Source: Nitrospirales bacterium
GTDB taxonomy: Bacteria; Nitrospirota; Nitrospiria; Nitrospirales; UBA8639
Assembly (NCBI GenBank): GCA_029261295.1
Contig: JAJDBP010000029.1
Span: forward strand, 62,001-126,000
Reading direction: 5' to 3'
Length of the DNA: 64,000 bases
Under the pieces are notes generated by a model, which was given only the letters and a program-made list of their open reading frames with translations, did not search any database and had not been told where the DNA came from. The number at the start of each line of letters is the position of its first letter. The first letter of the stretch is position 1. Shown piece by piece: positions 1-64,000 of this stretch. The position numbers and the translations under genes are program-made.

Positions 1-423
1 AAAGTCACACTTGTTCATCGTCGGGATAAATTACGGGCATCAAAAATCATGCAAGACCGCGCAATGAAAAATGAAAAAATTGCCTTTCAATGGAATAGTA
101 GCTTAGAAGAAGTCATGGGTGATGACGTGGTCACCGGCGTCCGACTTCGCAATAGCCAAACCAATCAAACAGAAGAAATTGCCTTATCAGGAGTCTTCGT
201 CGCCATCGGCCATACCCCAAATACCGGGTTATTCAAGGACAAAATCGATATGGACGAAGCCGGATATATTAGGACACAACCTTATCGCACCACGACGAAT
301 ATCCCTGGAGTCTTTGCCGCGGGCGATGTACAGGATTCCAATTATCGGCAAGCCATTACCGCCGCGGGCTCTGGGTGCATGGCAGCCATCGATGCTGAAC
401 GGTATTTAGAAACTGCACACTAA
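1..423 (+). CDS. trxB: Thioredoxin reductase, C-terminal part (5' end outside window)
   Basis: The frame is open from the first base and ends at TAA 421-423, so only about the last 140 residues are present. The visible part carries the NADP-binding segment ([20 protein letters not shown]) followed by the C-terminal FAD-binding motif [20 protein letters not shown] and an AAGSG stretch. Both are typical of low-molecular-weight thioredoxin reductases, which pass electrons from NADPH to thioredoxin in the cytoplasm. The redox-active CxxC lies upstream of the window. The stop overlaps the thiI start by one base (TAATG), implying translational coupling. A thioredoxin gene also occurs at 44865-45212. 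Confidence 0.93.
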
Positions 424-1598
424 TGTTCCATGTGTTGGTGCATTATCATGAGTTGGCGCTCAAAGGACGAAATCGAAAACATTTTGAATATCGACTCGTC
501 CATCACATACGTCGTGCACTGAAGCCACTCACACATGTGCATGTCGATGCCTTACAAGGGCGAATCCGCGTCAGATTTGAGGATGAATCTGCCTGGCCAC
601 GTCTTGAGCAACAATTAAAACGAATCTTTGGCATTGTTAATTTTTCGCTCACCCGGTCAGTCTCGCTCCCCCACGACAACCCTGACCTCACAGCCCTCAA
701 AGCAGCCATCACATCTCATCTTCCAACGCATCCATATGAGACCTTTCGTGTCAGCGCCAAACGTGCGGATAAACGTATTGCCAAAACCTCCATGGAGGTT
801 GAACGAGAAATAGGTGCGGCGGTGGTTGAACAGACTGGGAAAAAGGTCAATCTATCGCATCCAGATCTCACCATATTAGTCGAACTCGTTCCCCCGGAAG
901 CCTATTACTCCTGTCATCGAGAATCTGGACCAGGAGGACTCCCAACAGGGACAGGCGGAAAAGTCGTCTCGCTTATTTCAGGAGGGATTGATTCGCCGGT
1001 TGCGACCTACCGCATGCTAAAACGAGGCTGCAAGGCGGTGTTCGTCCATTTCCACGGACGCCCCTATTTGTCTCGGGTTTCCGAAGAAAAAGTGCAAGAT
1101 ATCGTGAAACACCTCACCACGTATCAAATGCATTCGCGTCTTCATCTTATCCCTTTTGGAGAAATTCAAAGCCAAATTGTCCTCAATTCTCCTCCACCAG
1201 TTCGCGTCGTGCTGTACCGCCGCCTCATGCTTCGCATTGCCGCCAAAATAGCGGAACAGGAAGATGCCTGGGGGTTGGTCACCGGCGAGAGTCTTGGACA
1301 AGTGGCATCCCAAACTCCGGAGAATATCGTCGTGGTCAATCAAGCCACAACATTGCCCATTCTCCGTCCTCTTATCGGCATGGATAAATTGGAAATCATC
1401 CAACAAGCCCAAACCATCGGAACGTTCGAAACCTCAATCGAACCCGATCAGGACTGCTGTACCCTCTTTGTCCCCAAACACCCGCGCACTCGCTGCGATC
1501 TCCCCAATATTCTCAAAGTGGAAGAACACCTAGATATTCCAGGCCTCATTCAGCAAGGGTTACAAGGCACTGAACTCGTCGAATTCACCCATTCATAA
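423..1598 (+). CDS. thiI: tRNA 4-thiouridine synthase ThiI (no rhodanese domain)
   Basis: The 391-aa protein has an N-terminal ferredoxin-like/THUMP region (about residues 1-165) and a PP-loop ATP pyrophosphatase domain opening with SGGIDSPVATY near residue 185. A family-typical GESLGQVASQT follows near residue 290. ThiI adenylates U8 of tRNA before thiolation and in some bacteria also feeds sulfur to the thiamine carrier ThiS. The C-terminal rhodanese domain of the E. coli enzyme is absent, which is common outside the gammaproteobacteria. Here a partner persulfide donor, or the cysteines in DQDCCTLF, would have to deliver sulfur. The ATG overlaps the trxB stop by one base. A ThiS/MoaD-type operon lies 3 kb downstream. 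Confidence 0.93.
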   Translation: MFHVLVHYHELALKGRNRKHFEYRLVHHIRRALKPLTHVHVDALQGRIRVRFEDESAWPRLEQQLKRIFGIVNFSLTRSVSLPHDNPDLTALKAAITSHLPTHPYETFRVSAKRADKRIAKTSMEVEREIGAAVVEQTGKKVNLSHPDLTILVELVPPEAYYSCHRESGPGGLPTGTGGKVVSLISGGIDSPVATYRMLKRGCKAVFVHFHGRPYLSRVSEEKVQDIVKHLTTYQMHSRLHLIPFGEIQSQIVLNSPPPVRVVLYRRLMLRIAAKIAEQEDAWGLVTGESLGQVASQTPENIVVVNQATTLPILRPLIGMDKLEIIQQAQTIGTFETSIEPDQDCCTLFVPKHPRTRCDLPNILKVEEHLDIPGLIQQGLQGTELVEFTHS

Positions 1599-1805
1599 CT
1601 TTTGGCTCAAAAATCTATTAACGGAAGACGCCCCCTTTTAGGAGAACGATTCCATCGATTTACCTACCTCAACCGATTCACCCAACACAAGTCTTTACTC
1701 CTACGCTTTCTTGAAAATGCAATTATCTTCCAAACAGCCTACAATGGCTTAGGAGATGACCAAGAAAAAGCCGAACCATGATTGCCATATCTTGGAGGGC
1801 CAAAC

Positions 1806-2117
1806 ATGAAAAAGCTGTATGTGTCGCAAAGTCTCATTGACGTGGAATCCAGGCAAGAACTGCTTGATCAGGCTGCAATCCCTTGCATGGTCAAAAACCA
1901 ACGATCATCCATGCTGGGCGGAGAAGTGCCATTTGTCGAAGTGTTTCCGGAATTATGGGTTCTGCAAGATGAAGACTTGGAAAAGGCCACGACCTTATTA
2001 CAAGACTGGGAAGAGGCTCAACCTCTCGAAACCACTTCCTGGACCTGTTCCGGTTGCGGAGAGATTCATCAAAAAGAATTCACCACTTGTTGGAAATGCA
2101 ATCAGGAAAGAACTTGA
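1806..2117 (+). CDS. DUF2007-type small protein with C-terminal zinc ribbon
   Basis: This 103-aa protein starts at 1806, where TTGGAGGG sits 6-9 bases upstream; an in-frame ATG at 1782 lacks such a site. Residues 1-70 (MKKLYVSQSLIDVESRQELL onward) resemble the DUF2007 putative signal-transducing domain, whose members start with a similar beta strand and contain a VFPELWVLQDEDLEKA-like segment. The last 25 residues hold CSGCGEIHQKEFTTCWKC, two CxxC knuckles forming a zinc ribbon. Function is unknown. Similar fusions are usually annotated only by domain. Confidence 0.7.
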   Translation: MKKLYVSQSLIDVESRQELLDQAAIPCMVKNQRSSMLGGEVPFVEVFPELWVLQDEDLEKATTLLQDWEEAQPLETTSWTCSGCGEIHQKEFTTCWKCNQERT

Positions 2118-2159
2118 AGTCATACGAAGTTTAAGCAGAATGTATTTGTCTCTCCGCTC

Positions 2160-3281
2160 ATGAGTTCCTTCCTTGGCATTGGTGTTCTTCTAATCTTTAT
2201 ACTCGGGGTACCAATTTTCGGGATCCAATTGGCAGGCAATTCACTTCCTACTTCCCTAACTCTTTTCCCTATAACGACAGAACCTGGAGAGGCATCCCTA
2301 TCTTGGATAGTTTGCGGGTTCCTAGTGATCCTCATCGCGACAACGCTGGCTCCTTTCCTATGGCGGTTTTTTCGCTTTTCCGCCATCATCAAACCAAAAC
2401 GCGAGTATCAGGCCTTCCCCTGGTGGGGATGGCTAGCTTTGCTGTGGATTACCAGTTCATGGAGCCTGGCCTGGACTCGTTTCCCCTGGTTTCACAACTT
2501 TCAGACTCACACTTTTCCTCTCCTTTGGTTTGGCTATATTGCCGTCCTAAATGCCCTCACCCTGCAGCGATCTGGGCAATGCCTTCTTACCAGCCACCCA
2601 CGCACTCTAGGGAAACTTTTTCTCCTCAGCGCAGGATTTTGGTGGCTCTTTGAATATCTCAACCAGTACGTGAGAAATTGGCATTACGTAAACCTCCCAG
2701 ATACATCGTATGGCGAGTTTATTTTTTATACATCTCTTTCATTTTCTACCGTCCTCCCTGCCGTACTCAGCACCTATGAATGGTTATGGACCTTTCCTCG
2801 CCTGACAAAACCATTTGAAATGTGGCAGCCGCTGAACTGCAGCATGGCACCACAGATTGGCTGGATCTCGCTGAGCTTAGGATGCCTTGGACTTGGTCTT
2901 ATGGGACTATGGCCAACCATACTTTTTCCCTTACTATGGCTTTGCCCGCTATGTCTGTTGCTGGGAATCCAAATTATCCAGAGAGGACCGACTTCTTTAC
3001 TAGGAGTCCATCAGGGAGATTGGCGTCCTGATCTACTGTCTGGACTGGCCGCATTGATGTGTGGGTTTTGGTGGGAATTATGGAATGTCTACAGTTTGGC
3101 TCATTGGGAATATACTCTTCCCTTTGTTCATACCTTCAAGATATTTGAAATGCCAATCTTAGGCTATTCCGGCTATTTGCCCTTTGGCTTAACCTGTTTG
3201 GCTATCTCGGAGTTGGTGTTGGGATATCTGCCTAGCCAACAGTGGCAAAATTTTCTGGGATCAAACCAACACCCTGAATAG
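2160..3281 (+). CDS. Polytopic membrane protein with an apparent internal repeat, function unknown
   Basis: The 373-aa product is very rich in Trp, Leu and Phe and has about nine or ten hydrophobic segments. I do not recognise a named family. Two segments look like internal copies: FWWLFEYLNQYVRNWHY near residue 160 and FWWELWNVYSLAHWEYTLP near residue 300. The second is followed by KIFEMPILGYSGYLPFG, a conserved-looking signature with an acidic residue and Gly-Tyr turns inside the membrane. A membrane enzyme of isoprenoid or lipid type is possible but unsupported. No Shine-Dalgarno sequence is obvious. The gene converges on the DoxX gene. Confidence 0.75.
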   Translation: MSSFLGIGVLLIFILGVPIFGIQLAGNSLPTSLTLFPITTEPGEASLSWIVCGFLVILIATTLAPFLWRFFRFSAIIKPKREYQAFPWWGWLALLWITSSWSLAWTRFPWFHNFQTHTFPLLWFGYIAVLNALTLQRSGQCLLTSHPRTLGKLFLLSAGFWWLFEYLNQYVRNWHYVNLPDTSYGEFIFYTSLSFSTVLPAVLSTYEWLWTFPRLTKPFEMWQPLNCSMAPQIGWISLSLGCLGLGLMGLWPTILFPLLWLCPLCLLLGIQIIQRGPTSLLGVHQGDWRPDLLSGLAALMCGFWWELWNVYSLAHWEYTLPFVHTFKIFEMPILGYSGYLPFGLTCLAISELVLGYLPSQQWQNFLGSNQHPE

Positions 3282-3307
3282 AGTAAAGCGTCGGTTTCCT
3301 CTCTTTT

Positions 3308-3658
3308 TCAGCTCGGTTCTTTTGGCTTTCGCATGGTGATGGCCAACGTTACTAAACCAGCCAGTAGCACCAACGGAACAGGAAACGCACTCATTTCATG
3401 AGCCCTTAAATGGGTCATGGCCGCCCCAAACATTGTAAAACTCAATACCACAATCCCATAGTATTGTACCTTTGGAATAAATAAGGCAATTCCTCCACCG
3501 ACTTCAACTAAACCAATCACATATAAAAACCACAAGGGATAGCCCCATTGCTCAAAATGCTCAACCTGGGAATGTTCGCCCATAAGCTTGGCTCCCCCTG
3601 CCACGATAAACATGACCCCTAAGACCACCCACAATGCCGTCTTGATAAATTTTCTCAT
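3308..3658 (-). CDS. DoxX-like family membrane protein
   Basis: The 116-aa protein has four hydrophobic segments and begins with an N-terminal TM containing VMFIVAGGAKLMGE, the typical DoxX/DoxD-like start. WGYPLWFLYVIGLVEVGGGI follows, another DoxX-like signature with the conserved Gly-Ala-x-Lys and E-x-G-G-G pattern. These small inner-membrane proteins have been linked to quinone or thiosulfate oxidation and to redox homeostasis, but no reaction can be assigned here. It is convergent with the upstream membrane protein, and the divergent sirtuin lies upstream of its start. Confidence 0.75.
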   Translation of the reverse strand: MRKFIKTALWVVLGVMFIVAGGAKLMGEHSQVEHFEQWGYPLWFLYVIGLVEVGGGIALFIPKVQYYGIVVLSFTMFGAAMTHLRAHEMSAFPVPLVLLAGLVTLAITMRKPKEPS

Positions 3659-3821
3659 AATCCCGGCCTCCTAAAAAAAAATGGGAGCTTACTTTTCATT
3701 CAGATTCTAGATTATAACTTGATATTCCCTATGACTCTACTCATTCAACAGCGCTCCCCTTGCAAATGGCTGTTCGACAATTTATGTTGGAATGCTCTTT
3801 GTTTCCAGGAAATTTAAAAAC

Positions 3822-4553
3822 ATGCCAAACCAATTCACCATACTTGATGTACGCGATCGGATCCAGGAAGCTCGCTCGGTCACCGTGCTAACTGGTGCGG
3901 GAATATCCGCCGATAGTGGTGTCCCCACGTTTCGAGGACCGGAAGGATTATGGAAGAATTTTCGCCCCGAGGAACTCGCCTCCCCCGATGCGTTTGCGCG
4001 CGATCCCAAACTGGTGTGGGAATGGTATAACTGGCGACGGGAATTGCTTGCGACCAAACAGCCCAATCCTGCACACGACGCTCTTGTTCAACTTGAAAAA
4101 CAGATTCCGAATTTTCGGATCATTACTCAAAATGTCGATGGTCTCCATGCATCTGCCGGCACCCAACGTTTAACTGAAATTCATGGTAATATTTGGAAAG
4201 TCCGATGTACTCAATGCCATAACATCACTTCGAACCAAGAGGTACCGTTACCTTTTCCGCCAACCTGTACGGTATGCGACGGTTTGTTACGGCCTCACAT
4301 TGTTTGGTTTGGCGAATCATTAGCACCGGAAGATCTAGAACAGAGTTATGCCGCTCTACAAGGTTGTGAGGTGCTATTGATCATTGGCACCTCAGGTGTT
4401 GTGTACCCCGCTGCCTCATTTGCCCCTGTGGCTAAGGATCATGGAGCCTTCGTCGTAGAATTGAATTTAGAGACCACAAGCAACTCATCAGTGGTTGATG
4501 TCTCATTTCAAGGGCGAGCCAAAGAATTGGTCCCCCTCCTGCTCAAAGACTAG
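3822..4553 (+). CDS. cobB: NAD-dependent protein deacylase, sirtuin (CobB/SIRT5-type)
   Basis: The 243-aa sirtuin carries the NAD-binding GAGISADSGVPTFRG motif (residues 25-39), TQNVDGLH, the catalytic His in TEIHGNIW and a zinc module with two CxxC pairs (CTQC, CTVC). Residues YNWRR (Tyr69, Arg72) match the Y-x-x-R pair of class III sirtuins that bind succinyl or malonyl lysine. Desuccinylase/demalonylase activity is therefore likely in addition to deacetylation. An in-frame ATG at 3792 would add ten residues. I prefer 3822, where AGGAA lies about ten bases upstream and residue 1 fits the family. Confidence 0.92.
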   Translation: MPNQFTILDVRDRIQEARSVTVLTGAGISADSGVPTFRGPEGLWKNFRPEELASPDAFARDPKLVWEWYNWRRELLATKQPNPAHDALVQLEKQIPNFRIITQNVDGLHASAGTQRLTEIHGNIWKVRCTQCHNITSNQEVPLPFPPTCTVCDGLLRPHIVWFGESLAPEDLEQSYAALQGCEVLLIIGTSGVVYPAASFAPVAKDHGAFVVELNLETTSNSSVVDVSFQGRAKELVPLLLKD

Positions 4554-4641
4554 ACATTCAGCTCCTTTTCTTGACTCGCTTTATAAGGGTTTGTTACGTT
4601 TTTTTGTTTAGGGATTTTCAGTACTTATGTTGGAGTAACCC

Positions 4642-4842
4642 ATGCAATTGACCATAAATGGTAAAGTAGAAAACCTAGATGTTTCTACGGTAATGGATGT
4701 CCTGAAAGCGAAGGACATTGATCCGCAATTGGTCGCCATTGAAGTGAATACTCAAATGATCGATCAAGAAAACCTGGAAACCACCTCGCTCAAAGAAGAT
4801 GATAAGCTGGAATTTTTGTTTTTCATGGGCGGTGGAGCGTGA
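4642..4842 (+). CDS. ThiS-like sulfur carrier protein ending in Gly-Gly-Gly-Ala
   Basis: This 66-aa beta-grasp protein has the ThiS pattern (MQLTINGK, later LVAIEVN, DDKLEFLFFMGGGA). Sulfur carriers are adenylated on a C-terminal Gly-Gly and converted to thiocarboxylates. This one has an extra Ala after the glycines, so it should need trimming before activation unless the Gly-Gly-Gly-Ala end is used differently. GGAG precedes the ATG by about seven bases. A TTGACT element at 4571 could be a -35, but its -10 is poor. The stop overlaps the GTG of the cysteine synthase gene (GTGA). It is the first gene of the 4.6-9.8 kb sulfur-carrier operon; thiG and thiH are not in the window, so a thiamine role is not supported. 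Confidence 0.85.
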   Translation: MQLTINGKVENLDVSTVMDVLKAKDIDPQLVAIEVNTQMIDQENLETTSLKEDDKLEFLFFMGGGA

Positions 4843-5768
4843 GCGCCAAATTGCTTCAGTGCATCACTGAAGGGATTGGGAACACTCCACTCGTTCGCTT
4901 GAACCGCCTTTCTCCGACTGGAGGTGGAACCATTTATGGCAAAGCCGAATTTTATAATCCAGGGGGCAGTGTCAAAGACCGTATTTGTTTAAATATGATT
5001 GAAGAGGCCGAAAAACAGGGCCTCTTGAAACCTGGGAGTACCATCGTTGAACCTACGAGTGGAAACACCGGAATAGGCTTAGCCCTTGTTTCAGCAGTCC
5101 GTGGATATAAGCTCATTTTGGTCATGCCAGAAGGCATGAGCCTGGAACGGGCCAGCCTGCTTTCATCTTATGGAGCACAGTTAGTGCTCACTCCTGCCAG
5201 AGAGGGCATGAGAGGGTCGATTAAAGAAGCAGAAAGCATACTAGAGCAGAACCCTGAATATTTTATGCCAAACCAATTTTCAAATCCGGCCAACCCAGCC
5301 ATGCACAAAAAAACGACCGCCGTAGAAATTTGGGAGGCTCTAGAAGGGAAGGTTGATGCCTTTGTGGCTGCCGTAGGAACCGGTGGAACCATTACCGGCT
5401 GCGGAGAAGTCTTCAAGGAGAAAAACCCTCAAGTGAAAATCGTGGCGGTCGAACCCACAGGCTCTCCAGTCTTATCAGGAGGCGAGGCTGGGCCCCATAA
5501 AATTCAGGGCATTGGTGCAGGTTTTGTCCCAGAAGTCTTAAACCAATCATTACTTGATCAAATTAGGACCGTCACCGACGAAGAGGCCTATCAGACCACG
5601 AAACAACTTGCGAAAAAAGAAGGACTTCTCGTCGGCATTTCCGCCGGAGCGAATGTCTTTGCTGCCCAAAAGGTTGCTGAGTCGCTGGGTTCAGGAAAAA
5701 ATGTTGTGACAATCCTTTGTGACACTGGCGAACGCTATCTCAGCATTGAAAAGTACTTCAATATTTAG
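4839..5768 (+). CDS. cysM: Cysteine synthase (CysK/CysM family)
   Basis: The 309-aa fold-type II PLP enzyme shows IGNTPLVRLNRL, the Schiff-base lysine in GGSVKDRI (near residue 45), the substrate loop TSGNTGIGLA and the PLP-phosphate loop GTGGTITG. It makes cysteine from an activated serine and a sulfide donor. The GTG start overlaps the preceding sulfur-carrier gene by four bases. With E1-like, MoaD-like and JAMM-protease genes downstream, the likely sulfur donor is a protein thiocarboxylate, as in the mycobacterial CysO-CysM-Mec pathway, rather than free sulfide. Whether it uses O-acetylserine or O-phosphoserine cannot be read with confidence, so the symbol is provisional. Confidence 0.9.
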   Translation: MSAKLLQCITEGIGNTPLVRLNRLSPTGGGTIYGKAEFYNPGGSVKDRICLNMIEEAEKQGLLKPGSTIVEPTSGNTGIGLALVSAVRGYKLILVMPEGMSLERASLLSSYGAQLVLTPAREGMRGSIKEAESILEQNPEYFMPNQFSNPANPAMHKKTTAVEIWEALEGKVDAFVAAVGTGGTITGCGEVFKEKNPQVKIVAVEPTGSPVLSGGEAGPHKIQGIGAGFVPEVLNQSLLDQIRTVTDEEAYQTTKQLAKKEGLLVGISAGANVFAAQKVAESLGSGKNVVTILCDTGERYLSIEKYFNI

Positions 5769-5797
5769 TCGCTTCCTTCAACAACAACTGGACAGCT

Positions 5798-6601
5798 ATG
5801 AGCTTCACTGAAGAACAAATTACTCGTTATAGCCGACACATTCTCTTGCCAGAGGTTGGAGGCAAAGGCCAGAAAAAACTCTCGCAAGCCAAAGTCTTTG
5901 TCGTCGGTGCCGGGGGATTAGGCTGTCCCGTTGCCTATTATTTAGGGGCCGCGGGCATTGGCACGATTGGATTAATTGATAGTGATGTGGTGGACTTGTC
6001 TAATCTTCAACGACAAGTGCTGCACCATACACCTGACGTCGGTCGCTCCAAAACCCAATCGGCGAAAGAAAAAATTCAAGCCTTAAATCCCGACGTTCAG
6101 GTCAACACCTATGAAGAACGACTCACGGCTCAAAATGCCCGAGAGATTATTCGCCAATATGATGTCGTCATTGATGGCGTCGATAACTTTCCGGCCAAGT
6201 TTCTCATCAATGATGCCTGCTATATGGAGAACAAACCCTTGGTGCATGGCGGCATTCTCCGATTTGAAGGCCGCGTGATGACTATTGTGCCAAACGAATC
6301 AGCCTGTTATCGGTGTATTTTTAAAAATCCTCCGCCAGCAGGCGTCGTGCCCACCTGTCAGGAAGCCGGCATTATTGGAGTCGTGGCAGGTATTATTGGC
6401 ACAGTGCAAGCAACGGAAGCGGTGAAGCTTATTCTCAAAATTGGCCAACCTCTTACAAACCGTTTATTAGACTTCGATGCGCGAACGACAACCTTTCGAG
6501 AAATACGGGTAAAGCGGAATCCAACCTGTGCCCTATGTGGACCGGAAGCAACGCTAACAGAACTCATAGATTATGACGAACCTGAGGCGTGTGCCCTGTA
6601 G
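5798..6601 (+). CDS. E1-like adenylyltransferase (MoeB/ThiF family), copy 1
   Basis: The 267-aa protein begins with TRYSRHILLPEVGGKGQKKL and has the ATP-binding VVGAGGLGCPVAYYLGAAGIG, DNLQRQ-like SNLQRQVLHHT, and two CxxC zinc pairs (CYRC near residue 170, CALC near residue 247). It activates the C-terminal glycine of a ubiquitin-like sulfur carrier as acyl-AMP before sulfur transfer. There is no C-terminal rhodanese domain. A paralogue of identical length lies at 8433-9236. The two may serve the two different carriers of the operon, but pairing cannot be decided from sequence alone. It follows the cysteine synthase by 29 bases. Confidence 0.92.
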   Translation: MSFTEEQITRYSRHILLPEVGGKGQKKLSQAKVFVVGAGGLGCPVAYYLGAAGIGTIGLIDSDVVDLSNLQRQVLHHTPDVGRSKTQSAKEKIQALNPDVQVNTYEERLTAQNAREIIRQYDVVIDGVDNFPAKFLINDACYMENKPLVHGGILRFEGRVMTIVPNESACYRCIFKNPPPAGVVPTCQEAGIIGVVAGIIGTVQATEAVKLILKIGQPLTNRLLDFDARTTTFREIRVKRNPTCALCGPEATLTELIDYDEPEACAL

Positions 6602-6665
6602 GGCTCAACGACCCCAGACAGAGCAACCCGACTCTCCCTGCTCTATTTGAGATGAGGATTTCATC

Positions 6666-7907
6666 ATGACCAAAAAAATGCAATCACTGGTTTGCAGAGA
6701 ATGTGGGAAAGAATATCCCACCCTAGATATTCATGTGTGCGAACTCTGTTTCGGCCCGCTGGAAGTCAAATATGATTATGCGGCCATCAAACAGGCGATT
6801 TCACGTGAGAAAATTCTGGCCGGACCGAAAAGCCTCTGGCGTTACGTCGACCTTCTCCCAGTTGAGGGCACCAACTTTATTGGCAAACATGCGGGATTCA
6901 CTCCTTTAGTGCACGCCAAAAATCTTGGGTCATTCCTAGGTCTCGATAATTTGTATATTAAGAACGATTGTGTGAACCACCCCACGCTTTCTTTTAAAGA
7001 CCGAGTCGTCGCCATTGCGTTGACCCGAGCACGCGAATTGGGATTTGAAACAGTGGCGTGCGCGTCCACCGGCAATTTAGCCAATTCCGTTTCCGCCCAT
7101 GCCGCCTCGGCTGGAATGAAATGTTATGTCTTTATTCCCGGCGACCTCGAAGCAGCCAAAGTACTGGGCAATCTCATCTATCGTCCAAATGTGATCGAGA
7201 TAGAAGGCAACTACGACGACGTAAATCGACTCTGTAGTGAAATTGCTGGAGAACGGCACTGGGCCTTCGTCAATATTAATATCCGCCCCTATTATGCAGA
7301 AGGATCAAAAACTTTGGCATTTGAAACCGCCGAACAATTAGGATGGCGAGCGCCAGACCAAGTGGTGGTACCCATGGCCTCTGGATCACTGCTGACAAAA
7401 ATCTGGAAGGGGTTAAAGGAATTTGAAAAAGTTGGAATCCTTGATTCTGTTTCGACCAAAATTAATGGAGCCCAAGCTGAAGGCTGCTCACCTATTGCGA
7501 CAGCCTTTCGAAACGGACGCGACTTTTTCAAACCGGTCAAACCCGATACCATTGCCAAATCCTTAGCTATCGGAAATCCGGCTGATGGGTATTATGCCCT
7601 CAAAACAGCTGCAGAAAGTCATGGAGCCATGGATGCCGTGACTGATGACGAAATTGTAGAAAGCATTAAGCTTCTAGCCCAAACGGAGGGCATCTTTGCC
7701 GAAACGGCTGGAGGAGTTACCATTGGGGTCTTGCGAAAATTGGTCAAACAAGGATTGATAAAAAAAGACGAAGTCACCGTCGCCTATATCACAGGCAATG
7801 GACTGAAAACACAAGAAGCTGTCGTCGACTCGGTTGGACGGCCTACTCGCATTCAACCAAGTCTCAAGCACTTTACGCAGACATTTGGCATTGAGGAGTC
7901 ACCATGA
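6666..7907 (+). CDS. thrC: Threonine synthase-like PLP enzyme with N-terminal zinc ribbon
   Basis: The 413-aa protein starts with a zinc ribbon (two CxxC pairs within residues 10-32), then the PLP fold with the lysine in LSFKDRV and the ACASTGNLANSVSAHAA loop, and ends in TGNGLKT. This matches the shorter threonine synthases that convert O-phosphohomoserine to threonine. RBS GAGGATTTCATC precedes the ATG. It is embedded in the sulfur-carrier operon and overlaps the MoaD-like gene by ATGA. That raises the option that it acts on phosphohomoserine for threonine supply next to cysteine synthesis, or has taken a sulfur-related role; only the former is established for the family. Confidence 0.9.
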   Translation: MTKKMQSLVCRECGKEYPTLDIHVCELCFGPLEVKYDYAAIKQAISREKILAGPKSLWRYVDLLPVEGTNFIGKHAGFTPLVHAKNLGSFLGLDNLYIKNDCVNHPTLSFKDRVVAIALTRARELGFETVACASTGNLANSVSAHAASAGMKCYVFIPGDLEAAKVLGNLIYRPNVIEIEGNYDDVNRLCSEIAGERHWAFVNINIRPYYAEGSKTLAFETAEQLGWRAPDQVVVPMASGSLLTKIWKGLKEFEKVGILDSVSTKINGAQAEGCSPIATAFRNGRDFFKPVKPDTIAKSLAIGNPADGYYALKTAAESHGAMDAVTDDEIVESIKLLAQTEGIFAETAGGVTIGVLRKLVKQGLIKKDEVTVAYITGNGLKTQEAVVDSVGRPTRIQPSLKHFTQTFGIEESP

Positions 7908-8179
7908 TCAAGGTACGCATCCCCACCCCTCTCCGTCCAATGACGGGAGGAAAAAATGAAGTGGAAATTGCTGGAAATTCCGTTGCAGAAATTCTTGAAA
8001 ATTTAGGCTCTGCCCACCCTGGAATTAAAGAACGCATTTGCGACGATCAGGGAGAAGTGCGCCGCTTTATCAATATCTATGTCAACGAAGAGGACATCCG
8101 TTTTTTAACAGGAAAAGAAACACCACTTAAGGATGGTGATGAAATGTCCATTATTCCCGCTATTGCAGGAGGCAATTAA
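7904..8179 (+). CDS. cysO: MoaD/CysO-like sulfur carrier protein ending in Gly-Gly-Asn
   Basis: The 91-aa ubiquitin-fold protein contains IPTPLRPMTGGKNEVEI, RFINIYVNEEDIRFL and DGDEMSIIPAIAGGN, the pattern of CysO/MoaD-type carriers. CysO of mycobacteria carries sulfur as a thiocarboxylate to CysM, giving a CysO-cysteine adduct that Mec cleaves. The carrier here ends Gly-Gly-Asn, one residue too long for direct adenylation, which suggests proteolytic maturation. It overlaps the thrC-like gene by four bases and is followed with no gap by the NIL-domain gene (TAAATG). The symbol rests on context and domain pattern, not on a proven reaction. Confidence 0.85.
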   Translation: MIKVRIPTPLRPMTGGKNEVEIAGNSVAEILENLGSAHPGIKERICDDQGEVRRFINIYVNEEDIRFLTGKETPLKDGDEMSIIPAIAGGN

Positions 8180-8419
8180 ATGGCCAAACTTCGTTTCCAC
8201 ATTCGGTATCCTGAAGAGCGAATTCCCGATCCGATTCTCTATCAAATTGGGAAAGAGTATGAGGTGATTACCAGCATTCGACGAGCTGATGTTCGTGAAA
8301 CCACCGGATGGCTTGATGTGGAATTTACCGGAGATGCTGACGAGGTTGATCGCGCCATCGAAGCCCTTCGGCAAAAAGGGTGTATCGTCGATCCTATTGA
8401 ATTAAACGTCGTAGAATAA
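8180..8419 (+). CDS. NIL domain-containing protein
   Basis: The 79-aa protein matches the NIL domain, a small ferredoxin-like fold also found at the C-terminus of MetN methionine transporters: FHIRYPEERIPDPILYQIGK, then TGWLDVEFTGDADEVDRAI and KGCIVDPIELNV. Stand-alone NIL proteins recur beside sulfur assimilation and thiocarboxylate genes. A role as a thiol-amino-acid sensor or as partner of the carrier is inference. The ATG directly follows the stop of the MoaD-like gene. Cys71 in KGCIVD is the only cysteine. Confidence 0.8.
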   Translation: MAKLRFHIRYPEERIPDPILYQIGKEYEVITSIRRADVRETTGWLDVEFTGDADEVDRAIEALRQKGCIVDPIELNVVE

Positions 8420-8432
8420 AAGCAGACAACTT

Positions 8433-9236
8433 ATGCAATTTTCTGATTCAGAAGTCACGCGCTATAGCCGCCAGATGATCCTTAGTGAAGTTGGCGGCAA
8501 AGGCCAAAAGAAACTGCAGGATGCCAAGGTTCTGGTAATTGGAGCCGGGGGACTGGGATCTCCAGCTGCGCTCTACCTGGTTGCTGCGGGAATTGGCACC
8601 CTTGGGCTGACCGATGGCGACGTCGTCGACCTCTCCAACTTGCAACGGCAAATCCTTCACACCACTGATCGTATTGGCGTACCAAAGGTTGAATCGGGAG
8701 GCCAATTATTATCGGCCTTAAATCCTGAAGTAAACCTTCAGCTCTACCCAGAACATGTCAGCAAAGACAACATCATGCCCTTGCTTGCACAATATGACAT
8801 TATTCTAGATGGCTCAGATAATTTCTCAACCCGCTTCCTTATTAATGATGCCTGTTTTTTTGCTAAAAAAACATTAATTTCTGGGAGCATCTTTCGCTTT
8901 GAAGGACAATTGGCCACGATCAAGCCCCACGAAGGCTATCCTTGCTACCGCTGCTTATATCCAGAACCGCCCCCTGCCGGCCTTGTACCCAATTGCCAAG
9001 AGGCCGGGGTCTTGGGTGTATTGGCGGGAACCATTGGTGTGTTACAAGCGAGTGAAGCCATCAAAGAAATTCTCGGACTTGGAGAATCCCTAGCCGACCG
9101 TCTGCTGCTGTACGATGCCCTAGACATGACCTTCAGAAAAGTTGGTCGCCCAAAAGCTCCGGATTGCCCTCTTTGTGGCTCCAATCCCACGATCACCAAA
9201 TTGGGAGAGGACTACGAGGTGGCCTGTAGCCTCTGA
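8433..9236 (+). CDS. moeB: E1-like adenylyltransferase (MoeB/ThiF family), copy 2
   Basis: This 267-aa paralogue of the 5798-6601 gene has the same architecture: YSRQMILSEVGGKGQKKL, VIGAGGLGSPAALYLVAAGIG, SNLQRQILHTTDRIG, and zinc pairs CYRC and CPLC. It should adenylate a sulfur-carrier C-terminus. It lies between the MoaD-like/NIL genes and the JAMM protease, the usual place for the activating enzyme of a CysO-type system. Both copies end in a short Cys-x-Leu tail (CAL and CSL), a shared oddity that might matter for sulfur transfer but is unproven. The molybdopterin role implied by moeB is possible, as moaD/moaE were not otherwise seen. Confidence 0.92.
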   Translation: MQFSDSEVTRYSRQMILSEVGGKGQKKLQDAKVLVIGAGGLGSPAALYLVAAGIGTLGLTDGDVVDLSNLQRQILHTTDRIGVPKVESGGQLLSALNPEVNLQLYPEHVSKDNIMPLLAQYDIILDGSDNFSTRFLINDACFFAKKTLISGSIFRFEGQLATIKPHEGYPCYRCLYPEPPPAGLVPNCQEAGVLGVLAGTIGVLQASEAIKEILGLGESLADRLLLYDALDMTFRKVGRPKAPDCPLCGSNPTITKLGEDYEVACSL

Positions 9237-9241
9237 TCCGT

Positions 9242-9754
9242 ATGCTCCACATTCCTTCTCGCATCATCCAAGACATGATTGCGCATGCACGGGAACTCGC
9301 CCCGCATGAATGCTGCGGTATTCTCTCTGGAAAAACTCAACAGGTCGCGGAAATTTTCCGCATTACCAATATTTTGGCGAATATGTCTGACCAGGAACTC
9401 TCTCGCTTCGAGGGAGCCAAACTCTCGGACCTCAAGCAACTCTCCCCAGAAGAACGAGCTGATATTGCCTTTCAAATGGATGCACGAGAAATGGCTATGG
9501 CTCAACGAGAGATTCGGACAAAGGATCAAGAGTTATTAGGTTTTTACCATTCCCACACCGCCAGCCCAGCACGCCCTTCCCAAACCGACATTACGATTGC
9601 CATGGAATTTGAAAGTTATAGACAAAAGCTTGCTCTTCCCCAACCTCTACACCTCATCATATCCCTAGAAAATAGAGAGAAGTCCGATATTCGGGCCTAT
9701 CGCATTCAGGACTCCCAAGCCACTGAAATTCCAATTCAACAAATCTCTTCGTAG
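9242..9754 (+). CDS. mec: JAMM/Mec-type metalloprotease
   Basis: The 170-aa protein has the JAMM signature: Glu23 in HECCGILSG and H103-S-H105 followed by SPARPSQTD with Ser113 and Asp116, giving E...HxH-x7-S-x2-D. Mycobacterial Mec uses this zinc site to release cysteine from CysO-Cys. The Wolinella HcyD protein removes a terminal alanine from the carrier HcyS. Either reaction fits here, and the extra Ala and Asn on the two carriers favour a trimming role as well. An insert of about 35 residues (LSRFEGAKLSDLKQL region) precedes the HxH motif. It is the last gene of the operon, five bases after the E1-like gene. Confidence 0.9.
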   Translation: MLHIPSRIIQDMIAHARELAPHECCGILSGKTQQVAEIFRITNILANMSDQELSRFEGAKLSDLKQLSPEERADIAFQMDAREMAMAQREIRTKDQELLGFYHSHTASPARPSQTDITIAMEFESYRQKLALPQPLHLIISLENREKSDIRAYRIQDSQATEIPIQQISS

Positions 9755-9874
9755 TACAGGTCTACCCTCTTCGAGATCCACTTTTCCCCTAAAGGCCATA
9801 GACATCCTGCCTGAAGTCCTGAGATAATGAGAGGCTTTCTCAAAATTCAAACATGCTCTCACAAGGAGAAACTC

Positions 9875-10225
9875 ATGTCTGCCCATTCTGTCGTCAATAG
9901 TTTTTTGGCCCTTGTCCTTCTATGCTTGACAGGTGCTCCCCTATTTGCAGAAGCCTCGACATCGTTAAAAAGTTACTACAGCCCAATTGTGCGGCTCGAA
10001 GCAGATAAAGGCTACTTCCTTATTACGACAAATTCCGGCATTCAATGGATCCAAGTTGAAGATGCGGTAAAGGAGCATCTTAAAACCTTAGCCGTTGGAG
10101 ATATGATCGACGTCGTCGTTGAGCTCCGCCCTGATCCTGCTCCACCACTTCTCAAATCATGGAAGCTCGCGAGAAGCTCTTCTCCCTGTAAAGTCTTAAA
10201 TGGCCAAACGTGTAGTCAAAAATAA
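9875..10225 (+). CDS. Small exported protein, function unknown
   Basis: The chosen ATG at 9875 has AAGGAG eight bases upstream and opens a clear signal peptide (SFLALVLLCLTGAPLFAEA). The mature protein is about 90 residues and contains SYYSPIVRLEADKGYFLITT and VGDMIDVVVELRPDPAPPLL, suggestive of a small beta-barrel/OB-like fold. The C-terminal CKVLNGQTC contains two cysteines. I do not recognise a family. An in-frame ATG at 9827 would add 16 residues before the signal peptide and has no ribosome-binding site. It stands alone between the sulfur operon and modBC. Confidence 0.75.
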   Translation: MSAHSVVNSFLALVLLCLTGAPLFAEASTSLKSYYSPIVRLEADKGYFLITTNSGIQWIQVEDAVKEHLKTLAVGDMIDVVVELRPDPAPPLLKSWKLARSSSPCKVLNGQTCSQK

Positions 10226-10393
10226 CCAGCCTTTTTTCTGTTTCTAAATACATGGCCCACAGGCCTCTTCCCCTATTCCACATTCTCCTTTCATTATTTA
10301 GGCATCTTGGTCTTTAACGAAAAACCTCTATTTTCCGCGATTCTATGTCTTCAATATGGAACCCTATCAGACCTCAAGCAAACATACTTTAAA

Positions 10394-10422
10394 TTGACTT
10401 TTAGTAAGTTTAAAATTACAAT
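10394..10422 (+). promoter_or_regulatory. Sigma-70-type promoter of modBC
   Basis: TTGACT (10394-10399) and TACAAT (10417-10422) are separated by exactly 17 bases, an excellent match to the vegetative consensus. Start of transcription would be near 10429, leaving a leader of about 150 bases before modB. The rest of the 10226-10580 gap holds the hairpin and the small leader ORF listed below. A TATATA-type ModE operator was looked for and not seen. Confidence 0.65.
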
Positions 10423-10481
10423 CCATTAATGAATTCCGACTGGAAATCACCAAGAATTTCTGCAGAAGAAAAACCAAATTT

Positions 10482-10511
10482 GTCGCGAAGGAAGACTAAG
10501 AGTCACGCGAC
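10482..10511 (+). promoter_or_regulatory. Nested hairpin in the modBC leader
   Basis: GTCGCG (10482-10487) pairs with CGCGAC (10506-10511). Inside it GACT (10494-10497) pairs with AGTC (10501-10504) around an AAG loop. The structure lies between the promoter and the first modB-proximal start codon, so it may be a post-transcriptional control element. It does not match the molybdenum-cofactor riboswitch that I know, so its role is open. Confidence 0.4.
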
Positions 10512-10536
10512 CAAGAGGGATGGAATGTAGGTATTC

Positions 10537-10581
10537 ATGAAATTCTCTCTGGAATCATTTTTAAAGAGAACGCCCATTTGA
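10537..10581 (+). CDS. Possible 14-residue leader peptide overlapping modB start
   Basis: ATG at 10537 opens MKFSLESFLKRTPI and stops at TGA 10579-10581, which overlaps the modB ATG by one base. A GTAGGT sequence lies 5-9 bases upstream. The arrangement is a standard translational-coupling geometry, so ribosomes finishing the peptide could restart on modB, which has a poor ribosome-binding site of its own. No protein evidence is possible for such a short frame. Confidence 0.35.
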   Translation: MKFSLESFLKRTPI

Positions 10582-11261
10582 TGATTGGAATTGTGGAATT
10601 AGGTCCTCTGTGGCTCACCCTACAGCTGGCAAGTGCTACAGTTGTTGTCCTGCTTATTCTGGGAACGCCCATCGCCTGGTGGTTAGCCTTCACCTCCTCA
10701 CGCCTACGAACCATCGTCGAAGCTATCGTGGCCCTCCCTATCGTTCTTCCGCCCACCGTATTAGGGTTCTATCTTCTGATCGCCCTTGGGCCTCATGGAT
10801 TCCTTGGTGGGCCTTGGAAAGACCTCACTGGGTCAGCCCTCTCCTTCTCCTTCTCTGGCCTGGTTATCGCCTCCACATTCTATTCCCTCCCCTTTGTGGT
10901 CCAGCCCCTTCACGGTGCCTTCGAAGCCATTGGCAGGAAACCACTTGAAGCTGCCTGGGCATTAAGAGCCTCGAAACTGGATACCTTTCTGAGCGTCGCC
11001 TCCCCAATGGCTATTCGTGGATACCTGACCGCCATCGTCCTAGGGTTTGCCCATACCCTTGGAGAATTTGGTGTCGTCCTTATGGTAGGTGGAAATATTC
11101 CAGGTCAGACAAAAGTGCTCTCTATAGCCATTTATGACCACGTAGAAGTTTTAGAATATGCCCAAGCACACACACTCTCTGCCGGCCTTCTCCTCTTTTC
11201 CTTTATCGTCCTTCTTGGCGTCTATACTGCTAATCGACGTTTCCCCCTTCATGCAACATGA
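10581..11261 (+). CDS. modB: Molybdate ABC transporter permease ModB
   Basis: The 226-aa inner-membrane permease has five to six hydrophobic segments and the ABC-permease EAA-type loop (EAAWALRASKLDTFLSVASP) before the signature LGFAHTLGEFGVVLMVGGNIPGQT, typical of ModB. It forms the channel through which molybdate passes, driven by ModC. The ATG at 10581 is preferred over the TTG immediately before it. The stop overlaps modC by four bases (ATGA). No modA substrate-binding gene is found on either side within the window, which is unusual for the operon. Confidence 0.9.
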   Translation: MIGIVELGPLWLTLQLASATVVVLLILGTPIAWWLAFTSSRLRTIVEAIVALPIVLPPTVLGFYLLIALGPHGFLGGPWKDLTGSALSFSFSGLVIASTFYSLPFVVQPLHGAFEAIGRKPLEAAWALRASKLDTFLSVASPMAIRGYLTAIVLGFAHTLGEFGVVLMVGGNIPGQTKVLSIAIYDHVEVLEYAQAHTLSAGLLLFSFIVLLGVYTANRRFPLHAT

Positions 11262-12355
11262 GCCACTTATCCGCGAGCTTTGATTTAACCTTTCCTTCAT
11301 TTCACTTACAGGCGAATCTTGATGTTCCGGCTCAAGGCATCATCGCCATCTTCGGCCCATCCGGTTGTGGAAAAACCACCCTCCTACGATGTCTCGCAGG
11401 ATTAGAACGGGCCCCAATAGGGTCCATGCTTCTTGGGAAGCATTGCTGGCAGGATGAAAAACAGAAGATCTTTGTTCCGCTATCCCAACGTCCAATTGGA
11501 TATGTGTTCCAAGAACCTCGCCTTTTTCCTCATTTAACAGTGAAGGGAAATTTACAGTATGGGTGGAAACGTATAGGCGAATCAGTCCGTCGGATCACTT
11601 TTGACCAAGTCGTAGAAGTCTTGGGCATTACACATCTACTCGAACGCCGCCCCTCCTTACTTTCGGGTGGAGAACAACAACGTATCGCCATTGGACGGGC
11701 CTTACTCACGAGCCCAAGACTCTTGCTCATGGATGAACCACTCAGTTCCCTTGATCTACAACGAAAACGAGAAGTCCTGCCCTTTATTCAAAAGCTAGAA
11801 TCGGAATTCCATATTCCTATCATCTATGTCAGTCATGACCTGCATGAAATCGTGGAACTCGCCAAAACGGTCGTGTTACTGAAGGAAGGAAAAGTAGCAG
11901 AGGTCGGACCCATAGAAGAGGTATTCTCGCAACTCAATCTTCGACAACTCATCCCAGACAATCATCTAGGGGCACTGATCGACACCATCGTAGCAGAGCA
12001 AGATCAGGAATTCGGACTTACTAAACTGGCCTTTTCAGGAGGCCACCTCCATGTCCCTCACCAACATCGAGCCATAGGAGAACGGCTACGGGTACAAATT
12101 CTCGCTAAGGACGTGAGTATTATTTCCAGCCCACCCTCATTCCAAACCAGCGTACTGAATCTTCTGGAAGCCACGGTCGTAGAAATTGGAGAGGTGAACA
12201 TTGAGCACCCCTTTGTCGATATCAAACTGGATATCGGCTGTCCCCTACTCGCCACCATCACCCGCAAATCATTAGCCACACTCAACCTTCATCCCGGCCA
12301 ACGCGTCCACGCCCAAATCAAAGCCGTCGCCCTCAGTCCTGAAATTCACCAATAG
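11258..12355 (+). CDS. modC: Molybdate ABC transporter ATP-binding protein ModC
   Basis: The 365-aa ATPase shows Walker A GPSGCGKTT (near residue 33), Q-loop VFQEPRLFPH, the signature LLSGGEQQRIAIGRALL, Walker B LLLMDEPLSS and the switch histidine in YVSHD. Residues 295-360 form a molybdate-binding MOBE/TOBE domain (SVLNLLEATVVEIGEV). ModC energises molybdate uptake with ModB. Molybdenum here would feed molybdopterin enzymes such as the sulfite-oxidase-like protein at 60617-61648. Confidence 0.93.
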   Translation: MSHLSASFDLTFPSFHLQANLDVPAQGIIAIFGPSGCGKTTLLRCLAGLERAPIGSMLLGKHCWQDEKQKIFVPLSQRPIGYVFQEPRLFPHLTVKGNLQYGWKRIGESVRRITFDQVVEVLGITHLLERRPSLLSGGEQQRIAIGRALLTSPRLLLMDEPLSSLDLQRKREVLPFIQKLESEFHIPIIYVSHDLHEIVELAKTVVLLKEGKVAEVGPIEEVFSQLNLRQLIPDNHLGALIDTIVAEQDQEFGLTKLAFSGGHLHVPHQHRAIGERLRVQILAKDVSIISSPPSFQTSVLNLLEATVVEIGEVNIEHPFVDIKLDIGCPLLATITRKSLATLNLHPGQRVHAQIKAVALSPEIHQ

Positions 12356-12400
12356 AGAAATTTCCAAACTTATTGTTCCTAAAACTTTTCATATAAAGAA

Positions 12401-13372
12401 TTACCTCAAAGATAATTCCTCTACAAAATAACCTTTCTCCTCTCTGCATCCTCTCTTTAAACCATCAAAACATTCTAAGCGAACCAACCGCCAAAATATT
12501 TTAAAAAAATCATTTTTTTGGTGGTCGATGGTGGCCTCCAATCTTTGCATAACGGTCATTTTCTTCAACACCTCGATTGGACACAAGACGACATTTTGTA
12601 CAACGAAATTCAAATGGCCTTTGAGGTGAGCCAAAGGGGACTTTGAGAGACCATTTTTTTTACACCCTGGACAAAGGCGGTTATCTTCATTTTTTCGGTA
12701 GCTGTAATAACGCATTAGATAGAAGTACGTCGGTATTCCCGTAGCCTCTTCGATCTCCTGGCAATACTCTCTCCCCTCTTTTGAAAGTTCACTATCTGGA
12801 TCTACCAACTGTTTATAGGCAGCAATTTCTAATTTGCCGCAGCCAATCCAAAGCGAGTCATGATCTTGGTAAGACTCAACCCATCGTGAGAGATAATCTC
12901 GGGTTTCATAGGAAATTGGCAAGAGATAAAGGGGAATCGGGTTTATCAATTCTGGTGACCGAACAGGGGAAAGCTCTTGAAACATATCTGTATAAAGGTA
13001 AAAAGATTTCGCCGATTGCCAAGGAGGATATCGTTTTTGTGGCGAAGGTTCTAAGAGTTCGAACGTTGGTCTTTCTCCAAAAATCTTCTCAAGACACTTA
13101 ATGGTTTTTTTAACCCAACTTGATGAAAACTTTGTATGTAATGAATTTGGCCGAGGAATAGAGACATACGCTTCCAAAGGCTCGGCAAGATTTCTTATGA
13201 GGTAGGAATCGTGAATCTGTCCATTTCTTAAAAGGGCCGCAAGGTATGAATCAATACCTTCCTCTGCATCAATTGGGTCTTTCAGGGGAGTCCCAAAATT
13301 AATTTTCGCAAGAATACCGATCGGCTTGGGATTTTTTACTATGTTACTTTGTGAAAAATGATTTTTTTGCAT
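12401..13372 (-). CDS. Zn-ribbon-containing protein, DUF2310-like
   Basis: The 323-aa protein is lysine-rich and its DNA is more AT-rich than its neighbours. The segment LWIGCGKLEIAAYKQLVDP...LSKEGREYCQEIEEATGIPTYFYLMRYY followed by CPGCKKNG and a later VVLCP resembles the DUF2310 family, described as a Zn-ribbon, possibly nucleic-acid-binding protein. The second zinc knuckle seems degenerate (no clean CxxC). Function is unknown. It converges on modC, and its base composition with long homopolymers suggests acquisition or relaxed constraint. Confidence 0.65.
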   Translation of the reverse strand: MQKNHFSQSNIVKNPKPIGILAKINFGTPLKDPIDAEEGIDSYLAALLRNGQIHDSYLIRNLAEPLEAYVSIPRPNSLHTKFSSSWVKKTIKCLEKIFGERPTFELLEPSPQKRYPPWQSAKSFYLYTDMFQELSPVRSPELINPIPLYLLPISYETRDYLSRWVESYQDHDSLWIGCGKLEIAAYKQLVDPDSELSKEGREYCQEIEEATGIPTYFYLMRYYSYRKNEDNRLCPGCKKNGLSKSPLAHLKGHLNFVVQNVVLCPIEVLKKMTVMQRLEATIDHQKNDFFKIFWRLVRLECFDGLKRGCREEKGYFVEELSLR

Positions 13373-13502
13373 TAGATTTTTGTTTTTTTGACACTTGCAA
13401 TTGAAAATTTGTTATGAATTGGGATAATGAGACCAAGAAGTAAACAGACTTCCCTTATCTTATCCCCTAAGTTGCTAATAGGAAGATTCATACATAAAGA
13501 GT

Positions 13503-16163
13503 TTACTTCTCGGCGGCTTTACTAGTCCTGAGTTGACCAAAGGATTCCTTTCCCAAATATCGTTCTAGTTTCTCGCTGAGATCTGTTGAAAGATTTTTCA
13601 TTGAGGCCATACGACAAAGTTGAGCTTCCATTTTAGCTTGCAAATCCGATCGATGTTTTTTGAATTCTTCAAAGGCCCCAACCATTCTTGAGGCGACTTG
13701 GGGATTTTTTGCATCAAGTTGCATAATAAAGTCAGCGACAAATTCATAACCAGATCCGTCTTCGGCATGAAACCCTTTGGGATTGGCTTGAGCAAATGTC
13801 CCATACAAGGCCCTCATTCGATTCGGCGTTGGAGAGACAAAGGCCTCATGTTCTGTGAGTTTCCTTACGACAGATCCAATATCTTTGGATTGCGATCTTG
13901 CAAGAGCCCCAAACCATTTATCAACAACTAACGCATCATGTTCAAATTGATCGTAAAATTGTTGTGTGATCTCGTCACAGTACGATTGGGCATCATCCAT
14001 ATTGATGATGATATTCAGCGCAGCATAGCGGTCTGTCATATTGCTGGATTGGCTGAATTGCCTGACGGCCAGCTTCGCGACTTCGGCATCACCTGAATGC
14101 GACAAATACGCCAGCGCGGTATTTTGCATACAGCGGCGACCCGCATCTTCGCGATCATACGGCCTACCAAGATCATAATGACTACTGTACATCTCAAGAA
14201 ATTCATCATGAAGCTCACGACCGAGTGTTTCTAAAAACCTTTTACGCACTTCCAGTATGGCGCGGGGGTCAATCACTTCCCGCTTGGGAGCAATTTCATG
14301 ATAGACGGGCAGGCTTAACGCCAAGCTCTTGAGCTCTAGGTCCATATCGGTTCGACCGAGAATTCTTCGAAACGACTCCAGCACATCTTTTCCGACCGCA
14401 ATTTTTTGACCGCTCTCAAAACGATCAATCTGCTCCATGAGTTTCGTGGTGAGGAATCTGCTTCCTGCCTCCCATTGATTGAACCCATCATAATCATGCA
14501 CCATCAAATGCCGTAATTGGTCGTCGGTATATGGGGCATCAAGAATGATCGGAGCGGAAAAGTGTCGGAACAGCGATGGAACAGAGCCAGCTGGGATATT
14601 CTCAAATGTAAACGTGTGTTTCACTTGTGTGAGTTCCAGGACACTCTGAACGATATCCTGACCATCAGAACTCACCAACCCAAAGTTCACGGGAATATGC
14701 CTGGGTTGACCGTTTGATTGATTGGGTATTGTGGGGACGTGCTGCTCTAATGTGAGCGTGAAAGTTTGCACAGCATTCTCATAGGACCAATTGGCTTTCA
14801 CTGTGGGTGTCCCCGCTTGGGTGTACCAGAGCATGAATTGGCTGAGGTCCCGACCGGAAGCTTCCTCCATACATCGCACCCAATCTTCTACCGTAACCGC
14901 TTGTCCGTCGAATCGTTCGAAGTATAAGTCCGAGGCCTGGCGAAAACTCTCCTTGCCCAAGAGGGTATGTAACATTCTATTGAGCTCAGCACCTTTACTA
15001 TAGACAGTTGCCGTATAAAAATTATTAATGGTGACAAACTGATCCGGCCTTGGCGGATGAGCCATGGGGCCTACATCTTCGGGAAATTGTCCCATGCGAA
15101 GATTTCGTACATTGACGATGCGATTCACTGATTGAGAACCCATATCCCCGGAAAATTCTTGGTCTCGAAAAACCGTCAATCCTTCTTTCAAACACAGTTG
15201 ATACCAATCCCGACAGGTAATACGGTTACCCGTCCAGTTGTGGAAATATTCGTGTGCCACCACCCCTTCCACCCCTTCATAGTCTGCATCAGTCGCCGTG
15301 GAGGCATGCGCCAACACATACTTCGTATTAAAAACATTCAATGATTTATTTTCCATGGCTCCCATATTGAAATCATCAACGGCCACAATATTGAACAGAT
15401 CAAGATCATATTCACGTCCATAGACCTCTTCATCCCATGTCATCGATTTTTTCAGCGAAGTCATGGCATGCTCAAGCTTATCGAGATCTTTCTCCTCGGC
15501 ATAAATACACAAAGCCACCTGACGCGCACTTGCCGTCACGAAGGTATCTTCAATACAGGCTAAATCGCCACCAACAAGGGCAAACAAATAACTCGGCTTG
15601 GGAAAAGGATCTTCCCATATCTTGTAATGACGCCTCTCATCTGTTGGCCCTTGATCGATGAGGTTGCCGTTAGAAAGAAGAACTGGGGCAGCAATTTGAT
15701 CGGCAATAATCTTCGTGGTGTACGTCGCCATATTATCGGGGCGGTCGACAAAATAGGTGATCAGTCGGAACCCTTCGGCTTCACATTGGGTACACCAATT
15801 GCCGCCAGATTTATAGAGACCTTCAAGTGCCGTATTTTTTTCAGGATAAATTCTGACGAGGGTTTCTAGAGTAAAAGCCTCATCTGTGGGTTGAAGAGAA
15901 AGAGAATCTTTCGCCACGACATAGCCTTCAGTCAGATTCGTGCCATGGACCATCACCGCATTATTTACCTTGACCTCCAGCAATTCCAGTTCTTCGCCAT
16001 TGAGGACAAGCGGGTTCTGGTGAGAGCCGTTTTTTTTCACCTGCAATTTCGCACTGACCAGGGTCTCGCCTTCACGTAAATCAAAAGTCAGATCAACGTG
16101 CGTCACCCAATAAGCAGGCTGTTGATAATCTTTTAGGTAGGTGATTTTATTAGTTTCAAACAC
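13503..16163 (-). CDS. pepN: Aminopeptidase N (M1 family)
   Basis: The 886-aa enzyme carries the exopeptidase motif GAMEN (MGAMENKSLN, near residue 265) and the zinc site HEYFHNWTGNRITCRDW with Glu downstream in LKEGLTVFRDQEF, as in E. coli PepN (about 870 aa). It removes N-terminal residues from cytoplasmic peptides. The C-terminal alpha-helical region is complete. The start is GTG at 16163, with TTGGAG seven to ten bases upstream. It stands as a single transcription unit. Confidence 0.95.
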   Translation of the reverse strand: MFETNKITYLKDYQQPAYWVTHVDLTFDLREGETLVSAKLQVKKNGSHQNPLVLNGEELELLEVKVNNAVMVHGTNLTEGYVVAKDSLSLQPTDEAFTLETLVRIYPEKNTALEGLYKSGGNWCTQCEAEGFRLITYFVDRPDNMATYTTKIIADQIAAPVLLSNGNLIDQGPTDERRHYKIWEDPFPKPSYLFALVGGDLACIEDTFVTASARQVALCIYAEEKDLDKLEHAMTSLKKSMTWDEEVYGREYDLDLFNIVAVDDFNMGAMENKSLNVFNTKYVLAHASTATDADYEGVEGVVAHEYFHNWTGNRITCRDWYQLCLKEGLTVFRDQEFSGDMGSQSVNRIVNVRNLRMGQFPEDVGPMAHPPRPDQFVTINNFYTATVYSKGAELNRMLHTLLGKESFRQASDLYFERFDGQAVTVEDWVRCMEEASGRDLSQFMLWYTQAGTPTVKANWSYENAVQTFTLTLEQHVPTIPNQSNGQPRHIPVNFGLVSSDGQDIVQSVLELTQVKHTFTFENIPAGSVPSLFRHFSAPIILDAPYTDDQLRHLMVHDYDGFNQWEAGSRFLTTKLMEQIDRFESGQKIAVGKDVLESFRRILGRTDMDLELKSLALSLPVYHEIAPKREVIDPRAILEVRKRFLETLGRELHDEFLEMYSSHYDLGRPYDREDAGRRCMQNTALAYLSHSGDAEVAKLAVRQFSQSSNMTDRYAALNIIINMDDAQSYCDEITQQFYDQFEHDALVVDKWFGALARSQSKDIGSVVRKLTEHEAFVSPTPNRMRALYGTFAQANPKGFHAEDGSGYEFVADFIMQLDAKNPQVASRMVGAFEEFKKHRSDLQAKMEAQLCRMASMKNLSTDLSEKLERYLGKESFGQLRTSKAAEK

Positions 16164-16337
16164 AGCGCAATCTCCAATCGTTCATAATCCTATCCGATTA
16201 ACCAAAGCTAGTTATAGCATTTTCAACTTAACCATTGGCCTATATATTGAGATGGGCTCAAAGAACCACGCCACCATCAGCCAAAATTTTCGAGATAGAT
16301 TCATCCAGGCCAACATCCACTCTGCTATCAAAACCGT

Positions 16338-16376
16338 GACCCTCACCCCTGCCCTCTCCCTGAAAGGGCGAGGGAG
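16338..16376. repeat. REP-like GC-rich palindromic element, copy 1
   Basis: CCCTCTCCCT (16352-16361) faces AGGGCGAGGG (16365-16374) around a three-base loop, preceded by CCCTCACCCCTG. A nearly identical element lies at 38262-38295, and a half element (CCCTCTCCCT then TTAAGGG) at 27331-27346. This is the common extragenic CCCTCACCC...CCCTCTCCC class of bacterial repeats. It sits in the 303-base gap between pepN and the XRE regulator, where nothing else is seen. Confidence 0.75.
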
Positions 16377-16466
16377 TTAAAACAAAATTGAAAACCTAGA
16401 ATGGATTATCAAAGAAAAATGTTGGGATTGAGAGAGTGGGAGTTAATCTTCGAGAAAAAAGGCTCT

Positions 16467-17666
16467 TTACCATTTAAGCATTGTGCCGATTTCGTTGAGA
16501 TTGTAACCTCCGAGAGCTTCGATTTCTTGTCGAAACGGCTGGCTCACGACTGCATCCAGGAATTTTGAAGCCATGGGGTGCGTGTTCAGAAAATCGCTTC
16601 TCATGATAAGGTCGTATCGCTCTTCTCGGAGAGGAATAAAATCTAATCCGAAATGATGAGCGGCGGTTTCTACCCCTATGCCGACATCGGCTAATCCATC
16701 TCGAATATGCCGCGCCACTTCTAAATGGGATGTCACTTCGTGGCTATACCCTTTTATCTTTTCTCCACTCATACCAGCTTCATCAAGCAGGGCATCCAAG
16801 AAGAACCTCGCCCCTGCACCGGGTTCGCGATTAATGAGACGCACCCCGGGCTTCATGAGATCTTGAACCGAACGAATGCGCTTTGGATTTCCTGATTGAA
16901 TGAGTAGGCCTTGCACCCATGAGGCAAAATGCACCCCCAGCAAGTCTCGATTCCGAGCATGACGTTTGAGGTAGGGAATATTGCTTTGGCCTGACTTCAT
17001 ATCCACCAAATGCAACCCAGCCATATGGACTTCCCCCCGTTGAAGCGCAACCAGTGCATTGGCGCTTCCCATCGTCCAATTGGTCACGCCAGACAACGCA
17101 TTGATTTTTCGAACATGTTCCCCGGCCAAAAATAACGCCGGGTCGCATCCAGCAATCACGATATTTTGTTCAATCAGGTCTCGTCCATGCAGGAGTTTCA
17201 CCGAAACAGGTGCATTTTTTTTGCGAGAATGATTTTTGGGGCGTCCAAAAATCACTCCATCCGCGGGCATGACAAAATTCAAAATATCTCCAAGACCCAC
17301 CATGGGCCTGGCCAGCATTCGCGTCCCCACCTGTGCTAACTTTACACGCGTGGGCTTCTGCTGATCTGAGACATCTCCAATCAATTCTGCCTCCACGACC
17401 ACCTCGCGTCCTTGCAGACGAAAGAGATCTTCCACCGCACAATTCAACACCTCGGCTAATTGAAGCGATATTTGCGTACTCGGGAGATACTGGTTGGCTT
17501 CAATGGCGTAGATGGCTTGTCGAGTAATCCCTGCCAGGTTGGCTAATTCAGCTTGCGAAAGACCCTGCTTTTTCCGTCGATCTGTTAAATGATTACTCAC
17601 AGTCTCCACGAGAGAGTTGCCATTTGATTCACTTCTGGATTTTTTAGAAGATGGGGATTTCTTCAT
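16467..17666 (-). CDS. XRE-type regulator with PBP-like (COG1910, molybdate-sensor type) domain
   Basis: Residues 28-80 form a helix-turn-helix (KKQGLSQAELANLAGITRQA, then AIEANQYLPSTQISLQLAEVL). Residues 140-399 form a periplasmic-binding-protein-like domain (GCDPALFLAGEHVRKI, LINREPGAGARFFLDALLDE, GLADVGIGVETAAHHFGLDF). This matches the PBP_like/COG1910 family of predicted molybdate- or tungstate-responsive regulators. With modBC at 10.6 kb in the same window and a ModE-type operator lacking there, it is a reasonable candidate for molybdate control, though no direct link is visible. Upstream DNA at 17667-17984 is gene-free. Confidence 0.85.
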   Translation of the reverse strand: MKKSPSSKKSRSESNGNSLVETVSNHLTDRRKKQGLSQAELANLAGITRQAIYAIEANQYLPSTQISLQLAEVLNCAVEDLFRLQGREVVVEAELIGDVSDQQKPTRVKLAQVGTRMLARPMVGLGDILNFVMPADGVIFGRPKNHSRKKNAPVSVKLLHGRDLIEQNIVIAGCDPALFLAGEHVRKINALSGVTNWTMGSANALVALQRGEVHMAGLHLVDMKSGQSNIPYLKRHARNRDLLGVHFASWVQGLLIQSGNPKRIRSVQDLMKPGVRLINREPGAGARFFLDALLDEAGMSGEKIKGYSHEVTSHLEVARHIRDGLADVGIGVETAAHHFGLDFIPLREERYDLIMRSDFLNTHPMASKFLDAVVSQPFRQEIEALGGYNLNEIGTMLKW

Positions 17667-17984
17667 GCTTTAGACGGATGATTGAAAATAATGAACACAG
17701 AGCCCTCCGCAAACTCACCTTCGGTTTGGGACAGATCAATCTTCTATTTTTCTTGACTCAGAAATACCATGCGAGTTAGGCTATATTACTAAATTCATAC
17801 CTTCATTATCTCCCCCTCGATGAACTTCTTCCATTTTCCTAACAGAGTCTTAGCGTGAAAGAGTAAAGATTGCCCTACCGCTTTACCTTTTTTTCATTGT
17901 CCCTTTGAGGCTCCTTCAGCCGTTCTAATGTATGTACCTCCTCATATTCGATACACCTATATCTTTGTAAAAAGGAGAACGCTC
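17667..17984. other. Divergent intergenic region
   Basis: The 318-base gap separates the XRE/PBP-like regulator (reverse) from the PHM-like gene (forward). TTGACT at 17753-17758 with TAGGCT 18 bases on is a plausible forward promoter but weak. I see no strong palindrome that would be an obvious operator. The in-frame ATG at 17928 is not preferred as start of the downstream gene. Confidence 0.4.
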
Positions 17985-19010
17985 ATGTTCGCACGAATTG
18001 TCTTGGCCCTGTCTCTTGGTTTTCTCACAGCCCCCGTCGCCTTTGCCCATGATAAGGAATCTCACGGATCGCATAAAATTCCTACACTGAACAAACCCAT
18101 GACCTCGGTCACACTTGAACCCGACAAGATCACTATTACATTTGGCCCGATAGATCTTCCCGTCGGACACAGCGGGGATTTAGCCGCCAGTATGCCCAAA
18201 CATTTCTTCAAGATCCCCGAAGACCGTTACATGACTGGGTACAAAACCGAGGCCTTTACCAAGCAGGGCAAAGAGTTACCACGGGAATACTTGCACCACA
18301 TTCTTCTGTTGGATATGGATCAGGATAGCATTTCTTGTCCAGGAGAACCGCTATTTTTTGCAGGAGCGGGGATGGAAATGCGGGAAACCCGTTTTCCCGA
18401 AGGGCATGGCGTGAAGCTGGATCAAACCCATAAGTTGATGGCTCTGGTGGCTTTTTACCATAAAGCGGATCCGACCAAAGATGCGATGGCTCGCTTCACC
18501 ATCTACACAGCCCCCAAAGAACAAGAAATACATCCCATGCAGGTGTATCAAGTGGGTGTGAATGTCGTGTGCTTTAGTAAATTTGATCAACGACCGGCGA
18601 ATCAATCAGATGAAGGCATTGCCATTGAAACGGGTGTGCATGTCATTAAAGAACCACTTAAATTTTTAGTGGATGGATGCGTGAAGTATGCCTACCCTCA
18701 CTCCCATAATGGGGCGTTACTGATCGCTCTGGAAAATCGAACCCGTCAACAGACCCTCTTGCGGACGGTACCTGACGTCTTACTCGATGGGACTCTTGTC
18801 GGGTTCCCTGACCGGCAAATCTATTCTAATCCCGTTGGCTTTCAAGTCACCACACAAGAAGAATATGAGATGGTCTTGGTCCATCATCGACCCTTGGAAC
18901 AACAAGGGGATATCCGAGGCATGGGCAATTATTTGCTCTATATGACCCAGGAGGCCTGTCCCAAAGCTGCTGATACAGGCACAGTTGCCTCAGCGAAGGA
19001 CCACCACTAG
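17985..19010 (+). CDS. Secreted PHM-like (type II copper, ascorbate-dependent monooxygenase fold) protein
   Basis: The start at 17985 has AAGGAG nine bases upstream and opens a signal peptide (FARIVLALSLGFLTAPVAFA). The 341-aa protein aligns by eye with the two-domain core of peptidylglycine alpha-hydroxylating monooxygenase. LHHILLLD gives His104/His105 (CuH pair), VAFYHKAD gives His159, AYPHSHNGALL gives His239/His241 (CuM pair), and RGMGNYLLYM gives Met313 (CuM ligand). Spacing between sites is also similar. If correct, it is a periplasmic copper oxygenase or copper-binding protein; the substrate is unknown. The mature N-terminus is His-rich (AHDKESHGSH). A strong convergent hairpin follows the gene. 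Confidence 0.72.
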   Translation: MFARIVLALSLGFLTAPVAFAHDKESHGSHKIPTLNKPMTSVTLEPDKITITFGPIDLPVGHSGDLAASMPKHFFKIPEDRYMTGYKTEAFTKQGKELPREYLHHILLLDMDQDSISCPGEPLFFAGAGMEMRETRFPEGHGVKLDQTHKLMALVAFYHKADPTKDAMARFTIYTAPKEQEIHPMQVYQVGVNVVCFSKFDQRPANQSDEGIAIETGVHVIKEPLKFLVDGCVKYAYPHSHNGALLIALENRTRQQTLLRTVPDVLLDGTLVGFPDRQIYSNPVGFQVTTQEEYEMVLVHHRPLEQQGDIRGMGNYLLYMTQEACPKAADTGTVASAKDHH

Positions 19011-19032
19011 ACGATTCACCTCAATGGTAAAG

Positions 19033-19070
19033 GCGGAAAGCGTCAAATTGTGAAACCTGATGCTTTCCGC
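19033..19070. terminator. Hairpin between convergent genes
   Basis: GCGGAAAGCGTCA (19033-19045) pairs with TGATGCTTTCCGC (19058-19070), 13 base pairs including one G-U. It separates the PHM-like gene (forward) from the lipoprotein gene (reverse). There is no long T run, so it may act as a bidirectional rho-independent-like or 3'-end-stabilising structure. Confidence 0.55.
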
Positions 19071-19093
19071 TCTGCCATCTTCCCTAGACAGCC

Positions 19094-19786
19094 TTACATT
19101 TCCATCAGGGACAATTCAGAGAGATTCAACACAATTTCGCCACTCCGCTCGTCTCCAAAAAAAGCATCATAGAGACCTTCCTCTTTCGCTCGCACCAACT
19201 CTTTCTCTTTCGCCTCATAAAGAATATCCACACCTAAGGGAGCAAGAGAAAAGAGGGGAAACCTCCGGTCATAAATGAGACCAGCTGGGGGAATGGCATA
19301 CATGATCCGGTAATTACTCAAAATAATATGTAACTGTCCCTCTGTGAGATAGAGCCCTCCGGAGGTCACCTCGCGCTTCGTCGAATTCACGGGATGACTC
19401 ACATAAAACGTCACCAGTTCCTGAGGCACCGCCAATTCCAAGCCTTCCATTAATCGAGGAATGAGCAATTTCACCTCCTCCTTACGAAAAGCTGGCTCCA
19501 AGGGCGCCAGGCCTTGAATCCATCGAAAGGGAACTGCCCGATGCTCTCGTACACGAAGACCTTCCAAGGCTTTCTGGATTTGCTGACGAGAAAGGGTTGC
19601 GGGATGGGCGTTCCAGGTGTCAGGCCGATCCGTATCGGCCCATGGCGAAAATTCTAAACGAACAAATGCGGTAGGGTTTTCATAAACAAGATAAGAATAA
19701 AACGGTGGAGAGGCACAACCAATAACACCACTCGCGAGGACAAGGAAAAAAAGCCCCCACCTCCATGACTTAGGCATTGGCTTCAA
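19094..19786 (-). CDS. Lipoprotein of unknown function
   Basis: The 230-aa protein has a type II signal peptide with lipobox GVIGC (Cys24). The mature part (YLVYENPTAFVRLEFSPWAD, later REVTSGGLYLTEGQLHIILS and VDILYEAKEKELVRAKEEG) does not match a family I know. Its start overlaps the 3' end of the upstream cyclophilin gene by 17 bases (or eight if ATG 19777 is used), so the two are co-expressed. It is probably anchored to the outer or inner membrane facing the periplasm. Confidence 0.75.
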   Translation of the reverse strand: MKPMPKSWRWGLFFLVLASGVIGCASPPFYSYLVYENPTAFVRLEFSPWADTDRPDTWNAHPATLSRQQIQKALEGLRVREHRAVPFRWIQGLAPLEPAFRKEEVKLLIPRLMEGLELAVPQELVTFYVSHPVNSTKREVTSGGLYLTEGQLHIILSNYRIMYAIPPAGLIYDRRFPLFSLAPLGVDILYEAKEKELVRAKEEGLYDAFFGDERSGEIVLNLSELSLMEM

Positions 19787-20294
19787 AAACGGTCACCGTC
19801 ATCTCGACACGCTGAAGCGGATTATCATTGCCATCTCGTTGAATATTCACAATACGGTCGGCAACCTCCATCCCACTCACCACTTCTCCAAACGCGGTAT
19901 ATTGACCGTCCAAGAAATTCGCATCAGCCATACAAATAAAAAACTGGGACCCAGCACTATTGGGGTCTTGAGCCCTGGCCATAGACACGATTCCCCGCTT
20001 ATGGGGAGTTTGATTAAACTCCGCATTCACATGGTGCCCAGGTCCACCCGTTCCATGACGGGATCGATCAGCGTCCTTGCTATTAGGATCACCGCCCTGA
20101 ATCATAAATCCTGGAATGACACGATGAAAGGTGGTGCCATCGTAAAACTTGTCTTGGGCTAAGCCCACAAGATTTTTCACATGATTCGGGGCTAGGTCAG
20201 GGAAAAATTTCAATTGAATCTCCCCCCACGATTCGCTTTCTACCTGAATAGCAATATTCACACGGGTTTGATCATTCACCACAACATCACTCAT
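19770..20294 (-). CDS. Peptidyl-prolyl cis-trans isomerase, cyclophilin type
   Basis: The 174-aa protein has the cyclophilin core: FHRVIPGFMIQGGDP with the catalytic arginine, NSAGSQFFICMADANFLDG and YTAFGEVVSGM. It lacks a signal peptide, so it acts in the cytoplasm on protein folding. Its 3' end overlaps the start of the lipoprotein gene. It is the size of small bacterial PpiB proteins. Confidence 0.93.
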   Translation of the reverse strand: MSDVVVNDQTRVNIAIQVESESWGEIQLKFFPDLAPNHVKNLVGLAQDKFYDGTTFHRVIPGFMIQGGDPNSKDADRSRHGTGGPGHHVNAEFNQTPHKRGIVSMARAQDPNSAGSQFFICMADANFLDGQYTAFGEVVSGMEVADRIVNIQRDGNDNPLQRVEMTVTVFEANA

Positions 20295-20345
20295 AAGTCA
20301 TCTTCATCCTTTCAAAATAGTCTTTACTGAATGGCTATAGGGCTG

Positions 20346-21467
20346 TTATTCATATGGTCCCTTAGGAGACATTTGCAGTCCAAAACCCTGACTAATATTT
20401 TGCCAATGGGCACCGCCGTCATCACTCCGAAAAGCGCCGCTACTCGTCCCGACATACCAATCACCAGTCTTAGCGATGGTCAAACTTTGTATGGCTAATC
20501 GAGTCAGCCCTTCATTCATTTCAACCCAATCTTGTTGATCATGTTTCCAACGAAACACGCCCTTGCCTGTGGCCACGACAACATCCTTATCAATAGGGAC
20601 AATTCCTCGAATAGAATCATTGGGAAGATTTCGACTGAGGGAGGACCAAGACACGCCTCGATCCGTACTCCGAAAAATTCCGCCGTCTTGCGTCCCTAAA
20701 AAAATGTGTTGCGCTTGATTCACGGCAATCACCCGAAGATAGCGATGAGGGAGTCGTTCACGCGGATCAACAAACACTGACTGTGAGTCAATCCACTTTG
20801 ATTGAGGAATGTTCCCAAGTTGCACATGGTGCAGCCCCTTCCCTGACGTCGCGGCCAATAGTCGGCCATCATCCATCATGGCTAACCCTGGGACGAGGAC
20901 TTGATCCAAGCCCACACCAGTTTTTTCCCAATGACTTTCAGACTCCACCCAGCGATGCACGCCTTCACCCGTGCCCGCATAGACTTGCCCGGCATGAACA
21001 AGAAACGACTTGACCTCAGTATCTTCTAAGCCTTGACTAATGGATTCCCATTCTTCCCCTTTTAAGGAAAGACGATAGACGCCACCCCGCATGGTCCCGG
21101 CATACACATGATGTCCTGGCAAAACCGTGAGACACAGGAGAAAAGGATCAGTCAGCCCACGATTGAGAGCCTCCCAAGAGTGGCCACGATCCAAGCTTCG
21201 AAATAATCCCATACCAAACGAACCGGCATACACCACCCCATCAGGCGTCACGGCAAGAGTCTGAATACTTGGGGCATCACCCTGCCAGGGTTCATCAGAA
21301 TCCTTTGGATGGACCAGTGGCAGATTTGAGGTCAGAAAAGCCGAATACGCCTGAGAACCCATCACAATAATACTGATGAATGAAAGCAGTAGCACCATCC
21401 AAGAGAGAGCCCGAAGGTAGCGTCTCGTCCCCAGTTTTTGTCTACCCTTCAGAAAGACCACGGCCAT
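20346..21467 (-). CDS. Membrane-anchored BNR/YCF48-type beta-propeller protein
   Basis: The 373-aa protein has one N-terminal membrane segment (LSWMVLLLSFISIIVMGSQA). It is followed by six or seven repeats of the BNR/sortilin type, such as VVYAGSFGMGLFRSLDRGHSW, VYAGTMRGGVYRLS, IFLGTQDGGIFRSTDRGVSW and WYVGTSSGAFRSDDGGAHW. Aspartate-box motifs (S-x-D-x-G-x-x-W) are clear in at least three repeats. The propeller should face the periplasm. Related YCF48 proteins assist photosystem or metalloprotein assembly, but no such role can be claimed here. It lies just after tatC in the transcription direction. Confidence 0.8.
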   Translation of the reverse strand: MAVVFLKGRQKLGTRRYLRALSWMVLLLSFISIIVMGSQAYSAFLTSNLPLVHPKDSDEPWQGDAPSIQTLAVTPDGVVYAGSFGMGLFRSLDRGHSWEALNRGLTDPFLLCLTVLPGHHVYAGTMRGGVYRLSLKGEEWESISQGLEDTEVKSFLVHAGQVYAGTGEGVHRWVESESHWEKTGVGLDQVLVPGLAMMDDGRLLAATSGKGLHHVQLGNIPQSKWIDSQSVFVDPRERLPHRYLRVIAVNQAQHIFLGTQDGGIFRSTDRGVSWSSLSRNLPNDSIRGIVPIDKDVVVATGKGVFRWKHDQQDWVEMNEGLTRLAIQSLTIAKTGDWYVGTSSGAFRSDDGGAHWQNISQGFGLQMSPKGPYE

Positions 21468-21479
21468 CCTTCCATACTT

Positions 21480-22292
21480 TTACACCTGAGGATCTTCTGT
21501 GGCTCCAGAATCGGCCGACTCACCCTCATCCTCTTCATCTAAATTCTTGGGTGAAGGTTGAGGAGGGCGACCAAAAAACTTCGCACCCCAAATGCCAATT
21601 TCGTATAACATGATCAAGGGCACCGCCATAAGTAACATGGTAAACATCGTCGCATCAGGTGTCACAACAGCGGACAAAATCAGGGCGACCATGGCGGCAT
21701 ACTTGCGATATTGAATCAACTGGTCCGCTTGAATAAACCCCACCCGTGCCAACAAAGAAAGCACGAGTGGGATTTCAAACGCAAAACCAAAGGCCAACAG
21801 GAATTTGACATTGAAATCCACGTACATTCCAACGGCCAATTCCGGAGTAATCGCTCGATCCATCCCAAAGGTCACAAAAAAGTCAATGACCAGTGGCAAG
21901 ATCACCAGATTACAAAACGCTAGACCCAAGAGGAAAAAGCCCAGCCCCAGGAAAAAAAGAGGGACAGCCCATTTCTGCTCTTGTTTCAGGAGTGCTGGCG
22001 AAATAAATTTCCAAAATTGATAGAGAATCATGGGCACACTCACCACGATAGCCGCTAAAAAAGAAATTTTGATGGAGGCAAAAAGCGCTTCCGCTGGAGC
22101 GTAGAAAATCAAATCATCTTCGAAGGGCCGTTTAAACCATTCAATCAACAGACCAGAGTAGGAAAAGGCCACGACAAAAAACACCATAATCGTGGCCCCA
22201 ACCACCATCAGCCGACGCTTGATTTCTTTGATGTGACGCTGAAGCGGGTGCACGACCATATTCATGGCCATGGTTGGAGAAAAAGCAGCCAT
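21480..22292 (-). CDS. tatC: Twin-arginine translocase subunit TatC
   Basis: The 270-aa protein has six membrane segments and TatC hallmarks: HPLQRHIKEIKRRLMVV at the N-terminus (family L-x-E-L-R-x-R-L position) and FKRPF. PMILYQFWKFISPALLKQEQKW and FGFAFEIPLVL follow. It recognises Tat signal peptides and exports folded proteins, for example the sulfite-oxidase-like protein at 60617-61648 (SRRGLM). tatA/tatB are not in the window. The C-terminal tail is acidic. Confidence 0.93.
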   Translation of the reverse strand: MAAFSPTMAMNMVVHPLQRHIKEIKRRLMVVGATIMVFFVVAFSYSGLLIEWFKRPFEDDLIFYAPAEALFASIKISFLAAIVVSVPMILYQFWKFISPALLKQEQKWAVPLFFLGLGFFLLGLAFCNLVILPLVIDFFVTFGMDRAITPELAVGMYVDFNVKFLLAFGFAFEIPLVLSLLARVGFIQADQLIQYRKYAAMVALILSAVVTPDATMFTMLLMAVPLIMLYEIGIWGAKFFGRPPQPSPKNLDEEDEGESADSGATEDPQV

Positions 22293-22332
22293 TATTCAGA
22301 TAGGTACAACGTGATGAGGCAAAACAACCTGT

Positions 22333-22578
22333 TCAACTAGGTATCGCCGCTTGTTCGGAAGAAGTTCGATGTTCCCGAATCAGCGCAGCCATCCGATCTT
22401 TCTTTCCCAATTTCTCTTTTTGAAGATGTTTTTTTAACAGTTCCTCTTGAGGCGTCAGCACATGATGCTTGAGCAACTGTTGCAATTCCGCGTCTAACCG
22501 GTGGTGAGATTCTTCCAATTCCTGATACTCCTGATTCGATGTCCGTAAACCATCCGCAATCTGATCATCGGTCACCAT
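22333..22578 (-). CDS. YdcH/DUF465-like small coiled-coil protein
   Basis: The 81-aa protein is largely helical and resembles DUF465 (YdcH) proteins: EYQELEESHHRLDAELQQLL then LTPQEELLKKHLQKEKLGKKDR, with the family's L-K-K-x-K-L-x-L-K-D pattern. The function of the family is unknown. It sits between rimI and tatC in the same direction. Confidence 0.65.
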   Translation of the reverse strand: MVTDDQIADGLRTSNQEYQELEESHHRLDAELQQLLKHHVLTPQEELLKKHLQKEKLGKKDRMAALIREHRTSSEQAAIPS

Positions 22579-22602
22579 GGGTACCCCCTTTCACCTGGTT
22601 CA

Positions 22603-23178
22603 TCATGAAATTGTGTGAATAGTTGTCTGACTACCAATTGCATTGCCCCGCCCGTCCCTCCTTTCGTCATCATGCGTGGCAAGAGGATCCAAGGTCATAA
22701 GAATAGCATCCTCAGTAGGATTCGTATAGTAGGATTTTCTGGTGGAATAACTTTTAAAATTAAAGGATTCGTATAGATTTTTGGCCATGTCATTCGTCTT
22801 TCGTACTTCCAACATTCCACGACAACAACCAGCCCTCATGCCAAGATCCAAGGTTTCATGAATCAACTGCTTGGCCAATCCTCGACGGCGAAAATCAGGA
22901 TGAACAGCCAAATTCAAATATCGAATTTCCTCAAAGACGATCCACACACAAATATACGCAATAATTTGAAGATTTTGAGTACATTCTGGATGAGGGATTA
23001 TCCGTACTCGACTAAACTGATTTCCTTCTAATTCCGCGTGAAAGTGTTGCCTAGACCAAGGAACAGAGAAGCAGGCTTTCTCCAAAGTCACCAATTGATC
23101 AAGACTCTTGAGCGTGGCTTCTTGGCTTAGCCAAAAAGGAACATTTCCCTCGTTCAAAGCGTCAATTTCCTGCATCAT
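22603..23178 (-). CDS. rimI: Ribosomal-protein-alanine N-acetyltransferase
   Basis: The 191-aa GNAT enzyme contains the acetyl-CoA pocket motif VHPDFRRRGLAKQLI and the RimI-type EVRKTNDMAKNLYESFNFK. RimI acetylates the N-terminus of ribosomal protein S18 and is often linked to tsaB, as here (57 bases away). The N-terminus is about 30 residues longer than E. coli RimI and the C-terminal tail (HDDERRDGRGNAIG) is extra. Confidence 0.88.
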   Translation of the reverse strand: MMQEIDALNEGNVPFWLSQEATLKSLDQLVTLEKACFSVPWSRQHFHAELEGNQFSRVRIIPHPECTQNLQIIAYICVWIVFEEIRYLNLAVHPDFRRRGLAKQLIHETLDLGMRAGCCRGMLEVRKTNDMAKNLYESFNFKSYSTRKSYYTNPTEDAILMTLDPLATHDDERRDGRGNAIGSQTTIHTIS

Positions 23179-23235
23179 TTCGGCCTATCTTCATCACCAA
23201 CGAAGGTCATTGATCTCCAAGAGTTCGGAAAGATT

Positions 23236-23922
23236 CTACGCTTGAATGGTCGACTTCGCGGTTTCTGCATAAGATGCTTGAATATAGTGAGGACTGCAAC
23301 CTTCTGGTAGACATTCCCCTCGTTGTAGAAAAGCCAGCCCCGCTTGACCGATGCCTTTGGCAGATGGCCATAAGGCCTCAGGTGGTCCTTCCATGATCGA
23401 GGGGCCAGAAACTTCCACACATTCCTTATTACGGATCCAGCCGTCACCCAAAAAGACCGTCGGTTCCGAGATGGCTGCACAGACATCTGAGAATTTCCCC
23501 ATTTGTTCATCATCTTCACGAACGAGGTGCCCTTGCTGCCAGCGAAAACGCGCCCAATAGATCCGATCGGTACGAATTGATACGGTACTAATAATCGGTA
23601 CATCTGAATTTGGCAGATTCCACGCCAAACCCTCCAGGGTGGAGACGCCAACCAATGGAACTCCTAAAGCCAATCGAAAAGCGGTCATGGTGGCCAAGCC
23701 AACCCGCAAACCCGTAAAGGTTCCCGGCCCAATGGAAACAGCTAACCCCTCAAGGTCTTTGATGCGACATGATACGTCCTCAAGCAATTGATGGATGGTG
23801 GGAATAATTTGTGGGGTAAGAGATCCGCTAGAATCACATTCGATCGAACCCAAGAGTTTCTGATCGCGAAAGATCGCCATACTCGGGCGGGACGTCGCAG
23901 TTTCAATGGCTAAAAAAAGCAT
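23236..23922 (-). CDS. tsaB: tRNA threonylcarbamoyladenosine biosynthesis protein TsaB
   Basis: The 228-aa ASKHA-fold protein begins with LFLAIETATSRPSMAIF and carries VSIGPGTFTGLRVGLATM, the TsaB signature. It is the scaffold partner of TsaD in t6A37 formation on tRNAs reading ANN codons. It is upstream of rimI on the same strand. Confidence 0.94.
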   Translation of the reverse strand: MLFLAIETATSRPSMAIFRDQKLLGSIECDSSGSLTPQIIPTIHQLLEDVSCRIKDLEGLAVSIGPGTFTGLRVGLATMTAFRLALGVPLVGVSTLEGLAWNLPNSDVPIISTVSIRTDRIYWARFRWQQGHLVREDDEQMGKFSDVCAAISEPTVFLGDGWIRNKECVEVSGPSIMEGPPEALWPSAKGIGQAGLAFLQRGECLPEGCSPHYIQASYAETAKSTIQA

Positions 23923-23981
23923 AGAGACACAAACTTCTTAGTGCTAGCTCGTATTCGGTCTTGAATATCATGAAGACATAA

Positions 23982-24797
23982 CTACACAGCGTTTAACACA
24001 AACTCCTGAAAATTCAGTGTAATCGAACCTCCGCTTGAGCGATGATCGGTTGCCTTGACAACAAAAGGCAATCGAATAGGACCTGACTCGGAATGGGCTA
24101 AAGCCTTCACTTCGCGGTAATCCTCGCATTCCACCGAGACGATCACTTCATCAGAAGATCGTCGATATTCGATCGAGGTCAATTCTAAAGTTTGGGCATT
24201 TACCCACGTCCGTACGAGGAAGTCTTGCTGGTTCCCTCGACCATCAGAACGAACCTCAACCATATCAAGCCGATAATGCGTGTCGCCTTGAAACACATGA
24301 ATATCTCCGTTCGCCAGGCCACCAATCTTTCCCAATACGGCATCTAACGCGCGAATACTCAATTGCACGGTTTGATCCCATTCGGTGTGAACGGAATCAC
24401 CCTCGACCTGCCCCGTGATGACTTGGTTCTCCGCAGGGAAATACAGTTCATACGCATTGCCTTCACGATGAAAATCCAACATGGGCACACCAAACTTCAA
24501 AAACCCTCGCAAATGAACCGTATCGGGATTGGCATAGGACATCATGCCATTAAAGCGTTGAGAGAAGGGAATACCCGAACCGGACACCGAGGCCTGGAAG
24601 AGGCCCCGAAGGGTCTGAATCGTGGCCTCTTTCAGCCGCAACGCGTCAAGCACGTGCTGGCTTTGCTCCTCAGGGACGGCGGTAAAGGACCCTTGGTGCA
24701 TGCCGGCACAACCACCGACCAATAACGGCAAGGCCAGACATAGGATGTACAACATCCGAAAACGACATCGAAGATGAGAAACGAATAAAATCCTCAT
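23982..24797 (-). CDS. LolB/DUF4292-like outer-membrane lipoprotein
   Basis: The 271-aa protein has a lipobox LLVGGC (Cys30) after a short hydrophobic stretch. The mature sequence (LRLKEATIQTLRGLFQASVS, FSQRFNGMMSYANPDTVHLRG, VPMLDFHREGNAYELYFPAE) fits the LolA/LolB-like half-barrel fold and the DUF4292 family. It may receive or insert lipoproteins at the outer membrane. It starts one base after the radA stop, so the two are co-transcribed. The ATG at 24755 is an alternative start. Confidence 0.7.
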   Translation of the reverse strand: MRILFVSHLRCRFRMLYILCLALPLLVGGCAGMHQGSFTAVPEEQSQHVLDALRLKEATIQTLRGLFQASVSGSGIPFSQRFNGMMSYANPDTVHLRGFLKFGVPMLDFHREGNAYELYFPAENQVITGQVEGDSVHTEWDQTVQLSIRALDAVLGKIGGLANGDIHVFQGDTHYRLDMVEVRSDGRGNQQDFLVRTWVNAQTLELTSIEYRRSSDEVIVSVECEDYREVKALAHSESGPIRLPFVVKATDHRSSGGSITLNFQEFVLNAV

Positions 24798-24798
24798 G

Positions 24799-26196
24799 TT
24801 AAGTCACCGGAGATGAGACCACATCCCAAATCTCTCCAATTTCTTGAATCCCGACGACGTCGATTCCGTCAATCGGTTTCCAATGCTCCAGGTTGGGAGC
24901 AGGCACGACACACCGCGTAAATCCCAATTTCATCGCTTCTCGAATGCGCAGATCCGCATGTTGCACCGGTCGCACTTCACCACCCAACCCGACTTCTCCC
25001 ATCACCGCAAGCCGCGCATCTAACCCCGTTTCCCGAAAGCTGGACAACACAGCACAGACAATTCCCACATCCACGGTAGGCTCATCGATCCGCAGCCCCC
25101 CCACCACATTGACATAAACATCATGCCCGGTGAAGTGGATCCCTAACCGTTTCTCCATCACGGCCAATAATAACGCCACACGATTTCCCTCGACCCCCTT
25201 CGCCATGCGCTTGGGCATGGGATAGGTCGTTTCAGCGACGAGAGCCTGCAATTCCACCAACAGGGGACGCGATCCTTCGACACTGGAGACGACCACTGAG
25301 CCAGCACTGGTCCCGATACGTCCGGTCAAAAACATGGCAGATGGATTATCTACCTCGATAAGGCCTTCATCTTTCATTTCAAACACGCCAATTTCATTCG
25401 TGGGTCCGAACCGATTCTTGACCGCGCGGAGAATACGATAGCTTTGCCCCTTATCACCTTCTAAATACAACACCGTATCCACAATATGTTCTAATAACCG
25501 TGGGCCTGCGAGCACACCTTCTTTCGTCACATGCCCAATAATAAATACCGGCACATTCGTGCGCTTGGCATACCACATCAACTGACACCCAATTTCTTGA
25601 ACCTGGCTGACGCTTCCTGGCGCAGAGGTCAATTCACTGCTAAACACTGTTTGGATAGAATCCACCACGATCACTCGAGGGCTGACCGTTTCAGCGACTT
25701 TAAAAATTTCTTCGAGCGACGTCGCAGCGACGACATAGAGATTGGGGGAATGAATGCCCAGCCGATCGGCTCGCATCTTAATTTGTTGGGGAGACTCTTC
25801 ACCCGAAACATACAGTCCAACTTCTCCAGTCTTTTCCAAAGAATTCAGGGCTTGGAGCAAGAGGGTCGTTTTGCCTATACCTGGATCTCCACCGATGAGC
25901 ACGACCGATCCAGGAACCACTCCGCCACCCAAGACCCGGTTCAGTTCTTCAATCCCAGACTGCAATCGAAATTCTTCGGTTTGAACAATAGCTCCAATAG
26001 GTACCGCTTCGGGAATTCCATCCGACACCGTCCGACCCTTCATGCCTGAAGCCTCTCGTTGTACTTCCTCCCGCAACGAGTTCCATTCAGCACATTCGGG
26101 GCACCTGCCACTCCAACGAATCCCCTGAAAACCACATTCTTGACACACAAATCGTGTTTTCGGTCGGCCGGCTTTTGTGGGTATCTTCTGGCTCAT
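24799..26196 (-). CDS. radA: DNA repair protein RadA
   Basis: The 465-aa protein has the N-terminal zinc finger (CQECGFQGIRWSGRCPECAEW), Walker A GGDPGIGKTT, the RadA-specific VKNRFGPTNEIGVFEM and a C-terminal Lon-like domain (VNVVGGLRIDEPTVDVGI). It is a DnaB-like helicase that promotes branch migration in recombination. The ATG at 26196 follows a GTG at 26199; either could be used. It is upstream of the LolB-like gene. Confidence 0.96.
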   Translation of the reverse strand: MSQKIPTKAGRPKTRFVCQECGFQGIRWSGRCPECAEWNSLREEVQREASGMKGRTVSDGIPEAVPIGAIVQTEEFRLQSGIEELNRVLGGGVVPGSVVLIGGDPGIGKTTLLLQALNSLEKTGEVGLYVSGEESPQQIKMRADRLGIHSPNLYVVAATSLEEIFKVAETVSPRVIVVDSIQTVFSSELTSAPGSVSQVQEIGCQLMWYAKRTNVPVFIIGHVTKEGVLAGPRLLEHIVDTVLYLEGDKGQSYRILRAVKNRFGPTNEIGVFEMKDEGLIEVDNPSAMFLTGRIGTSAGSVVVSSVEGSRPLLVELQALVAETTYPMPKRMAKGVEGNRVALLLAVMEKRLGIHFTGHDVYVNVVGGLRIDEPTVDVGIVCAVLSSFRETGLDARLAVMGEVGLGGEVRPVQHADLRIREAMKLGFTRCVVPAPNLEHWKPIDGIDVVGIQEIGEIWDVVSSPVT

Positions 26197-26283
26197 CACC
26201 TGCTTCTCAAATAGGGGTGCTGAATACTTCTCGCAACAAGCTCATAAATCTCTTAGGTAAATACGCGGCCAGGAGCAGCAGTG

Positions 26284-26400
26284 AATGATCAAAAGAGTCA
26301 TCCAGTAAGGCCGCAGCCGTTTGGGTGCGCGGAGCATACTTTTAGTACGTGAGCACGGCCAAAGGGCGAGAACGCCGCTGGTGATTATGTTCAACATGCC
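26284..26400 (-). repeat. Dispersed intergenic repeat, copy 1
   Basis: Read on the reverse strand this segment (ACCAGCGGCGTTCTCGCC...GCTCACGTACT...TATGCTCCGCGC...GGCTGCGGCCTTACTGGATG) aligns along about 100 bases with forward-strand DNA at 38396-38515. I estimate three quarters identity. It fills the gap between radA and the HAD-like gene and is non-coding. Such mid-size dispersed repeats may be miniature mobile elements. Confidence 0.7.
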
Positions 26401-26405
26401 CTCAT

Positions 26406-27263
26406 TTACAAATGGCGCCGTACTCGCGACCAATCATGCAAAACAATCGCTCGTCGAGGGAATCCCTCGTCTTTGCCTGCCAAGGGTATAATAATAGTTT
26501 TCAAACGGTTTTTAACAAGCACTTCGGCAAAGGCCGCCGTTCGGCCAATCCCTCCACTCACATTTTCCCAGCCTTCTTCCTTCAAACGGCCTAACAGCTC
26601 GAGTAAGGCGTCGGAGGCGACAGGGAGCACTCGAATCATGCCTGGAGGAAACTCATGCTTCCGTATCCAGGATTGAATGACTTCAACTCGCCCTTTTCCG
26701 GTTGAATCGATATACACGACATTGTAGTAAAACTTGGCAAGTTTGCGTAATTCTGCCGGAGCGGCTGAAGACGGCGAGCCAAGCACTAACCCAGGATCGG
26801 GAAAGAGTTCTGGTGGCGGAGGTTCAGTATGTAACTCGCCTTCGACAAGAACGGCTAAATCAACGATCAACATCGGACGTCGACGCTCCCAAGACAGCAA
26901 GACCCCTTGGCCCTCAACCACCTCAGCTTTAGACTCAGTGGCCCAACGCGCTTTCAGGGATAAATTCCCCCGCATTTTTGGGGCAAACTCTAATCGGGCC
27001 CACCCCTCTGAATCAGTCGCCACCTGCCCAAGCGGTCGCCCTTGAATAAAAAACTCGACGGGTTCTTTTGGTATACCGTGGTCCCCATCTGGACGATGTT
27101 CCATCAGACGCGCTTCCAACTGTACCGGTCGGCTAGGAAACGTCAGGGCATCAGTCAGATACAATTCAATCGCCCGCTCTTCAGAACCAACTCCGCTTGA
27201 AAAGAGAAGACCCAACGCCACGCAACCAACAACGAAGCCCATCCCTTGAAATATTTTTTTCAT
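26406..27263 (-). CDS. Exported, degenerate HAD/APP1-like protein
   Basis: The 285-aa protein has a signal peptide (IFQGMGFVVGCVALGLLFSSG). An Ig-like N-terminal half follows (PVQLEARLMEHRPDGDHGIP, SEGWARLEFAPKMRGNLSL), then a C-terminal half resembling the HAD domain of APP1/LNS2-type phosphatases. The latter shows RRPMLIVDLAVLV in place of the usual DxDxT, FYYNVVYIDSTGKGRVEVIQ, RKHEFPPGMIRVLP and GIGRTAAFAEVL. The second catalytic Asp is Ala (DLA), so it is probably inactive as a phosphatase. The family assignment is by eye and tentative. Confidence 0.6.
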   Translation of the reverse strand: MKKIFQGMGFVVGCVALGLLFSSGVGSEERAIELYLTDALTFPSRPVQLEARLMEHRPDGDHGIPKEPVEFFIQGRPLGQVATDSEGWARLEFAPKMRGNLSLKARWATESKAEVVEGQGVLLSWERRRPMLIVDLAVLVEGELHTEPPPPELFPDPGLVLGSPSSAAPAELRKLAKFYYNVVYIDSTGKGRVEVIQSWIRKHEFPPGMIRVLPVASDALLELLGRLKEEGWENVSGGIGRTAAFAEVLVKNRLKTIIIPLAGKDEGFPRRAIVLHDWSRVRRHL

Positions 27264-27415
27264 AGTCCTCGCAATACAGTTCTCATAAACATGTATAGGA
27301 TGTCACTTTCACCTAAGGCACGCATCACATCCCTCTCCCTTTAAGGGTTTGGCCTTGAAGAGAGGACAAGACTGGGATGAGGGCAAAGACGTGGCAAATA
27401 GTTCAACCACGATAA

Positions 27416-27655
27416 TTAAAACAGTCCTCGGCCACGCTTCCCAAAGGCAAACGCATCCACCCCCGAAAAAATTGCGAGCTGAATATAAAACAACCAGCCC
27501 ATGGGCCAGAAAAACTTGCCCACCACAATCAGCGCCAGACCACAAACCAAAAAGACGGGTGCCCGTTTGGCGCCGACGTAATAATGGCCCATGCCCGGCA
27601 AAATGGAGAGGAACGCCGCCCCAATTCCATCAAGTGTCTTTTGATGTTTATCCAT
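27416..27655 (-). CDS. Small membrane protein, TM2-like
   Basis: I prefer ATG 27655 with AAGGTG 11 bases upstream, giving a 79-aa protein with two or three hydrophobic segments: TLDGIGAAFLSILPGMGHYYVG, then PVFLVCGLALIVVGKFFWP and LFYIQLAIFSGVDAFAFGKR. The G-x-G-x-x-Y-x-G and Asp-containing second segment resemble TM2-domain proteins, whose function is unknown. The frame stays open to 27880, but that extension has no family-like features and overlaps a dispersed repeat. Confidence 0.6.
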   Translation of the reverse strand: MDKHQKTLDGIGAAFLSILPGMGHYYVGAKRAPVFLVCGLALIVVGKFFWPMGWLFYIQLAIFSGVDAFAFGKRGRGLF

Positions 27656-27802
27656 AAGAAACAACACCTTAATTGCAAAATCCCCAGCAACAAGCGCCCG
27701 TTGCCAACCATACCATGCCCCCCAGTAGAGTGCTAGAGCATCGTCAAGCCGAAGGCGTATAACGGAAAAATGAGTCATTCTCGCGGCACCAACAAACTGA
27801 AT

Positions 27803-27853
27803 GCTCAACACAGCATCAACGCGGGAATCCAGGGTTCGGATCTCTTGAAGGGA
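27803..27853. repeat. Short dispersed repeat, copy 1
   Basis: This 51-base segment (GCTCAACACAGCATCAACGC...TCTTGAAGGGA) aligns without gaps to 38163-38213 at 43 of 51 positions by my count. The shared core CGGGAATCCAG is common in extragenic repeats. It is separate from the longer repeat at 26284-26400 but both have their second copy in the 38 kb gap. Confidence 0.65.
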
Positions 27854-27930
27854 AAAAGAAGAGGAACTACAAAGCAGCACCGAATAGCGTCAGGTGGAAA
27901 AGTCCAAACATATGAGCCAACCCCATCACT

Positions 27931-28239
27931 CTAGGACTCTAAGTTTTTTTTGGAAGAGCGGACAGCACCACGAAGCTCAGTGGCAACCCGTTGATAAATA
28001 TCTTTTCTGGGACCAAAGGCCACAATCTCTACCGTGGCTCCTTTAATCTGTAAAATAATTCGCGATCGTGCCACACGAAAACTTCGCAACCCGATAAGAT
28101 CGTCTTTCAAGGCTTTCGCTTGGTAGGGATTGTCTGCCAATGCCTGCAATGCAGCTTTTACTTTGTACTTAAAGGACGGGGGAAGATGAAGAAGAACCTC
28201 GCGAACGTCATTGGCGAGGACCAGGCCAAATCGTTTCAT
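27931..28239 (-). CDS. RelE/ParE-family toxin
   Basis: The 102-aa protein has the compact RelE fold pattern: VREVLLHLPPSFKYKVKAAL, NPYQAKALKDDLIGLRSFRV, RIILQIKGATVEIVAFGPRKDIYQ. RelE-type toxins cleave mRNA in the ribosome or inhibit gyrase; which applies is unknown. Its start overlaps the stop of the antitoxin gene by four bases (ATGA). Antitoxin-first order is typical of Phd/RelE pairs. Confidence 0.87.
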   Translation of the reverse strand: MKRFGLVLANDVREVLLHLPPSFKYKVKAALQALADNPYQAKALKDDLIGLRSFRVARSRIILQIKGATVEIVAFGPRKDIYQRVATELRGAVRSSKKNLES

Positions 28240-28523
28240 TTCTTTTTCTTCAGGGGATGGAGTGGCTCTCCAAAAACCTCTTCAAAAGAAAATACGTGCC
28301 CTTTCTTTAGCTGAGCGAGCCCCTGTTTAATTTCTTGCATCAAGGCTGGATTACGTTGAATGGCCTGGGTTTCTTGCCAACTCTCAAATTCTTCTGCGCT
28401 GATGAGCACCGCCGCAGGCCGACCATTGCGAGTAATGATAAGCTCTTCCTCTGTTCGTTCCACCGTCGCAATCAATTCACTTAACCGGGCCTTGGCTTCG
28501 GAAAGGGTTAACGTTTTTGGCAT
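28236..28523 (-). CDS. Phd/YefM-family antitoxin
   Basis: The 95-aa protein starts LTLSEAKARLSELIATVER, then EELIITRNGRPAAVLISAEE, the Phd/YefM DNA-binding fold. A C-terminal segment (LKKGHVFSFEEVFGEPLHP) probably wraps the RelE-like toxin. GGAGG lies seven to eleven bases upstream of the ATG. The promoter and a palindrome at 28553-28562 suggest autoregulation. Confidence 0.88.
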   Translation of the reverse strand: MPKTLTLSEAKARLSELIATVERTEEELIITRNGRPAAVLISAEEFESWQETQAIQRNPALMQEIKQGLAQLKKGHVFSFEEVFGEPLHPLKKKK

Positions 28524-28552
28524 AAAAGCACCTCCTTCATTGACTAAAATTC

Positions 28553-28581
28553 AGACTAGTCTATATCTTAAAGTCTGTCAA
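28553..28581 (-). promoter_or_regulatory. Toxin-antitoxin promoter with overlapping palindrome
   Basis: On the reverse strand TTGACA (28581-28576) is followed after 17 bases by TAGTCT (28558-28553). The perfect palindrome AGACTAGTCT (28553-28562) covers the -10 box. This is the expected position for an autoregulatory Phd operator. The 56-aa gene just upstream ends at 28606. Confidence 0.6.
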
Positions 28582-28605
28582 CGTAGGACACTACCCGGTC
28601 GTGTA

Positions 28606-28776
28606 TCAGTTCGAAATATCTTGATTTCGCTTTTTCCAGTTCCCCATATAAGTTCTCAGCGTCCCTGCACATGATCCTATTCTAAAAAGCTGATCTTCAC
28701 TAAGCTTTTCATCGTTTTCTAATTTCAACCTAATCAATTTTACCGCTGCCTCCAACGCCTCAATCTCTTCATTCAT
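28606..28776 (-). CDS. 56-aa protein whose 3' end duplicates the transposase 3' end
   Basis: ATG 28776 has GGAGG nine bases upstream. The peptide starts MNEEIEALEAAVKLIRLKLE and ends GNWKKRNQDISN. The final 30 coding bases (28606-28635, reverse) match 29 of 30 bases at the end of the transposase gene (31776-31805), giving the identical ending KKRNQDISN. So the gene looks like a small helical protein whose tail was replaced by, or recombined with, the transposase end. Function unknown. Confidence 0.6.
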   Translation of the reverse strand: MNEEIEALEAAVKLIRLKLENDEKLSEDQLFRIGSCAGTLRTYMGNWKKRNQDISN

Positions 28777-28835
28777 AGAACTACCTCCAGGAAGTAAGGG
28801 TTAATTAATTCCTATGAATTATGGCATAATGAAGT

Positions 28836-29093
28836 ATGCCTAAAGGACCACAAGGACAGAAGCGACCAGGGGATGTAGTCAGTAATGCAATTAAGATAGC
28901 GAAGATTGCTACTGGGGAAGACAAGGAAGAGACCCCAAGCAAGACCAGACAGGGTGGGCTAAAGGGAGGTAAGGCTCGGGCCAAGGCCCTTTCCCCAGAA
29001 GAAAGAAGCGAAATTGCAAAAGTTGCTGCTCAAGCCCGATGGGGGAAAGGGGGTTCAACTTTTCCTAACCAAAAAACCCGCACAAAAGCCTAG
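28836..29093 (+). CDS. Small basic protein of unknown function
   Basis: The 85-aa, Lys/Arg-rich protein reads MPKGPQGQKRPGDVVSNAIK and ends in SPEERSEIAKVAAQARWGKG. Similar short basic proteins are often labelled RNA-binding or histone-like, without proof. CATAAT (28825-28830) lies only five bases before the ATG, so the transcript may have almost no leader. It converges on the acidic 168-aa gene; the two stop codons share bases 29090-29093. Confidence 0.65.
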   Translation: MPKGPQGQKRPGDVVSNAIKIAKIATGEDKEETPSKTRQGGLKGGKARAKALSPEERSEIAKVAAQARWGKGGSTFPNQKTRTKA

Positions 29094-29596
29094 CCCAAAT
29101 CATCGCCATCTTCATCATTGTAATTGTCATCATATTCGCCAGACAATCTTGCTTCGTCGGCCTGAGCATTAAAATTGTAGTCAAAGAGAGGCAACTTTAC
29201 TTCGTAGACGTTATTATCATCATAAGACTGTTTTTCAATGGCGTGACGCTTCACATCGTTGGCAATGCCAGTCCAGCTTTGTTGAAATGCCTCTTCCAAC
29301 ATATCTGGTTTTCCAGTGCGGACATCAGGATAAAGCGTCCCTTGTTTGCCCTTCCAATTCTTTACAGCATGCTTAGTGCGTACTTTATTCCCCTGAGGGT
29401 CCATGTAGGTATCCTGCTGTAAGATCTTTCTAATATCTTTCTTGCATTGTTGTTTCGCGCTGATAGGTTCTCGGTGATACAGTCCCGTATCTACCATCCA
29501 GTCTGCACATTCATCAGGATCAATCGAATCAGCACCATGCAGAGTCGCCCAATCTTCCATCATGTCAAGCATTTTCACATTGAACGTTGTCGCCAT
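29090..29596 (-). CDS. Acidic 168-aa protein of unknown function, partner of XRE-ImmA gene
   Basis: I do not recognise the protein. It has MLDMMEDWATLHGADSIDPD, a basic middle (NKVRTKHAVKNWKGKQGTLY) and a strongly acidic end (EYDDNYNDEDGDDLG). The gene starts 18 bases after the stop of the XRE-ImmA/IrrE gene and is on the same strand, so the two form an operon. A toxin, an ImmA substrate or a DNA mimic are all conceivable; none is shown. Confidence 0.65.
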   Translation of the reverse strand: MATTFNVKMLDMMEDWATLHGADSIDPDECADWMVDTGLYHREPISAKQQCKKDIRKILQQDTYMDPQGNKVRTKHAVKNWKGKQGTLYPDVRTGKPDMLEEAFQQSWTGIANDVKRHAIEKQSYDDNNVYEVKLPLFDYNFNAQADEARLSGEYDDNYNDEDGDDLG

Positions 29597-29614
29597 TTGC
29601 CTCTCTCCTTTGTT

Positions 29615-30709
29615 CTAAACTTGGGGAACCGGATGGCCCCACCCATCTGTAAATGCAATTGCAGTAACCAATTCACGTATCCGTACCATCAATTTGTGAT
29701 GATGGTTGTAGCCGACCTCCTTTCGATGTTGCAGTTGTCCGACAATAATTCCTGGGTGAATTTGTAACTGAGTCGCCAAATTGTTGATTGATGCTTCCGA
29801 ATAACGCGGCGAATGGTTCCTTATGAAAGCTTCAAGTGGTCCTTGGGGGACAAGAGTTTCTGCTGCGGCTTCACTAGCCCTGATTTCGATATCATCCGAT
29901 GGGGAGGACTCCAAGTCGTCAAAAGAAAATGCATCTCGGTGCTTTATATGAGAAAGTTCGTGCATCAACGTAAACCAGAAAGAGCCAATATTATCGAAGC
30001 GAATGGACATGGCTATCACAGGTGATTCCTCATCTAACCAGAATGCAGCCCCATCTATTTTAACCCGTGGTAAGGGTTCAATAATGACAAAGCGAATACC
30101 AAATTTTGCAAGAAGGGCTGATACGCGATGGGCAGCCTGTGACTTTGCGGCTAACCTCCTTAAGCCTAACTCTAGATTATTTAAGTTGTTTTCGTTGAAA
30201 GGATCGGCTGGACACGCTCTTGCAAGTTGCTTCGCTCTTGCAATCCATGCCTTCTCAGCATTGTTTAGTGAAGATTCCCTTTCGGTGCGTTTGTATGATG
30301 CGAGAACAGATAGATCTGTCTCAAGATCATCAACTCCAAAAAATCTCTTAAATTCGTTTTCCAGGTCTTTTGCTTCCGTTACCTCCGCAATCCACTTCCG
30401 CTTTTGCATGGCCTTAATTGGAAAACTGAAGAGCATAGAACGATAGCTAATAGAACTATCAACATACTCTGTCTTTGAAAGCCGGTATTCGCTATCACGA
30501 GATAGCCACCATTCGGGGGATTCCCCGAATACAACCGCAAGCTCCTGAGCAATATCGGGTGACAAAACCTTTCGGCTTCCCATCAGATAGCTAATATCGC
30601 CAGATGAACGACCAAGGACAACTGCCAAGTCCCCCTGGGTCCAGCCCCGTTCCTTTAGCTTGTCTTTAATATACTTTGCAGGTGGGAATATTCGGGTTAA
30701 ATCGCTCAC
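29615..30709 (-). CDS. XRE regulator fused to ImmA/IrrE metallo-endopeptidase
   Basis: The 364-aa protein has an N-terminal helix-turn-helix (LKERGWTQGDLAVVLGRSSG, residues 17-36, followed by DISYLMGSRKVLS). Its C-terminal ImmA/IrrE (COG2856) domain carries the zinc motif HELSH in FTLMHELSHIKHRD and a downstream Glu in RASEAAAETL. Such fusions act as stress- or phage-responsive proteases, or as antitoxin-like regulators. The start is GTG with GGAG nine bases upstream. Its promoter and an inverted repeat lie at 30752-30826. Confidence 0.9.
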   Translation of the reverse strand: MSDLTRIFPPAKYIKDKLKERGWTQGDLAVVLGRSSGDISYLMGSRKVLSPDIAQELAVVFGESPEWWLSRDSEYRLSKTEYVDSSISYRSMLFSFPIKAMQKRKWIAEVTEAKDLENEFKRFFGVDDLETDLSVLASYKRTERESSLNNAEKAWIARAKQLARACPADPFNENNLNNLELGLRRLAAKSQAAHRVSALLAKFGIRFVIIEPLPRVKIDGAAFWLDEESPVIAMSIRFDNIGSFWFTLMHELSHIKHRDAFSFDDLESSPSDDIEIRASEAAAETLVPQGPLEAFIRNHSPRYSEASINNLATQLQIHPGIIVGQLQHRKEVGYNHHHKLMVRIRELVTAIAFTDGWGHPVPQV

Positions 30710-30751
30710 CTTTAATCTCCAAAAAATATTAAATGCCGCTCAATAATCTTG

Positions 30752-30780
30752 AGTCTACCCTTGTAAAAAACGTCAGTCAA
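30752..30780 (-). promoter_or_regulatory. Promoter of the XRE-ImmA gene
   Basis: On the reverse strand TTGACT (30780-30775) and TAGACT (30757-30752) are 17 bases apart. The predicted start lies about 35 bases upstream of the GTG at 30709. The divergent transposase promoter lies 100 bases away. Confidence 0.55.
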
Positions 30781-30807
30781 GAATAAAATACGAAAATATT
30801 AAAAATT

Positions 30808-30826
30808 CAATACTTATTTAGTATTG
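30808..30826. promoter_or_regulatory. Inverted repeat, possible XRE operator
   Basis: CAATACT (30808-30814) and AGTATTG (30820-30826) form a perfect 7-bp inverted repeat around TATTT, in the divergent region between the XRE-ImmA and transposase genes. Size and location fit an operator for the XRE protein, but a transposon end cannot be excluded. Confidence 0.4.
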
Positions 30827-30914
30827 GCCAAAAACATTGGTTAAAAGCCAATTTTATATATTTAAAATGAACTTTATGCTTGACTGTGGGGTTTATTGCC
30901 GTATGTTCCTAGTT

Positions 30915-31805
30915 ATGAACAAACTCACATTGGCCAAGCGAGTTCAAATCCTTTCGATGTTGGTAGAGGGTTCTTCTATGCGTTCTATTTCTCGCGTGGT
31001 CGATGTGAGTATCAATACCGTGACCAAGCTTTTGGTTGATGCAGGAAAAGCCTGTGAAGAATTCCACGATAAAGAAGTCCGAGGAGTGAGCACCACAAGA
31101 ATTGAGTGTGATGAAATTTGGAGCTTTTGCTATGCCAAGGCCAAGAATGTGCAGGCTGCTAAGGCTGCTCCTGAAGAAGCAGGTGATGTCTGGACCTGGA
31201 CAGCGTTAGATGCCGATTCAAAAATGATTGTCTCTTGGTTGGTTGGCGGTCGTGACGCGGGATACGCGACGGAGTTTATGAATGACTTAAAAGAACGGCT
31301 TGCCCATAGAGTGCAATTAACCACTGATGGTCATAGGGCTTACTTAGATGCTGTCTGGGATGCCTTTGGCAGTGACGTTGATTATGCTCAATTGGTGAAG
31401 ATGTATGGGGAGCCGAAAACGATGTGGCCGGAGAGAACGTATAGCCCGTCTGTGTGTCATGGAGCCCACAAAAGGCCAGTTCGAGGGAATCCAAATAAGG
31501 CGTACATCTCAACCTCGTATGTTGAGCGGCACAATCTCACCATGCGAATGTCTATGCGCCGTTTCACTCGCCTGACCAATGCCTTCTCAAAGAAAATCGA
31601 AAACCATTGCCATGCTCTAGCCCTCTACTTTGTGTATTATAATTTCGTGAAAATACACAAGACTTTAAGGGTGACTCCCGCCATGGCTGCGGGCATCTCT
31701 GCTAAACTCTGGAAGGTGGATGATATTGTTGCTTTGATGGATGCGAAAGAAACGCCTAAAAAGCGTGGGCCTTATAAAAAGCGAAATCAAGATATTTCAA
31801 ACTGA
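30915..31805 (+). CDS. IS1-like DDE transposase (solitary)
   Basis: The protein from ATG 30915 is 296 aa: an N-terminal helix-turn-helix (SMRSISRVVDVSINTVTKLL) and a DDE-type core (IECDEIWSFCYAKAK, LTTDGHRAYLDAV, YVERHNLTMRM with the Glu, then FYNFVKIHKTL-like YYNFVKIHKTLRVTPAMAAG). These IS1-related genes often occur alone. No clear terminal inverted repeats or target duplication were seen around it. TTGACT (30880) with TATGTT (30902) puts transcription start on the ATG, suggesting a leaderless mRNA; longer in-frame starts reach 30837. Confidence 0.85.
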   Translation: MNKLTLAKRVQILSMLVEGSSMRSISRVVDVSINTVTKLLVDAGKACEEFHDKEVRGVSTTRIECDEIWSFCYAKAKNVQAAKAAPEEAGDVWTWTALDADSKMIVSWLVGGRDAGYATEFMNDLKERLAHRVQLTTDGHRAYLDAVWDAFGSDVDYAQLVKMYGEPKTMWPERTYSPSVCHGAHKRPVRGNPNKAYISTSYVERHNLTMRMSMRRFTRLTNAFSKKIENHCHALALYFVYYNFVKIHKTLRVTPAMAAGISAKLWKVDDIVALMDAKETPKKRGPYKKRNQDISN

Positions 31806-31901
31806 GGCACCACCCACTACCCAGCCTTGCCACAAGGGCCTCGGCGGCCGGAACGAGACTCGGCATTTAAATACGAAGCCAGTCCGTTCATGTCCACAGA
31901 C

Positions 31902-31938
31902 AAAAAAAAGAGCCGGACTCACTGAAGAAGTCCGGCTC
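31902..31938 (-). terminator. Rho-independent terminator of the DUF1566 array transcript
   Basis: On the reverse strand GAGCCGGACT (31938-31929) pairs with AGTCCGGCTC (31919-31910), ten perfect base pairs with a nine-base loop, followed by eight T (31909-31902). It closes the reverse-strand block that ends with the 32136-33224 gene and the VPAPG relic. Confidence 0.85.
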
Positions 31939-31971
31939 ATCGCACTATACATGATGACTGGAAAAAAGGAA

Positions 31972-32067
31972 TTAGCTCACTTGCCGTTTTCGCACGCGCC
32001 AGGCCGTTAAGCCTGCCCGGCCAGGTCCCAGAAGAACACACGGTCCTGGCGCGGGAACCACAGGCAT
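31972..32067 (-). pseudogene. Relic of a PEP-CTERM-like (VPAPG) sorting signal
   Basis: The frame reads MPVVPAPGPCVLLGPGRAGL and then TAWRVRKRQVS before a TAA. This is the tripartite layout of PEP-CTERM-type C-terminal sorting signals: a V-P-x-P motif, a hydrophobic stretch and an Arg-rich tail. It lies 69 bases beyond the stop of the GWxENTGW protein, in another frame and behind stop codons. It is probably the remaining tail of a lost or frameshifted exported protein. No exosortase gene is present in the window. Confidence 0.55.
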
Positions 32068-32135
32068 CGTTGCAAGAGAGACACAGCCCGTGATCTCAAA
32101 GATTCGTCCCCTTAATTACGACGACCGCCGCGGGT

Positions 32136-33224
32136 TCACTTCCTTCGTTTCCGATGGCCTTTTTTCTTGCCGCGCGAGGATGGCTTGGTGCTCACAATCG
32201 GTTCGGTCGTCGGATCAGACGTGGGTTCTTCTAACACAATGGAATCGGTCGGTTCCGTTGTGAGCGCAGAGGGGAGACTCTCCGGTTCAGGTTCGCTGGA
32301 CACGGTCACGACCTCCGCCGTACTCGACACGCCAGCCATGCTTGGCAGAAACTCGCTCAAAAACGTCACCAACTGATCGGCCGTAGTACGAGTGGCTCCT
32401 TCCCCGAGCCCATTGTTCAATAAACTATCGCTGGTAATGCCAAAGAGAAAAGCCGTGATGATATCGCAATCAAACCCATCGGACGTGATATTGCCATCGG
32501 CATCCAGCATGCCCTTCTCCCGCACCATCGTGAGATAGTCAACAATGACTTGCGGATCCGTTCGCCCCCCGGTGGAGTCGACTAAGCCCGCCGCCACATC
32601 CCCCGGTTGCGTAATGGCCGGATCCAAAAACCGACAGATCATCGACCCATCCCACACATTCGCATCACCATTCAAGTCGATATCTAAGGACAGCACCAAC
32701 GGCCGCCACGAGGTCGTCACCCCATACGACACCGTCCCCGTCTTCGTCCGAAATCGAATCCAGCCCGTATTTTCCGACCAGGCATCACCCTGAAAATGCC
32801 CGGTAGCCGGATCAATGGTCACGCCATAGTTTTTTGTCGAACAGACATTGGTATTGCTGCAGGAAAAACTGATCCAGCCGGTATTTTCGCCCCAGCCATA
32901 ACCCGCCAATTTCCCGTTTCCGTCATTCGTCACGCGATAGTTCCGCGTCCCACAGACTGAATTATTCAAACACGACAAACTTGCCCAACCGGTATTTTCC
33001 ATCCAGAAATACCCACTCAACCCATCATCTTCCACAAAGACCCCGGGGCCACCATCGCCCAAAGGCTCGGCATTCAGCCAGCCGGTGTTCTCGCCCCACC
33101 CATGTTGTGCGCCGGTATTACCAGGATCAATGTTTTCCGACGCCCAGGTCACCCCACACACCACACTCAGCATGAGAAAACTGCCAAGTACCATGCTGCT
33201 CATTGTTGTCATGTAGTATTTCAT
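32136..33224 (-). CDS. Secreted GWxENTGW-repeat protein with dockerin-like segment
   Basis: ATG 33224 has AGGAGG about ten bases upstream and starts a signal peptide (MTTMSSMVLGSFLMLSVVCG). The 362-aa protein has four repeats of the type GWGENTGW, FWMENTGWASLSC, GWGENTGWISFSC, AWSENTGWIRF, with Cys pairs between them. LDIDLNGDANVWDGSMICRF is a dockerin/EF-hand-like loop. A Ser/Pro/Glu/Thr-rich linker precedes a very basic tail (RGKKKGHRKRRK). It is likely extracellular, perhaps matrix or polysaccharide associated. It is last in the array of exported proteins. Confidence 0.8.
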   Translation of the reverse strand: MKYYMTTMSSMVLGSFLMLSVVCGVTWASENIDPGNTGAQHGWGENTGWLNAEPLGDGGPGVFVEDDGLSGYFWMENTGWASLSCLNNSVCGTRNYRVTNDGNGKLAGYGWGENTGWISFSCSNTNVCSTKNYGVTIDPATGHFQGDAWSENTGWIRFRTKTGTVSYGVTTSWRPLVLSLDIDLNGDANVWDGSMICRFLDPAITQPGDVAAGLVDSTGGRTDPQVIVDYLTMVREKGMLDADGNITSDGFDCDIITAFLFGITSDSLLNNGLGEGATRTTADQLVTFLSEFLPSMAGVSSTAEVVTVSSEPEPESLPSALTTEPTDSIVLEEPTSDPTTEPIVSTKPSSRGKKKGHRKRRK

Positions 33225-33293
33225 CGTCTCATCCTCCTGTACCATTCTCAGTCATTGACTATCTACGTGCATCTCTCGCATCTTGCCTACGAG

Positions 33294-33914
33294 TTAATAG
33301 ACGGACAAAGGACCCCCACCACGGACACACCAGGCAAAACGACCGGTCTCGTCCGCCTTAATGCCGGATTGCGCAAGCCCCGATCCCAAGTGCAATCTCC
33401 ACACATTCAATGGATTATCAGCAACTGTCGTCGTCGACCAATAAAGGTTGCTCGTAAAGTTTAGAAACGGATGGCCGGTGGGTAAGGCGGGAAACGTATT
33501 CGGGGGCCGGACTAAACTCGCCAGCTCATGGATCGACGGCAGCCGCCAACCTTTCTGGAAGCCTTTCGTGAGATTCATACACTCACCTCGAGCGAACCCC
33601 CACGAAACCCTCGTCGTCCGCAGTGTGAGCTCCCACACCAGCCCGGTCGCGTTATCCCGCACGGCTTCTCCGTCGAATATGCACGTAAACCGATCTGAGC
33701 CACACCCGGTGGTAGGATGCCCATTAGTCGAATTCAACAACTGGTCCCACGACGGCTGCGGCAGGCTTGTCGGCCTCGGGTCCCCATTCCCATTCACTGC
33801 CGTCCCCGGCGGCTCCAAACTGTCAAGTTGCGCCTGCACCGCCGGCACCAGGAACCCCAGACTCATCACTCCGCTGAGCACCACACTGCCCATGATTGTT
33901 CGAACCTTGTCCAT
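33294..33914 (-). CDS. Secreted DUF1566 (Lcl C-terminal) protein, paralogue 1
   Basis: The 206-aa protein starts with a signal peptide (MGSVVLSGVMSLGFLVPAVQ) and has the array's conserved N-terminal block LDSLEPPGTAVNGNGDP. The DUF1566/Lcl core follows: GLVWELTLRTTRVSW, KGWRLPSIHELASLVRPPNT, SNLYWSTT and a closing FAWCVRGGGPLSVY. The Lcl-type fold is related to C-type-lectin-like domains, so binding of a surface ligand is plausible. GGAGGGG precedes the start. It is one of six recognisable copies plus a relic. Confidence 0.82.
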   Translation of the reverse strand: MDKVRTIMGSVVLSGVMSLGFLVPAVQAQLDSLEPPGTAVNGNGDPRPTSLPQPSWDQLLNSTNGHPTTGCGSDRFTCIFDGEAVRDNATGLVWELTLRTTRVSWGFARGECMNLTKGFQKGWRLPSIHELASLVRPPNTFPALPTGHPFLNFTSNLYWSTTTVADNPLNVWRLHLGSGLAQSGIKADETGRFAWCVRGGGPLSVY

Positions 33915-33956
33915 ACGTTACCCCTCCCATTCACGGCTAATGTTTTAAGTTATCCT

Positions 33957-34598
33957 TTAATATTCTGACAAGGGACCCCCACCGCGGACACACCAGGCGA
34001 AGGGGAAGGCTGGGTCACCTATCAGGATTATAAATGGATGTCTGGTGTCCAGACTGCCATTGCCGAAGTTCACGAACCACACATCTGAGTTATCACCGGC
34101 ATCCCTCGTCGCCGACCAATAGTCGGCCGACTGGACTAGGAGGAACGGATGATCAAACGGGAGGTCGGGATTGCCATTCGGATTATTTGGAGCATAGAGA
34201 CTTCTTAACTCATGTACCGACGGGAGTCGCCAGCCCCCTACCCCTCCATCGTTCTGTCGGAGACAGAAGCGCCGAGCGTCATCCCAAATCACCCTATCGG
34301 CATCGGTGATGATTGAATCGCCATTGGTGTCTCCTACTGTGATTTCCCATACCAGGCCTGTCGTGATGTCTAAGAAGGCCTGGCCACTAAGCACCCTTTT
34401 AAATCGCTCCCTTCCAAAACCGTTCTGATCCCACGACGGCTGCGTCTGCGTCGTGGGCACTGGAACGCCACTGCCACCGACCGCCGACCCCGGCGGTTCC
34501 AAGTTGCCGCTCTGCGCCTGCACCGTCGTGACCAGGAAGACCAGACTCATGACTCCGCCAAGCACTAAACAACCCACGGTTTTTCGAATGTGGTTCAT
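33957..34598 (-). CDS. Secreted DUF1566 protein, paralogue 2
   Basis: The 213-aa copy has signal peptide VGCLVLGGVMSLVFLVTTVQ and SGNLEPPGSAVGGSGVPVPT. It carries an insert with an EF-hand-like aspartate cluster (GDTNGDSIITDADRVIWDDA), then WRLPSVHELRSLYAPNNPNG, SADYWSATRDAGD and FAWCVRGGGPLSEY. The calcium-binding-like insert distinguishes it from copies 1, 3 and 6. The gap to the next gene is 42 bases. Confidence 0.82.
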   Translation of the reverse strand: MNHIRKTVGCLVLGGVMSLVFLVTTVQAQSGNLEPPGSAVGGSGVPVPTTQTQPSWDQNGFGRERFKRVLSGQAFLDITTGLVWEITVGDTNGDSIITDADRVIWDDARRFCLRQNDGGVGGWRLPSVHELRSLYAPNNPNGNPDLPFDHPFLLVQSADYWSATRDAGDNSDVWFVNFGNGSLDTRHPFIILIGDPAFPFAWCVRGGGPLSEY

Positions 34599-34640
34599 AC
34601 GTCATCCCTCCAATTCATGCTTCACCCCTCAAGTCATCCG

Positions 34641-35348
34641 TTAGTATTCTGATAAGCCGCCCCCACCGCGGACACACCAGACGTGAACGCTCCCCACCTT
34701 AGAGACGGCACTTACGCTGGCAGTATCCATGCGCACACCCCACACCGTCGTGTTACTACTGGATACTTCTGTCGCAGACCAATAGAATAAATTCTGGATG
34801 TTGCTAAACGGATGGCCAGGAGGAAGATCGGGAGCGCCGGCTGTCGTCCCCCCAGGGACTATCAAGCTCGTCAGCTCATGTATCGACGGCAGGCGCCAAC
34901 CCATCCGGCCTCCGGTCCCTCGGTGCAGACAGTGCCGCCGCGCATCGAAGTTGAGAGGGTCAGCATCATTCTCCCAAATACGAGTAGCGGTGTCTGGGTC
35001 TCGCTCCCACACCAGACCCGTCTCGTTGTCCAACACGGCATTCCAATCCTTTGTGAAGCTACCGGGCCCGTCTTGAACGAGCTGAAAACCCAGAACACAC
35101 TCAAATCGACTCGACCCGCACCCATTCGAAGCACCATCATCAGCACGTAGTTTCTGACTCCAGGTCGGTGGAATGTGATCCAGCGTCTTCATGGTGGGCG
35201 CTGGATTTCCACCGCCGGTCACCGCGTCCGTCGGCGGCTCCAAATTGCCGGCCAGGACTGGGCTGAGGCTCACTCCACCCATCCCCAAGGTGAGACCGAC
35301 GACAGCATTGAAAACACACCAACCCAGCGTTTTTCTAAAATAGTCCAT
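34641..35348 (-). CDS. Secreted DUF1566 protein, paralogue 3
   Basis: ATG 35348 follows GGGGAGGGG and is preferred over 35375. The 235-aa copy has signal peptide TLGWCVFNAVVGLTLGMGGV, NLEPPTDAVTGGGNPAPTMK, a longer middle with ASNGCGSSRFECVLGFQLVQ, then GWRLPSIHELTSLIVPGG, NLFYWSATEVS and VWCVRGGGGLSEY. The added region near residue 70 has a Cys pair that may form a disulfide. It shares the leader segment LTLGMGG with paralogue 4. Confidence 0.82.
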   Translation of the reverse strand: MDYFRKTLGWCVFNAVVGLTLGMGGVSLSPVLAGNLEPPTDAVTGGGNPAPTMKTLDHIPPTWSQKLRADDGASNGCGSSRFECVLGFQLVQDGPGSFTKDWNAVLDNETGLVWERDPDTATRIWENDADPLNFDARRHCLHRGTGGRMGWRLPSIHELTSLIVPGGTTAGAPDLPPGHPFSNIQNLFYWSATEVSSSNTTVWGVRMDTASVSAVSKVGSVHVWCVRGGGGLSEY

Positions 35349-35390
35349 TCGGCACCCCTCCCCTTCATGTTTCATACTTCATTTGATCCT

Positions 35391-36023
35391 TTAGTATTCT
35401 GATAAGCCTCCAGGACCGCGAACACACCAGACAAAGGCTACGCCCGGCGTACCCTCAATGGACCATCTACCTGAAAGAAAGGTCACGGTCCAGGTACGCA
35501 GCGGATTGTCAATATCTCTCGTCATCGACCAATATTCAGACGCCTGGATATTAATAAATGGATGCCCGGGTGTGAGATCGGGATTACCCTCAGTATTCAG
35601 GGGATCCACAAGACTTAACAGCTCAAATAACGACGGCAGTCGCCAGCCAAGAACCCGTCCATCAGCTTGCTCAAGACAGTGTTGCTTAGCATGGTTTTCA
35701 CCCACCTTATCATCAGCATCGATGACCCCATCTGGAAATGTGTCCCCTGGCGCCGTTTCCCACACCAGCATGGTATGCAGATCTAACACCGCTTCTCCCC
35801 CAAAGTCCGGGACCACCACAAACCGATGGGAAGCCGGCAATCTCCGATCCCACGCGGGACGCGTCTGGGTTGTGGGCAACGGATTGCCTCCGATAATGGC
35901 CGAATCCGGTGGTTCCAAGTCGCCGGCCAGCGCCGGGTTGAGACTCAATCCCCCCATTCCCAAAGTGAGACCGACAGCCACACCGACCACACACCAGCCC
36001 AAAATTGTTCGGAAATCGTTCAT
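35391..36023 (-). CDS. Secreted DUF1566 protein, paralogue 4
   Basis: The 210-aa copy has signal peptide CVVGVAVGLTLGMGGLSLNP, GDLEPPDSAIIGGNPLPTTQ and an aspartate-rich insert (GDTFPDGVIDADDKVGENHA) like that of paralogue 2. LGWRLPSLFELLSLVDPLNT, ASEYWSMTRDIDN and FVWCVRGPGGLSEY follow. The near-identical signal region to paralogue 3 points to local duplication or gene conversion. Confidence 0.82.
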   Translation of the reverse strand: MNDFRTILGWCVVGVAVGLTLGMGGLSLNPALAGDLEPPDSAIIGGNPLPTTQTRPAWDRRLPASHRFVVVPDFGGEAVLDLHTMLVWETAPGDTFPDGVIDADDKVGENHAKQHCLEQADGRVLGWRLPSLFELLSLVDPLNTEGNPDLTPGHPFINIQASEYWSMTRDIDNPLRTWTVTFLSGRWSIEGTPGVAFVWCVRGPGGLSEY

Positions 36024-36065
36024 TCGTCATTCCTCTCATTGACGTTGCATACCTCAATTCATCCG

Positions 36066-36655
36066 TTAGTATTCTGATAAACCGCCCTGACCGCGCACAC
36101 ACCAGACGAAGTGGTCCTCCCCCTTAGAAAAGGTGTTCACACCGCCATCGTTGAAGTCCACATACCACGCAAACCCGGAACTAATAACCGACGCCGACCA
36201 ATAGCGGCCCAACTGAATGTTGCTAAAAGGATGATCAACCGGGAGATCGGGATTGCCCCCAGGATTCAGGGGATCGACGAGGCTGGCCAATTCATGCACC
36301 GACGGCAGCCGCCAGCCTTTTTTTTTTCCCTACGATGCGGCCTGTGCACTCAAATGGCGCTTCATTAGACCCGTTGTGCGTGGTCGTCAGCGGCGACTGC
36401 TCCCACACCAATCCGGTCTCTTTATCTAACACCGCTTCACCACCCAACACGAGCTTGAATCGCTCATTGGCTGGCAAATCTTGATCCCACGCCGGCTGTG
36501 TCTGGGTCGTGGCCGCCGGCTCGCCGCTGCCATTTACCGCTGTCCCCGGCGGTTCCAAATTGCCACTTTGCGCCTGCACCATCGTGACCAAGAGTCCCAG
36601 ACTCATCACCCCGCCAATAAACAAACAGCTCGTTTTTTTTTTGAATATAGTTCAT
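36066..36655 (-). pseudogene. DUF1566 paralogue 5, split by two homopolymer frameshifts
   Basis: All parts of the family are present but in three frames. ATG 36655 gives MNYIQKK and meets an A10 tract (T run 36633-36642 on the forward strand). The signal peptide and N-terminal block (GGVMSLGLLVTMVQAQ, GNLEPPGTAVNGSGEPAATT) continue in the next frame up to GRIVGKKK. There a second A10 tract (forward 36318-36327) shifts the frame again, before MHELASLVDPLNPGGNPDLP and FVWCVRGQGGLSEY. In both tracts nine A would restore the frame. It is either a pseudogene, a phase-variable gene or a double sequencing error. Confidence 0.8.
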
Positions 36656-36696
36656 ACGTCACCCCTCCATTGGTGGTTTCTACTTCAATTGACCCT

Positions 36697-36752
36697 TTAG
36701 TATTCTGGCAATCCGCCCGGACCGAAGACACAGCAGCAAAAGAAAGCGGTGG
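36697..36752 (-). pseudogene. C-terminal relic of a further DUF1566 paralogue
   Basis: The reverse strand reads ATAFFCCCVFGPGGLPEY then TAA, clearly derived from the family ending FVWCVRGPGGLSEY, and is preceded by the same 3' context as the other copies (CTTTAGTATTCTG on the forward strand). The rest of the gene is gone. Beyond it, sequence similarity to the family stops, which suggests deletion or replacement by the DNA at 36753-37098. Confidence 0.7.
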
Positions 36753-37098
36753 CCTGACTCGCTGGCGACGGTTGTCTTGGCGCCCAATCCGGCGCCTGCT
36801 GTTCGGTCTTCGGGTCGGACGCTCTTATGTCTTGCGGGCTTTGTTTGAGCCTCGCCAGTTAGCCCGCTCTTCATCTTGCGTCCGAGCCCTCTCATGATTC
36901 CCGAACTGGGCGTCAATGGTTTTGCCTACTTTTCCCGAAAAAAAAAGTTGGTCGCCTGCCGGGACGAAACCCGGCCATGCCAGAATTTCCCATCGACCTT
37001 CTTGCATGCGAGACCGCCACCATCCCCATCACTCATGACTTGCACTCCGCCCCCTGCACCCCCAGTACAATGACCAAATGACTCAAATAACCGAAGTA
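36753..37098. other. Non-family insert inside the DUF1566 array
   Basis: This 346-base segment is unlike its flanks and shows no family similarity. Short open frames exist on the reverse strand but none has a convincing start or family. It contains an A9 tract near 36940. It probably replaced most of a DUF1566 copy, whose last codons remain at 36697-36752. Confidence 0.45.
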
Positions 37099-37713
37099 TC
37101 AATACGCATCCGCATTCATGCCACCGCGGACACACAAGACAAAGCTGGTGCTATTCTTACCGTCAGCATCCACGTGGCCATTTCCAAAAAACACACTCCA
37201 GGCAAACGTCGAGATTTCAGAATAAGTCGTCGCAGACCAAAGGGTAGACGATGGGAAGTTCCGACTAAATAAATGGCCCACCGGAAGATCGGGATTGCCG
37301 TCAGGATTTTCAGGATCCACCAGGCTGGCGAGCTCATGCACCGACGGCAGCCGCCAACCCTTTTTTCCACCCACCGTGCGGGATGTGCATTCAAACAAGG
37401 CAGCCTGCCAGGGGTATCTCCCGTCGTCTTCCGGCCCACCAGTAATAACTGGAGCCCGCTCCCACACGCGTCCGGTTTCCTTATCGAGCACAGCCTCGCC
37501 ACCTAGAACCAACTTAAATCGCTCATTGAAGGGCAAATCTTGATCCCACGACGGCTGCGTTTGTGTCGTGGCCGTGGGCTCATCACTGCCATTCACCGCT
37601 GACCCCGGCGGCTCCAACCTGCCACTTTGTGCCTGCACTCCCGTAGCCAATAAGCTCAGACTGATTCCCCACATGACGACAAGATTGAGGACTGCTTGTT
37701 TCAGATTAAGCAT
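37099..37713 (-). CDS. Secreted DUF1566 protein, paralogue 6 (first of the array)
   Basis: ATG 37713 has AGGAGG nine bases upstream and is preferred over 37734. The 204-aa copy has signal peptide VLNLVVMWGISLSLLATGVQ, SGRLEPPGSAVNGSDEPTAT, NERFKLVLGGEAVLDKETGR, GWRLPSVHELASLVDPENPD and ends FVLCVRGGMNADAY, diverging from the SEY ending of the others. The N-terminal block is almost identical to that of the split copy 5. Upstream, TGTATGAATACA at 37743-37754 is a 12-base palindrome-like motif. Confidence 0.82.
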   Translation of the reverse strand: MLNLKQAVLNLVVMWGISLSLLATGVQAQSGRLEPPGSAVNGSDEPTATTQTQPSWDQDLPFNERFKLVLGGEAVLDKETGRVWERAPVITGGPEDDGRYPWQAALFECTSRTVGGKKGWRLPSVHELASLVDPENPDGNPDLPVGHLFSRNFPSSTLWSATTYSEISTFAWSVFFGNGHVDADGKNSTSFVLCVRGGMNADAY

Positions 37714-38162
37714 GATTAGAACCCTCCTGTTCAATCAAACCATGTATGAATACATATTTTTGAGATATCGTGCCATATGAGTGATCCCATGCGGCCTTTT
37801 TTGCTGCAAGACCATGAGCCAGAGGAGACCTGTGGGGTGTCAATACGAAAGAAGAGAGAAAAGCGCTAACGGATCTGGCCAACACAACAACGAAGGGATT
37901 GGGAGAAAACTGTGAGAGGAAAGACCGACTACCGCCGGATGGGACCACTGGATCCTGACCTGTGACGATCATCCCCTCTTCCTTCCAGATGGGGCCACCC
38001 CAGATCATCCATGAGTGAACATGGCCAACAGTCATTACCTTCACACACCACGCGCCTGATCTTTAGAACAAACGAGCCAATTTTTGTCAATCTTGCCCGC
38101 CAGAGAGGTTAGAAGCATGAGGCTGAAAATGGAGGCAATTTTCCGGCACTGGTTCAACCCGG

Positions 38163-38213
38163 GCTCAACAGGACGTCAACTCGGGAATCCAGCGTTTGGA
38201 TCTCTTGAAAGGA
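38163..38213. repeat. Short dispersed repeat, copy 2
   Basis: Ungapped match to 27803-27853 at 43 of 51 bases, with the same orientation. Followed 50 bases later by the REP-like element. Confidence 0.65.
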
Positions 38214-38261
38214 ATTCAAAGAGAAAGCCCATAGTGTTCAAACGATCAAATGGGCCGTTCA

Positions 38262-38295
38262 CCCTCACCCCAACCCTCTCCCTCAAGGGCGAGGG
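38262..38295. repeat. REP-like GC-rich palindromic element, copy 2
   Basis: CCCTCTCCCT (38274-38283) faces AGGGCGAGGG (38286-38295), preceded by CCCTCACCCCAA. It matches the element at 16338-16376 almost base for base in the palindrome. Confidence 0.75.
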
Positions 38296-38395
38296 ATTTC
38301 TGAAATGTCTTCGTTGAAATTTAAAATATTCTACTAAAAGACTCTTCAGTCGGAAGAAGGCAAAGCATGTCGGAATTTTTTACTTCTTGAGTCTG

Positions 38396-38515
38396 ATGAA
38401 ACAAGCCGCCAGCGGCGTTCTCTCCAATTTTGCGTACTCACGTACAATGTGTACGCTCCGCGCTCAAAATGAGCTGCGTCCTTGCGGGACGAACTTTTTT
38501 GAACAGATCCGAAGG
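38396..38515 (+). repeat. Dispersed intergenic repeat, copy 2
   Basis: The forward strand (GCCAGCGGCGTTCTCTCC...ACTCACGTAC...GTACGCTCCGCGC...GAGCTGCGTCCTTGC) aligns to the reverse complement of 26284-26400 over about 100 bases. No coding frame is conserved between the copies, so it is a DNA or RNA element rather than a gene fragment. Confidence 0.7.
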
Positions 38516-38614
38516 CTTTGCTATCCACTGTCTTCTTGACGAAATATGGCCCTTGATCTCCTCATTTTTCAACACTCCCTTCTTCCGTTTTTTCCTTTTC
38601 ACGAAAAGAGGGCT

Positions 38615-38635
38615 CCCCGATAACCACTGTCGGGG
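38615..38635. repeat. Small inverted repeat in the repeat cluster
   Basis: CCCCGA (38615-38620) pairs with TCGGGG (38630-38635) around nine bases. With no T run and no gene ending nearby it is more likely part of an extragenic repeat than a terminator. Confidence 0.45.
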
Positions 38636-38790
38636 ATGACAAAGCCTCCCACAATCGTGGCGAGTCTCTGAGCGCTCTCCATGCAGACACATGCGACGAG
38701 ACGAGGCGTCACGGTTGCCTGGTGCGTCTCGGAGGGCCGACCGACAATATTAAGGAACAGGAAAAACGACGAGAAACGATCAGATGGGAA

Positions 38791-39075
38791 CTATCCGAGC
38801 TTGCGCTTGCGGAGGGCTTCTTCAAACGTTTTTTGATAGAGCACATCCCATTCCTGCGATCCTTCGGGAACGGGACGCGAATAGGATTCAAGACGACGAC
38901 GCACTTCTTTATCCAGCTCAACCTCGAGTCTCATATGATCGGCCAGCACTAATTTGATTTCACGAAGGGCTTTGGCTTGATCGCCCACCAGACTGACTTG
39001 GGGCAAATTCTTCACACTGTCCAATATCACATGGGACAAATGCATTTGTTTTTCATCACTCAGGAAAAGAGCCAT
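38791..39075 (-). CDS. DUF507 family protein, copy 1
   Basis: The 94-aa helical protein contains EKQMHLSHVILDSVKNLP, AKALREIKLVLADHMRLEVE and LDKEVRRRLESYSRPVPEGS. The pattern of a hydrophobic N-terminal helix, an L-D-x-E-V-R-x-x-L core and an EWDVLYQK segment is that of DUF507. The function is unknown. It is 35 bases downstream of a second DUF507 gene. Confidence 0.75.
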   Translation of the reverse strand: MALFLSDEKQMHLSHVILDSVKNLPQVSLVGDQAKALREIKLVLADHMRLEVELDKEVRRRLESYSRPVPEGSQEWDVLYQKTFEEALRKRKLG

Positions 39076-39110
39076 ATTCTTTACTCTATTACATCCAGTT
39101 TTTTCACAAC

Positions 39111-39392
39111 CTATAACACGATGTTCCGCTCTTTGATGAGCTTTTGTTTCACCATGGAAAACATTTTTTGATAATCCGCTCTCCCCTCATTAAATTCACG
39201 TTCATATTTCTTGAGCATGTCTCGCACGTCAGAATTGAGACGATCTTCTACATTCAACTCAGTGGTAATGGCCGCTTCGACTTTCTGCACCACGGCTTCA
39301 GGTTTTCCCTGAATTTCCAAGAGGCCACGAGTTTTCAGGCGCTCTATAACCGTGGCAGCCATTTGATGAATACGGACGGAATTCAGTCGCAT
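39111..39392 (-). CDS. DUF507 family protein, copy 2
   Basis: The 93-aa protein reads MRLNSVRIHQMAATVIERLK, later VEDRLNSDVRDMLKKYEREF and DYQKMFSMVKQKL, which matches DUF507 better than copy 1. The ATG at 39392 overlaps the stop of the upstream cyclophilin-like gene (TGATG); a GTG three bases earlier is also possible. Tandem DUF507 pairs suggest a heterodimer, which is inference. Confidence 0.8.
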   Translation of the reverse strand: MRLNSVRIHQMAATVIERLKTRGLLEIQGKPEAVVQKVEAAITTELNVEDRLNSDVRDMLKKYEREFNEGRADYQKMFSMVKQKLIKERNIVL

Positions 39393-39787
39393 CACGCCTC
39401 TTCCAGAAGTAATTCGACTTGCATAGTGGTTGCCCCCGCCGCCTGTTGCAAGACTTTCGCATCGCCCTGTATTTTGCCAATCACGTTCACCCGGTCAGCC
39501 GGAACAGGATCTTCTCCCAAGCTCATAGGTGTGCGTCCAAAAAATACCGCCAACATTTCCCCATTGCCCCAAAAGGCCACGTCTCCGACTTTCACCTGAT
39601 TTTTGGCGGTTTCTCGATGATCTTTGACGCCCGGCACTTTGCAATAAAACTCTTCGCCCCATTGATTCACGGGAGCAGAGATTGGGAGCGCGTCCACAAC
39701 GGCTTGGGCCGTTCGGTTCGGTTTCAAATCGGCGAGCAGTTGGATCCCGCCTATAGTAATTTTGATCGTATGTGCACGAAATTCCAT
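39392..39787 (-). CDS. Cyclophilin-like (TM1367-type) fold protein
   Basis: The 131-aa protein matches the TM1367-like cyclophilin-fold family: IKITIGGIQLLADLKPNRTA, VVDALPISAPVNQWGEEFYC and VKVGDVAFWGNGEMLAVFFG, then TPMSLGEDPVPADRVNVIGK. Such proteins lack the isomerase active site and their role is unknown. It is the first gene of a three-gene operon with the DUF507 pair. Confidence 0.75.
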   Translation of the reverse strand: MEFRAHTIKITIGGIQLLADLKPNRTAQAVVDALPISAPVNQWGEEFYCKVPGVKDHRETAKNQVKVGDVAFWGNGEMLAVFFGRTPMSLGEDPVPADRVNVIGKIQGDAKVLQQAAGATTMQVELLLEEA

Positions 39788-39904
39788 AAAACCTCTTATC
39801 TCCTAAATTCTAAAGACCTGCAAATGATGTACGATCGTCGAATGTAGCTTGTCCTCTTGGTGAAATCAAGGCTAGAATAGTTCACTCACCGTTGCGCTCT
39901 CCTT

Positions 39905-40681
39905 ATGTTGCCATCTACATTCATTTTTCTTCAAGGAATTGGAGATTCCACCGAACGCCTGTTGTGGGAGTCGGGGATCACCAATTGGGATACCTTTCTC
40001 CAGCATGCCACCCTTCCTCGTATTTCCACTTCTCGTAAGGCCTTGTATGATACTTCTCTGGAAGAAGCCCGGACCCAATGGCATCAACATAATTCTCGAT
40101 ATTTCGGGAAACTCTTAAAAGCGAGAGACCATTGGCGTTTGTATCCGCATTATCGAAACAATACCGCCTTTTTAGATATTGAAACCAATGGCGTGCCCTC
40201 GCCGCATGGAGAACTCACTGTGGTGGGTATTTATGGTCGAGGACAGATGACGACGTTGGTTCAGGGAGAGACACTTTCGGAATGTCGGCTACAAGAAGAA
40301 CTCGCCTCGTACGACTTACTTGTCACATTCTTTGGGTCGGGATTTGATTTGCCATTTCTCAAACACTCTTATCCAGATTTGCTTCTCGATCATCCGCATC
40401 TCGACTTATGCTTTGCTGCGAGAAGACTGGGATTCAAGGGTGGGCTCAAATCTATCGAACAGGAAATGGGATGTTATCGAGCGGCAGCGCTTGAAGGCTT
40501 AACAGGATGGGATGCCGTTCGCCTCTGGGAAGAATGGCAAGACGGCAGTCGCGCTTCCCGTGACCTTTTAGTGGAGTACAACGAAGCTGACTGCAAAAAC
40601 ATGGAACCCTTGGCTGACCTGATTTGTGACCGGATGATTCGCGCCTATGGTCCACCAGAGACGGTTGGGATAAAAATATGA
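39905..40681 (+). CDS. RNase H-like (YprB-type) DEDD exonuclease domain protein
   Basis: The 258-aa protein has an N-terminal helical hairpin (FLQGIGDSTERLLWESGITN, helix-hairpin-helix-like) and an RNase H-fold domain with LDIETNG (first Asp-x-Glu), VTFFGSGFDLPFLKH (second Asp), and YNEADCKNMEPLADL (third Asp). This matches the ribonuclease_H_2/YprB family of predicted exonucleases; substrate unknown. It overlaps the PP2C gene by four bases (ATGA), so the two are coupled. Confidence 0.83.
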   Translation: MLPSTFIFLQGIGDSTERLLWESGITNWDTFLQHATLPRISTSRKALYDTSLEEARTQWHQHNSRYFGKLLKARDHWRLYPHYRNNTAFLDIETNGVPSPHGELTVVGIYGRGQMTTLVQGETLSECRLQEELASYDLLVTFFGSGFDLPFLKHSYPDLLLDHPHLDLCFAARRLGFKGGLKSIEQEMGCYRAAALEGLTGWDAVRLWEEWQDGSRASRDLLVEYNEADCKNMEPLADLICDRMIRAYGPPETVGIKI

Positions 40682-41493
40682 CCACTCCTTTCGCTCAAAA
40701 ATGGAGAGGAGCCGGTCTGACCGATATTGGTCGGGTCCGTAAGATCAATCAAGACGCGTTTTCTCTTGATCCCGATCATGAACTCTGGGTCTTGGCCGAT
40801 GGCATGGGCGGTCATGCTGGGGGGGAAGTGGCTGCACAAATTGCCGTGGAGACGATTCCTGAATATGTCGGTACCCAACTTGAGGTTCAACCCCAGGATC
40901 CCACGCCCGTCAGCGGCCTAGAAACTATCTTACGACAGGGTATTGAGTTAGCCAATTCGCGTATTCGTGACCAGGCTAGTGAAAATCTCTCGCTCAAGGG
41001 GATGGGCACCACGGTCGTCGCCGTCGCTATGCTACACACCCTAGATCACTGCCATGCCGTGATCGCCCATACGGGAGATAGCCGCGCCTATCTCCTACGG
41101 AATAAACACCTGTCTCTTTGGACGAAAGACCATACGCTGATGGAGGAACGTCTGGACCTGAACCTCATCACTCCCGACCAAGTCCGAACCCACCCACTTC
41201 GGCATGTGCTCACTAGAGCCCTTGGGATCGACCCGCAAGCCCTACCGACGGTGCAAACCTATACCCTTGAAGCTAGGGATATTCTCTTGTTGTGTTCTGA
41301 TGGCCTCACCAAAATGCTCACCGATCCAGAAATTCAAACGTTGCTCCTCAAAGATGCACCAAATCTCGATCGTATGTGTCAGAGGCTGGTAGAAACGGCA
41401 AATCGATTGGGGGGGGAAGACAATACCACCGTGGTCGTGATCGGTGCGGACTCAAATACAACCTTGGTCGATCTGCCGCCTGCTAGCGAGTAG
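40678..41493 (+). CDS. PP2C/PPM-family serine/threonine phosphatase
   Basis: The 271-aa protein shows PPM motifs: TDIGRVRKINQDAF, WVLADGMGGHAGGEVAAQIA, AVIAHTGDSRAYLLR and GGEDNTTVVVIGA, with the metal-binding aspartates. It is the soluble stand-alone type (PrpC/Stp-like) that reverses Hanks-type kinase phosphorylation. No kinase gene is adjacent. It converges on the next gene and overlaps its 3' end by 11 bases. Confidence 0.92.
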   Translation: MTTPFAQKWRGAGLTDIGRVRKINQDAFSLDPDHELWVLADGMGGHAGGEVAAQIAVETIPEYVGTQLEVQPQDPTPVSGLETILRQGIELANSRIRDQASENLSLKGMGTTVVAVAMLHTLDHCHAVIAHTGDSRAYLLRNKHLSLWTKDHTLMEERLDLNLITPDQVRTHPLRHVLTRALGIDPQALPTVQTYTLEARDILLLCSDGLTKMLTDPEIQTLLLKDAPNLDRMCQRLVETANRLGGEDNTTVVVIGADSNTTLVDLPPASE

Positions 41494-42223
41494 GCCTTCG
41501 AAAGAGAGCCGACCACCCAAAATATCCCACCGCATCTTTCATATTAGAAAACCAACGGTGGGTAAAACTCATTGAGGGATCCGTCACATATTGCAGGGTT
41601 AACACAATGCGTTCTTCGCCTTCTCCAAGCGGACTGACCGCATGATGAAGTTTGTCCCCATTAAAATAAATAAAGGTTCCCGGCTCAGTGGCTAACGCGA
41701 GTTCTTGCACGTCTCGGTCGGATTCTTTGGTATGCAATCGACACAATAGCTGGCTAGTCGATCGGTCGCGCAAACCAATTAACACGGTATAGCGGGCCCC
41801 TTTGTAATACGAGGTATCGTAATGATAGCCGATATGATCTCCGGGCTCGGTGTAAAAATACAGGGCACATGCATGGGGGTCTTCATCAGGACAGAGGAGA
41901 AGAGGGACGCCTGCAATTTTACTCAGGACCTGTAGCCACTGTGGGCTCTGATAAAAGGCCATAATGGCTGGGGCTGATTCTTGGAGTAGGTAATAACTGA
42001 CGCTCCCTCCCTTTTTATGCTTGGGAATAAAATTTCGATTAATTTTCGAACGGACACCATCAACTTCCTGAATAAACTCGCCAATTAAGGATGGTGGGAG
42101 CAGCCTCTCCAAGGCTAAGAATTCCCCTTGCGCCCAATACTGCCGCGACCATTCCTCTATATTGATATCTGTCACCAGGTCGGTCACCTGCTGATCCACG
42201 CTGTGCATAGAAATGGGAGGCAT
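41483..42223 (-). CDS. 2OG-Fe(II) oxygenase-like protein
   Basis: The 246-aa protein holds the double-stranded beta-helix metal site: HYDTSYYKGARYTVLIGL (His-x-Asp) and KLHHAVSPLGEGEERIVLTL (distal His and 2-oxoglutarate-binding Arg). An acidic stretch (CPDEDPHACALYFYTEPGDH) precedes the first motif. Substrate unknown; such enzymes hydroxylate proteins or small molecules. Its 3' end overlaps the PP2C gene on the other strand, and a second enzyme of the same fold is divergently transcribed 197 bases away. Confidence 0.82.
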   Translation of the reverse strand: MPPISMHSVDQQVTDLVTDINIEEWSRQYWAQGEFLALERLLPPSLIGEFIQEVDGVRSKINRNFIPKHKKGGSVSYYLLQESAPAIMAFYQSPQWLQVLSKIAGVPLLLCPDEDPHACALYFYTEPGDHIGYHYDTSYYKGARYTVLIGLRDRSTSQLLCRLHTKESDRDVQELALATEPGTFIYFNGDKLHHAVSPLGEGEERIVLTLQYVTDPSMSFTHRWFSNMKDAVGYFGWSALFRRPTR

Positions 42224-42419
42224 TAAATCTTTCCTGCCTTTTCCTAATGTTCAGAATTTTTCAATGGACTATTTGGCACTTTATCATGTTAAAGCTACAA
42301 TCGCACAGTCAATCCAGTTGCCTCAGGTGACTTGACCGCTGAGGGCTCTGCCTTTTATCGTCGCTTGTTATTTGGCACTCTCTCTACTATCCATTAAAAA
42401 TTTAGAATACGAAACACTC

Positions 42420-43088
42420 ATGAGTCTCCTTCCCTATCGTGCCCTCACTCTTGGAACCGATTACTGGATTCAAGATAACGTCCTGCCCAATGCTTTGGAG
42501 ATCGCTCAACGATGTATGAGCTTCAGCACCTGGACTTTAGGGTCGCCATGGCGACCTGAACCCTGGCCGGGTATGCGTGCACAGGGAGCCTTAACCCCAG
42601 ATGAAGTCCAAACCATCGAAAGCTGCGTCAAGCAATATTTACATGTGCCGAATCTCACTCCACAAAGCGATTCGGAGGCTGGCCTTTCAGGACATAATCA
42701 TATTCAAATTTGTGGCGGGTCCGAAGGTGTGGCACGACCCCATGTTGATTCGGCAAGCATTTGCGATTACGCAGCCGTTCTCTATCTCCATCCCAGTCCC
42801 CCTACCACCCACAGCGGTACGTCCTTTTACCGACTGCATCTTCCCGGAGAATCACCGGACGGCAATTATTGTCCGAAGGCATATGAAAGTCTCAGCGAAG
42901 TGCCAGGATTTTCACAAGAAATGGACCCGACCATGTTCGATGAAATTTTAGAGGCGCCATATGTCTTCAATCGCCTGGTCGCCTATAAATCTGATTTGAT
43001 TCATTCCGCCACTGGCTATTTTGGGTGGGATCATGCTCTCGCTTCCAAACGCATGGCTGTCGTCTTCTTCTGGAAAGCTCCAGAGTAA
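42420..43088 (+). CDS. DUF6445-like 2OG-Fe(II) oxygenase-fold protein
   Basis: ATG 42420 gives 222 aa; a TTG 48 bases upstream is possible but less likely. Residues match DUF6445-type proteins: YWIQDNVLPNALEIAQRC, RPHVDSASICDYAAVLYLHP (His-x-Asp), SDLIHSATGYFGWD (distal His) and SKRMAVVFFW (Arg). The metal triad of the oxygenase fold appears complete. These proteins often hydroxylate tryptophan-like or peptide substrates near oxygenase-related genes, but the substrate here is unknown. Confidence 0.75.
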   Translation: MSLLPYRALTLGTDYWIQDNVLPNALEIAQRCMSFSTWTLGSPWRPEPWPGMRAQGALTPDEVQTIESCVKQYLHVPNLTPQSDSEAGLSGHNHIQICGGSEGVARPHVDSASICDYAAVLYLHPSPPTTHSGTSFYRLHLPGESPDGNYCPKAYESLSEVPGFSQEMDPTMFDEILEAPYVFNRLVAYKSDLIHSATGYFGWDHALASKRMAVVFFWKAPE

Positions 43089-43108
43089 AGATGATAGAGA
43101 CCAGGACA

Positions 43109-44839
43109 TTATCTTCGGGATTTGTTCGTCTTTTCTTTTTTGGTGGGATGATTCCTTTTTCTCTGATCACCGACTTCTAACATTTCGACGGCCGCGTGTT
43201 TGATGGTTGGGGTTACCGTACCACCACCTAACATACGAGCAATTTCTCCTTCCCGCTGCACATCAGTTATTTCCTGCACTTTCGTAAATGTTCGATCATT
43301 CTCAGATACTTTTTCCACCACAAATTGGGCATGCGCCTGTGACGCAATCTGCGGCAAATGTGTGATACAGCACACTTGATGGTATTCGGCCAATTGTCGC
43401 AACCGATTGCCCATCACCATGCCGGCTTCTCCCCCTACCCCACTATCAATTTCATCAAAAATTACGACAGGCGTCTGATCATTGCCAGCAAACACTGTTT
43501 TCAATGCGAGCATGATGCGCGACAGTTCTCCCCCTGAGGCAATCTTGCCTAACGGCATCGGTGGCTCGCCAGGATTGGGGGAGAGCAGGAGTTCAATCCG
43601 ATCCTTTCCCATTGGGCCAAATACAGGCTTGCCCTGCTCTTGAACAAGATTCACCTGAATCTTCATGGCTCCCATTTTCAGTTCATCAAATTCCTGTTGA
43701 ATTTGTTTGCCCAATTGTTTCGCGACTTTTTTTCTTTTGGTGGATAAATCATTGGCCAAGTTCTCCATGGCGTGAAAACTATTTTTCACCTCGGCTTCCA
43801 GCTTTGAAACTTGTTCATCCTTGTGTTCAAAGAATGCCAAATTCTCTTCTAAACTCTTAACCAATTCGATTAATTCTTCTATGGATTTGCCATATTTCTT
43901 TTTTACACGCTGTAATCCTGCGACACGAGAGTCAATCACTTCCATGCGTTCAGGATTAGATTCCGTTTGAGAACGAAAATCCCGAAGTTGCTGAGACACC
44001 TCCTGTAGGGCAATGGCAGAGGATTCCAATTGGGGCAGCCATACCAGACATTGCGCATCAATCATCCCAAGTTCTTTGACCCAGTTTGTGACTTTTTGAA
44101 GTTCCGCCAAGACCGAATGCTCTCCCTCGTATAACACCTCAAATGACTGATGCGACAATTCCCCCAATCTCCCACTGTGTTTCAAACGATGATATTCCTG
44201 ATTGAGGGCTTCTTCCTCCCCGATTTGCAATTGAATTTTTGACAATTCATCGTATTGAAATTGAAGGACATCCTGTTGAGCTGCTTGACCTTCAAGTTTT
44301 TGTTTCAAGCTCTCCAAGGCCGTTTGTTTTTCTTTCCAATCCTCATATTGCTGCTGAAACGATTCAACCATAGGCATTAACCCGCCATAGGCATCCAAGA
44401 GTTGCAGCTGTGCTTTAGGAGATAACAATGACTGCTGGTCATGCTGACCATGTATATCGACTAACTGTCGACCCACATCTTGCAGTGTTTGAACCGGGGC
44501 CAATTGCCCGTTCACATAACTTCGGTTTTTCCCAGAACGTGCCAAGATGCGGCGAATGAACACGTCGCATTGGTCCGCCAGTAAAAAACCATTTTGACGT
44601 AATTGGCCCACTAACGGGTGGGAATCTTGGAGGGTAAAACAGGCTTCTAACAACGCTTCTTCCGCACCGAATCGAATGTGTTCAGCAGAAGCTCGGCCAC
44701 CAACGATTAAGAGTAAGGCATCGATCAACAGAGATTTCCCTGCACCGGTTTCTCCGGTTAACACGAGAAATCCTTTAGGCAGAACGAGATGGAGCTGGTC
44801 GATGAGGGCGAAGTTGGAAATACGTAGCTCGGTTAGCAT
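43109..44839 (-). CDS. recN: DNA repair protein RecN
   Basis: The 576-aa SMC-like ATPase begins with the head (MLTELRISNFALIDQLHLVL, GETGAGKSLLIDALLLIVGG), has long coiled coils in the middle and ends with the signature ASGGELSRIMLALKTVF and VVIFDEIDSGVGG. RecN acts in double-strand-break repair. A short basic tail (NHPTKKEKTNKSRR) is extra. It converges on the oxygenase gene. Confidence 0.96.
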   Translation of the reverse strand: MLTELRISNFALIDQLHLVLPKGFLVLTGETGAGKSLLIDALLLIVGGRASAEHIRFGAEEALLEACFTLQDSHPLVGQLRQNGFLLADQCDVFIRRILARSGKNRSYVNGQLAPVQTLQDVGRQLVDIHGQHDQQSLLSPKAQLQLLDAYGGLMPMVESFQQQYEDWKEKQTALESLKQKLEGQAAQQDVLQFQYDELSKIQLQIGEEEALNQEYHRLKHSGRLGELSHQSFEVLYEGEHSVLAELQKVTNWVKELGMIDAQCLVWLPQLESSAIALQEVSQQLRDFRSQTESNPERMEVIDSRVAGLQRVKKKYGKSIEELIELVKSLEENLAFFEHKDEQVSKLEAEVKNSFHAMENLANDLSTKRKKVAKQLGKQIQQEFDELKMGAMKIQVNLVQEQGKPVFGPMGKDRIELLLSPNPGEPPMPLGKIASGGELSRIMLALKTVFAGNDQTPVVIFDEIDSGVGGEAGMVMGNRLRQLAEYHQVCCITHLPQIASQAHAQFVVEKVSENDRTFTKVQEITDVQREGEIARMLGGGTVTPTIKHAAVEMLEVGDQRKRNHPTKKEKTNKSRR

Positions 44840-44864
44840 TGCACCGAGTAATCCGCCCTAGACC

Positions 44865-45212
44865 TTAGGCCGTAGCAGAGGATTGGGATAAGAGAGAATC
44901 AATGATCTCTTTGAACTGTTGTTTGGGACGAGCTCCAACAATTTTTTCCACGACTTCCCCGCCTTTAAAAAACAAAATACTCGGGATACTCATGATTTGG
45001 TATTTTCCCGCCACTTCAGGAGCTTCATCGGTATTCAATTTCATAACTTTGAGACGGCCCTGATATTCTTGCGCCAGCTCTTCCACAATGGGGGCAACCA
45101 TTTGACAAGGTCCACACCACACTGCCCAGAAATCTACCATCACGACATCCGTAGATTTCATCACTTCCCCATCCCAATTTGCTGCATCGGCTACGGCTAC
45201 AAGATCAGACAC
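44865..45212 (-). CDS. trxA: Thioredoxin
   Basis: The 115-aa protein carries VDFWAVWCGPCQMVAPIVEE with the WCGPC active site, and the cis-proline segment MSIPSILFFKGG. It is reduced by the thioredoxin reductase encoded in part at 1-423. It reads towards recN on the same strand. Confidence 0.96.
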   Translation of the reverse strand: MSDLVAVADAANWDGEVMKSTDVVMVDFWAVWCGPCQMVAPIVEELAQEYQGRLKVMKLNTDEAPEVAGKYQIMSIPSILFFKGGEVVEKIVGARPKQQFKEIIDSLLSQSSATA

Positions 45213-45382
45213 GGACTGCCTCCTTGGAAAAATAAAATCGAAAAAAACTCAATAGGGTCATCCTAAAACTGCCTTCTGTAGACTGTCAACTCACATGCGC
45301 CTTTCTTCGGAATGAGAATAGGACGGAATGTTCAGCGAAATCATCTTTCATTATTCTTGCTTTTCGTCATGAAAGTAGGCCC

Positions 45383-45952
45383 TTACCAATTCCATTCTTT
45401 CGGTATTCCTGCCCACCAGGAATCCGGCTGAGTTTTGCGCCAGGCAGATTGTTGCAACCACAATTCATCGGTTCGGGCTCGATCCAGTCTATTCGCCATA
45501 GAGGCTGTAATATCAAATTGCTGCCGTAAGCCTTCGTGAATCAACTCTTGCGCCATTCGAGCCATGACATTGGGTGGGTCAATAATATCAATCACTTCTC
45601 GTGCTGTGAGGTTGAGGGATAATTGCTCAACTTTGACGTAATCTTCTTGTTTCGCCAAAAAGGCTAAATATCCATCAATCGCTTGATACACATAGGCAAG
45701 GTAGACGTAGGCTTCCACCGAGGGATTCTTATCAATATTTCGCTGACAGGCCTCTACGGCTCGTCGGTAATCGCCCACCTGAATAAACACCTTGGCACGA
45801 CTTAATTCCGAAATTTCTGGTGTGTGAACTTGGTTCACCTCGGCCATGCTTGTAGAAACCTCTAACAACGGCCAGCATCCAACTAGAAGAACGAACAAAC
45901 CACAATGAATAACAGAAAAATACCCCTGTTCAACTAACGGTTCTTCTCGCAT
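45383..45952 (-). CDS. Probable lipoprotein with TPR-like helices
   Basis: The 189-aa protein has a hydrophobic N-terminus with a lipobox-like LLVGC (Cys26). A helical body follows, with a TPR-like pair (AKVFIQVGDYRRAVEACQRN, VEAYVYLAYVYQAIDGYLAF) and TASMANRLDRARTDELWLQQ. I do not recognise a specific family. It is a single gene upstream of trxA in the same direction. Confidence 0.65.
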   Translation of the reverse strand: MREEPLVEQGYFSVIHCGLFVLLVGCWPLLEVSTSMAEVNQVHTPEISELSRAKVFIQVGDYRRAVEACQRNIDKNPSVEAYVYLAYVYQAIDGYLAFLAKQEDYVKVEQLSLNLTAREVIDIIDPPNVMARMAQELIHEGLRQQFDITASMANRLDRARTDELWLQQSAWRKTQPDSWWAGIPKEWNW

Positions 45953-46308
45953 CAGCTTACTCCCTGTTCACTACCACAATAAAATGTGCGGTATTTAGGT
46001 GTTTCATCTCGGTTTAGGCCAAGGGTGTCATGTTTTTTTGCAGTTGAAAGAAACGAAAATTCCTTCACGTTTTCAATGATCTAAAGCCTAGAACTCCTAT
46101 AAGAGTACCATTTTTCACCGTTCTTCTTGTAGTCAAAGAATGACATGTTCTTCTGCTCGAACACTTTTGACAACTCCTACCTACCATCCCATTTGTCCTT
46201 AATTTCACACGGCGACTCATAAGATGCATCAACCCCTACCTATTTTAAACTCTATTCGTCAGTGGCATATCGATTGCGAAGGAAACCCTTTCAAGCAGGA
46301 TTTGGGAA
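45953..46308. other. Intergenic region
   Basis: The 356-base gap between the divergent TPR-like lipoprotein and SleB-like genes holds no clear RNA or promoter. A TTGACA at about 46166 has no good -10. A 38-codon frame from ATG 46224 overlaps the next gene but has no ribosome-binding site. Confidence 0.4.
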
Positions 46309-46938
46309 ATGACCAAGACAAAAACCATTCATCTCATTAACGAAGAGTATGATTCAATGTCATTAATTATTAAACATCTTGTTCCATTACTCAATGTTAG
46401 CACCTTCCTGGGCATTGTGGCCTTTTCAGCCTGTCTTCTTTTCCCCTTATCGCCGACACCTGCGAATTCAAGCGATATGGCACGAGGGCTTTCATTACAC
46501 TCCCAACATGCCAAACCACTTAATCCTGCACAGACTTCTGAATCAGCCCATAGCGACGATATCCTCGCAGCATTGACCATTTATCTCGAAGCTCAAGGTG
46601 AAAGTTTTGCTGGGAAAATGGCTGTTGCCGCCGTGATTCGAAATCGAATGCACCATAAATATCACAGCGATGGCACCGTGATTGGCACAGTCTTACGCGC
46701 GAAACAATTTGAACCGTGGATAGGGCGTTCGCCTGGAGAAATTCGCTTTAATCCTAAAAATCGAAAAATGCAGGAGAGCTTATTGGCCTGGGAGCTGGTA
46801 CAAGATGGGCGAAAAGTGGTGAACGGGGCCGTGCTTTTTTACAATCCAACGTTAGTTGCCGCACCCAGATGGGCCCGGGTCTATCGCCGGGTCGCCACAA
46901 TTGGGGGCCATGAATTTTTCAATAAACACCATATTTAA
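46309..46938 (+). CDS. SleB/CwlJ-like cell wall hydrolase
   Basis: The 209-aa protein has an N-terminal membrane segment (LNVSTFLGIVAFSACLLFPL) and a C-terminal hydrolase_2 domain: LTIYLEAQGESFAGKMAVAA, VIRNRMHHKYHSDGTVIGTV, KQFEPW and GAVLFYNPTLVAAPRWA. The catalytic Glu is in LEAQGE. It cleaves peptidoglycan in the periplasm. An in-frame ATG at 46357 is an alternative start. It converges on the FliA-type sigma gene with adjacent stops (46938/46939). Confidence 0.85.
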   Translation: MTKTKTIHLINEEYDSMSLIIKHLVPLLNVSTFLGIVAFSACLLFPLSPTPANSSDMARGLSLHSQHAKPLNPAQTSESAHSDDILAALTIYLEAQGESFAGKMAVAAVIRNRMHHKYHSDGTVIGTVLRAKQFEPWIGRSPGEIRFNPKNRKMQESLLAWELVQDGRKVVNGAVLFYNPTLVAAPRWARVYRRVATIGGHEFFNKHHI

Positions 46939-47817
46939 TTAGACGTGAGCAATCGTTGTCTTCCGTAAGTTTCTCGGTCGGTTTTTCTTTTGACTGCCAT
47001 TCTCGATTCCATCAAGCTGGACACGCAATTGTCGAAGCGCCGCAGAATGCACACGACACACACCCGACTCGGTCAAACCTAACTGGCTACCAATTTCTTT
47101 CATCGTCTTTCCTACATGATAATATAATTGCAACACCTCCTGTTGCCGAGACGACAAACTGACCAACGCCGCTTGTAAGGCCGCCTTCATTTCTGCGTCA
47201 GCACAAGCCGCAAATGGGTCATGACGTTCTTGATCTGGCAAGACATCTCCCAGGGTACAACTGTCTTCCTCATATCCCACTGGCTCATCTAAGCTGACTA
47301 ACCTTGGATCACAGGTTGCGCCTCTCTCAAGTTCTGCTTGCGACACTCCTAACGCCTTGGCCAATTCTTCCGTTGTTGGGGACACTCCATATTTTTGGAA
47401 ATAGTTATCAACGATTTGCCGGATTTGTTCTCGACGCGCCCGAACAGAGCGGGGCACCCAATCCATGGCACGAATTTCATCCAACATCATGCCGCGAATC
47501 CGATATTCTGCAAACGTGCGGAACTTAATATCTCGCGTTGGGTCAAATCGTTTCAGTGCGCTTAACAGGCCCATCGCCCCGACACTGCTGAGATCTTCAA
47601 CATCTAAGGAAAATGGATTTTTAAGCGCCATGGCCCCCGCCATGCGACGGATAATCGGAAGAAACTCTTGAAGAATGGCTGTCAATTGCTCTTGATTCAG
47701 CTTGGAATAATATGTCTCCGCTTCATGAGGCTGGACAACCTTCGTCGCCAGTCCGACCGAACCCATGCCTATGGCTTCTTCGGGTAAGGGATATGAATGA
47801 TGTCTCTGTTCGTCCAT
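46939..47817 (-). CDS. fliA: FliA/WhiG-type sigma factor (sigma-28 family)
   Basis: From ATG 47817 the protein is 292 aa. Region 2 reads VGAMGLLSALKRFDPTRDIK, FRTFAEYRIRGMMLDEIRAM and DWVPRSVRARREQI, diagnostic of FliA. Region 3 (VSPTTEELAKALGVSQAEL) and region 4 (SSRQQEVLQLYYHVGKTMKE, LGLTESGVCRVHSAALRQLR) follow. An N-terminal tail and a basic C-terminus make it about 40 residues longer than E. coli FliA. Sigma-28 directs late flagellar and chemotaxis genes, none of which is in the window. A riboswitch and terminator precede it, so start codons upstream of 47817 are excluded. Confidence 0.92.
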   Translation of the reverse strand: MDEQRHHSYPLPEEAIGMGSVGLATKVVQPHEAETYYSKLNQEQLTAILQEFLPIIRRMAGAMALKNPFSLDVEDLSSVGAMGLLSALKRFDPTRDIKFRTFAEYRIRGMMLDEIRAMDWVPRSVRARREQIRQIVDNYFQKYGVSPTTEELAKALGVSQAELERGATCDPRLVSLDEPVGYEEDSCTLGDVLPDQERHDPFAACADAEMKAALQAALVSLSSRQQEVLQLYYHVGKTMKEIGSQLGLTESGVCRVHSAALRQLRVQLDGIENGSQKKNRPRNLRKTTIAHV

Positions 47818-47840
47818 ATTCTGGTCTGTCCTTTCCGACC

Positions 47841-47873
47841 AAAAAAAAACGCCCAACTCCTGAGGAATGGGCG
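47841..47873 (-). terminator. Intrinsic terminator between the riboswitch and fliA
   Basis: On the reverse strand CGCCCA...TGGGCG form the base of a hairpin (47873-47850, with TCC/GGA inside around TCA) followed by nine T (47849-47841). It lies after the aptamer and 24 bases before the fliA ATG, as expected of a riboswitch expression platform. It also blocks read-through from lptF-lptG. Confidence 0.85.
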
Positions 47874-47896
47874 CATGAACGAACGTGGGATATCCT

Positions 47897-47997
47897 ACAG
47901 TTCGGTAACCAGACTAACCCTGAACCTTCTACTGGCCCATGGTCTCTTGGCTTTGCGCCCTATCCTCACGGATAGTTTGCCCTTGTCACCTGCTCAA
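47897..47997 (-). promoter_or_regulatory. Cyclic-di-GMP-I (GEMM) riboswitch aptamer upstream of fliA
   Basis: Reading the reverse strand, ACAAGGGCAAAC (from 47986) leads into a five-pair stem TATCC/GGATA capped by GTGA (a GNRA loop, 47969-47966). GGGCGCAAAGCC (47960-47949), a second stem region, and GGTTACCGA (47910-47902) follow. These are the conserved GGGCAAAC, G-CGCAAAGCC and GGUUACCGA blocks of class I c-di-GMP riboswitches, with the GNRA loop in the right helix. TAGAAT at 48004-48009 on this strand gives a start just before the aptamer. The terminator follows about 25 bases after it. The exact P1 pairing is weak by eye. Confidence 0.85.
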
Positions 47998-48256
47998 TGA
48001 CTTATTCTACTATTCACACCTCATAACGAAATTCCCGTCATTCTTTCCATCTTTGAATTTATCAATTCTCTTAAAAAATTATCATTTCCTTTGGCTCTCT
48101 CTCCGTCCGTGCAAATGTTATCGGGCCCAGCCTTTTTGGAATTAAGGAAAAAACTTGACGGAGAATGAGAAAAACATAGAAATTCATATATCCCCAATAA
48201 TTAGCATGAAACTCCCTATTTACATTTGCAGGAAAAGAAGGATTTTTCAGTTAATT

Positions 48257-49345
48257 TTATTTTAATTTGAGGAAGAGATTTACACCAACCATCAAGAACA
48301 TCACAGTAGCAATCCAAGCTCCAACAATGGGGAGTACCGCCCCATTTTGTCCTAGCACCATCCCGACAGAATGAGCCGCCCAAAATAAAAATCCTATCGC
48401 TAACGTTTGCCCAACACCCTTGGCGGCTCCCACCGTCCGAAGCCCACTTTCACGCAAACTGATTGAAATCCCTAAAAGCGTCATGACAAGTGGGACCATG
48501 GCAAAGGCCACTCGAGCCCAATAATCAGTGACATACCGTTGCGGATTATGTCCATCCATTTTTATCCTCTTGATATACGCCTTCAACGTTTCAAGTGTCA
48601 TATTTTTAGGATTTTGCGACATCCAATTTTGAAAGTCTTTGGGCATTAATGGAAGAGCAAGAGTATCATGGGGCAACTCTGTAATCGCCACCCGACCATC
48701 ATTCTTCACTTGACGCTGAACGACCTGCTCCATCATCCAAGTCCCTTGAACGAATGTTCCACGTGCAGCTTCAACAATTTCAGATAAGCGAAATGGATCA
48801 CTCAAAGTATAGTGATGGACACCTGTGAGAGACTTCCCATCCGGCTCTACTGCATCAATCCGCAAAAGTTCGGTTGGCCCTACCCGTAGCCACAAGCGAT
48901 CTGGTGCTGAGAGCAGAGCCTCTGGCTTCTGTTTGATTAACACCATCTCCACATATTCGGCCTGTTGATTAGCCAAGGGAATCACGACCGAAGTCAAGCC
49001 AAAGCTCATGGCACTCACCAACATGCCAAATGCAAAAAAGGGAACGGCAATTTCATAAAAGCTTAATCCGCAACTCCGCATAGCTGTAATTTCTCGAGTC
49101 CTCCTCAACCCACCCACGGTGAGGATTGAAGCCATTAAGGCACCAAGCGGAGCTAATAAATACATAATTTCAGGAATTCGATATACAAAAAAACTTAAAA
49201 TTAGAGAAAGGTCCGCATCGAATTTTGAAAATTTTCGAAGTTTTTCAAAAAAATCGACTACGATATAAATGGTTAAAACTGTAGCTAGGCAAAGCAGAAA
49301 GTTACGGGCAACCTTCCCCAGGACATACCAGAAAATTTTACTCAT
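48257..49345 (-). CDS. lptG: Lipopolysaccharide export permease LptG
   Basis: The 362-aa protein (ATG 49345, AGAGG upstream) has three N-terminal and three C-terminal membrane segments with a periplasmic jellyroll between, as in the YjgP/YjgQ family: YVLGKVARNFLLCLATVLTI, LGALMASILTVGGLRRTREI (with the T-x-M-R-x-x-G helix) and AAKGVGQTLAIGFLFW. With LptF and LptB it drives lipopolysaccharide to the outer membrane. It follows lptF by 25 bases. Confidence 0.9.
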   Translation of the reverse strand: MSKIFWYVLGKVARNFLLCLATVLTIYIVVDFFEKLRKFSKFDADLSLILSFFVYRIPEIMYLLAPLGALMASILTVGGLRRTREITAMRSCGLSFYEIAVPFFAFGMLVSAMSFGLTSVVIPLANQQAEYVEMVLIKQKPEALLSAPDRLWLRVGPTELLRIDAVEPDGKSLTGVHHYTLSDPFRLSEIVEAARGTFVQGTWMMEQVVQRQVKNDGRVAITELPHDTLALPLMPKDFQNWMSQNPKNMTLETLKAYIKRIKMDGHNPQRYVTDYWARVAFAMVPLVMTLLGISISLRESGLRTVGAAKGVGQTLAIGFLFWAAHSVGMVLGQNGAVLPIVGAWIATVMFLMVGVNLFLKLK

Positions 49346-49370
49346 AGTTGCCTCTGGGATAATTGCCACA

Positions 49371-50459
49371 TTATTGTTTTTGGGTCTTGTGGAACATCCA
49401 CGCCGTAATCATCCCTAACAGAACATTGGGCAACCACGCTCCAACAATTGGCGCAACATTGCCCTTGGTCACTAAAAATTCCCCCAAGATATTCAGCATA
49501 TAAAATCCAATGATCACCAACACACCAATAGCAAACCCACCAGCTCTTCCAGATCGTTTCGAAACAATCCCAAGAGGGACACCTAGCAATCCCAAAACAA
49601 ACGTACTCACTGGAAACGCCGTATCCTTGTGATATTCCACCAAACGTCGAAGCGTACTAGATTTCTTCACACCAGGCACTTCTAACCTTGCCAGAAGTTC
49701 CTCATAGGTTGGTCGCTTAGCCCTGACCTTTGCAGATTTAAAAGGCGAAGGCATCCAAAAGTCATATGTCTGAAAGGTGACACGATGAAAGGCCGAAGTC
49801 TCCTTGGGAATCTGATGAATAGCACCGTCAATGAGGCGAATACCGATTTGTCTCTTTTCATTTTGTTTCAGCATTTTAAATTGCTGCGCCACAATAATTA
49901 ACGGTTGCTCAGGGTCTCGTTGATCGGAAATAAAAACCCCTTTTTTTTGATCAGAATCTTCACGACGATTTGGCACATAGATCATCAGTCCAGGGAGCGG
50001 TTCATTGAACACTCCGGAATCCACGCCGAGGGTCATTTCGTCTTCAATCACACTCATCGCTAAGGTCTTCAAAGACACATTGGCCCAGGGCTGTCCCCAT
50101 TGGGAAAGAATCATCGTTAACGCAAAGACAGCACCAGCAAAAACCACAACGGGAATATTTATTCGCCAAAACCCTACTCCTGCAGCCCGAAGCGCAATCA
50201 CTTCGTTATCAAATGACATGCGATTAAATGCAGAAATTGTGGCGATCAAACACGCAATGGGTAGGGTGAGGACTAAAAATGAAGGAAGTAAATGCATGAT
50301 GATGTGACCCAAGGAGCCCAGACTGATCCCACGAGAAATGACCAAATCAACCAAGCGCAACATTTCTTTTGTGAAAATAATGAAGCAGAGTCCGAATAGA
50401 CTCGTCCAAAACGGGGAGAGGAGCTCTAGGAAAATGTACCGGTCTAAAAGTCGTATCAA
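49371..50459 (-). CDS. lptF: Lipopolysaccharide export permease LptF
   Basis: The 362-aa permease has RLLDRYIFLELLSPFWTSLF, ACLIATISAFNRMSFDNEVI (LptF/G helix with a conserved N-R-M-S) and a periplasmic domain ending in a C-terminal triple-TM block (GLLGVPLGIVSKRSGRAGGF). The start is a TTG (50459) immediately preceded by an in-frame TAA, so no earlier start is possible. The context ATG-TAA-TTG also suggests translation re-initiation. lptB is not in the window. Confidence 0.9.
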   Translation of the reverse strand: MIRLLDRYIFLELLSPFWTSLFGLCFIIFTKEMLRLVDLVISRGISLGSLGHIIMHLLPSFLVLTLPIACLIATISAFNRMSFDNEVIALRAAGVGFWRINIPVVVFAGAVFALTMILSQWGQPWANVSLKTLAMSVIEDEMTLGVDSGVFNEPLPGLMIYVPNRREDSDQKKGVFISDQRDPEQPLIIVAQQFKMLKQNEKRQIGIRLIDGAIHQIPKETSAFHRVTFQTYDFWMPSPFKSAKVRAKRPTYEELLARLEVPGVKKSSTLRRLVEYHKDTAFPVSTFVLGLLGVPLGIVSKRSGRAGGFAIGVLVIIGFYMLNILGEFLVTKGNVAPIVGAWLPNVLLGMITAWMFHKTQKQ

Positions 50460-50627
50460 TTACATCAATGAGCCTGACTCAACGAAAATAAAGGCCAAGC
50501 TAAGAAAATATTCTCAACCAATCCGTAGAGCCACTTGAGCAGGCCCTATCCATTCTCCTTAAGGTAAGGAACTTAAGAGTCAAAACCATTGACCCATGAT
50601 GAGAGAGAAATATCATGCTGCCATTTA

Positions 50628-50656
50628 TTGACAGATTTTTCAAACTATGCTAAATC
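50628..50656 (+). promoter_or_regulatory. Promoter of the csp leader
   Basis: TTGACA (50628-50633) and TAAATC (50651-50656) are 17 bases apart, with TGC immediately before the -10 (extended -10). Transcription would begin near 50663, giving a leader of about 145 bases before the csp GTG. The rest of 50460-50806 holds the hairpin below and no gene. Confidence 0.55.
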
Positions 50657-50706
50657 TTTTTTGGTTTTATTTAGGGTAAAAGAGTTGAAAGATAGAAGAT
50701 GCTGTG

Positions 50707-50743
50707 AAGCCGAAAGAGGAAAAGTCTCCTTTTTCGGCTTTTT
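50707..50743 (+). terminator. Terminator-like hairpin inside the csp leader
   Basis: AAGCCGAAAGAGGA (50707-50720) pairs with TCCTTTTTCGGCTT (50727-50740), 14 base pairs with one G-U, a six-base loop, followed by TTTACTTTTG. It is oriented for forward transcription and lies between the leader promoter and the csp ribosome-binding site, so it could attenuate csp or end a small RNA. Confidence 0.65.
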
Positions 50744-50806
50744 ACTTTTGAGTTCGATTTTCTTTTTATATATTTTTTGCTCACTGCCAGCAAGGGAGGC
50801 GCGATT

Positions 50807-51028
50807 GTGAAGAGTCAAGGAACCGTAAAATGGTTTAATGATCGAAAGGGCTTTGGCTTTATTCAGGTGGAAGGCGGACAGGATGTATTTGTTCATTATT
50901 CTGCTCTTCAAGAAGATGGGTTTAAATCTCTCAAAGAAGGTGAGTCGGTTGAGTTTGACTTGGTAGAAGGCGCAAAGGGCCCCCAAGCAGCCAATGTCAC
51001 TAAGTTTGGCATTGAACAACCGTCCTAG
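50807..51028 (+). CDS. Cold shock protein (CspA family)
   Basis: From GTG 50807 (GGGAGG eight to thirteen bases upstream) the 73-aa protein shows [18 protein letters not shown] and [14 protein letters not shown], the RNP1 and RNP2 motifs of the cold-shock fold. It binds single-stranded RNA as a chaperone. The long leader is typical of csp genes. An in-frame TTG at 50777 would disrupt the usual family start. Confidence 0.94.
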
Positions 51029-51151
51029 TTTTTATCTGGGTAATTGACGTCCAGTTTGTGTTTTGTTGAATAGGTTTTCGAATTCAACCAAACCACTTTT
51101 CACATCTCAAGAGTAGATTTGGTCAGGTGTGTTTGCCGGCATAGTCTATTC

Positions 51152-51181
51152 TTGACTTCCCTCTTTTTCCCCTGATAGACT
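51152..51181 (+). promoter_or_regulatory. Promoter of the NHL-propeller gene
   Basis: TTGACT (51152-51157) and TAGACT (51176-51181) are 18 bases apart, with TG one base before the -10. The start would lie about 67 bases upstream of the ATG at 51255, which has AGGGGA eight to thirteen bases upstream. Confidence 0.5.
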
Positions 51182-51254
51182 TCACACCTAAGTCATTGTA
51201 TTTATTAGAAAAAAATTAAAAAATATGGTGCGTTTTATTTTTTAGGGGACTAGT

Positions 51255-54200
51255 ATGAGCACAAAAATTTTCCAGACATTATTTATTGGACATTGCCCAC
51301 AACTTCGGATCCTAACAGTTGAAAATGAAAGTGAAGACTGGGGTGCAGGACAAAATCGGGATGATCAACTCCCACCAGCCCCTTCAAATGTTCGCGCGAT
51401 TCCCGATCACGGAAAAACAACCATTACTTGGGATCCCGTGCCTCAAGCCCTATATTACAACTTATATTTTGCCACGACCAAAGGCGTACAGATCAAACCT
51501 TGTGACCTCGCCCGCCCGATTGCTGCACCAGAAGATTTCATTACCCAAATAGACCTCAAAAAAGACACGGCAAATTGTATTGAAGGGGTAGCTACACCCT
51601 ATTCCCACAACGACCTCAGCAATAATCTGTGTTACCACTATGCCCTCACCGTGGTCACTGAAGGGGGCGAAAGCCCAATGTCAGAAGAAGTCATGTCCAT
51701 TCCCTCACCCTACCTCGCAGTCATGCAATTTGGGTGTGAAGGGGTAGATGAAGGGGAATTCAAATCCCCAACCGGCATTGCGGTCGATAAAGACGGCCAT
51801 ATTTATGTTGGCGACACAGACAATCATTCCATTCAAAAATTTGATAAATCTGGAAAATTTCTTGCTCGCTGGGGAGAAGAACCCGATTCAATCGAAGGCA
51901 GCTTTTATTATCCACGTGGCATCGGCACTTCTCCAGAAGGTGACGTCTATGTGGCAGATAGTGGAAATAATCGAATTCAAAAATTCGACCCTGAAGGAAA
52001 TATCATTAATGCATGGGGGAAATTTGGCTTTGCTTGGCGTGGTGCTGAAGCAGGTAAGTTTGATGTCCCTTGGGGAATTACGACAGACACGCAAGGCAAT
52101 CTGTATGTATCAGATACCAGTAATGCCCGAGTGCAAAAATTCCTTGCTGATGGCACCCCTACACTCACCTGGGGAAGAGATGGAGGCTACGATGGGGCAT
52201 TCTTTTACCCTAGAGGCCTTGGGGTCGACTTTGTCGGAAATGTCTATGTGGCTGACGAGGGGAATCATCGTATCCAAAAATTCGATTCTCGTGGAAACTT
52301 CCTATTGAAATGGGGAAAAGAGGGGAACGCTCCCGGTCAATTTAAATCTCCCTGGGGGGTAGCCTGCGATCCATTAGGATATATCTATGTGGTGGATAGC
52401 GGGAATCATCGCGTTCAAAAATTTGAGCCAAATGGCAATTATCTCTGTTCCTGGGGAAACCGTGGGTTAACAGAAGGTCAACTCAATTTCCCATCGGGAA
52501 TTGCCATTGATAAAGAAGGTAATGTCTATGTCATCGATAGCGGAAACCATCGATTAACAAAATTCGCGCCAACCGAAGAAGAATTGAAACGAGGAAAGCA
52601 GGAAAAACCTGAAACCGCTGACCTTTCTGCTCCCATTAATCTAGCCGTAAAACCTGGCGACACTGAAAATATATTGAGTTGGTTAGAAATTCCAGACGCC
52701 ATCACCTACAATCTCTACTTCAGTACAGATCCGAATCTGACAATGGAAACTTCCACTAAGATTGAGGGGGTGACCACTCCATATATTCATAGCGGATTGA
52801 CCAACAATACCCCATACTTTTATGCCCTTTCCGCTGTGATGGAAGATGAAGCCGAAAGTACACTTTCTGAAGAACAAACCGCCATTCCAGTTCTCATAGA
52901 TATTTCTGCTCCGCAAAATCCCGATATTGTGTTGAACCATGGGTCCTATATGACCAATAGCCCAGATATGGTTTCCACGATTTCAGCAAAAGACGTGGAT
53001 AGCGGTGTGGCAGCCTATTTCATCTCCGAAAACCCCATGACCCCAAGTGCCACTATGCCAGGATGGGTCGAGGTCGAACCTGAGCTAAAATTTGGTGCAA
53101 CCATTCCCTTCACCACATCTCCGGGTGATGGCACAAAAACCGTCTATGTGTGGTTCAAGGATACCAATAACAACGTATCGGTACCCGCCAGTGCCAGTAT
53201 TGTCCTGAATACCTCAGGTTATGTCTGTCTGTCTAAATGGGGCAAAGCCGGACGTGGAGCATCCCTTCTTCATGGAGGTGAATTTATCAGCCCCATGTAT
53301 GGGATGACTATTGATCGACAGGGTTCAATTTTCGTAGTCGATAACGGAAACAATCGTATTCAAAAGTTTGACCGTAATGGCAATTTCATTCTGCTATGGG
53401 GAAACTTCGGATCAGCTAATAGTAATTTCAATAATCCTACGGGTATTGCAACCGATGCGGATGGGAACGTGTTTGTCGCCGATACCAACAACCATCGCAT
53501 TCAAAAGTTTGATGGAAAACTTGGGCACTACATGATGAAATTAGGCTCACGAGGCAATGGCGAAGGCCAATTCAATGCTCCATGGGGTGTGGCTGTGGAC
53601 CGGGTCCGTGGGTACCTCTATGTCGTAGATAGCGCAAATTTCCGAGTTCAAAAATTTGATGAAACCGGTGAATTCATCATGCAATGGGGCAGCTTTGGCA
53701 ATAACGACGGACAATTTTATTTTGCTAGAGGAATAGCCGTCGACCAAACAGATGGAACGGTGTATGTAGTTGATATGGGGAACCATCGAGTTCAAAAATT
53801 TGATACCAGCTCCAATGTCCTCCCACAGCTACTCACAAAATGGGGAGGTGGGCTTGGCCCAGGTCACGCTAGTAGTGCCCGCGCACAAGAACCGGGGCAA
53901 TTCCGGTCTCCTTGGGGTATCACGGTCGATGAAACCGGTGATGTGTTTGTGAGTGACACGGGAAATCAACGGCTACAAAAGTTTGACCGTGATGGAAATT
54001 TCATTACTCAATGGGGCGGATTTGGCACCAATCAAGGCCAATTTAACTTCCCGTATGGCTTAGGTGTCGATAGCCGGAACCATGTCTTTGTGGTTGATAG
54101 CGGAAACATGTGTGTTCAAGAGTTCATGCCAGCCGAAGAAGCTGAAGACCATTTCCAAGAAGAAGAAGCCATGGCATTTATTCCTGAGGCAGCAGAATAG
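51255..54200 (+). CDS. 981-aa protein with two six-bladed NHL propellers and FN3-like domains
   Basis: Residues 40-140 form a fibronectin-III-like domain (PSNVRAIPDHGKTTITWDPV). About 155-440 carry six NHL repeats (GIAVDKDGHIYVGDTDNHSI onward). 455-545 hold a second FN3-like domain (LAVKPGDTENILSWLEIPDA), about 550-650 an Ig-like domain, and 655-960 six more NHL repeats (GMTIDRQGSIFVVDNGNNRI onward). There is no signal peptide or membrane anchor at the N-terminus, so export would need another route. NHL propellers bind proteins or RNA. The gene is a single transcription unit; its product may be a large scaffold. Confidence 0.88.
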   Translation: MSTKIFQTLFIGHCPQLRILTVENESEDWGAGQNRDDQLPPAPSNVRAIPDHGKTTITWDPVPQALYYNLYFATTKGVQIKPCDLARPIAAPEDFITQIDLKKDTANCIEGVATPYSHNDLSNNLCYHYALTVVTEGGESPMSEEVMSIPSPYLAVMQFGCEGVDEGEFKSPTGIAVDKDGHIYVGDTDNHSIQKFDKSGKFLARWGEEPDSIEGSFYYPRGIGTSPEGDVYVADSGNNRIQKFDPEGNIINAWGKFGFAWRGAEAGKFDVPWGITTDTQGNLYVSDTSNARVQKFLADGTPTLTWGRDGGYDGAFFYPRGLGVDFVGNVYVADEGNHRIQKFDSRGNFLLKWGKEGNAPGQFKSPWGVACDPLGYIYVVDSGNHRVQKFEPNGNYLCSWGNRGLTEGQLNFPSGIAIDKEGNVYVIDSGNHRLTKFAPTEEELKRGKQEKPETADLSAPINLAVKPGDTENILSWLEIPDAITYNLYFSTDPNLTMETSTKIEGVTTPYIHSGLTNNTPYFYALSAVMEDEAESTLSEEQTAIPVLIDISAPQNPDIVLNHGSYMTNSPDMVSTISAKDVDSGVAAYFISENPMTPSATMPGWVEVEPELKFGATIPFTTSPGDGTKTVYVWFKDTNNNVSVPASASIVLNTSGYVCLSKWGKAGRGASLLHGGEFISPMYGMTIDRQGSIFVVDNGNNRIQKFDRNGNFILLWGNFGSANSNFNNPTGIATDADGNVFVADTNNHRIQKFDGKLGHYMMKLGSRGNGEGQFNAPWGVAVDRVRGYLYVVDSANFRVQKFDETGEFIMQWGSFGNNDGQFYFARGIAVDQTDGTVYVVDMGNHRVQKFDTSSNVLPQLLTKWGGGLGPGHASSARAQEPGQFRSPWGITVDETGDVFVSDTGNQRLQKFDRDGNFITQWGGFGTNQGQFNFPYGLGVDSRNHVFVVDSGNMCVQEFMPAEEAEDHFQEEEAMAFIPEAAE

Positions 54201-54247
54201 GAAATAGCCAACTTTCGTCGCTTGGCAAAATCTTAGACAAACTAAAC

Positions 54248-54287
54248 TTTTCGGGCTTGAGCCTCTCCATTCGCTCAAGCCCGAAAA
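54248..54287. terminator. Perfect 15-bp hairpin after the NHL gene
   Basis: TTTTCGGGCTTGAGC (54248-54262) pairs perfectly with GCTCAAGCCCGAAAA (54273-54287) around ten bases. It follows the stop of the NHL gene by 47 bases. The flanking T and A runs are part of the stem, so it may terminate in either direction. Confidence 0.65.
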
Positions 54288-54384
54288 ATGATCACTTCTC
54301 CTACAGCCTTAGAAAACAAAGTGACAGGTTTTTTCTTCTAGCTTTTCCGAATTACTACAATTCCAAAAGCCGCAGACCTGCAGA

Positions 54385-54413
54385 TTGACTGCACTCTCAG
54401 GGGATTTTATGAT
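54385..54413 (+). promoter_or_regulatory. Promoter of guaB-guaA-rluB
   Basis: TTGACT (54385-54390) and TATGAT (54408-54413) with exactly 17 bases between is a near-consensus promoter. Start would be near 54420, 75 bases before guaB. No purine-riboswitch motif was recognised in the leader. Confidence 0.65.
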
Positions 54414-54494
54414 GAGACCCACTTCTGACCTCACAAGACATCATACAAACCTTGGGTCTTCAAATTTAGGAACCTACTCTCAAGGCCTTTAATT

Positions 54495-55955
54495 ATGTGG
54501 GATCAACAATTACGAATTGGGCTGACTTTTGATGACGTGGTCTTAACACCTCGCCGTTCAAATATCGTCCCCTCTGATGTTGAAACTAATACCCAACTCA
54601 CGAGGAATATTCGCATCAACATTCCAATTCTCAGTGCAGCCATGGATACCGTAACAGAGGGACGATTAGCTATTTCTCTCGCCCGAGAAGGGGGAATTGG
54701 CATTATCCACCGCGCACTTCCGCCTGAAAGCCAAGCGGCAGAAGTTGATAAGGTCAAAAAATCAGAAAGTGGGATGATCCTTTCTCCCATTACGATTTCT
54801 CCAGACCATACTATCCGCGATGCACACCACTTAATGGCCACATACAGGATTTCAGGAATCCCTGTCACGCAAGACAAAAAACTCGTTGGAATATTGACCA
54901 ACCGTGATCTTCGATTTGAAAACCGAATGGACCTCAAAGTCGGCCAAGCCATGACCAAAAATAAGCTGGTGACGGCACCCGAAGGTACCAGTCTAGAGAA
55001 GGCCCAAACGATCCTTCATGAACATCGAATTGAGAAATTACTGGTGGTCAATGACCAATTTGAATTACGTGGATTAATTACGATCAAAGATATTCAAAAA
55101 AAGATTAAATACCCCTTCGCCTGTAAAGATGATCAAGGAAGATTGCGTGTTGGTGCCGCTGTGGGAACAGGACCGGATGTAGAAGATCGTCTAGAGCGCC
55201 TCACCAAAGCCGGAATTGATGTGTTGGTGGTTGATACAGCACATGGCCATGCCCAGAGTGTCCTCGACAAGGTCAAAGCCATCAAAGCCCAATATCCAAA
55301 CCTTGAATTAATTGCTGGCAATGTCGCAACGGCAGAAGCGACCAAGGATTTGATTGAAGCCGGTGCGGACGCCATAAAGGTTGGCGTCGGACCAGGGTCC
55401 ATCTGCACAACACGAATTGTCTCAGGAGCTGGCGTTCCCCAGCTTACCGCTGTGGCGGATTGTGCGAGCGTCGCCAAAAAACATGGCGTCCCCCTCATTG
55501 CGGATGGCGGAATAAAATATTCTGGCGACATCACCAAAGCATTAGCGGCAGGAGCTTCATCAATAATGATCGGATCGCTTTTTGCCGGTACCGAAGAATC
55601 ACCAGGCGAAACAGTTCTTTATCAGGGACGAACCTATAAGGAATATCGAGGAATGGGCTCGTTGGGCGCCATGGAGCGCGGAGGAAAAGATCGATATTTC
55701 CAAGAAGGACGTGAGACCTCAAAACTCGTCCCCGAAGGGATTGAGGCCCGAGTACCATTCAAAGGGAATTTGTCAGGCCTGATTTATCAACTAGTCGGAG
55801 GACTCAAAGCAGGAATGGGCTACTGCGGATGCCGAACCATTCCTGAGTTACAACAAGAGGCGCGCTTTTTACAACTCACCTCAGCGGGTCTTCGTGAAGC
55901 CCATGTCCATGATGTCATTATTACGAAGGAGGCCCCGAATTATCGGGCTGACTAA
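54495..55955 (+). CDS. guaB: Inosine-5'-monophosphate dehydrogenase
   Basis: The 486-aa enzyme starts [20 protein letters not shown], has two CBS domains at about residues 95-205 and the catalytic cysteine loop in [19 protein letters not shown] (near residue 302), with the flap segment [10 protein letters not shown]. It oxidises IMP to XMP, the committed step to GMP. It is first in an operon with guaA. Confidence 0.97.
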
Positions 55956-56006
55956 GACTTGATCCTTTCCCCCAGGACTCAGATCTTATAGACCTGCCAT
56001 ACGCCT

Positions 56007-57563
56007 ATGGACCCCCAGCATGACACCATTGTCATCCTTGACTTTGGCTCCCAATACACGCAGCTCATTGCACGACGAATTCGAGAATTCCAGGTGTTTT
56101 CTGTCATTCTCCCAGCGAATGCGTCGTTACAAGAAATCCTGACCCATCAGCCTAAAGGCCTTATTTTTTCAGGTGGGCCAGCCAGTGTGAATCAAATTCA
56201 AGCCCCGAAACTCGCTTCCAAAATTTTCCAAATGGGAATTCCGATTTTAGGCATCTGTTATGGAATGCAACTGATCGCCCACCATTGTGGTGGAACCGTT
56301 AATCCCTCCCCCAAACGAGAATTCGGTCGAGCAGACCTCCAAATTGATGATACGTCGGATTTATTTAAGGGGATCAAAAGCCAAAAGCCCTTTCCTGTTT
56401 GGATGTCCCATGGTGACTCGGTCGAACGAGTCCCTCAAGGATTTCAAAAAATTGCCCATACCGGCCATGCCCCAATTGCCGCCATGAGAAAAATAAAAGG
56501 TGGTCAACAATTATTTGGGATTCAATTCCATCCTGAAGTCGTCCACACCCAACATGGGTCAACCATCCTGAAAAACTTTGTCTGCCGCATTTGTCAATGT
56601 AAAACCACATGGACCATGGGCTCATTCATCGACCAAGCCATAAGCGAAATCCGACAAACGGTCGGCCAAAGCCAAGTCATCTGCGCACTCAGTGGAGGTG
56701 TTGATTCCACCGTGGCGGCCTTCCTGGTTCATCAAGCCATTGGCAAACAACTCACCTGCCTTTTTATTGATAACGGATTCATGCGGAAGGACGAGGTGCG
56801 GCAATTACAAAAAACATTTGAATCAGCCGACCATATGCCGGTGCGCATTGCCGATCATGAATCCACATTTCTGTCGGCATTGGGACGAACCATCAACCCC
56901 GAACGCAAACGAAAGATTATTGGTCGTCAATTCATAAAAGTCTTCGAATATGAAGCCGCTTCCTTGGGAACCGTGGATTTCCTGGTACAAGGCACGTTAT
57001 ACCCCGATGTGATTGAAAGCTTGAGTGTCAACGGCCCATCCGCCACGATAAAAACTCATCATAACGTGGGCGGCCTTCCCAAGCGTATGAAATTCAAATT
57101 AATTGAACCTTTCAGAGAATTATTCAAAGACGAAGTTCGCCAATTGGGATTGGAACTTGGGTTGCCAGAACAGATTGTCTGGCGTCAGCCATTTCCCGGT
57201 CCAGGCTTAGCCATTCGAATACTCGGAGCGGTCACCTCCGAACGATTAACCATTCTCCGCGATGCCGATGCCATTGTACGGGAAGAAATTGAAGCTGCAG
57301 GCTTATCTCGAAGTATTTGGCAATTCTTTGCCGTGTTGTTGCCCATACAAACCGTGGGGGTAATGGGTGATCAACGAACTTATGAATTTGTGATTGCCAT
57401 TCGTGCCATCACCAGTACAGATGGCATGACGGCCGATTGGGCAGAAATCCCACATCCCATTTTAGCCAAAATGTCGAACCGCATCATCAATGAAGTCCAT
57501 GGGGTTAACCGCGTCGTGTACGATATTAGCTCCAAACCTCCCGCAACCATTGAGTGGGAATAA
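56007..57563 (+). CDS. guaA: GMP synthase (glutamine-hydrolysing)
   Basis: The 518-aa protein has an N-terminal glutamine amidotransferase domain with [14 protein letters not shown] (nucleophile Cys) and FHPEV. The ATP-pyrophosphatase domain ([18 protein letters not shown]) and the C-terminal dimerisation domain ([20 protein letters not shown]) follow. It converts XMP to GMP. It follows guaB by 51 bases and overlaps rluB by one base. Confidence 0.97.
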
Positions 57564-58759
57564 TGATGACTGCAGAGAAAAAAACCGTCCGCTTACAAAA
57601 AATCATTGCAGGGTCAGGCATTTCTTCTAGAAGAAAAGCTGAAGAATTTATTCGCCATGGGTTGGTCACTGTGAATGGCGAAACGGTCATGACGCTCGGC
57701 ACCAAGGTGGATCCCATCAACGACCACATTAAAGTCAACGGACGTCACTTGAAATCAAAAAGTCCAGACATGTTTGTCATGTTGAATAAACCTGTGGGAT
57801 ACCTTTCAACATTACATGATCCAGATGGTCGCCCAACGATTAAACAACTCATGACTAAACCGTCCTTACGATTATTTCCAGTCGGACGCCTCGATTTTGA
57901 TAGTGAAGGGCTACTACTCCTGACCAATAACGGAGATGTTGCTCAAGCCTGTCTTCATCCAACACATCATGTACAAAAAACCTATCTCGTCAAAGTGAAA
58001 GGCGTGTTGGAAGACATCCACCTTCAACAACTTCGTCGTGGTGTCACCCTAGAAGATGGGCACACCGCTCCAGCCAAAGTGAAAAAGGCTGGGAAAGCGC
58101 AAGCCAATTCCTGGATTGAAATCTCTATTCATGAAGGACGCAAGCATCAAGTCAAACGTATGTTTGAGCACATCGGTCACCCGGTGATTCGATTAAAACG
58201 TATTCAATTTGGTCCTTTGAACCTTGGAAAACTGCTTCCTGGAAAAACACGCTATCTGACAGACGACGAGGCAAATGACCTTCGACATCTCTCAGAAATT
58301 TCCACCGCATCTTTTCAGTCGACTCAACAGGTCGGCAAACACACCATAAAAACCGCCAAACTATCGTCATCTGGAACGTCTTCTCGCTGGGCATCGAACA
58401 AGAGTAAAAAGCCGGGACCAAGACCAAGGCTCAGCTCTTCAAGCACTCCCACGACCTTGAAACCTCACACGGGCAAGCGATTGGGACCGAAATCAAAAGA
58501 ACCCTCTTCTCACGCACCGCCTCGTACGACATCTTATATGAGCAAATCGTCAGGGCCTCCGCCAAAACGGGCATCCACTAGTGGCCCGTCGCGTTCAACA
58601 TCCCCAACGGGGAAACGGCCCGGACCAAATCCCAAAACAACGCTTTCAGGCGGGCCCTCTCGCTCGGCCTCAACCGCGAGTAAATATCCAGGGAAACCTC
58701 AACGACCAATCTTCACGAACCAACCACGCCCTCGTAATAAACAAAGAAAAAGGACATAG
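57563..58759 (+). CDS. rluB: 23S rRNA pseudouridine synthase RluB-type with long disordered tail
   Basis: The 398-aa protein (ATG 57563 overlapping the guaA TAA) has an S4 domain (VRLQKIIAGSGISSRRKAEE) and a catalytic core with the Asp in VGRLDFDSEGLLLLTNNGD, KTYLVKVKGVL and HEGRKHQVKRMFEHIGHPVI. The RluB/RsuA family modifies helix 89 of 23S rRNA or 16S rRNA. Residues 265-398 are a low-complexity tail rich in Ser, Pro, Lys and Arg with repeated KRPGPNPK- and SGPPPKR-like units, far longer than usual; it probably binds RNA. Confidence 0.9.
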   Translation: MMTAEKKTVRLQKIIAGSGISSRRKAEEFIRHGLVTVNGETVMTLGTKVDPINDHIKVNGRHLKSKSPDMFVMLNKPVGYLSTLHDPDGRPTIKQLMTKPSLRLFPVGRLDFDSEGLLLLTNNGDVAQACLHPTHHVQKTYLVKVKGVLEDIHLQQLRRGVTLEDGHTAPAKVKKAGKAQANSWIEISIHEGRKHQVKRMFEHIGHPVIRLKRIQFGPLNLGKLLPGKTRYLTDDEANDLRHLSEISTASFQSTQQVGKHTIKTAKLSSSGTSSRWASNKSKKPGPRPRLSSSSTPTTLKPHTGKRLGPKSKEPSSHAPPRTTSYMSKSSGPPPKRASTSGPSRSTSPTGKRPGPNPKTTLSGGPSRSASTASKYPGKPQRPIFTNQPRPRNKQRKRT

Positions 58760-58784
58760 CTTCATCGTATTCGATGAAGTGTTT
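58760..58784 (+). terminator. Terminator after rluB
   Basis: CTTCATCG (58760-58767) pairs with CGATGAAG (58772-58779) around TATT, followed by TGTTTTG. The hairpin starts directly at the rluB stop codon region. The T run is short, so efficiency is uncertain. Confidence 0.5.
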
Positions 58785-58844
58785 TGAGTAGCTACATACA
58801 AATTCCATGAACATTTCTTACAAAAATAAGCAAGAGGTTTCCTC

Positions 58845-60620
58845 GTGATACGATCTCATAGCTGCGGTGAATTATCTCTCCCTCAGGTCGGTCAAACGGT
58901 CACGTTGGCTGGTTGGGTCGCGAGTCGGCGAGACCATGGTGGCGTCATCTTTATTGATATCCGAGACCGTTATGGTCTCACCCAAATCGTCTTTGACTCG
59001 GAAGAGAATGCCCCATTGCATGCCGTCGCTGATCGCTTAAGAAACGAATATGTCATTTCCATTACTGGAAAGGTCTCTGTACGTCCCGATGAGTCGGAGA
59101 ATCTTCACCTCCCAACAGGGAGGATTGAAATTCGAGCTCAAACGCTTGAACTCCTCAATGAGGCTAAACCCCTCCCCTTTTCCGTTGAAGACGATGTGCA
59201 CACCTCCGAATCGCTACGCCTTGAACACCGTTACCTAGACTTACGTCGGCCAAAAATGCAACAGCTCCTTCAACTGCGGAGCCAGGTCTCGCATCTCACA
59301 CGTCAATACCTTCATGAAAAACAATTCATAGAAGTCGAAACACCCATATTGACAAAGAGCACACCGGAAGGAGCCCGCGATTATCTCGTACCCAGTCGAG
59401 TGAATCCTGGAGACTTTTTTGCCCTTCCCCAATCACCGCAACTCTTCAAGCAAATTCTCATGATTGGCGGACTCGATAGATATTTCCAAATTGCTCGATG
59501 TTTTAGGGATGAAGATCTTCGACTTGACCGTCAACCTGAATTCACACAAATCGATCTTGAAATGTCTTTTGTCGAACGAGAAGACATCATGCAACTCATT
59601 GAAGATCTCATCAGGTTACTCTTTAAGGACACCAAACACATTGATCTTCCCAACCCCATACCTCGCCTGACCTATGAGGAAGCGATGAGTCGATATGGGA
59701 CTGACAAACCCGACCAACGATTTGAGCTTCTCCTACAAGACCTTAGTGAATTTGCCAAAACATGTGACTTTCAAGTCTTTCGTCGGGCTATTGAAAGCGG
59801 GGGGATGGTCAAAGGACTCATTATTCCTAAAGGCGCGGCCTTTACCAGAAATCGAATCGACAATTTAATTGAAACAGCCAAAGAGTTTGGAGCCAAGGGA
59901 CTCGCCTGGGTCAAAATTAATGACGAAGGGCAACTGGATTCATCAATCGCCAAGTTCTTAAACACTGCAGCATTACGAGAAGCCCTTCCTTCAGCAAACC
60001 CTGGAGACTTACTGGTTTTTGTGGCAGACCAAGCCACCACCGTACACCAAGTCTTAGGGCGGCTACGTTTGTTACTTGGAGAAGAATTGCAATTGGTAGA
60101 CCGAACTCGCTGGGAACCCTTGTGGGTCACGGATTTTCCGATGTTTGAATATGATGAAGCCAGTCAACGCCATGTCGCCCTGCATCATCCTTTCACAGCG
60201 CCGCACCCCGAGGACATCCCCCTGTTAGACAGCGCGCCCTTGGAGGCCAAGACGCTAGCCTATGATTTGGTATTGAATGGCTTTGAATTGGGCGGAGGCA
60301 GCATCAGAATTCATTCGCCGAATATGCAGGAAAAAGTCTTTGATTTACTCAAAATTTCTAAAGAGGAAGCCCGAGAAAAATTTGGATTCCTGCTGGACGC
60401 GTTAGAATCCGGTGCCCCACCTCACGGAGGGATTGCGCTTGGATTAGATCGATTGATTATGCTATTGGGCCAGACAGAATCGATTCGCGATACGATTCCA
60501 TTCCCCAAAACACAAAAGGCGCAGTGTCTTATGACCCATGCGCCTTCCTCAGTCGCACCAGAACAACTTCAAGAACTCTCTATCCGAACTACCACAAAAA
60601 AACCAACGGCCGATTCTTAA
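58845..60620 (+). CDS. aspS: Aspartyl-tRNA synthetase
   Basis: The 591-aa class II synthetase has the N-terminal OB domain (TVTLAGWVASRRDHGGVIFI), motif 1 near ETPILTKSTPEGARDYLVPS, motif 2 in RCFRDEDLRLDRQPEFTQID, the bacterial GAD insertion (about residues 300-400) and motif 3 GIALGLDRLIMLLG. The start is a GTG with AGAGG ten bases upstream. Whether it also charges tRNA-Asn cannot be told here. It converges on the sulfite-oxidase-like gene with a four-base overlap. Confidence 0.96.
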   Translation: MIRSHSCGELSLPQVGQTVTLAGWVASRRDHGGVIFIDIRDRYGLTQIVFDSEENAPLHAVADRLRNEYVISITGKVSVRPDESENLHLPTGRIEIRAQTLELLNEAKPLPFSVEDDVHTSESLRLEHRYLDLRRPKMQQLLQLRSQVSHLTRQYLHEKQFIEVETPILTKSTPEGARDYLVPSRVNPGDFFALPQSPQLFKQILMIGGLDRYFQIARCFRDEDLRLDRQPEFTQIDLEMSFVEREDIMQLIEDLIRLLFKDTKHIDLPNPIPRLTYEEAMSRYGTDKPDQRFELLLQDLSEFAKTCDFQVFRRAIESGGMVKGLIIPKGAAFTRNRIDNLIETAKEFGAKGLAWVKINDEGQLDSSIAKFLNTAALREALPSANPGDLLVFVADQATTVHQVLGRLRLLLGEELQLVDRTRWEPLWVTDFPMFEYDEASQRHVALHHPFTAPHPEDIPLLDSAPLEAKTLAYDLVLNGFELGGGSIRIHSPNMQEKVFDLLKISKEEAREKFGFLLDALESGAPPHGGIALGLDRLIMLLGQTESIRDTIPFPKTQKAQCLMTHAPSSVAPEQLQELSIRTTTKKPTADS

Positions 60621-61648
60621 ACGCTCACCACATCAAGGACAATGGAATGAAGCCCCGTGGCTCCAGCAGGCTGTGGACGCGTCATTTCTGATGTCTGCAC
60701 CTTGCCTTTCGCATCGATGGCCCGCACCGACACCATATGCTTTCCCGCTTGAGGAACGGCCCAATCATAATTCCAAATCACCCACGTATAGGGAGAAAGT
60801 GGGGCTTCCAATTCCGCGCTCACCCAGGTCTTTTCTTGATCAAAGCTTAATTGCACGTCTACTATGGTTTCGGGTCCACCGAAGGCTATGCCCCGCAGCC
60901 GTTGCGACAAACCCACTAACGATTGATAATGCCCTGGGCTATCAATGCGAGAAAAGATATGAATGGTGCCATCATCAGTCCAACCCTTTCGTTGCCAGTG
61001 ACCTAGATAATCCCCATTGTAGACTTCAATTTCCGTAATCCATTTCACATTCTTAATACCATACAAACCTGGAACAATGAGACGCACCGGGAAGCCATGA
61101 TCTTTTGGCAACTTCTCCCCATTCATCAAATAGGCCAACATCACATCATCTTCCATGGCTCGCGAAAATGGAATGCTATCATGATAGCCATCCGCCGCCC
61201 GAAAGATCACATCTCGAGCTGTCTCCTCATCGGCACCTAGATCTTTCAACAGTGTTTTGAGAGAAATGCCCCGCCACATCGCGGTGCCTAAACTGCTGCC
61301 ACCGGGAAGCGTATCAATACACATTAAGGTCACGGCCTGATCAAAGGATTCTCGGTTCAAAAGATCTCGCCATTTCATCACGGCACGGTTTTGCACTTCC
61401 CCTTTGACGACCATCTGCCATTGTTCGACATCTAAGTCTCGCGTAAATTCATACGACCCTTCATTAATATTGACTCGGTAAAACTTGTCATTTGGCGTAA
61501 AGTACACCGTGTCTCGAGGTGGCACCGCAAACATCGACCCTAAGTCGCACCCCGGCAAGACTAAACTAGCCGTGGCTAGACCTCCGAGGGTCATAAGTCC
61601 ACGCCGGGAGATTGATAAAGAAAACGGTGATGATGGGTCAAACGGCAT
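60617..61648 (-). CDS. Tat-exported sulfite-oxidase-family molybdoenzyme
   Basis: From ATG 61648 the 343-aa protein begins with a Tat signal (SISRRGLMTLGGLATASLVL) and a lipobox-like LPGC (Cys34). The molybdopterin domain has VTLMCIDTLPGGSSLGTAMW with the Mo-ligand Cys110, GYHDSIPFSRAMEDDVMLAY and HGFPVRLIVPGLYGIKNVKW. A C-terminal dimerisation domain (GIAFGGPETIVDVQLSFDQE) follows. The absence of a haem domain matches SorA/YedY-like members. The substrate is not given by the sequence; sulfite is the classic one. TatC and modBC in the window supply export and molybdenum. Confidence 0.88.
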   Translation of the reverse strand: MPFDPSSPFSLSISRRGLMTLGGLATASLVLPGCDLGSMFAVPPRDTVYFTPNDKFYRVNINEGSYEFTRDLDVEQWQMVVKGEVQNRAVMKWRDLLNRESFDQAVTLMCIDTLPGGSSLGTAMWRGISLKTLLKDLGADEETARDVIFRAADGYHDSIPFSRAMEDDVMLAYLMNGEKLPKDHGFPVRLIVPGLYGIKNVKWITEIEVYNGDYLGHWQRKGWTDDGTIHIFSRIDSPGHYQSLVGLSQRLRGIAFGGPETIVDVQLSFDQEKTWVSAELEAPLSPYTWVIWNYDWAVPQAGKHMVSVRAIDAKGKVQTSEMTRPQPAGATGLHSIVLDVVSV

Positions 61649-61985
61649 AGTCAGTACTAGTATTATCCAATGTTCTCCTCCTCTAGACAAGCTATAGGCA
61701 AGACTCAATTGAGCAAAGGAAAACAAATATACGCTTAAAGACCCTTTCTCTTGATATTATTCGAGATTTCTCACAACCACACAACTGGAAATCAAGGTTT
61801 TGGCCTTTGAATGTAATGTCTAAGGTCAATAGAACTTCGATGGGCGTAGTGCTCAAGGAAGAATTCCTCGAGCCTGTACGTTTGAAGCCTTTTTGTGGGA
61901 AGGATCAGACCAAATAAGGCATGTGCATCGTCTTGAACAGCACGACGCACAACATTCTTTCTCCATTCATAAAAATTACATGTCG
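61649..61985. other. Intergenic region upstream of the molybdoenzyme gene
   Basis: The gap holds an AGGAGG on the reverse strand 25-30 bases before ATG 61648, too far to serve it, and an imperfect palindrome CTC-AAGGAAGAATTCCT-CGAG (61852-61872). No gene is seen. The palindrome may be an operator or end structure for the flanking reverse genes. Confidence 0.35.
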
Positions 61986-63455
61986 TTACAAGGTTTTCAG
62001 ATACTCAACTAAGACATCTTTTTCTTCGGCAGAAAGCATGGTTCCGAATTCATGCCCCTTGTTACTACTTCCCCGTTCAGTAACATCGTATGGGGAGCCC
62101 TTCCTTGCAGCTTCAGGTCCTGAACTGACAAAACCAACTCCGTGCTGATCATATACATCATACCCACGGTAAAACTTCGTTGGTCGTTGATCCACTGGTT
62201 TAAGTAAGTCACGCAAGGATGGGACTGAACCGTTGTGAAGGTACGGCGCACGTAACCAAAGCCCATCCAAAAACGACACCACATACCCATTGAGGGTTTC
62301 TTCAACAAGTCCCTTGCGTTCAATTCCCATATCTGTGACAACCTGATTGGCCTTGATGGCTGCGTTTTTATTCCAAGTGGCAATTCGGTCAGGGTCGGTC
62401 CCAATTTCACCAATAGGCATACGAGTACCAGTTCGCTCACTGTCATGGCAGTCTGCACAAGCTTGGTTAAATACTTTGAGCCCAGAAGTAACCTTGTCGT
62501 CTTGAATAGGAAACGGATATTTAGGGGGAGGATAGTTTCCAAGATAGTCCTCTAACCAATCAATATGTCCTAAAAATTCTTCCTTGTCATGGGGCGCAGC
62601 GCCGAGCAAGCCTAAGGCTGAGTCGATGATGACAGATCTTGCATTATGGCTATCGCCAGCCAGATTCATAAAATGGCCCTGCTCGGGCTTGTACTTCTTT
62701 AAATTCCAAATCGACGGCATATCAGTTGGTCCATAGGTGTCATCCATAGGAGACTCGATCATAAAGTACTTCGTCAGGTTCATCGCATCGTCTCTCCCGC
62801 GACCCCATTCGGGAAAATCATCTCGATAGATCCAGGAAAATTGCTCCTCACGTTCAAGAAGTCGTTTCTTGGTAATTGGAATAAGAATGAAGCGATAAAT
62901 CAGCCGATCAATCCATGACAAATCTGCCACAAGGCGGATTTCACCCATAATGTTATCCGGATTGAACCGGTGATCTTTGGCACAATCAACCAGGAAGCGA
63001 AAAAAGGCTTCAAGATCAAGAGTATGATTTGGCCCAGTCACCACAAAGGTTGGAGGTTCGTTTGGTTTCGACCGATAGCTGGTGGCATGACAGGCTGCAC
63101 AAGTATTGGCCACACGCGGAAAACCAATCACTTTCTTCGTAAACCCAATGGGCATCTCTTGTCCTTGCTCCCAATTCACCCCAAGTGCAGCATACCCTCC
63201 AGGTCCAGGAAGTTTGTCAGAAAACATGCGTGGCAACACATACCAAATCCAATAAGGAATGCCGGCATCATGTTCTGCGCCAATAGAACCGTACTTGAAA
63301 CGCATATCAGGATCGGACGTAATCCAGTCCGGCTGAGGTTCTTCCCTGAAGAATTTATACCATCCAACCAAAGCCCCAAAAGCAATGATGACAAGCAATA
63401 ACACCATGACAGTCGTCTTTATTTTTTTCCAACGCTTGGTCGTATGAATAGCCAT
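61986..63455 (-). CDS. Membrane-anchored di-haem cytochrome c
   Basis: The 489-aa protein has an N-terminal membrane anchor (TVMVLLLVIIAFGALVGWYK) and two haem-binding motifs, CAACH at residues 119-123 and CADCH near residue 332. A C-terminal block GLWLRAPYLHNGSVPSLRDL is shared with cytochrome-c-peroxidase/RoxA-like proteins. It probably works in the periplasm in electron transfer. It precedes, in the reverse direction, the molybdoenzyme gene by 337 bases, so a functional link is possible, and it has a paralogue directly upstream. Confidence 0.82.
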   Translation of the reverse strand: MAIHTTKRWKKIKTTVMVLLLVIIAFGALVGWYKFFREEPQPDWITSDPDMRFKYGSIGAEHDAGIPYWIWYVLPRMFSDKLPGPGGYAALGVNWEQGQEMPIGFTKKVIGFPRVANTCAACHATSYRSKPNEPPTFVVTGPNHTLDLEAFFRFLVDCAKDHRFNPDNIMGEIRLVADLSWIDRLIYRFILIPITKKRLLEREEQFSWIYRDDFPEWGRGRDDAMNLTKYFMIESPMDDTYGPTDMPSIWNLKKYKPEQGHFMNLAGDSHNARSVIIDSALGLLGAAPHDKEEFLGHIDWLEDYLGNYPPPKYPFPIQDDKVTSGLKVFNQACADCHDSERTGTRMPIGEIGTDPDRIATWNKNAAIKANQVVTDMGIERKGLVEETLNGYVVSFLDGLWLRAPYLHNGSVPSLRDLLKPVDQRPTKFYRGYDVYDQHGVGFVSSGPEAARKGSPYDVTERGSSNKGHEFGTMLSAEEKDVLVEYLKTL

Positions 63456-63500
63456 GACTAATTCTCCAATACAGGTTAGAGAGTCGCGAAAGTCAGAAAG

Positions 63501-64000
63501 CTAAAATGTTTTGAGATACTCAATCAGAGCCTCTTTTTCTGGCGTAGAAAGAGCCGTTCCATACTTGGGGCCCTCATGCCCTTGATTCGAATTTCCAGGG
63601 ATTCGCTTTCTCTGTTCATCTAAGGTCCTGAATAGGAAAAACTTTTTCCCGTTCTCTTCCGGTACACTTGACTCAAATCCGACGTTGATTGGGTCATAGA
63701 CATCATTGCCTCGGTAAAACGTTTTGGGACGTTGTTCAGCAGAATCGAGCAGATCACGAAGAGTCGGGATCGAACCATTGTGTAAATAGGGTGCCCGTAA
63801 CCACAAACCATCAAGGGGCATATTGGCGTAACCAAATGTTTTGCGGAAATGGGAAAAGCGCTCCTCTCCAAACCCGGCGTAGAGTAAATTTTGATTGACC
63901 GCGACTTGCTCTGTGTACGAATCCAATCGATGGGGATCTGTCCGAATGTCTTCGATCGGTGTCACTTTGCCGACCTTCTCGCCATCAAATTTTCGTCCAT
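63501..64000 (-). CDS. Cytochrome c of the same family, C-terminal part (runs off window end)
   Basis: The frame is open to the window edge (reading GRKFDGEKVGKVTPIED before the first in-frame GTG), so the start lies outside. The visible 150 residues share GLWLRAPYLHNGSIPTLRDL and YRGNDVYDPINVGFES with the downstream cytochrome, including the final EYLKTF. No CxxCH is visible because the haem sites are upstream. Both genes are on the same strand, 45 bases apart, so they form an operon of paralogues. Confidence 0.8.
   Translation of the reverse strand, partial: GRKFDGEKVGKVTPIEDIRTDPHRLDSYTEQVAVNQNLLYAGFGEERFSHFRKTFGYANMPLDGLWLRAPYLHNGSIPTLRDLLDSAEQRPKTFYRGNDVYDPINVGFESSVPEENGKKFFLFRTLDEQRKRIPGNSNQGHEGPKYGTALSTPEKEALIEYLKTF

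Follow-up and report, generated by a model that had tools for sequence, protein, structure and literature searches.

Introduction

Riboswitches usually act on single operons. Clostridioides difficile offers a partial precedent for riboswitch control of a sigma factor, as its class I c-di-GMP OFF switch Cd1 (Cdi-1-3) governs the flgB operon, of which sigD is part (PMC6366702). In Bdellovibrio, surface proteins and proteases are under the global control of FliA, and merRNA, an abundant c-di-GMP-riboswitch RNA, is co-expressed in attack phase (PMC3627812). Geobacter genomes each carry several GEMM-I elements that control extracellular functions, the GEMM-Ib elements being cGAMP-selective (PMC8835794).

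Here, we analyzed a 64,000-nucleotide stretch of DNA from a Nitrospirales bacterium (hereafter the window), in which a GEMM-I aptamer and an intrinsic terminator precede a FliA-type sigma factor gene, fliA2. As with Cd1, the switch is predicted to act by termination as an OFF switch on a FliA-type sigma factor, which in turn governs other genes in C. difficile and probably does so here. In C. difficile, however, the switch governs a flagellar operon of 23 kb together with the sigma factor for flagella, whereas here it is on the single-gene transcript of a second, non-flagellar paralogue whose likely targets bear GEMMs of their own. The locus recalls Bdellovibrio, with its FliA regulon of surface proteins and proteases and its co-expressed c-di-GMP-riboswitch RNA, but the table in PMC3627812 gives no FliA promoter for merRNA, and neither a riboswitch on the sigma gene nor a second FliA paralogue is described in that paper. 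Unlike the cGAMP-selective elements of Geobacter, which likewise occur several to a genome and control extracellular functions, the elements studied here have the residue of the c-di-GMP type, and none of the GGDEF proteins found is of the Ser type. The GEMM-I aptamer class itself is already known. In the literature that we searched, we met no case in which a GEMM controls a dedicated FliA paralogue while other GEMM mRNAs have sigma28-type promoters, and no paper on c-di-GMP riboswitches in Nitrospira or Nitrospirales; the circuit thus appears to be undescribed. In the reading that we favor as the probable one, a class I c-di-GMP riboswitch terminates transcription of fliA2, and FliA2 drives other GEMM mRNAs.

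Results

A GEMM-I aptamer in front of a second FliA paralogue

When the whole window was compared with all Rfam families (cmscan), the sole match above a gathering threshold was to RF03167 (c-di-GMP-I-GGC) at 47990-47900 on the reverse strand (full length, 59.6 bits against a gathering threshold of 59, E = 1.5e-11). At the same position, the parent family RF01051 (c-di-GMP-I) scores 63.1 bits against a threshold of 35, placing the element among class I c-di-GMP riboswitches by covariance-model score in both families. A sequence-only reading had proposed a GEMM-I aptamer on this strand, to be checked by such a search, and the elements that it named (GGGCAAAC, a GUGA-capped stem, GCGCAAAGCC and GGUUACCGA) are all there. 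Its description of a hairpin with nine T before an ATG is equally accurate: the intrinsic terminator (47841-47874, reverse strand) consists of a GCGCCC...GGGCG(U) hairpin at 47874-47850 and a T run at 47849-47841, and the start codon follows at 47817.

The gene behind this leader (fliA2, 46942-47817, reverse strand, about 292 aa) encodes a protein that passes the NCBIfam model FliA_WhiG (TIGR02479; 204.9 bits, cut-off 189.6) and contains sigma regions 2, 3 and 4 (Pfam). The genome (4.06 Mb, 38 contigs) holds two genes above the FliA cut-off. The higher-scoring one (FliA1, 265 bits) is the last gene of an flhB-flhA-flhF-flhG-fliA operon elsewhere in the genome, and this second fliA inside a flagellar operon rules out the window gene as the flagellar FliA. 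In a phylogenetic tree, the window gene and its GEMM-linked relatives form one clade (support 100/99) and do not group with the FliA proteins of flhF-flhG-fliA operons, as an orthologue of flagellar sigma28 would. Members of this clade share the MLDEIR-MDW-PRS motif with flagellar FliA but carry ESG.CR.H instead of ESR.CQ.H in region 4.2 and lie outside the flagellar operon. Across the 60 relatives surveyed, most members of the family have both FliA1 and FliA2, and the close named relatives of FliA2 are Nitrospirota/Nitrospirales genome bins. The initial reading of an aptamer, a terminator and a FliA-family sigma factor holds across the family, with the correction that the sigma factor is a divergent paralogue and not the flagellar FliA. 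Flagellar genes are indeed missing nearby, as it had stated, but flagellin and a flagellar cluster are present elsewhere in the genome.

Two further observations concern the gene itself. In one relative (G028, locus L081), the FliA2 coding sequence seems to be frame-shifted close to the C-terminus, and in the window a cell wall hydrolase gene (PF07486; 46309-46938, forward strand) is convergent with fliA2.

The linkage of aptamer and gene is widely conserved. A GEMM lies upstream of fliA2 in 28 genomes, comprising 20 of the 21 of the genus and eight from other genera, and thus in every FliA2 genome but one (G025), which has the most divergent FliA2 and in front of which no GEMM was detected. 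Within the family, 29 of 31 genomes with a GEMM also encode FliA2, the other two being incomplete assemblies, while none of the six genomes without a GEMM does so (Fisher p = 1.2e-5, phylogeny ignored). In another family of the order, four genomes (G038, G052, G058 and G059; loci L068, L071, L069 and L070) carry a GEMM before a gene for a flagellar rod/hook-like protein, so GEMM targets vary among families.

Sigma28-type promoters upstream of GEMM elements

Including the one at fliA2, the genome contains seven GEMM-I elements. The other six precede genes for Flp pilins and of the TadE/TadG type, for two proteases (a subtilase and a gametolysin-like metalloprotease) and for two secreted, adhesin-like proteins giving matches of the B-repeat/fn3 or Kelch-like type. 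At one locus (L195, 1940-6380), two similar subtilase genes lie side by side, with a GEMM directly before the downstream one.

We scored the regions upstream of these elements with a matrix based on the known sigma28 consensus. Among 94 non-fliA2 GEMMs in FliA2 genomes, 76 have a sigma28-type promoter (TMAAG-N15-CCGATAA-like) within 200 nt upstream, compared with 2/94 and 5/94 in the strand and reversal controls; among random segments the rate is 5.5%. Since orthologues make up many of the 94, these do not count as 94 independent cases; broken down by unrelated target families, the counts are 36/45, 13/18, 11/11, 3/3 and 3/3. In this genome, four of the six other GEMMs have such a promoter (p = 1.3e-4). 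Genome-wide, the consensus is not enriched, with matches about equal to those of reversed-pattern controls, and the promoter claim thus rests on position upstream of GEMMs. The matrix resembles the Bdellovibrio FliA consensus TTAAG-N16-CCGATA (PMC3627812).

Which sigma factor reads these promoters is the point on which the favored circuit meets its most serious competitor. FliA1 is present in nearly all of the genomes and flagellin promoters (TCAAGTTT-N11-GWCGATAM) look like those of the GEMMs, so FliA1 could be the reader; the element at fliA2 would then be an ordinary GEMM-I riboswitch on a sigma factor whose regulon is unrelated. The change from ESR.CQ to ESG.CR in region 4.2 of FliA2 could alter the choice of -35 element, and one FliA1-only genome (G052) has a sigma28-type GEMM promoter. 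Against this stand two other FliA1-only genomes (G038 and G059) without such promoters, the co-occurrence of GEMM and FliA2 across the family and, as a natural experiment, G027, which lacks FliA1 and flagellin and yet retains FliA2 together with sigma28-type promoters at its GEMMs (scores 10.7 and 9.7). No sigma28-type GEMM promoters were found in the genomes without any FliA (G046, G051, G053 and G058). We therefore regard FliA1 as a possible but rather doubtful reader and FliA2 as the likelier one. The sequence-only reading had proposed that c-di-GMP is linked to a regulon through a flagellar-type sigma factor. The likely regulon consists of other GEMM-controlled surface genes instead of flagella.

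FliA2 might also transcribe its own gene. A sigma28-type promoter-like box, TAATTCCA-N11-CCCGATAA (48118-48144, reverse strand), lies ~130 nt upstream of the aptamer. Its CCGATAA is invariant in 20 aligned genomes, ~100 nt between box and aptamer are poorly conserved, and its score of ~9.4 in most genomes is slightly below the threshold used. A second conserved box, GAGGT-N8-TAGAATAA (48002-48022, reverse strand), is apparent in the alignment as a putative promoter box that abuts the aptamer. It contains the TAGAAT (48009-48004) previously taken for the -10 element, which is present as described but shares the upstream region with the other conserved box, the more distal and sigma28-like one. 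Further upstream, a conserved block (TATGAATTTCTATGTTTTTCTC; 48200-48150, reverse strand) may serve as an activator or UP site, or belong to the end of the preceding transcript.

Predicted direction of the switch

The terminator helix is 98% paired among 25 distinct leaders, with three double changes. Its 5' arm GCGCCC (47869-47874, reverse strand) could pair at six of six positions with the aptamer core GGGCGC (47955-47960, reverse strand), a complementarity found in nearly all leaders, and its 3' arm repeats the core; aptamer and anti-terminator are therefore expected to compete. Transcripts ending before the 3' arm are predicted to fold, in the window and many relatives, into a long anti-terminator that joins the terminator's 5' arm and loop to the 3' side of aptamer P2 and the core. 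Longer and full-length transcripts return to aptamer plus terminator in most leaders. In the window leader, the full-length minimum-energy fold retains the anti-terminator, and in G008 and G020 free-energy folds do not favor it. Although the anti-terminator is 91% paired, its covariation is no higher than in shuffles, and we thus infer this step; G39-C141 is the only core pair altered on both sides (to A-U), and this alteration, limited to a clade of three members, breaks down in one of them (G031).

An early pairing of the 5' arm with the core, followed by aptamer and terminator, predicts an OFF switch. With little ligand, the terminator 5' arm would pair with the aptamer core and allow read-through into fliA2; c-di-GMP would fold the aptamer, free the 5' arm and let the terminator form, so that c-di-GMP presumably turns fliA2 off by transcription termination. 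The opposite direction, in which c-di-GMP favors read-through, has a counterpart in the class I ON switch Bc2 of Bacillus thuringiensis (PMC6366702) and would suit a role in biofilms should pilus and adhesin genes depend on FliA2, but we consider it unlikely, given that nearly all leaders have the complementarity of 5' arm and core, which the pre-terminator folds also use.

Two features near the start codon were also observed. Immediately ahead of the terminator, the segment GUUCGUUCAU (47875-47884, reverse strand) shows a ten-nucleotide complementarity to the start-codon region AUGGACGAAC (47808-47817, reverse strand), kept in the genus and G028 only; the first codons of fliA2 are conserved and the next residues strongly variable. 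This pairing is a possible translational layer of control. In addition, a small conserved GGUC...GACC/GGCC hairpin lies at 47840-47820 (reverse strand), in the loop of which the fliA2 Shine-Dalgarno sequence would sit.

Ligand of the GEMM elements

An A at position 20 marks cGAMP (GEMM-Ib) riboswitches. The window aptamer instead has G20, along with A47 and C92 by position, within GGGCAAAC, CGCAAAG and UUACCGA, respectively. The roles of these ligand-contact residues have been described (PMC9049102). The base taken as position 20 is a G in 117 of 119 automatically scored GEMM elements (18 more were unscored) and an A in the other two, in one of which the pattern is possibly out of register. 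Hybrid (Hypr) cGAMP synthases are recognized by a Ser in GGDEF proteins (PMC8835794), which none of the seven GGDEF proteins found has, with D in its place; neither A20 at the window aptamer nor a Ser-type GGDEF among these seven proteins was found. Based on these residues and the lack of a Ser-type GGDEF among the seven proteins, c-di-GMP is most likely the ligand. That cGAMP or another dinucleotide is bound, as by Geobacter GEMM-Ib or the uncharacterised RF03167 variant, seems improbable: the best Rfam match is indeed to a family of variants, with a margin of only 0.6 bits over its threshold, but the canonical RF01051 model scores 63.1 bits, and G20, A47 and C92 are all there. A chance or artefactual resemblance without function, in favor of which nothing was found, can be dismissed in view of the E value of 1.5e-11, the near-invariant core and a place before fliA2 kept in at least 26 genomes.

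Discussion

In the proposed circuit, FliA2 would transcribe the other GEMM mRNAs, which encode a Flp/Tad pilus, secreted proteases and adhesin-like proteins, from sigma28-type promoters. With one riboswitch on fliA2 and further GEMMs in the mRNAs that FliA2 probably transcribes, c-di-GMP would therefore act twice. Computation establishes the aptamer, the terminator, the paralogy, the conservation of the linkage and the enrichment of promoters, from which we infer the ligand, the OFF direction, the reading of these promoters by FliA2 and its autoregulation. The chances appear evenly balanced that this amounts to a multi-output loop in which FliA2 reads most riboswitch mRNAs, perhaps including its own, and a flagellar sigma factor has, after duplication, become the master of a riboswitch regulon in Nitrospirales; if so, the second messenger would gate both a sigma factor and the targets of that factor.

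Control appears to run on two levels, with one riboswitch gating a sigma factor and riboswitches of the same class preceding its likely targets, and the duplicated sigma factor has apparently left the control of flagella for that of surface genes. Studies of c-di-GMP signalling in Nitrospirales thereby gain a concrete regulon with testable promoters.
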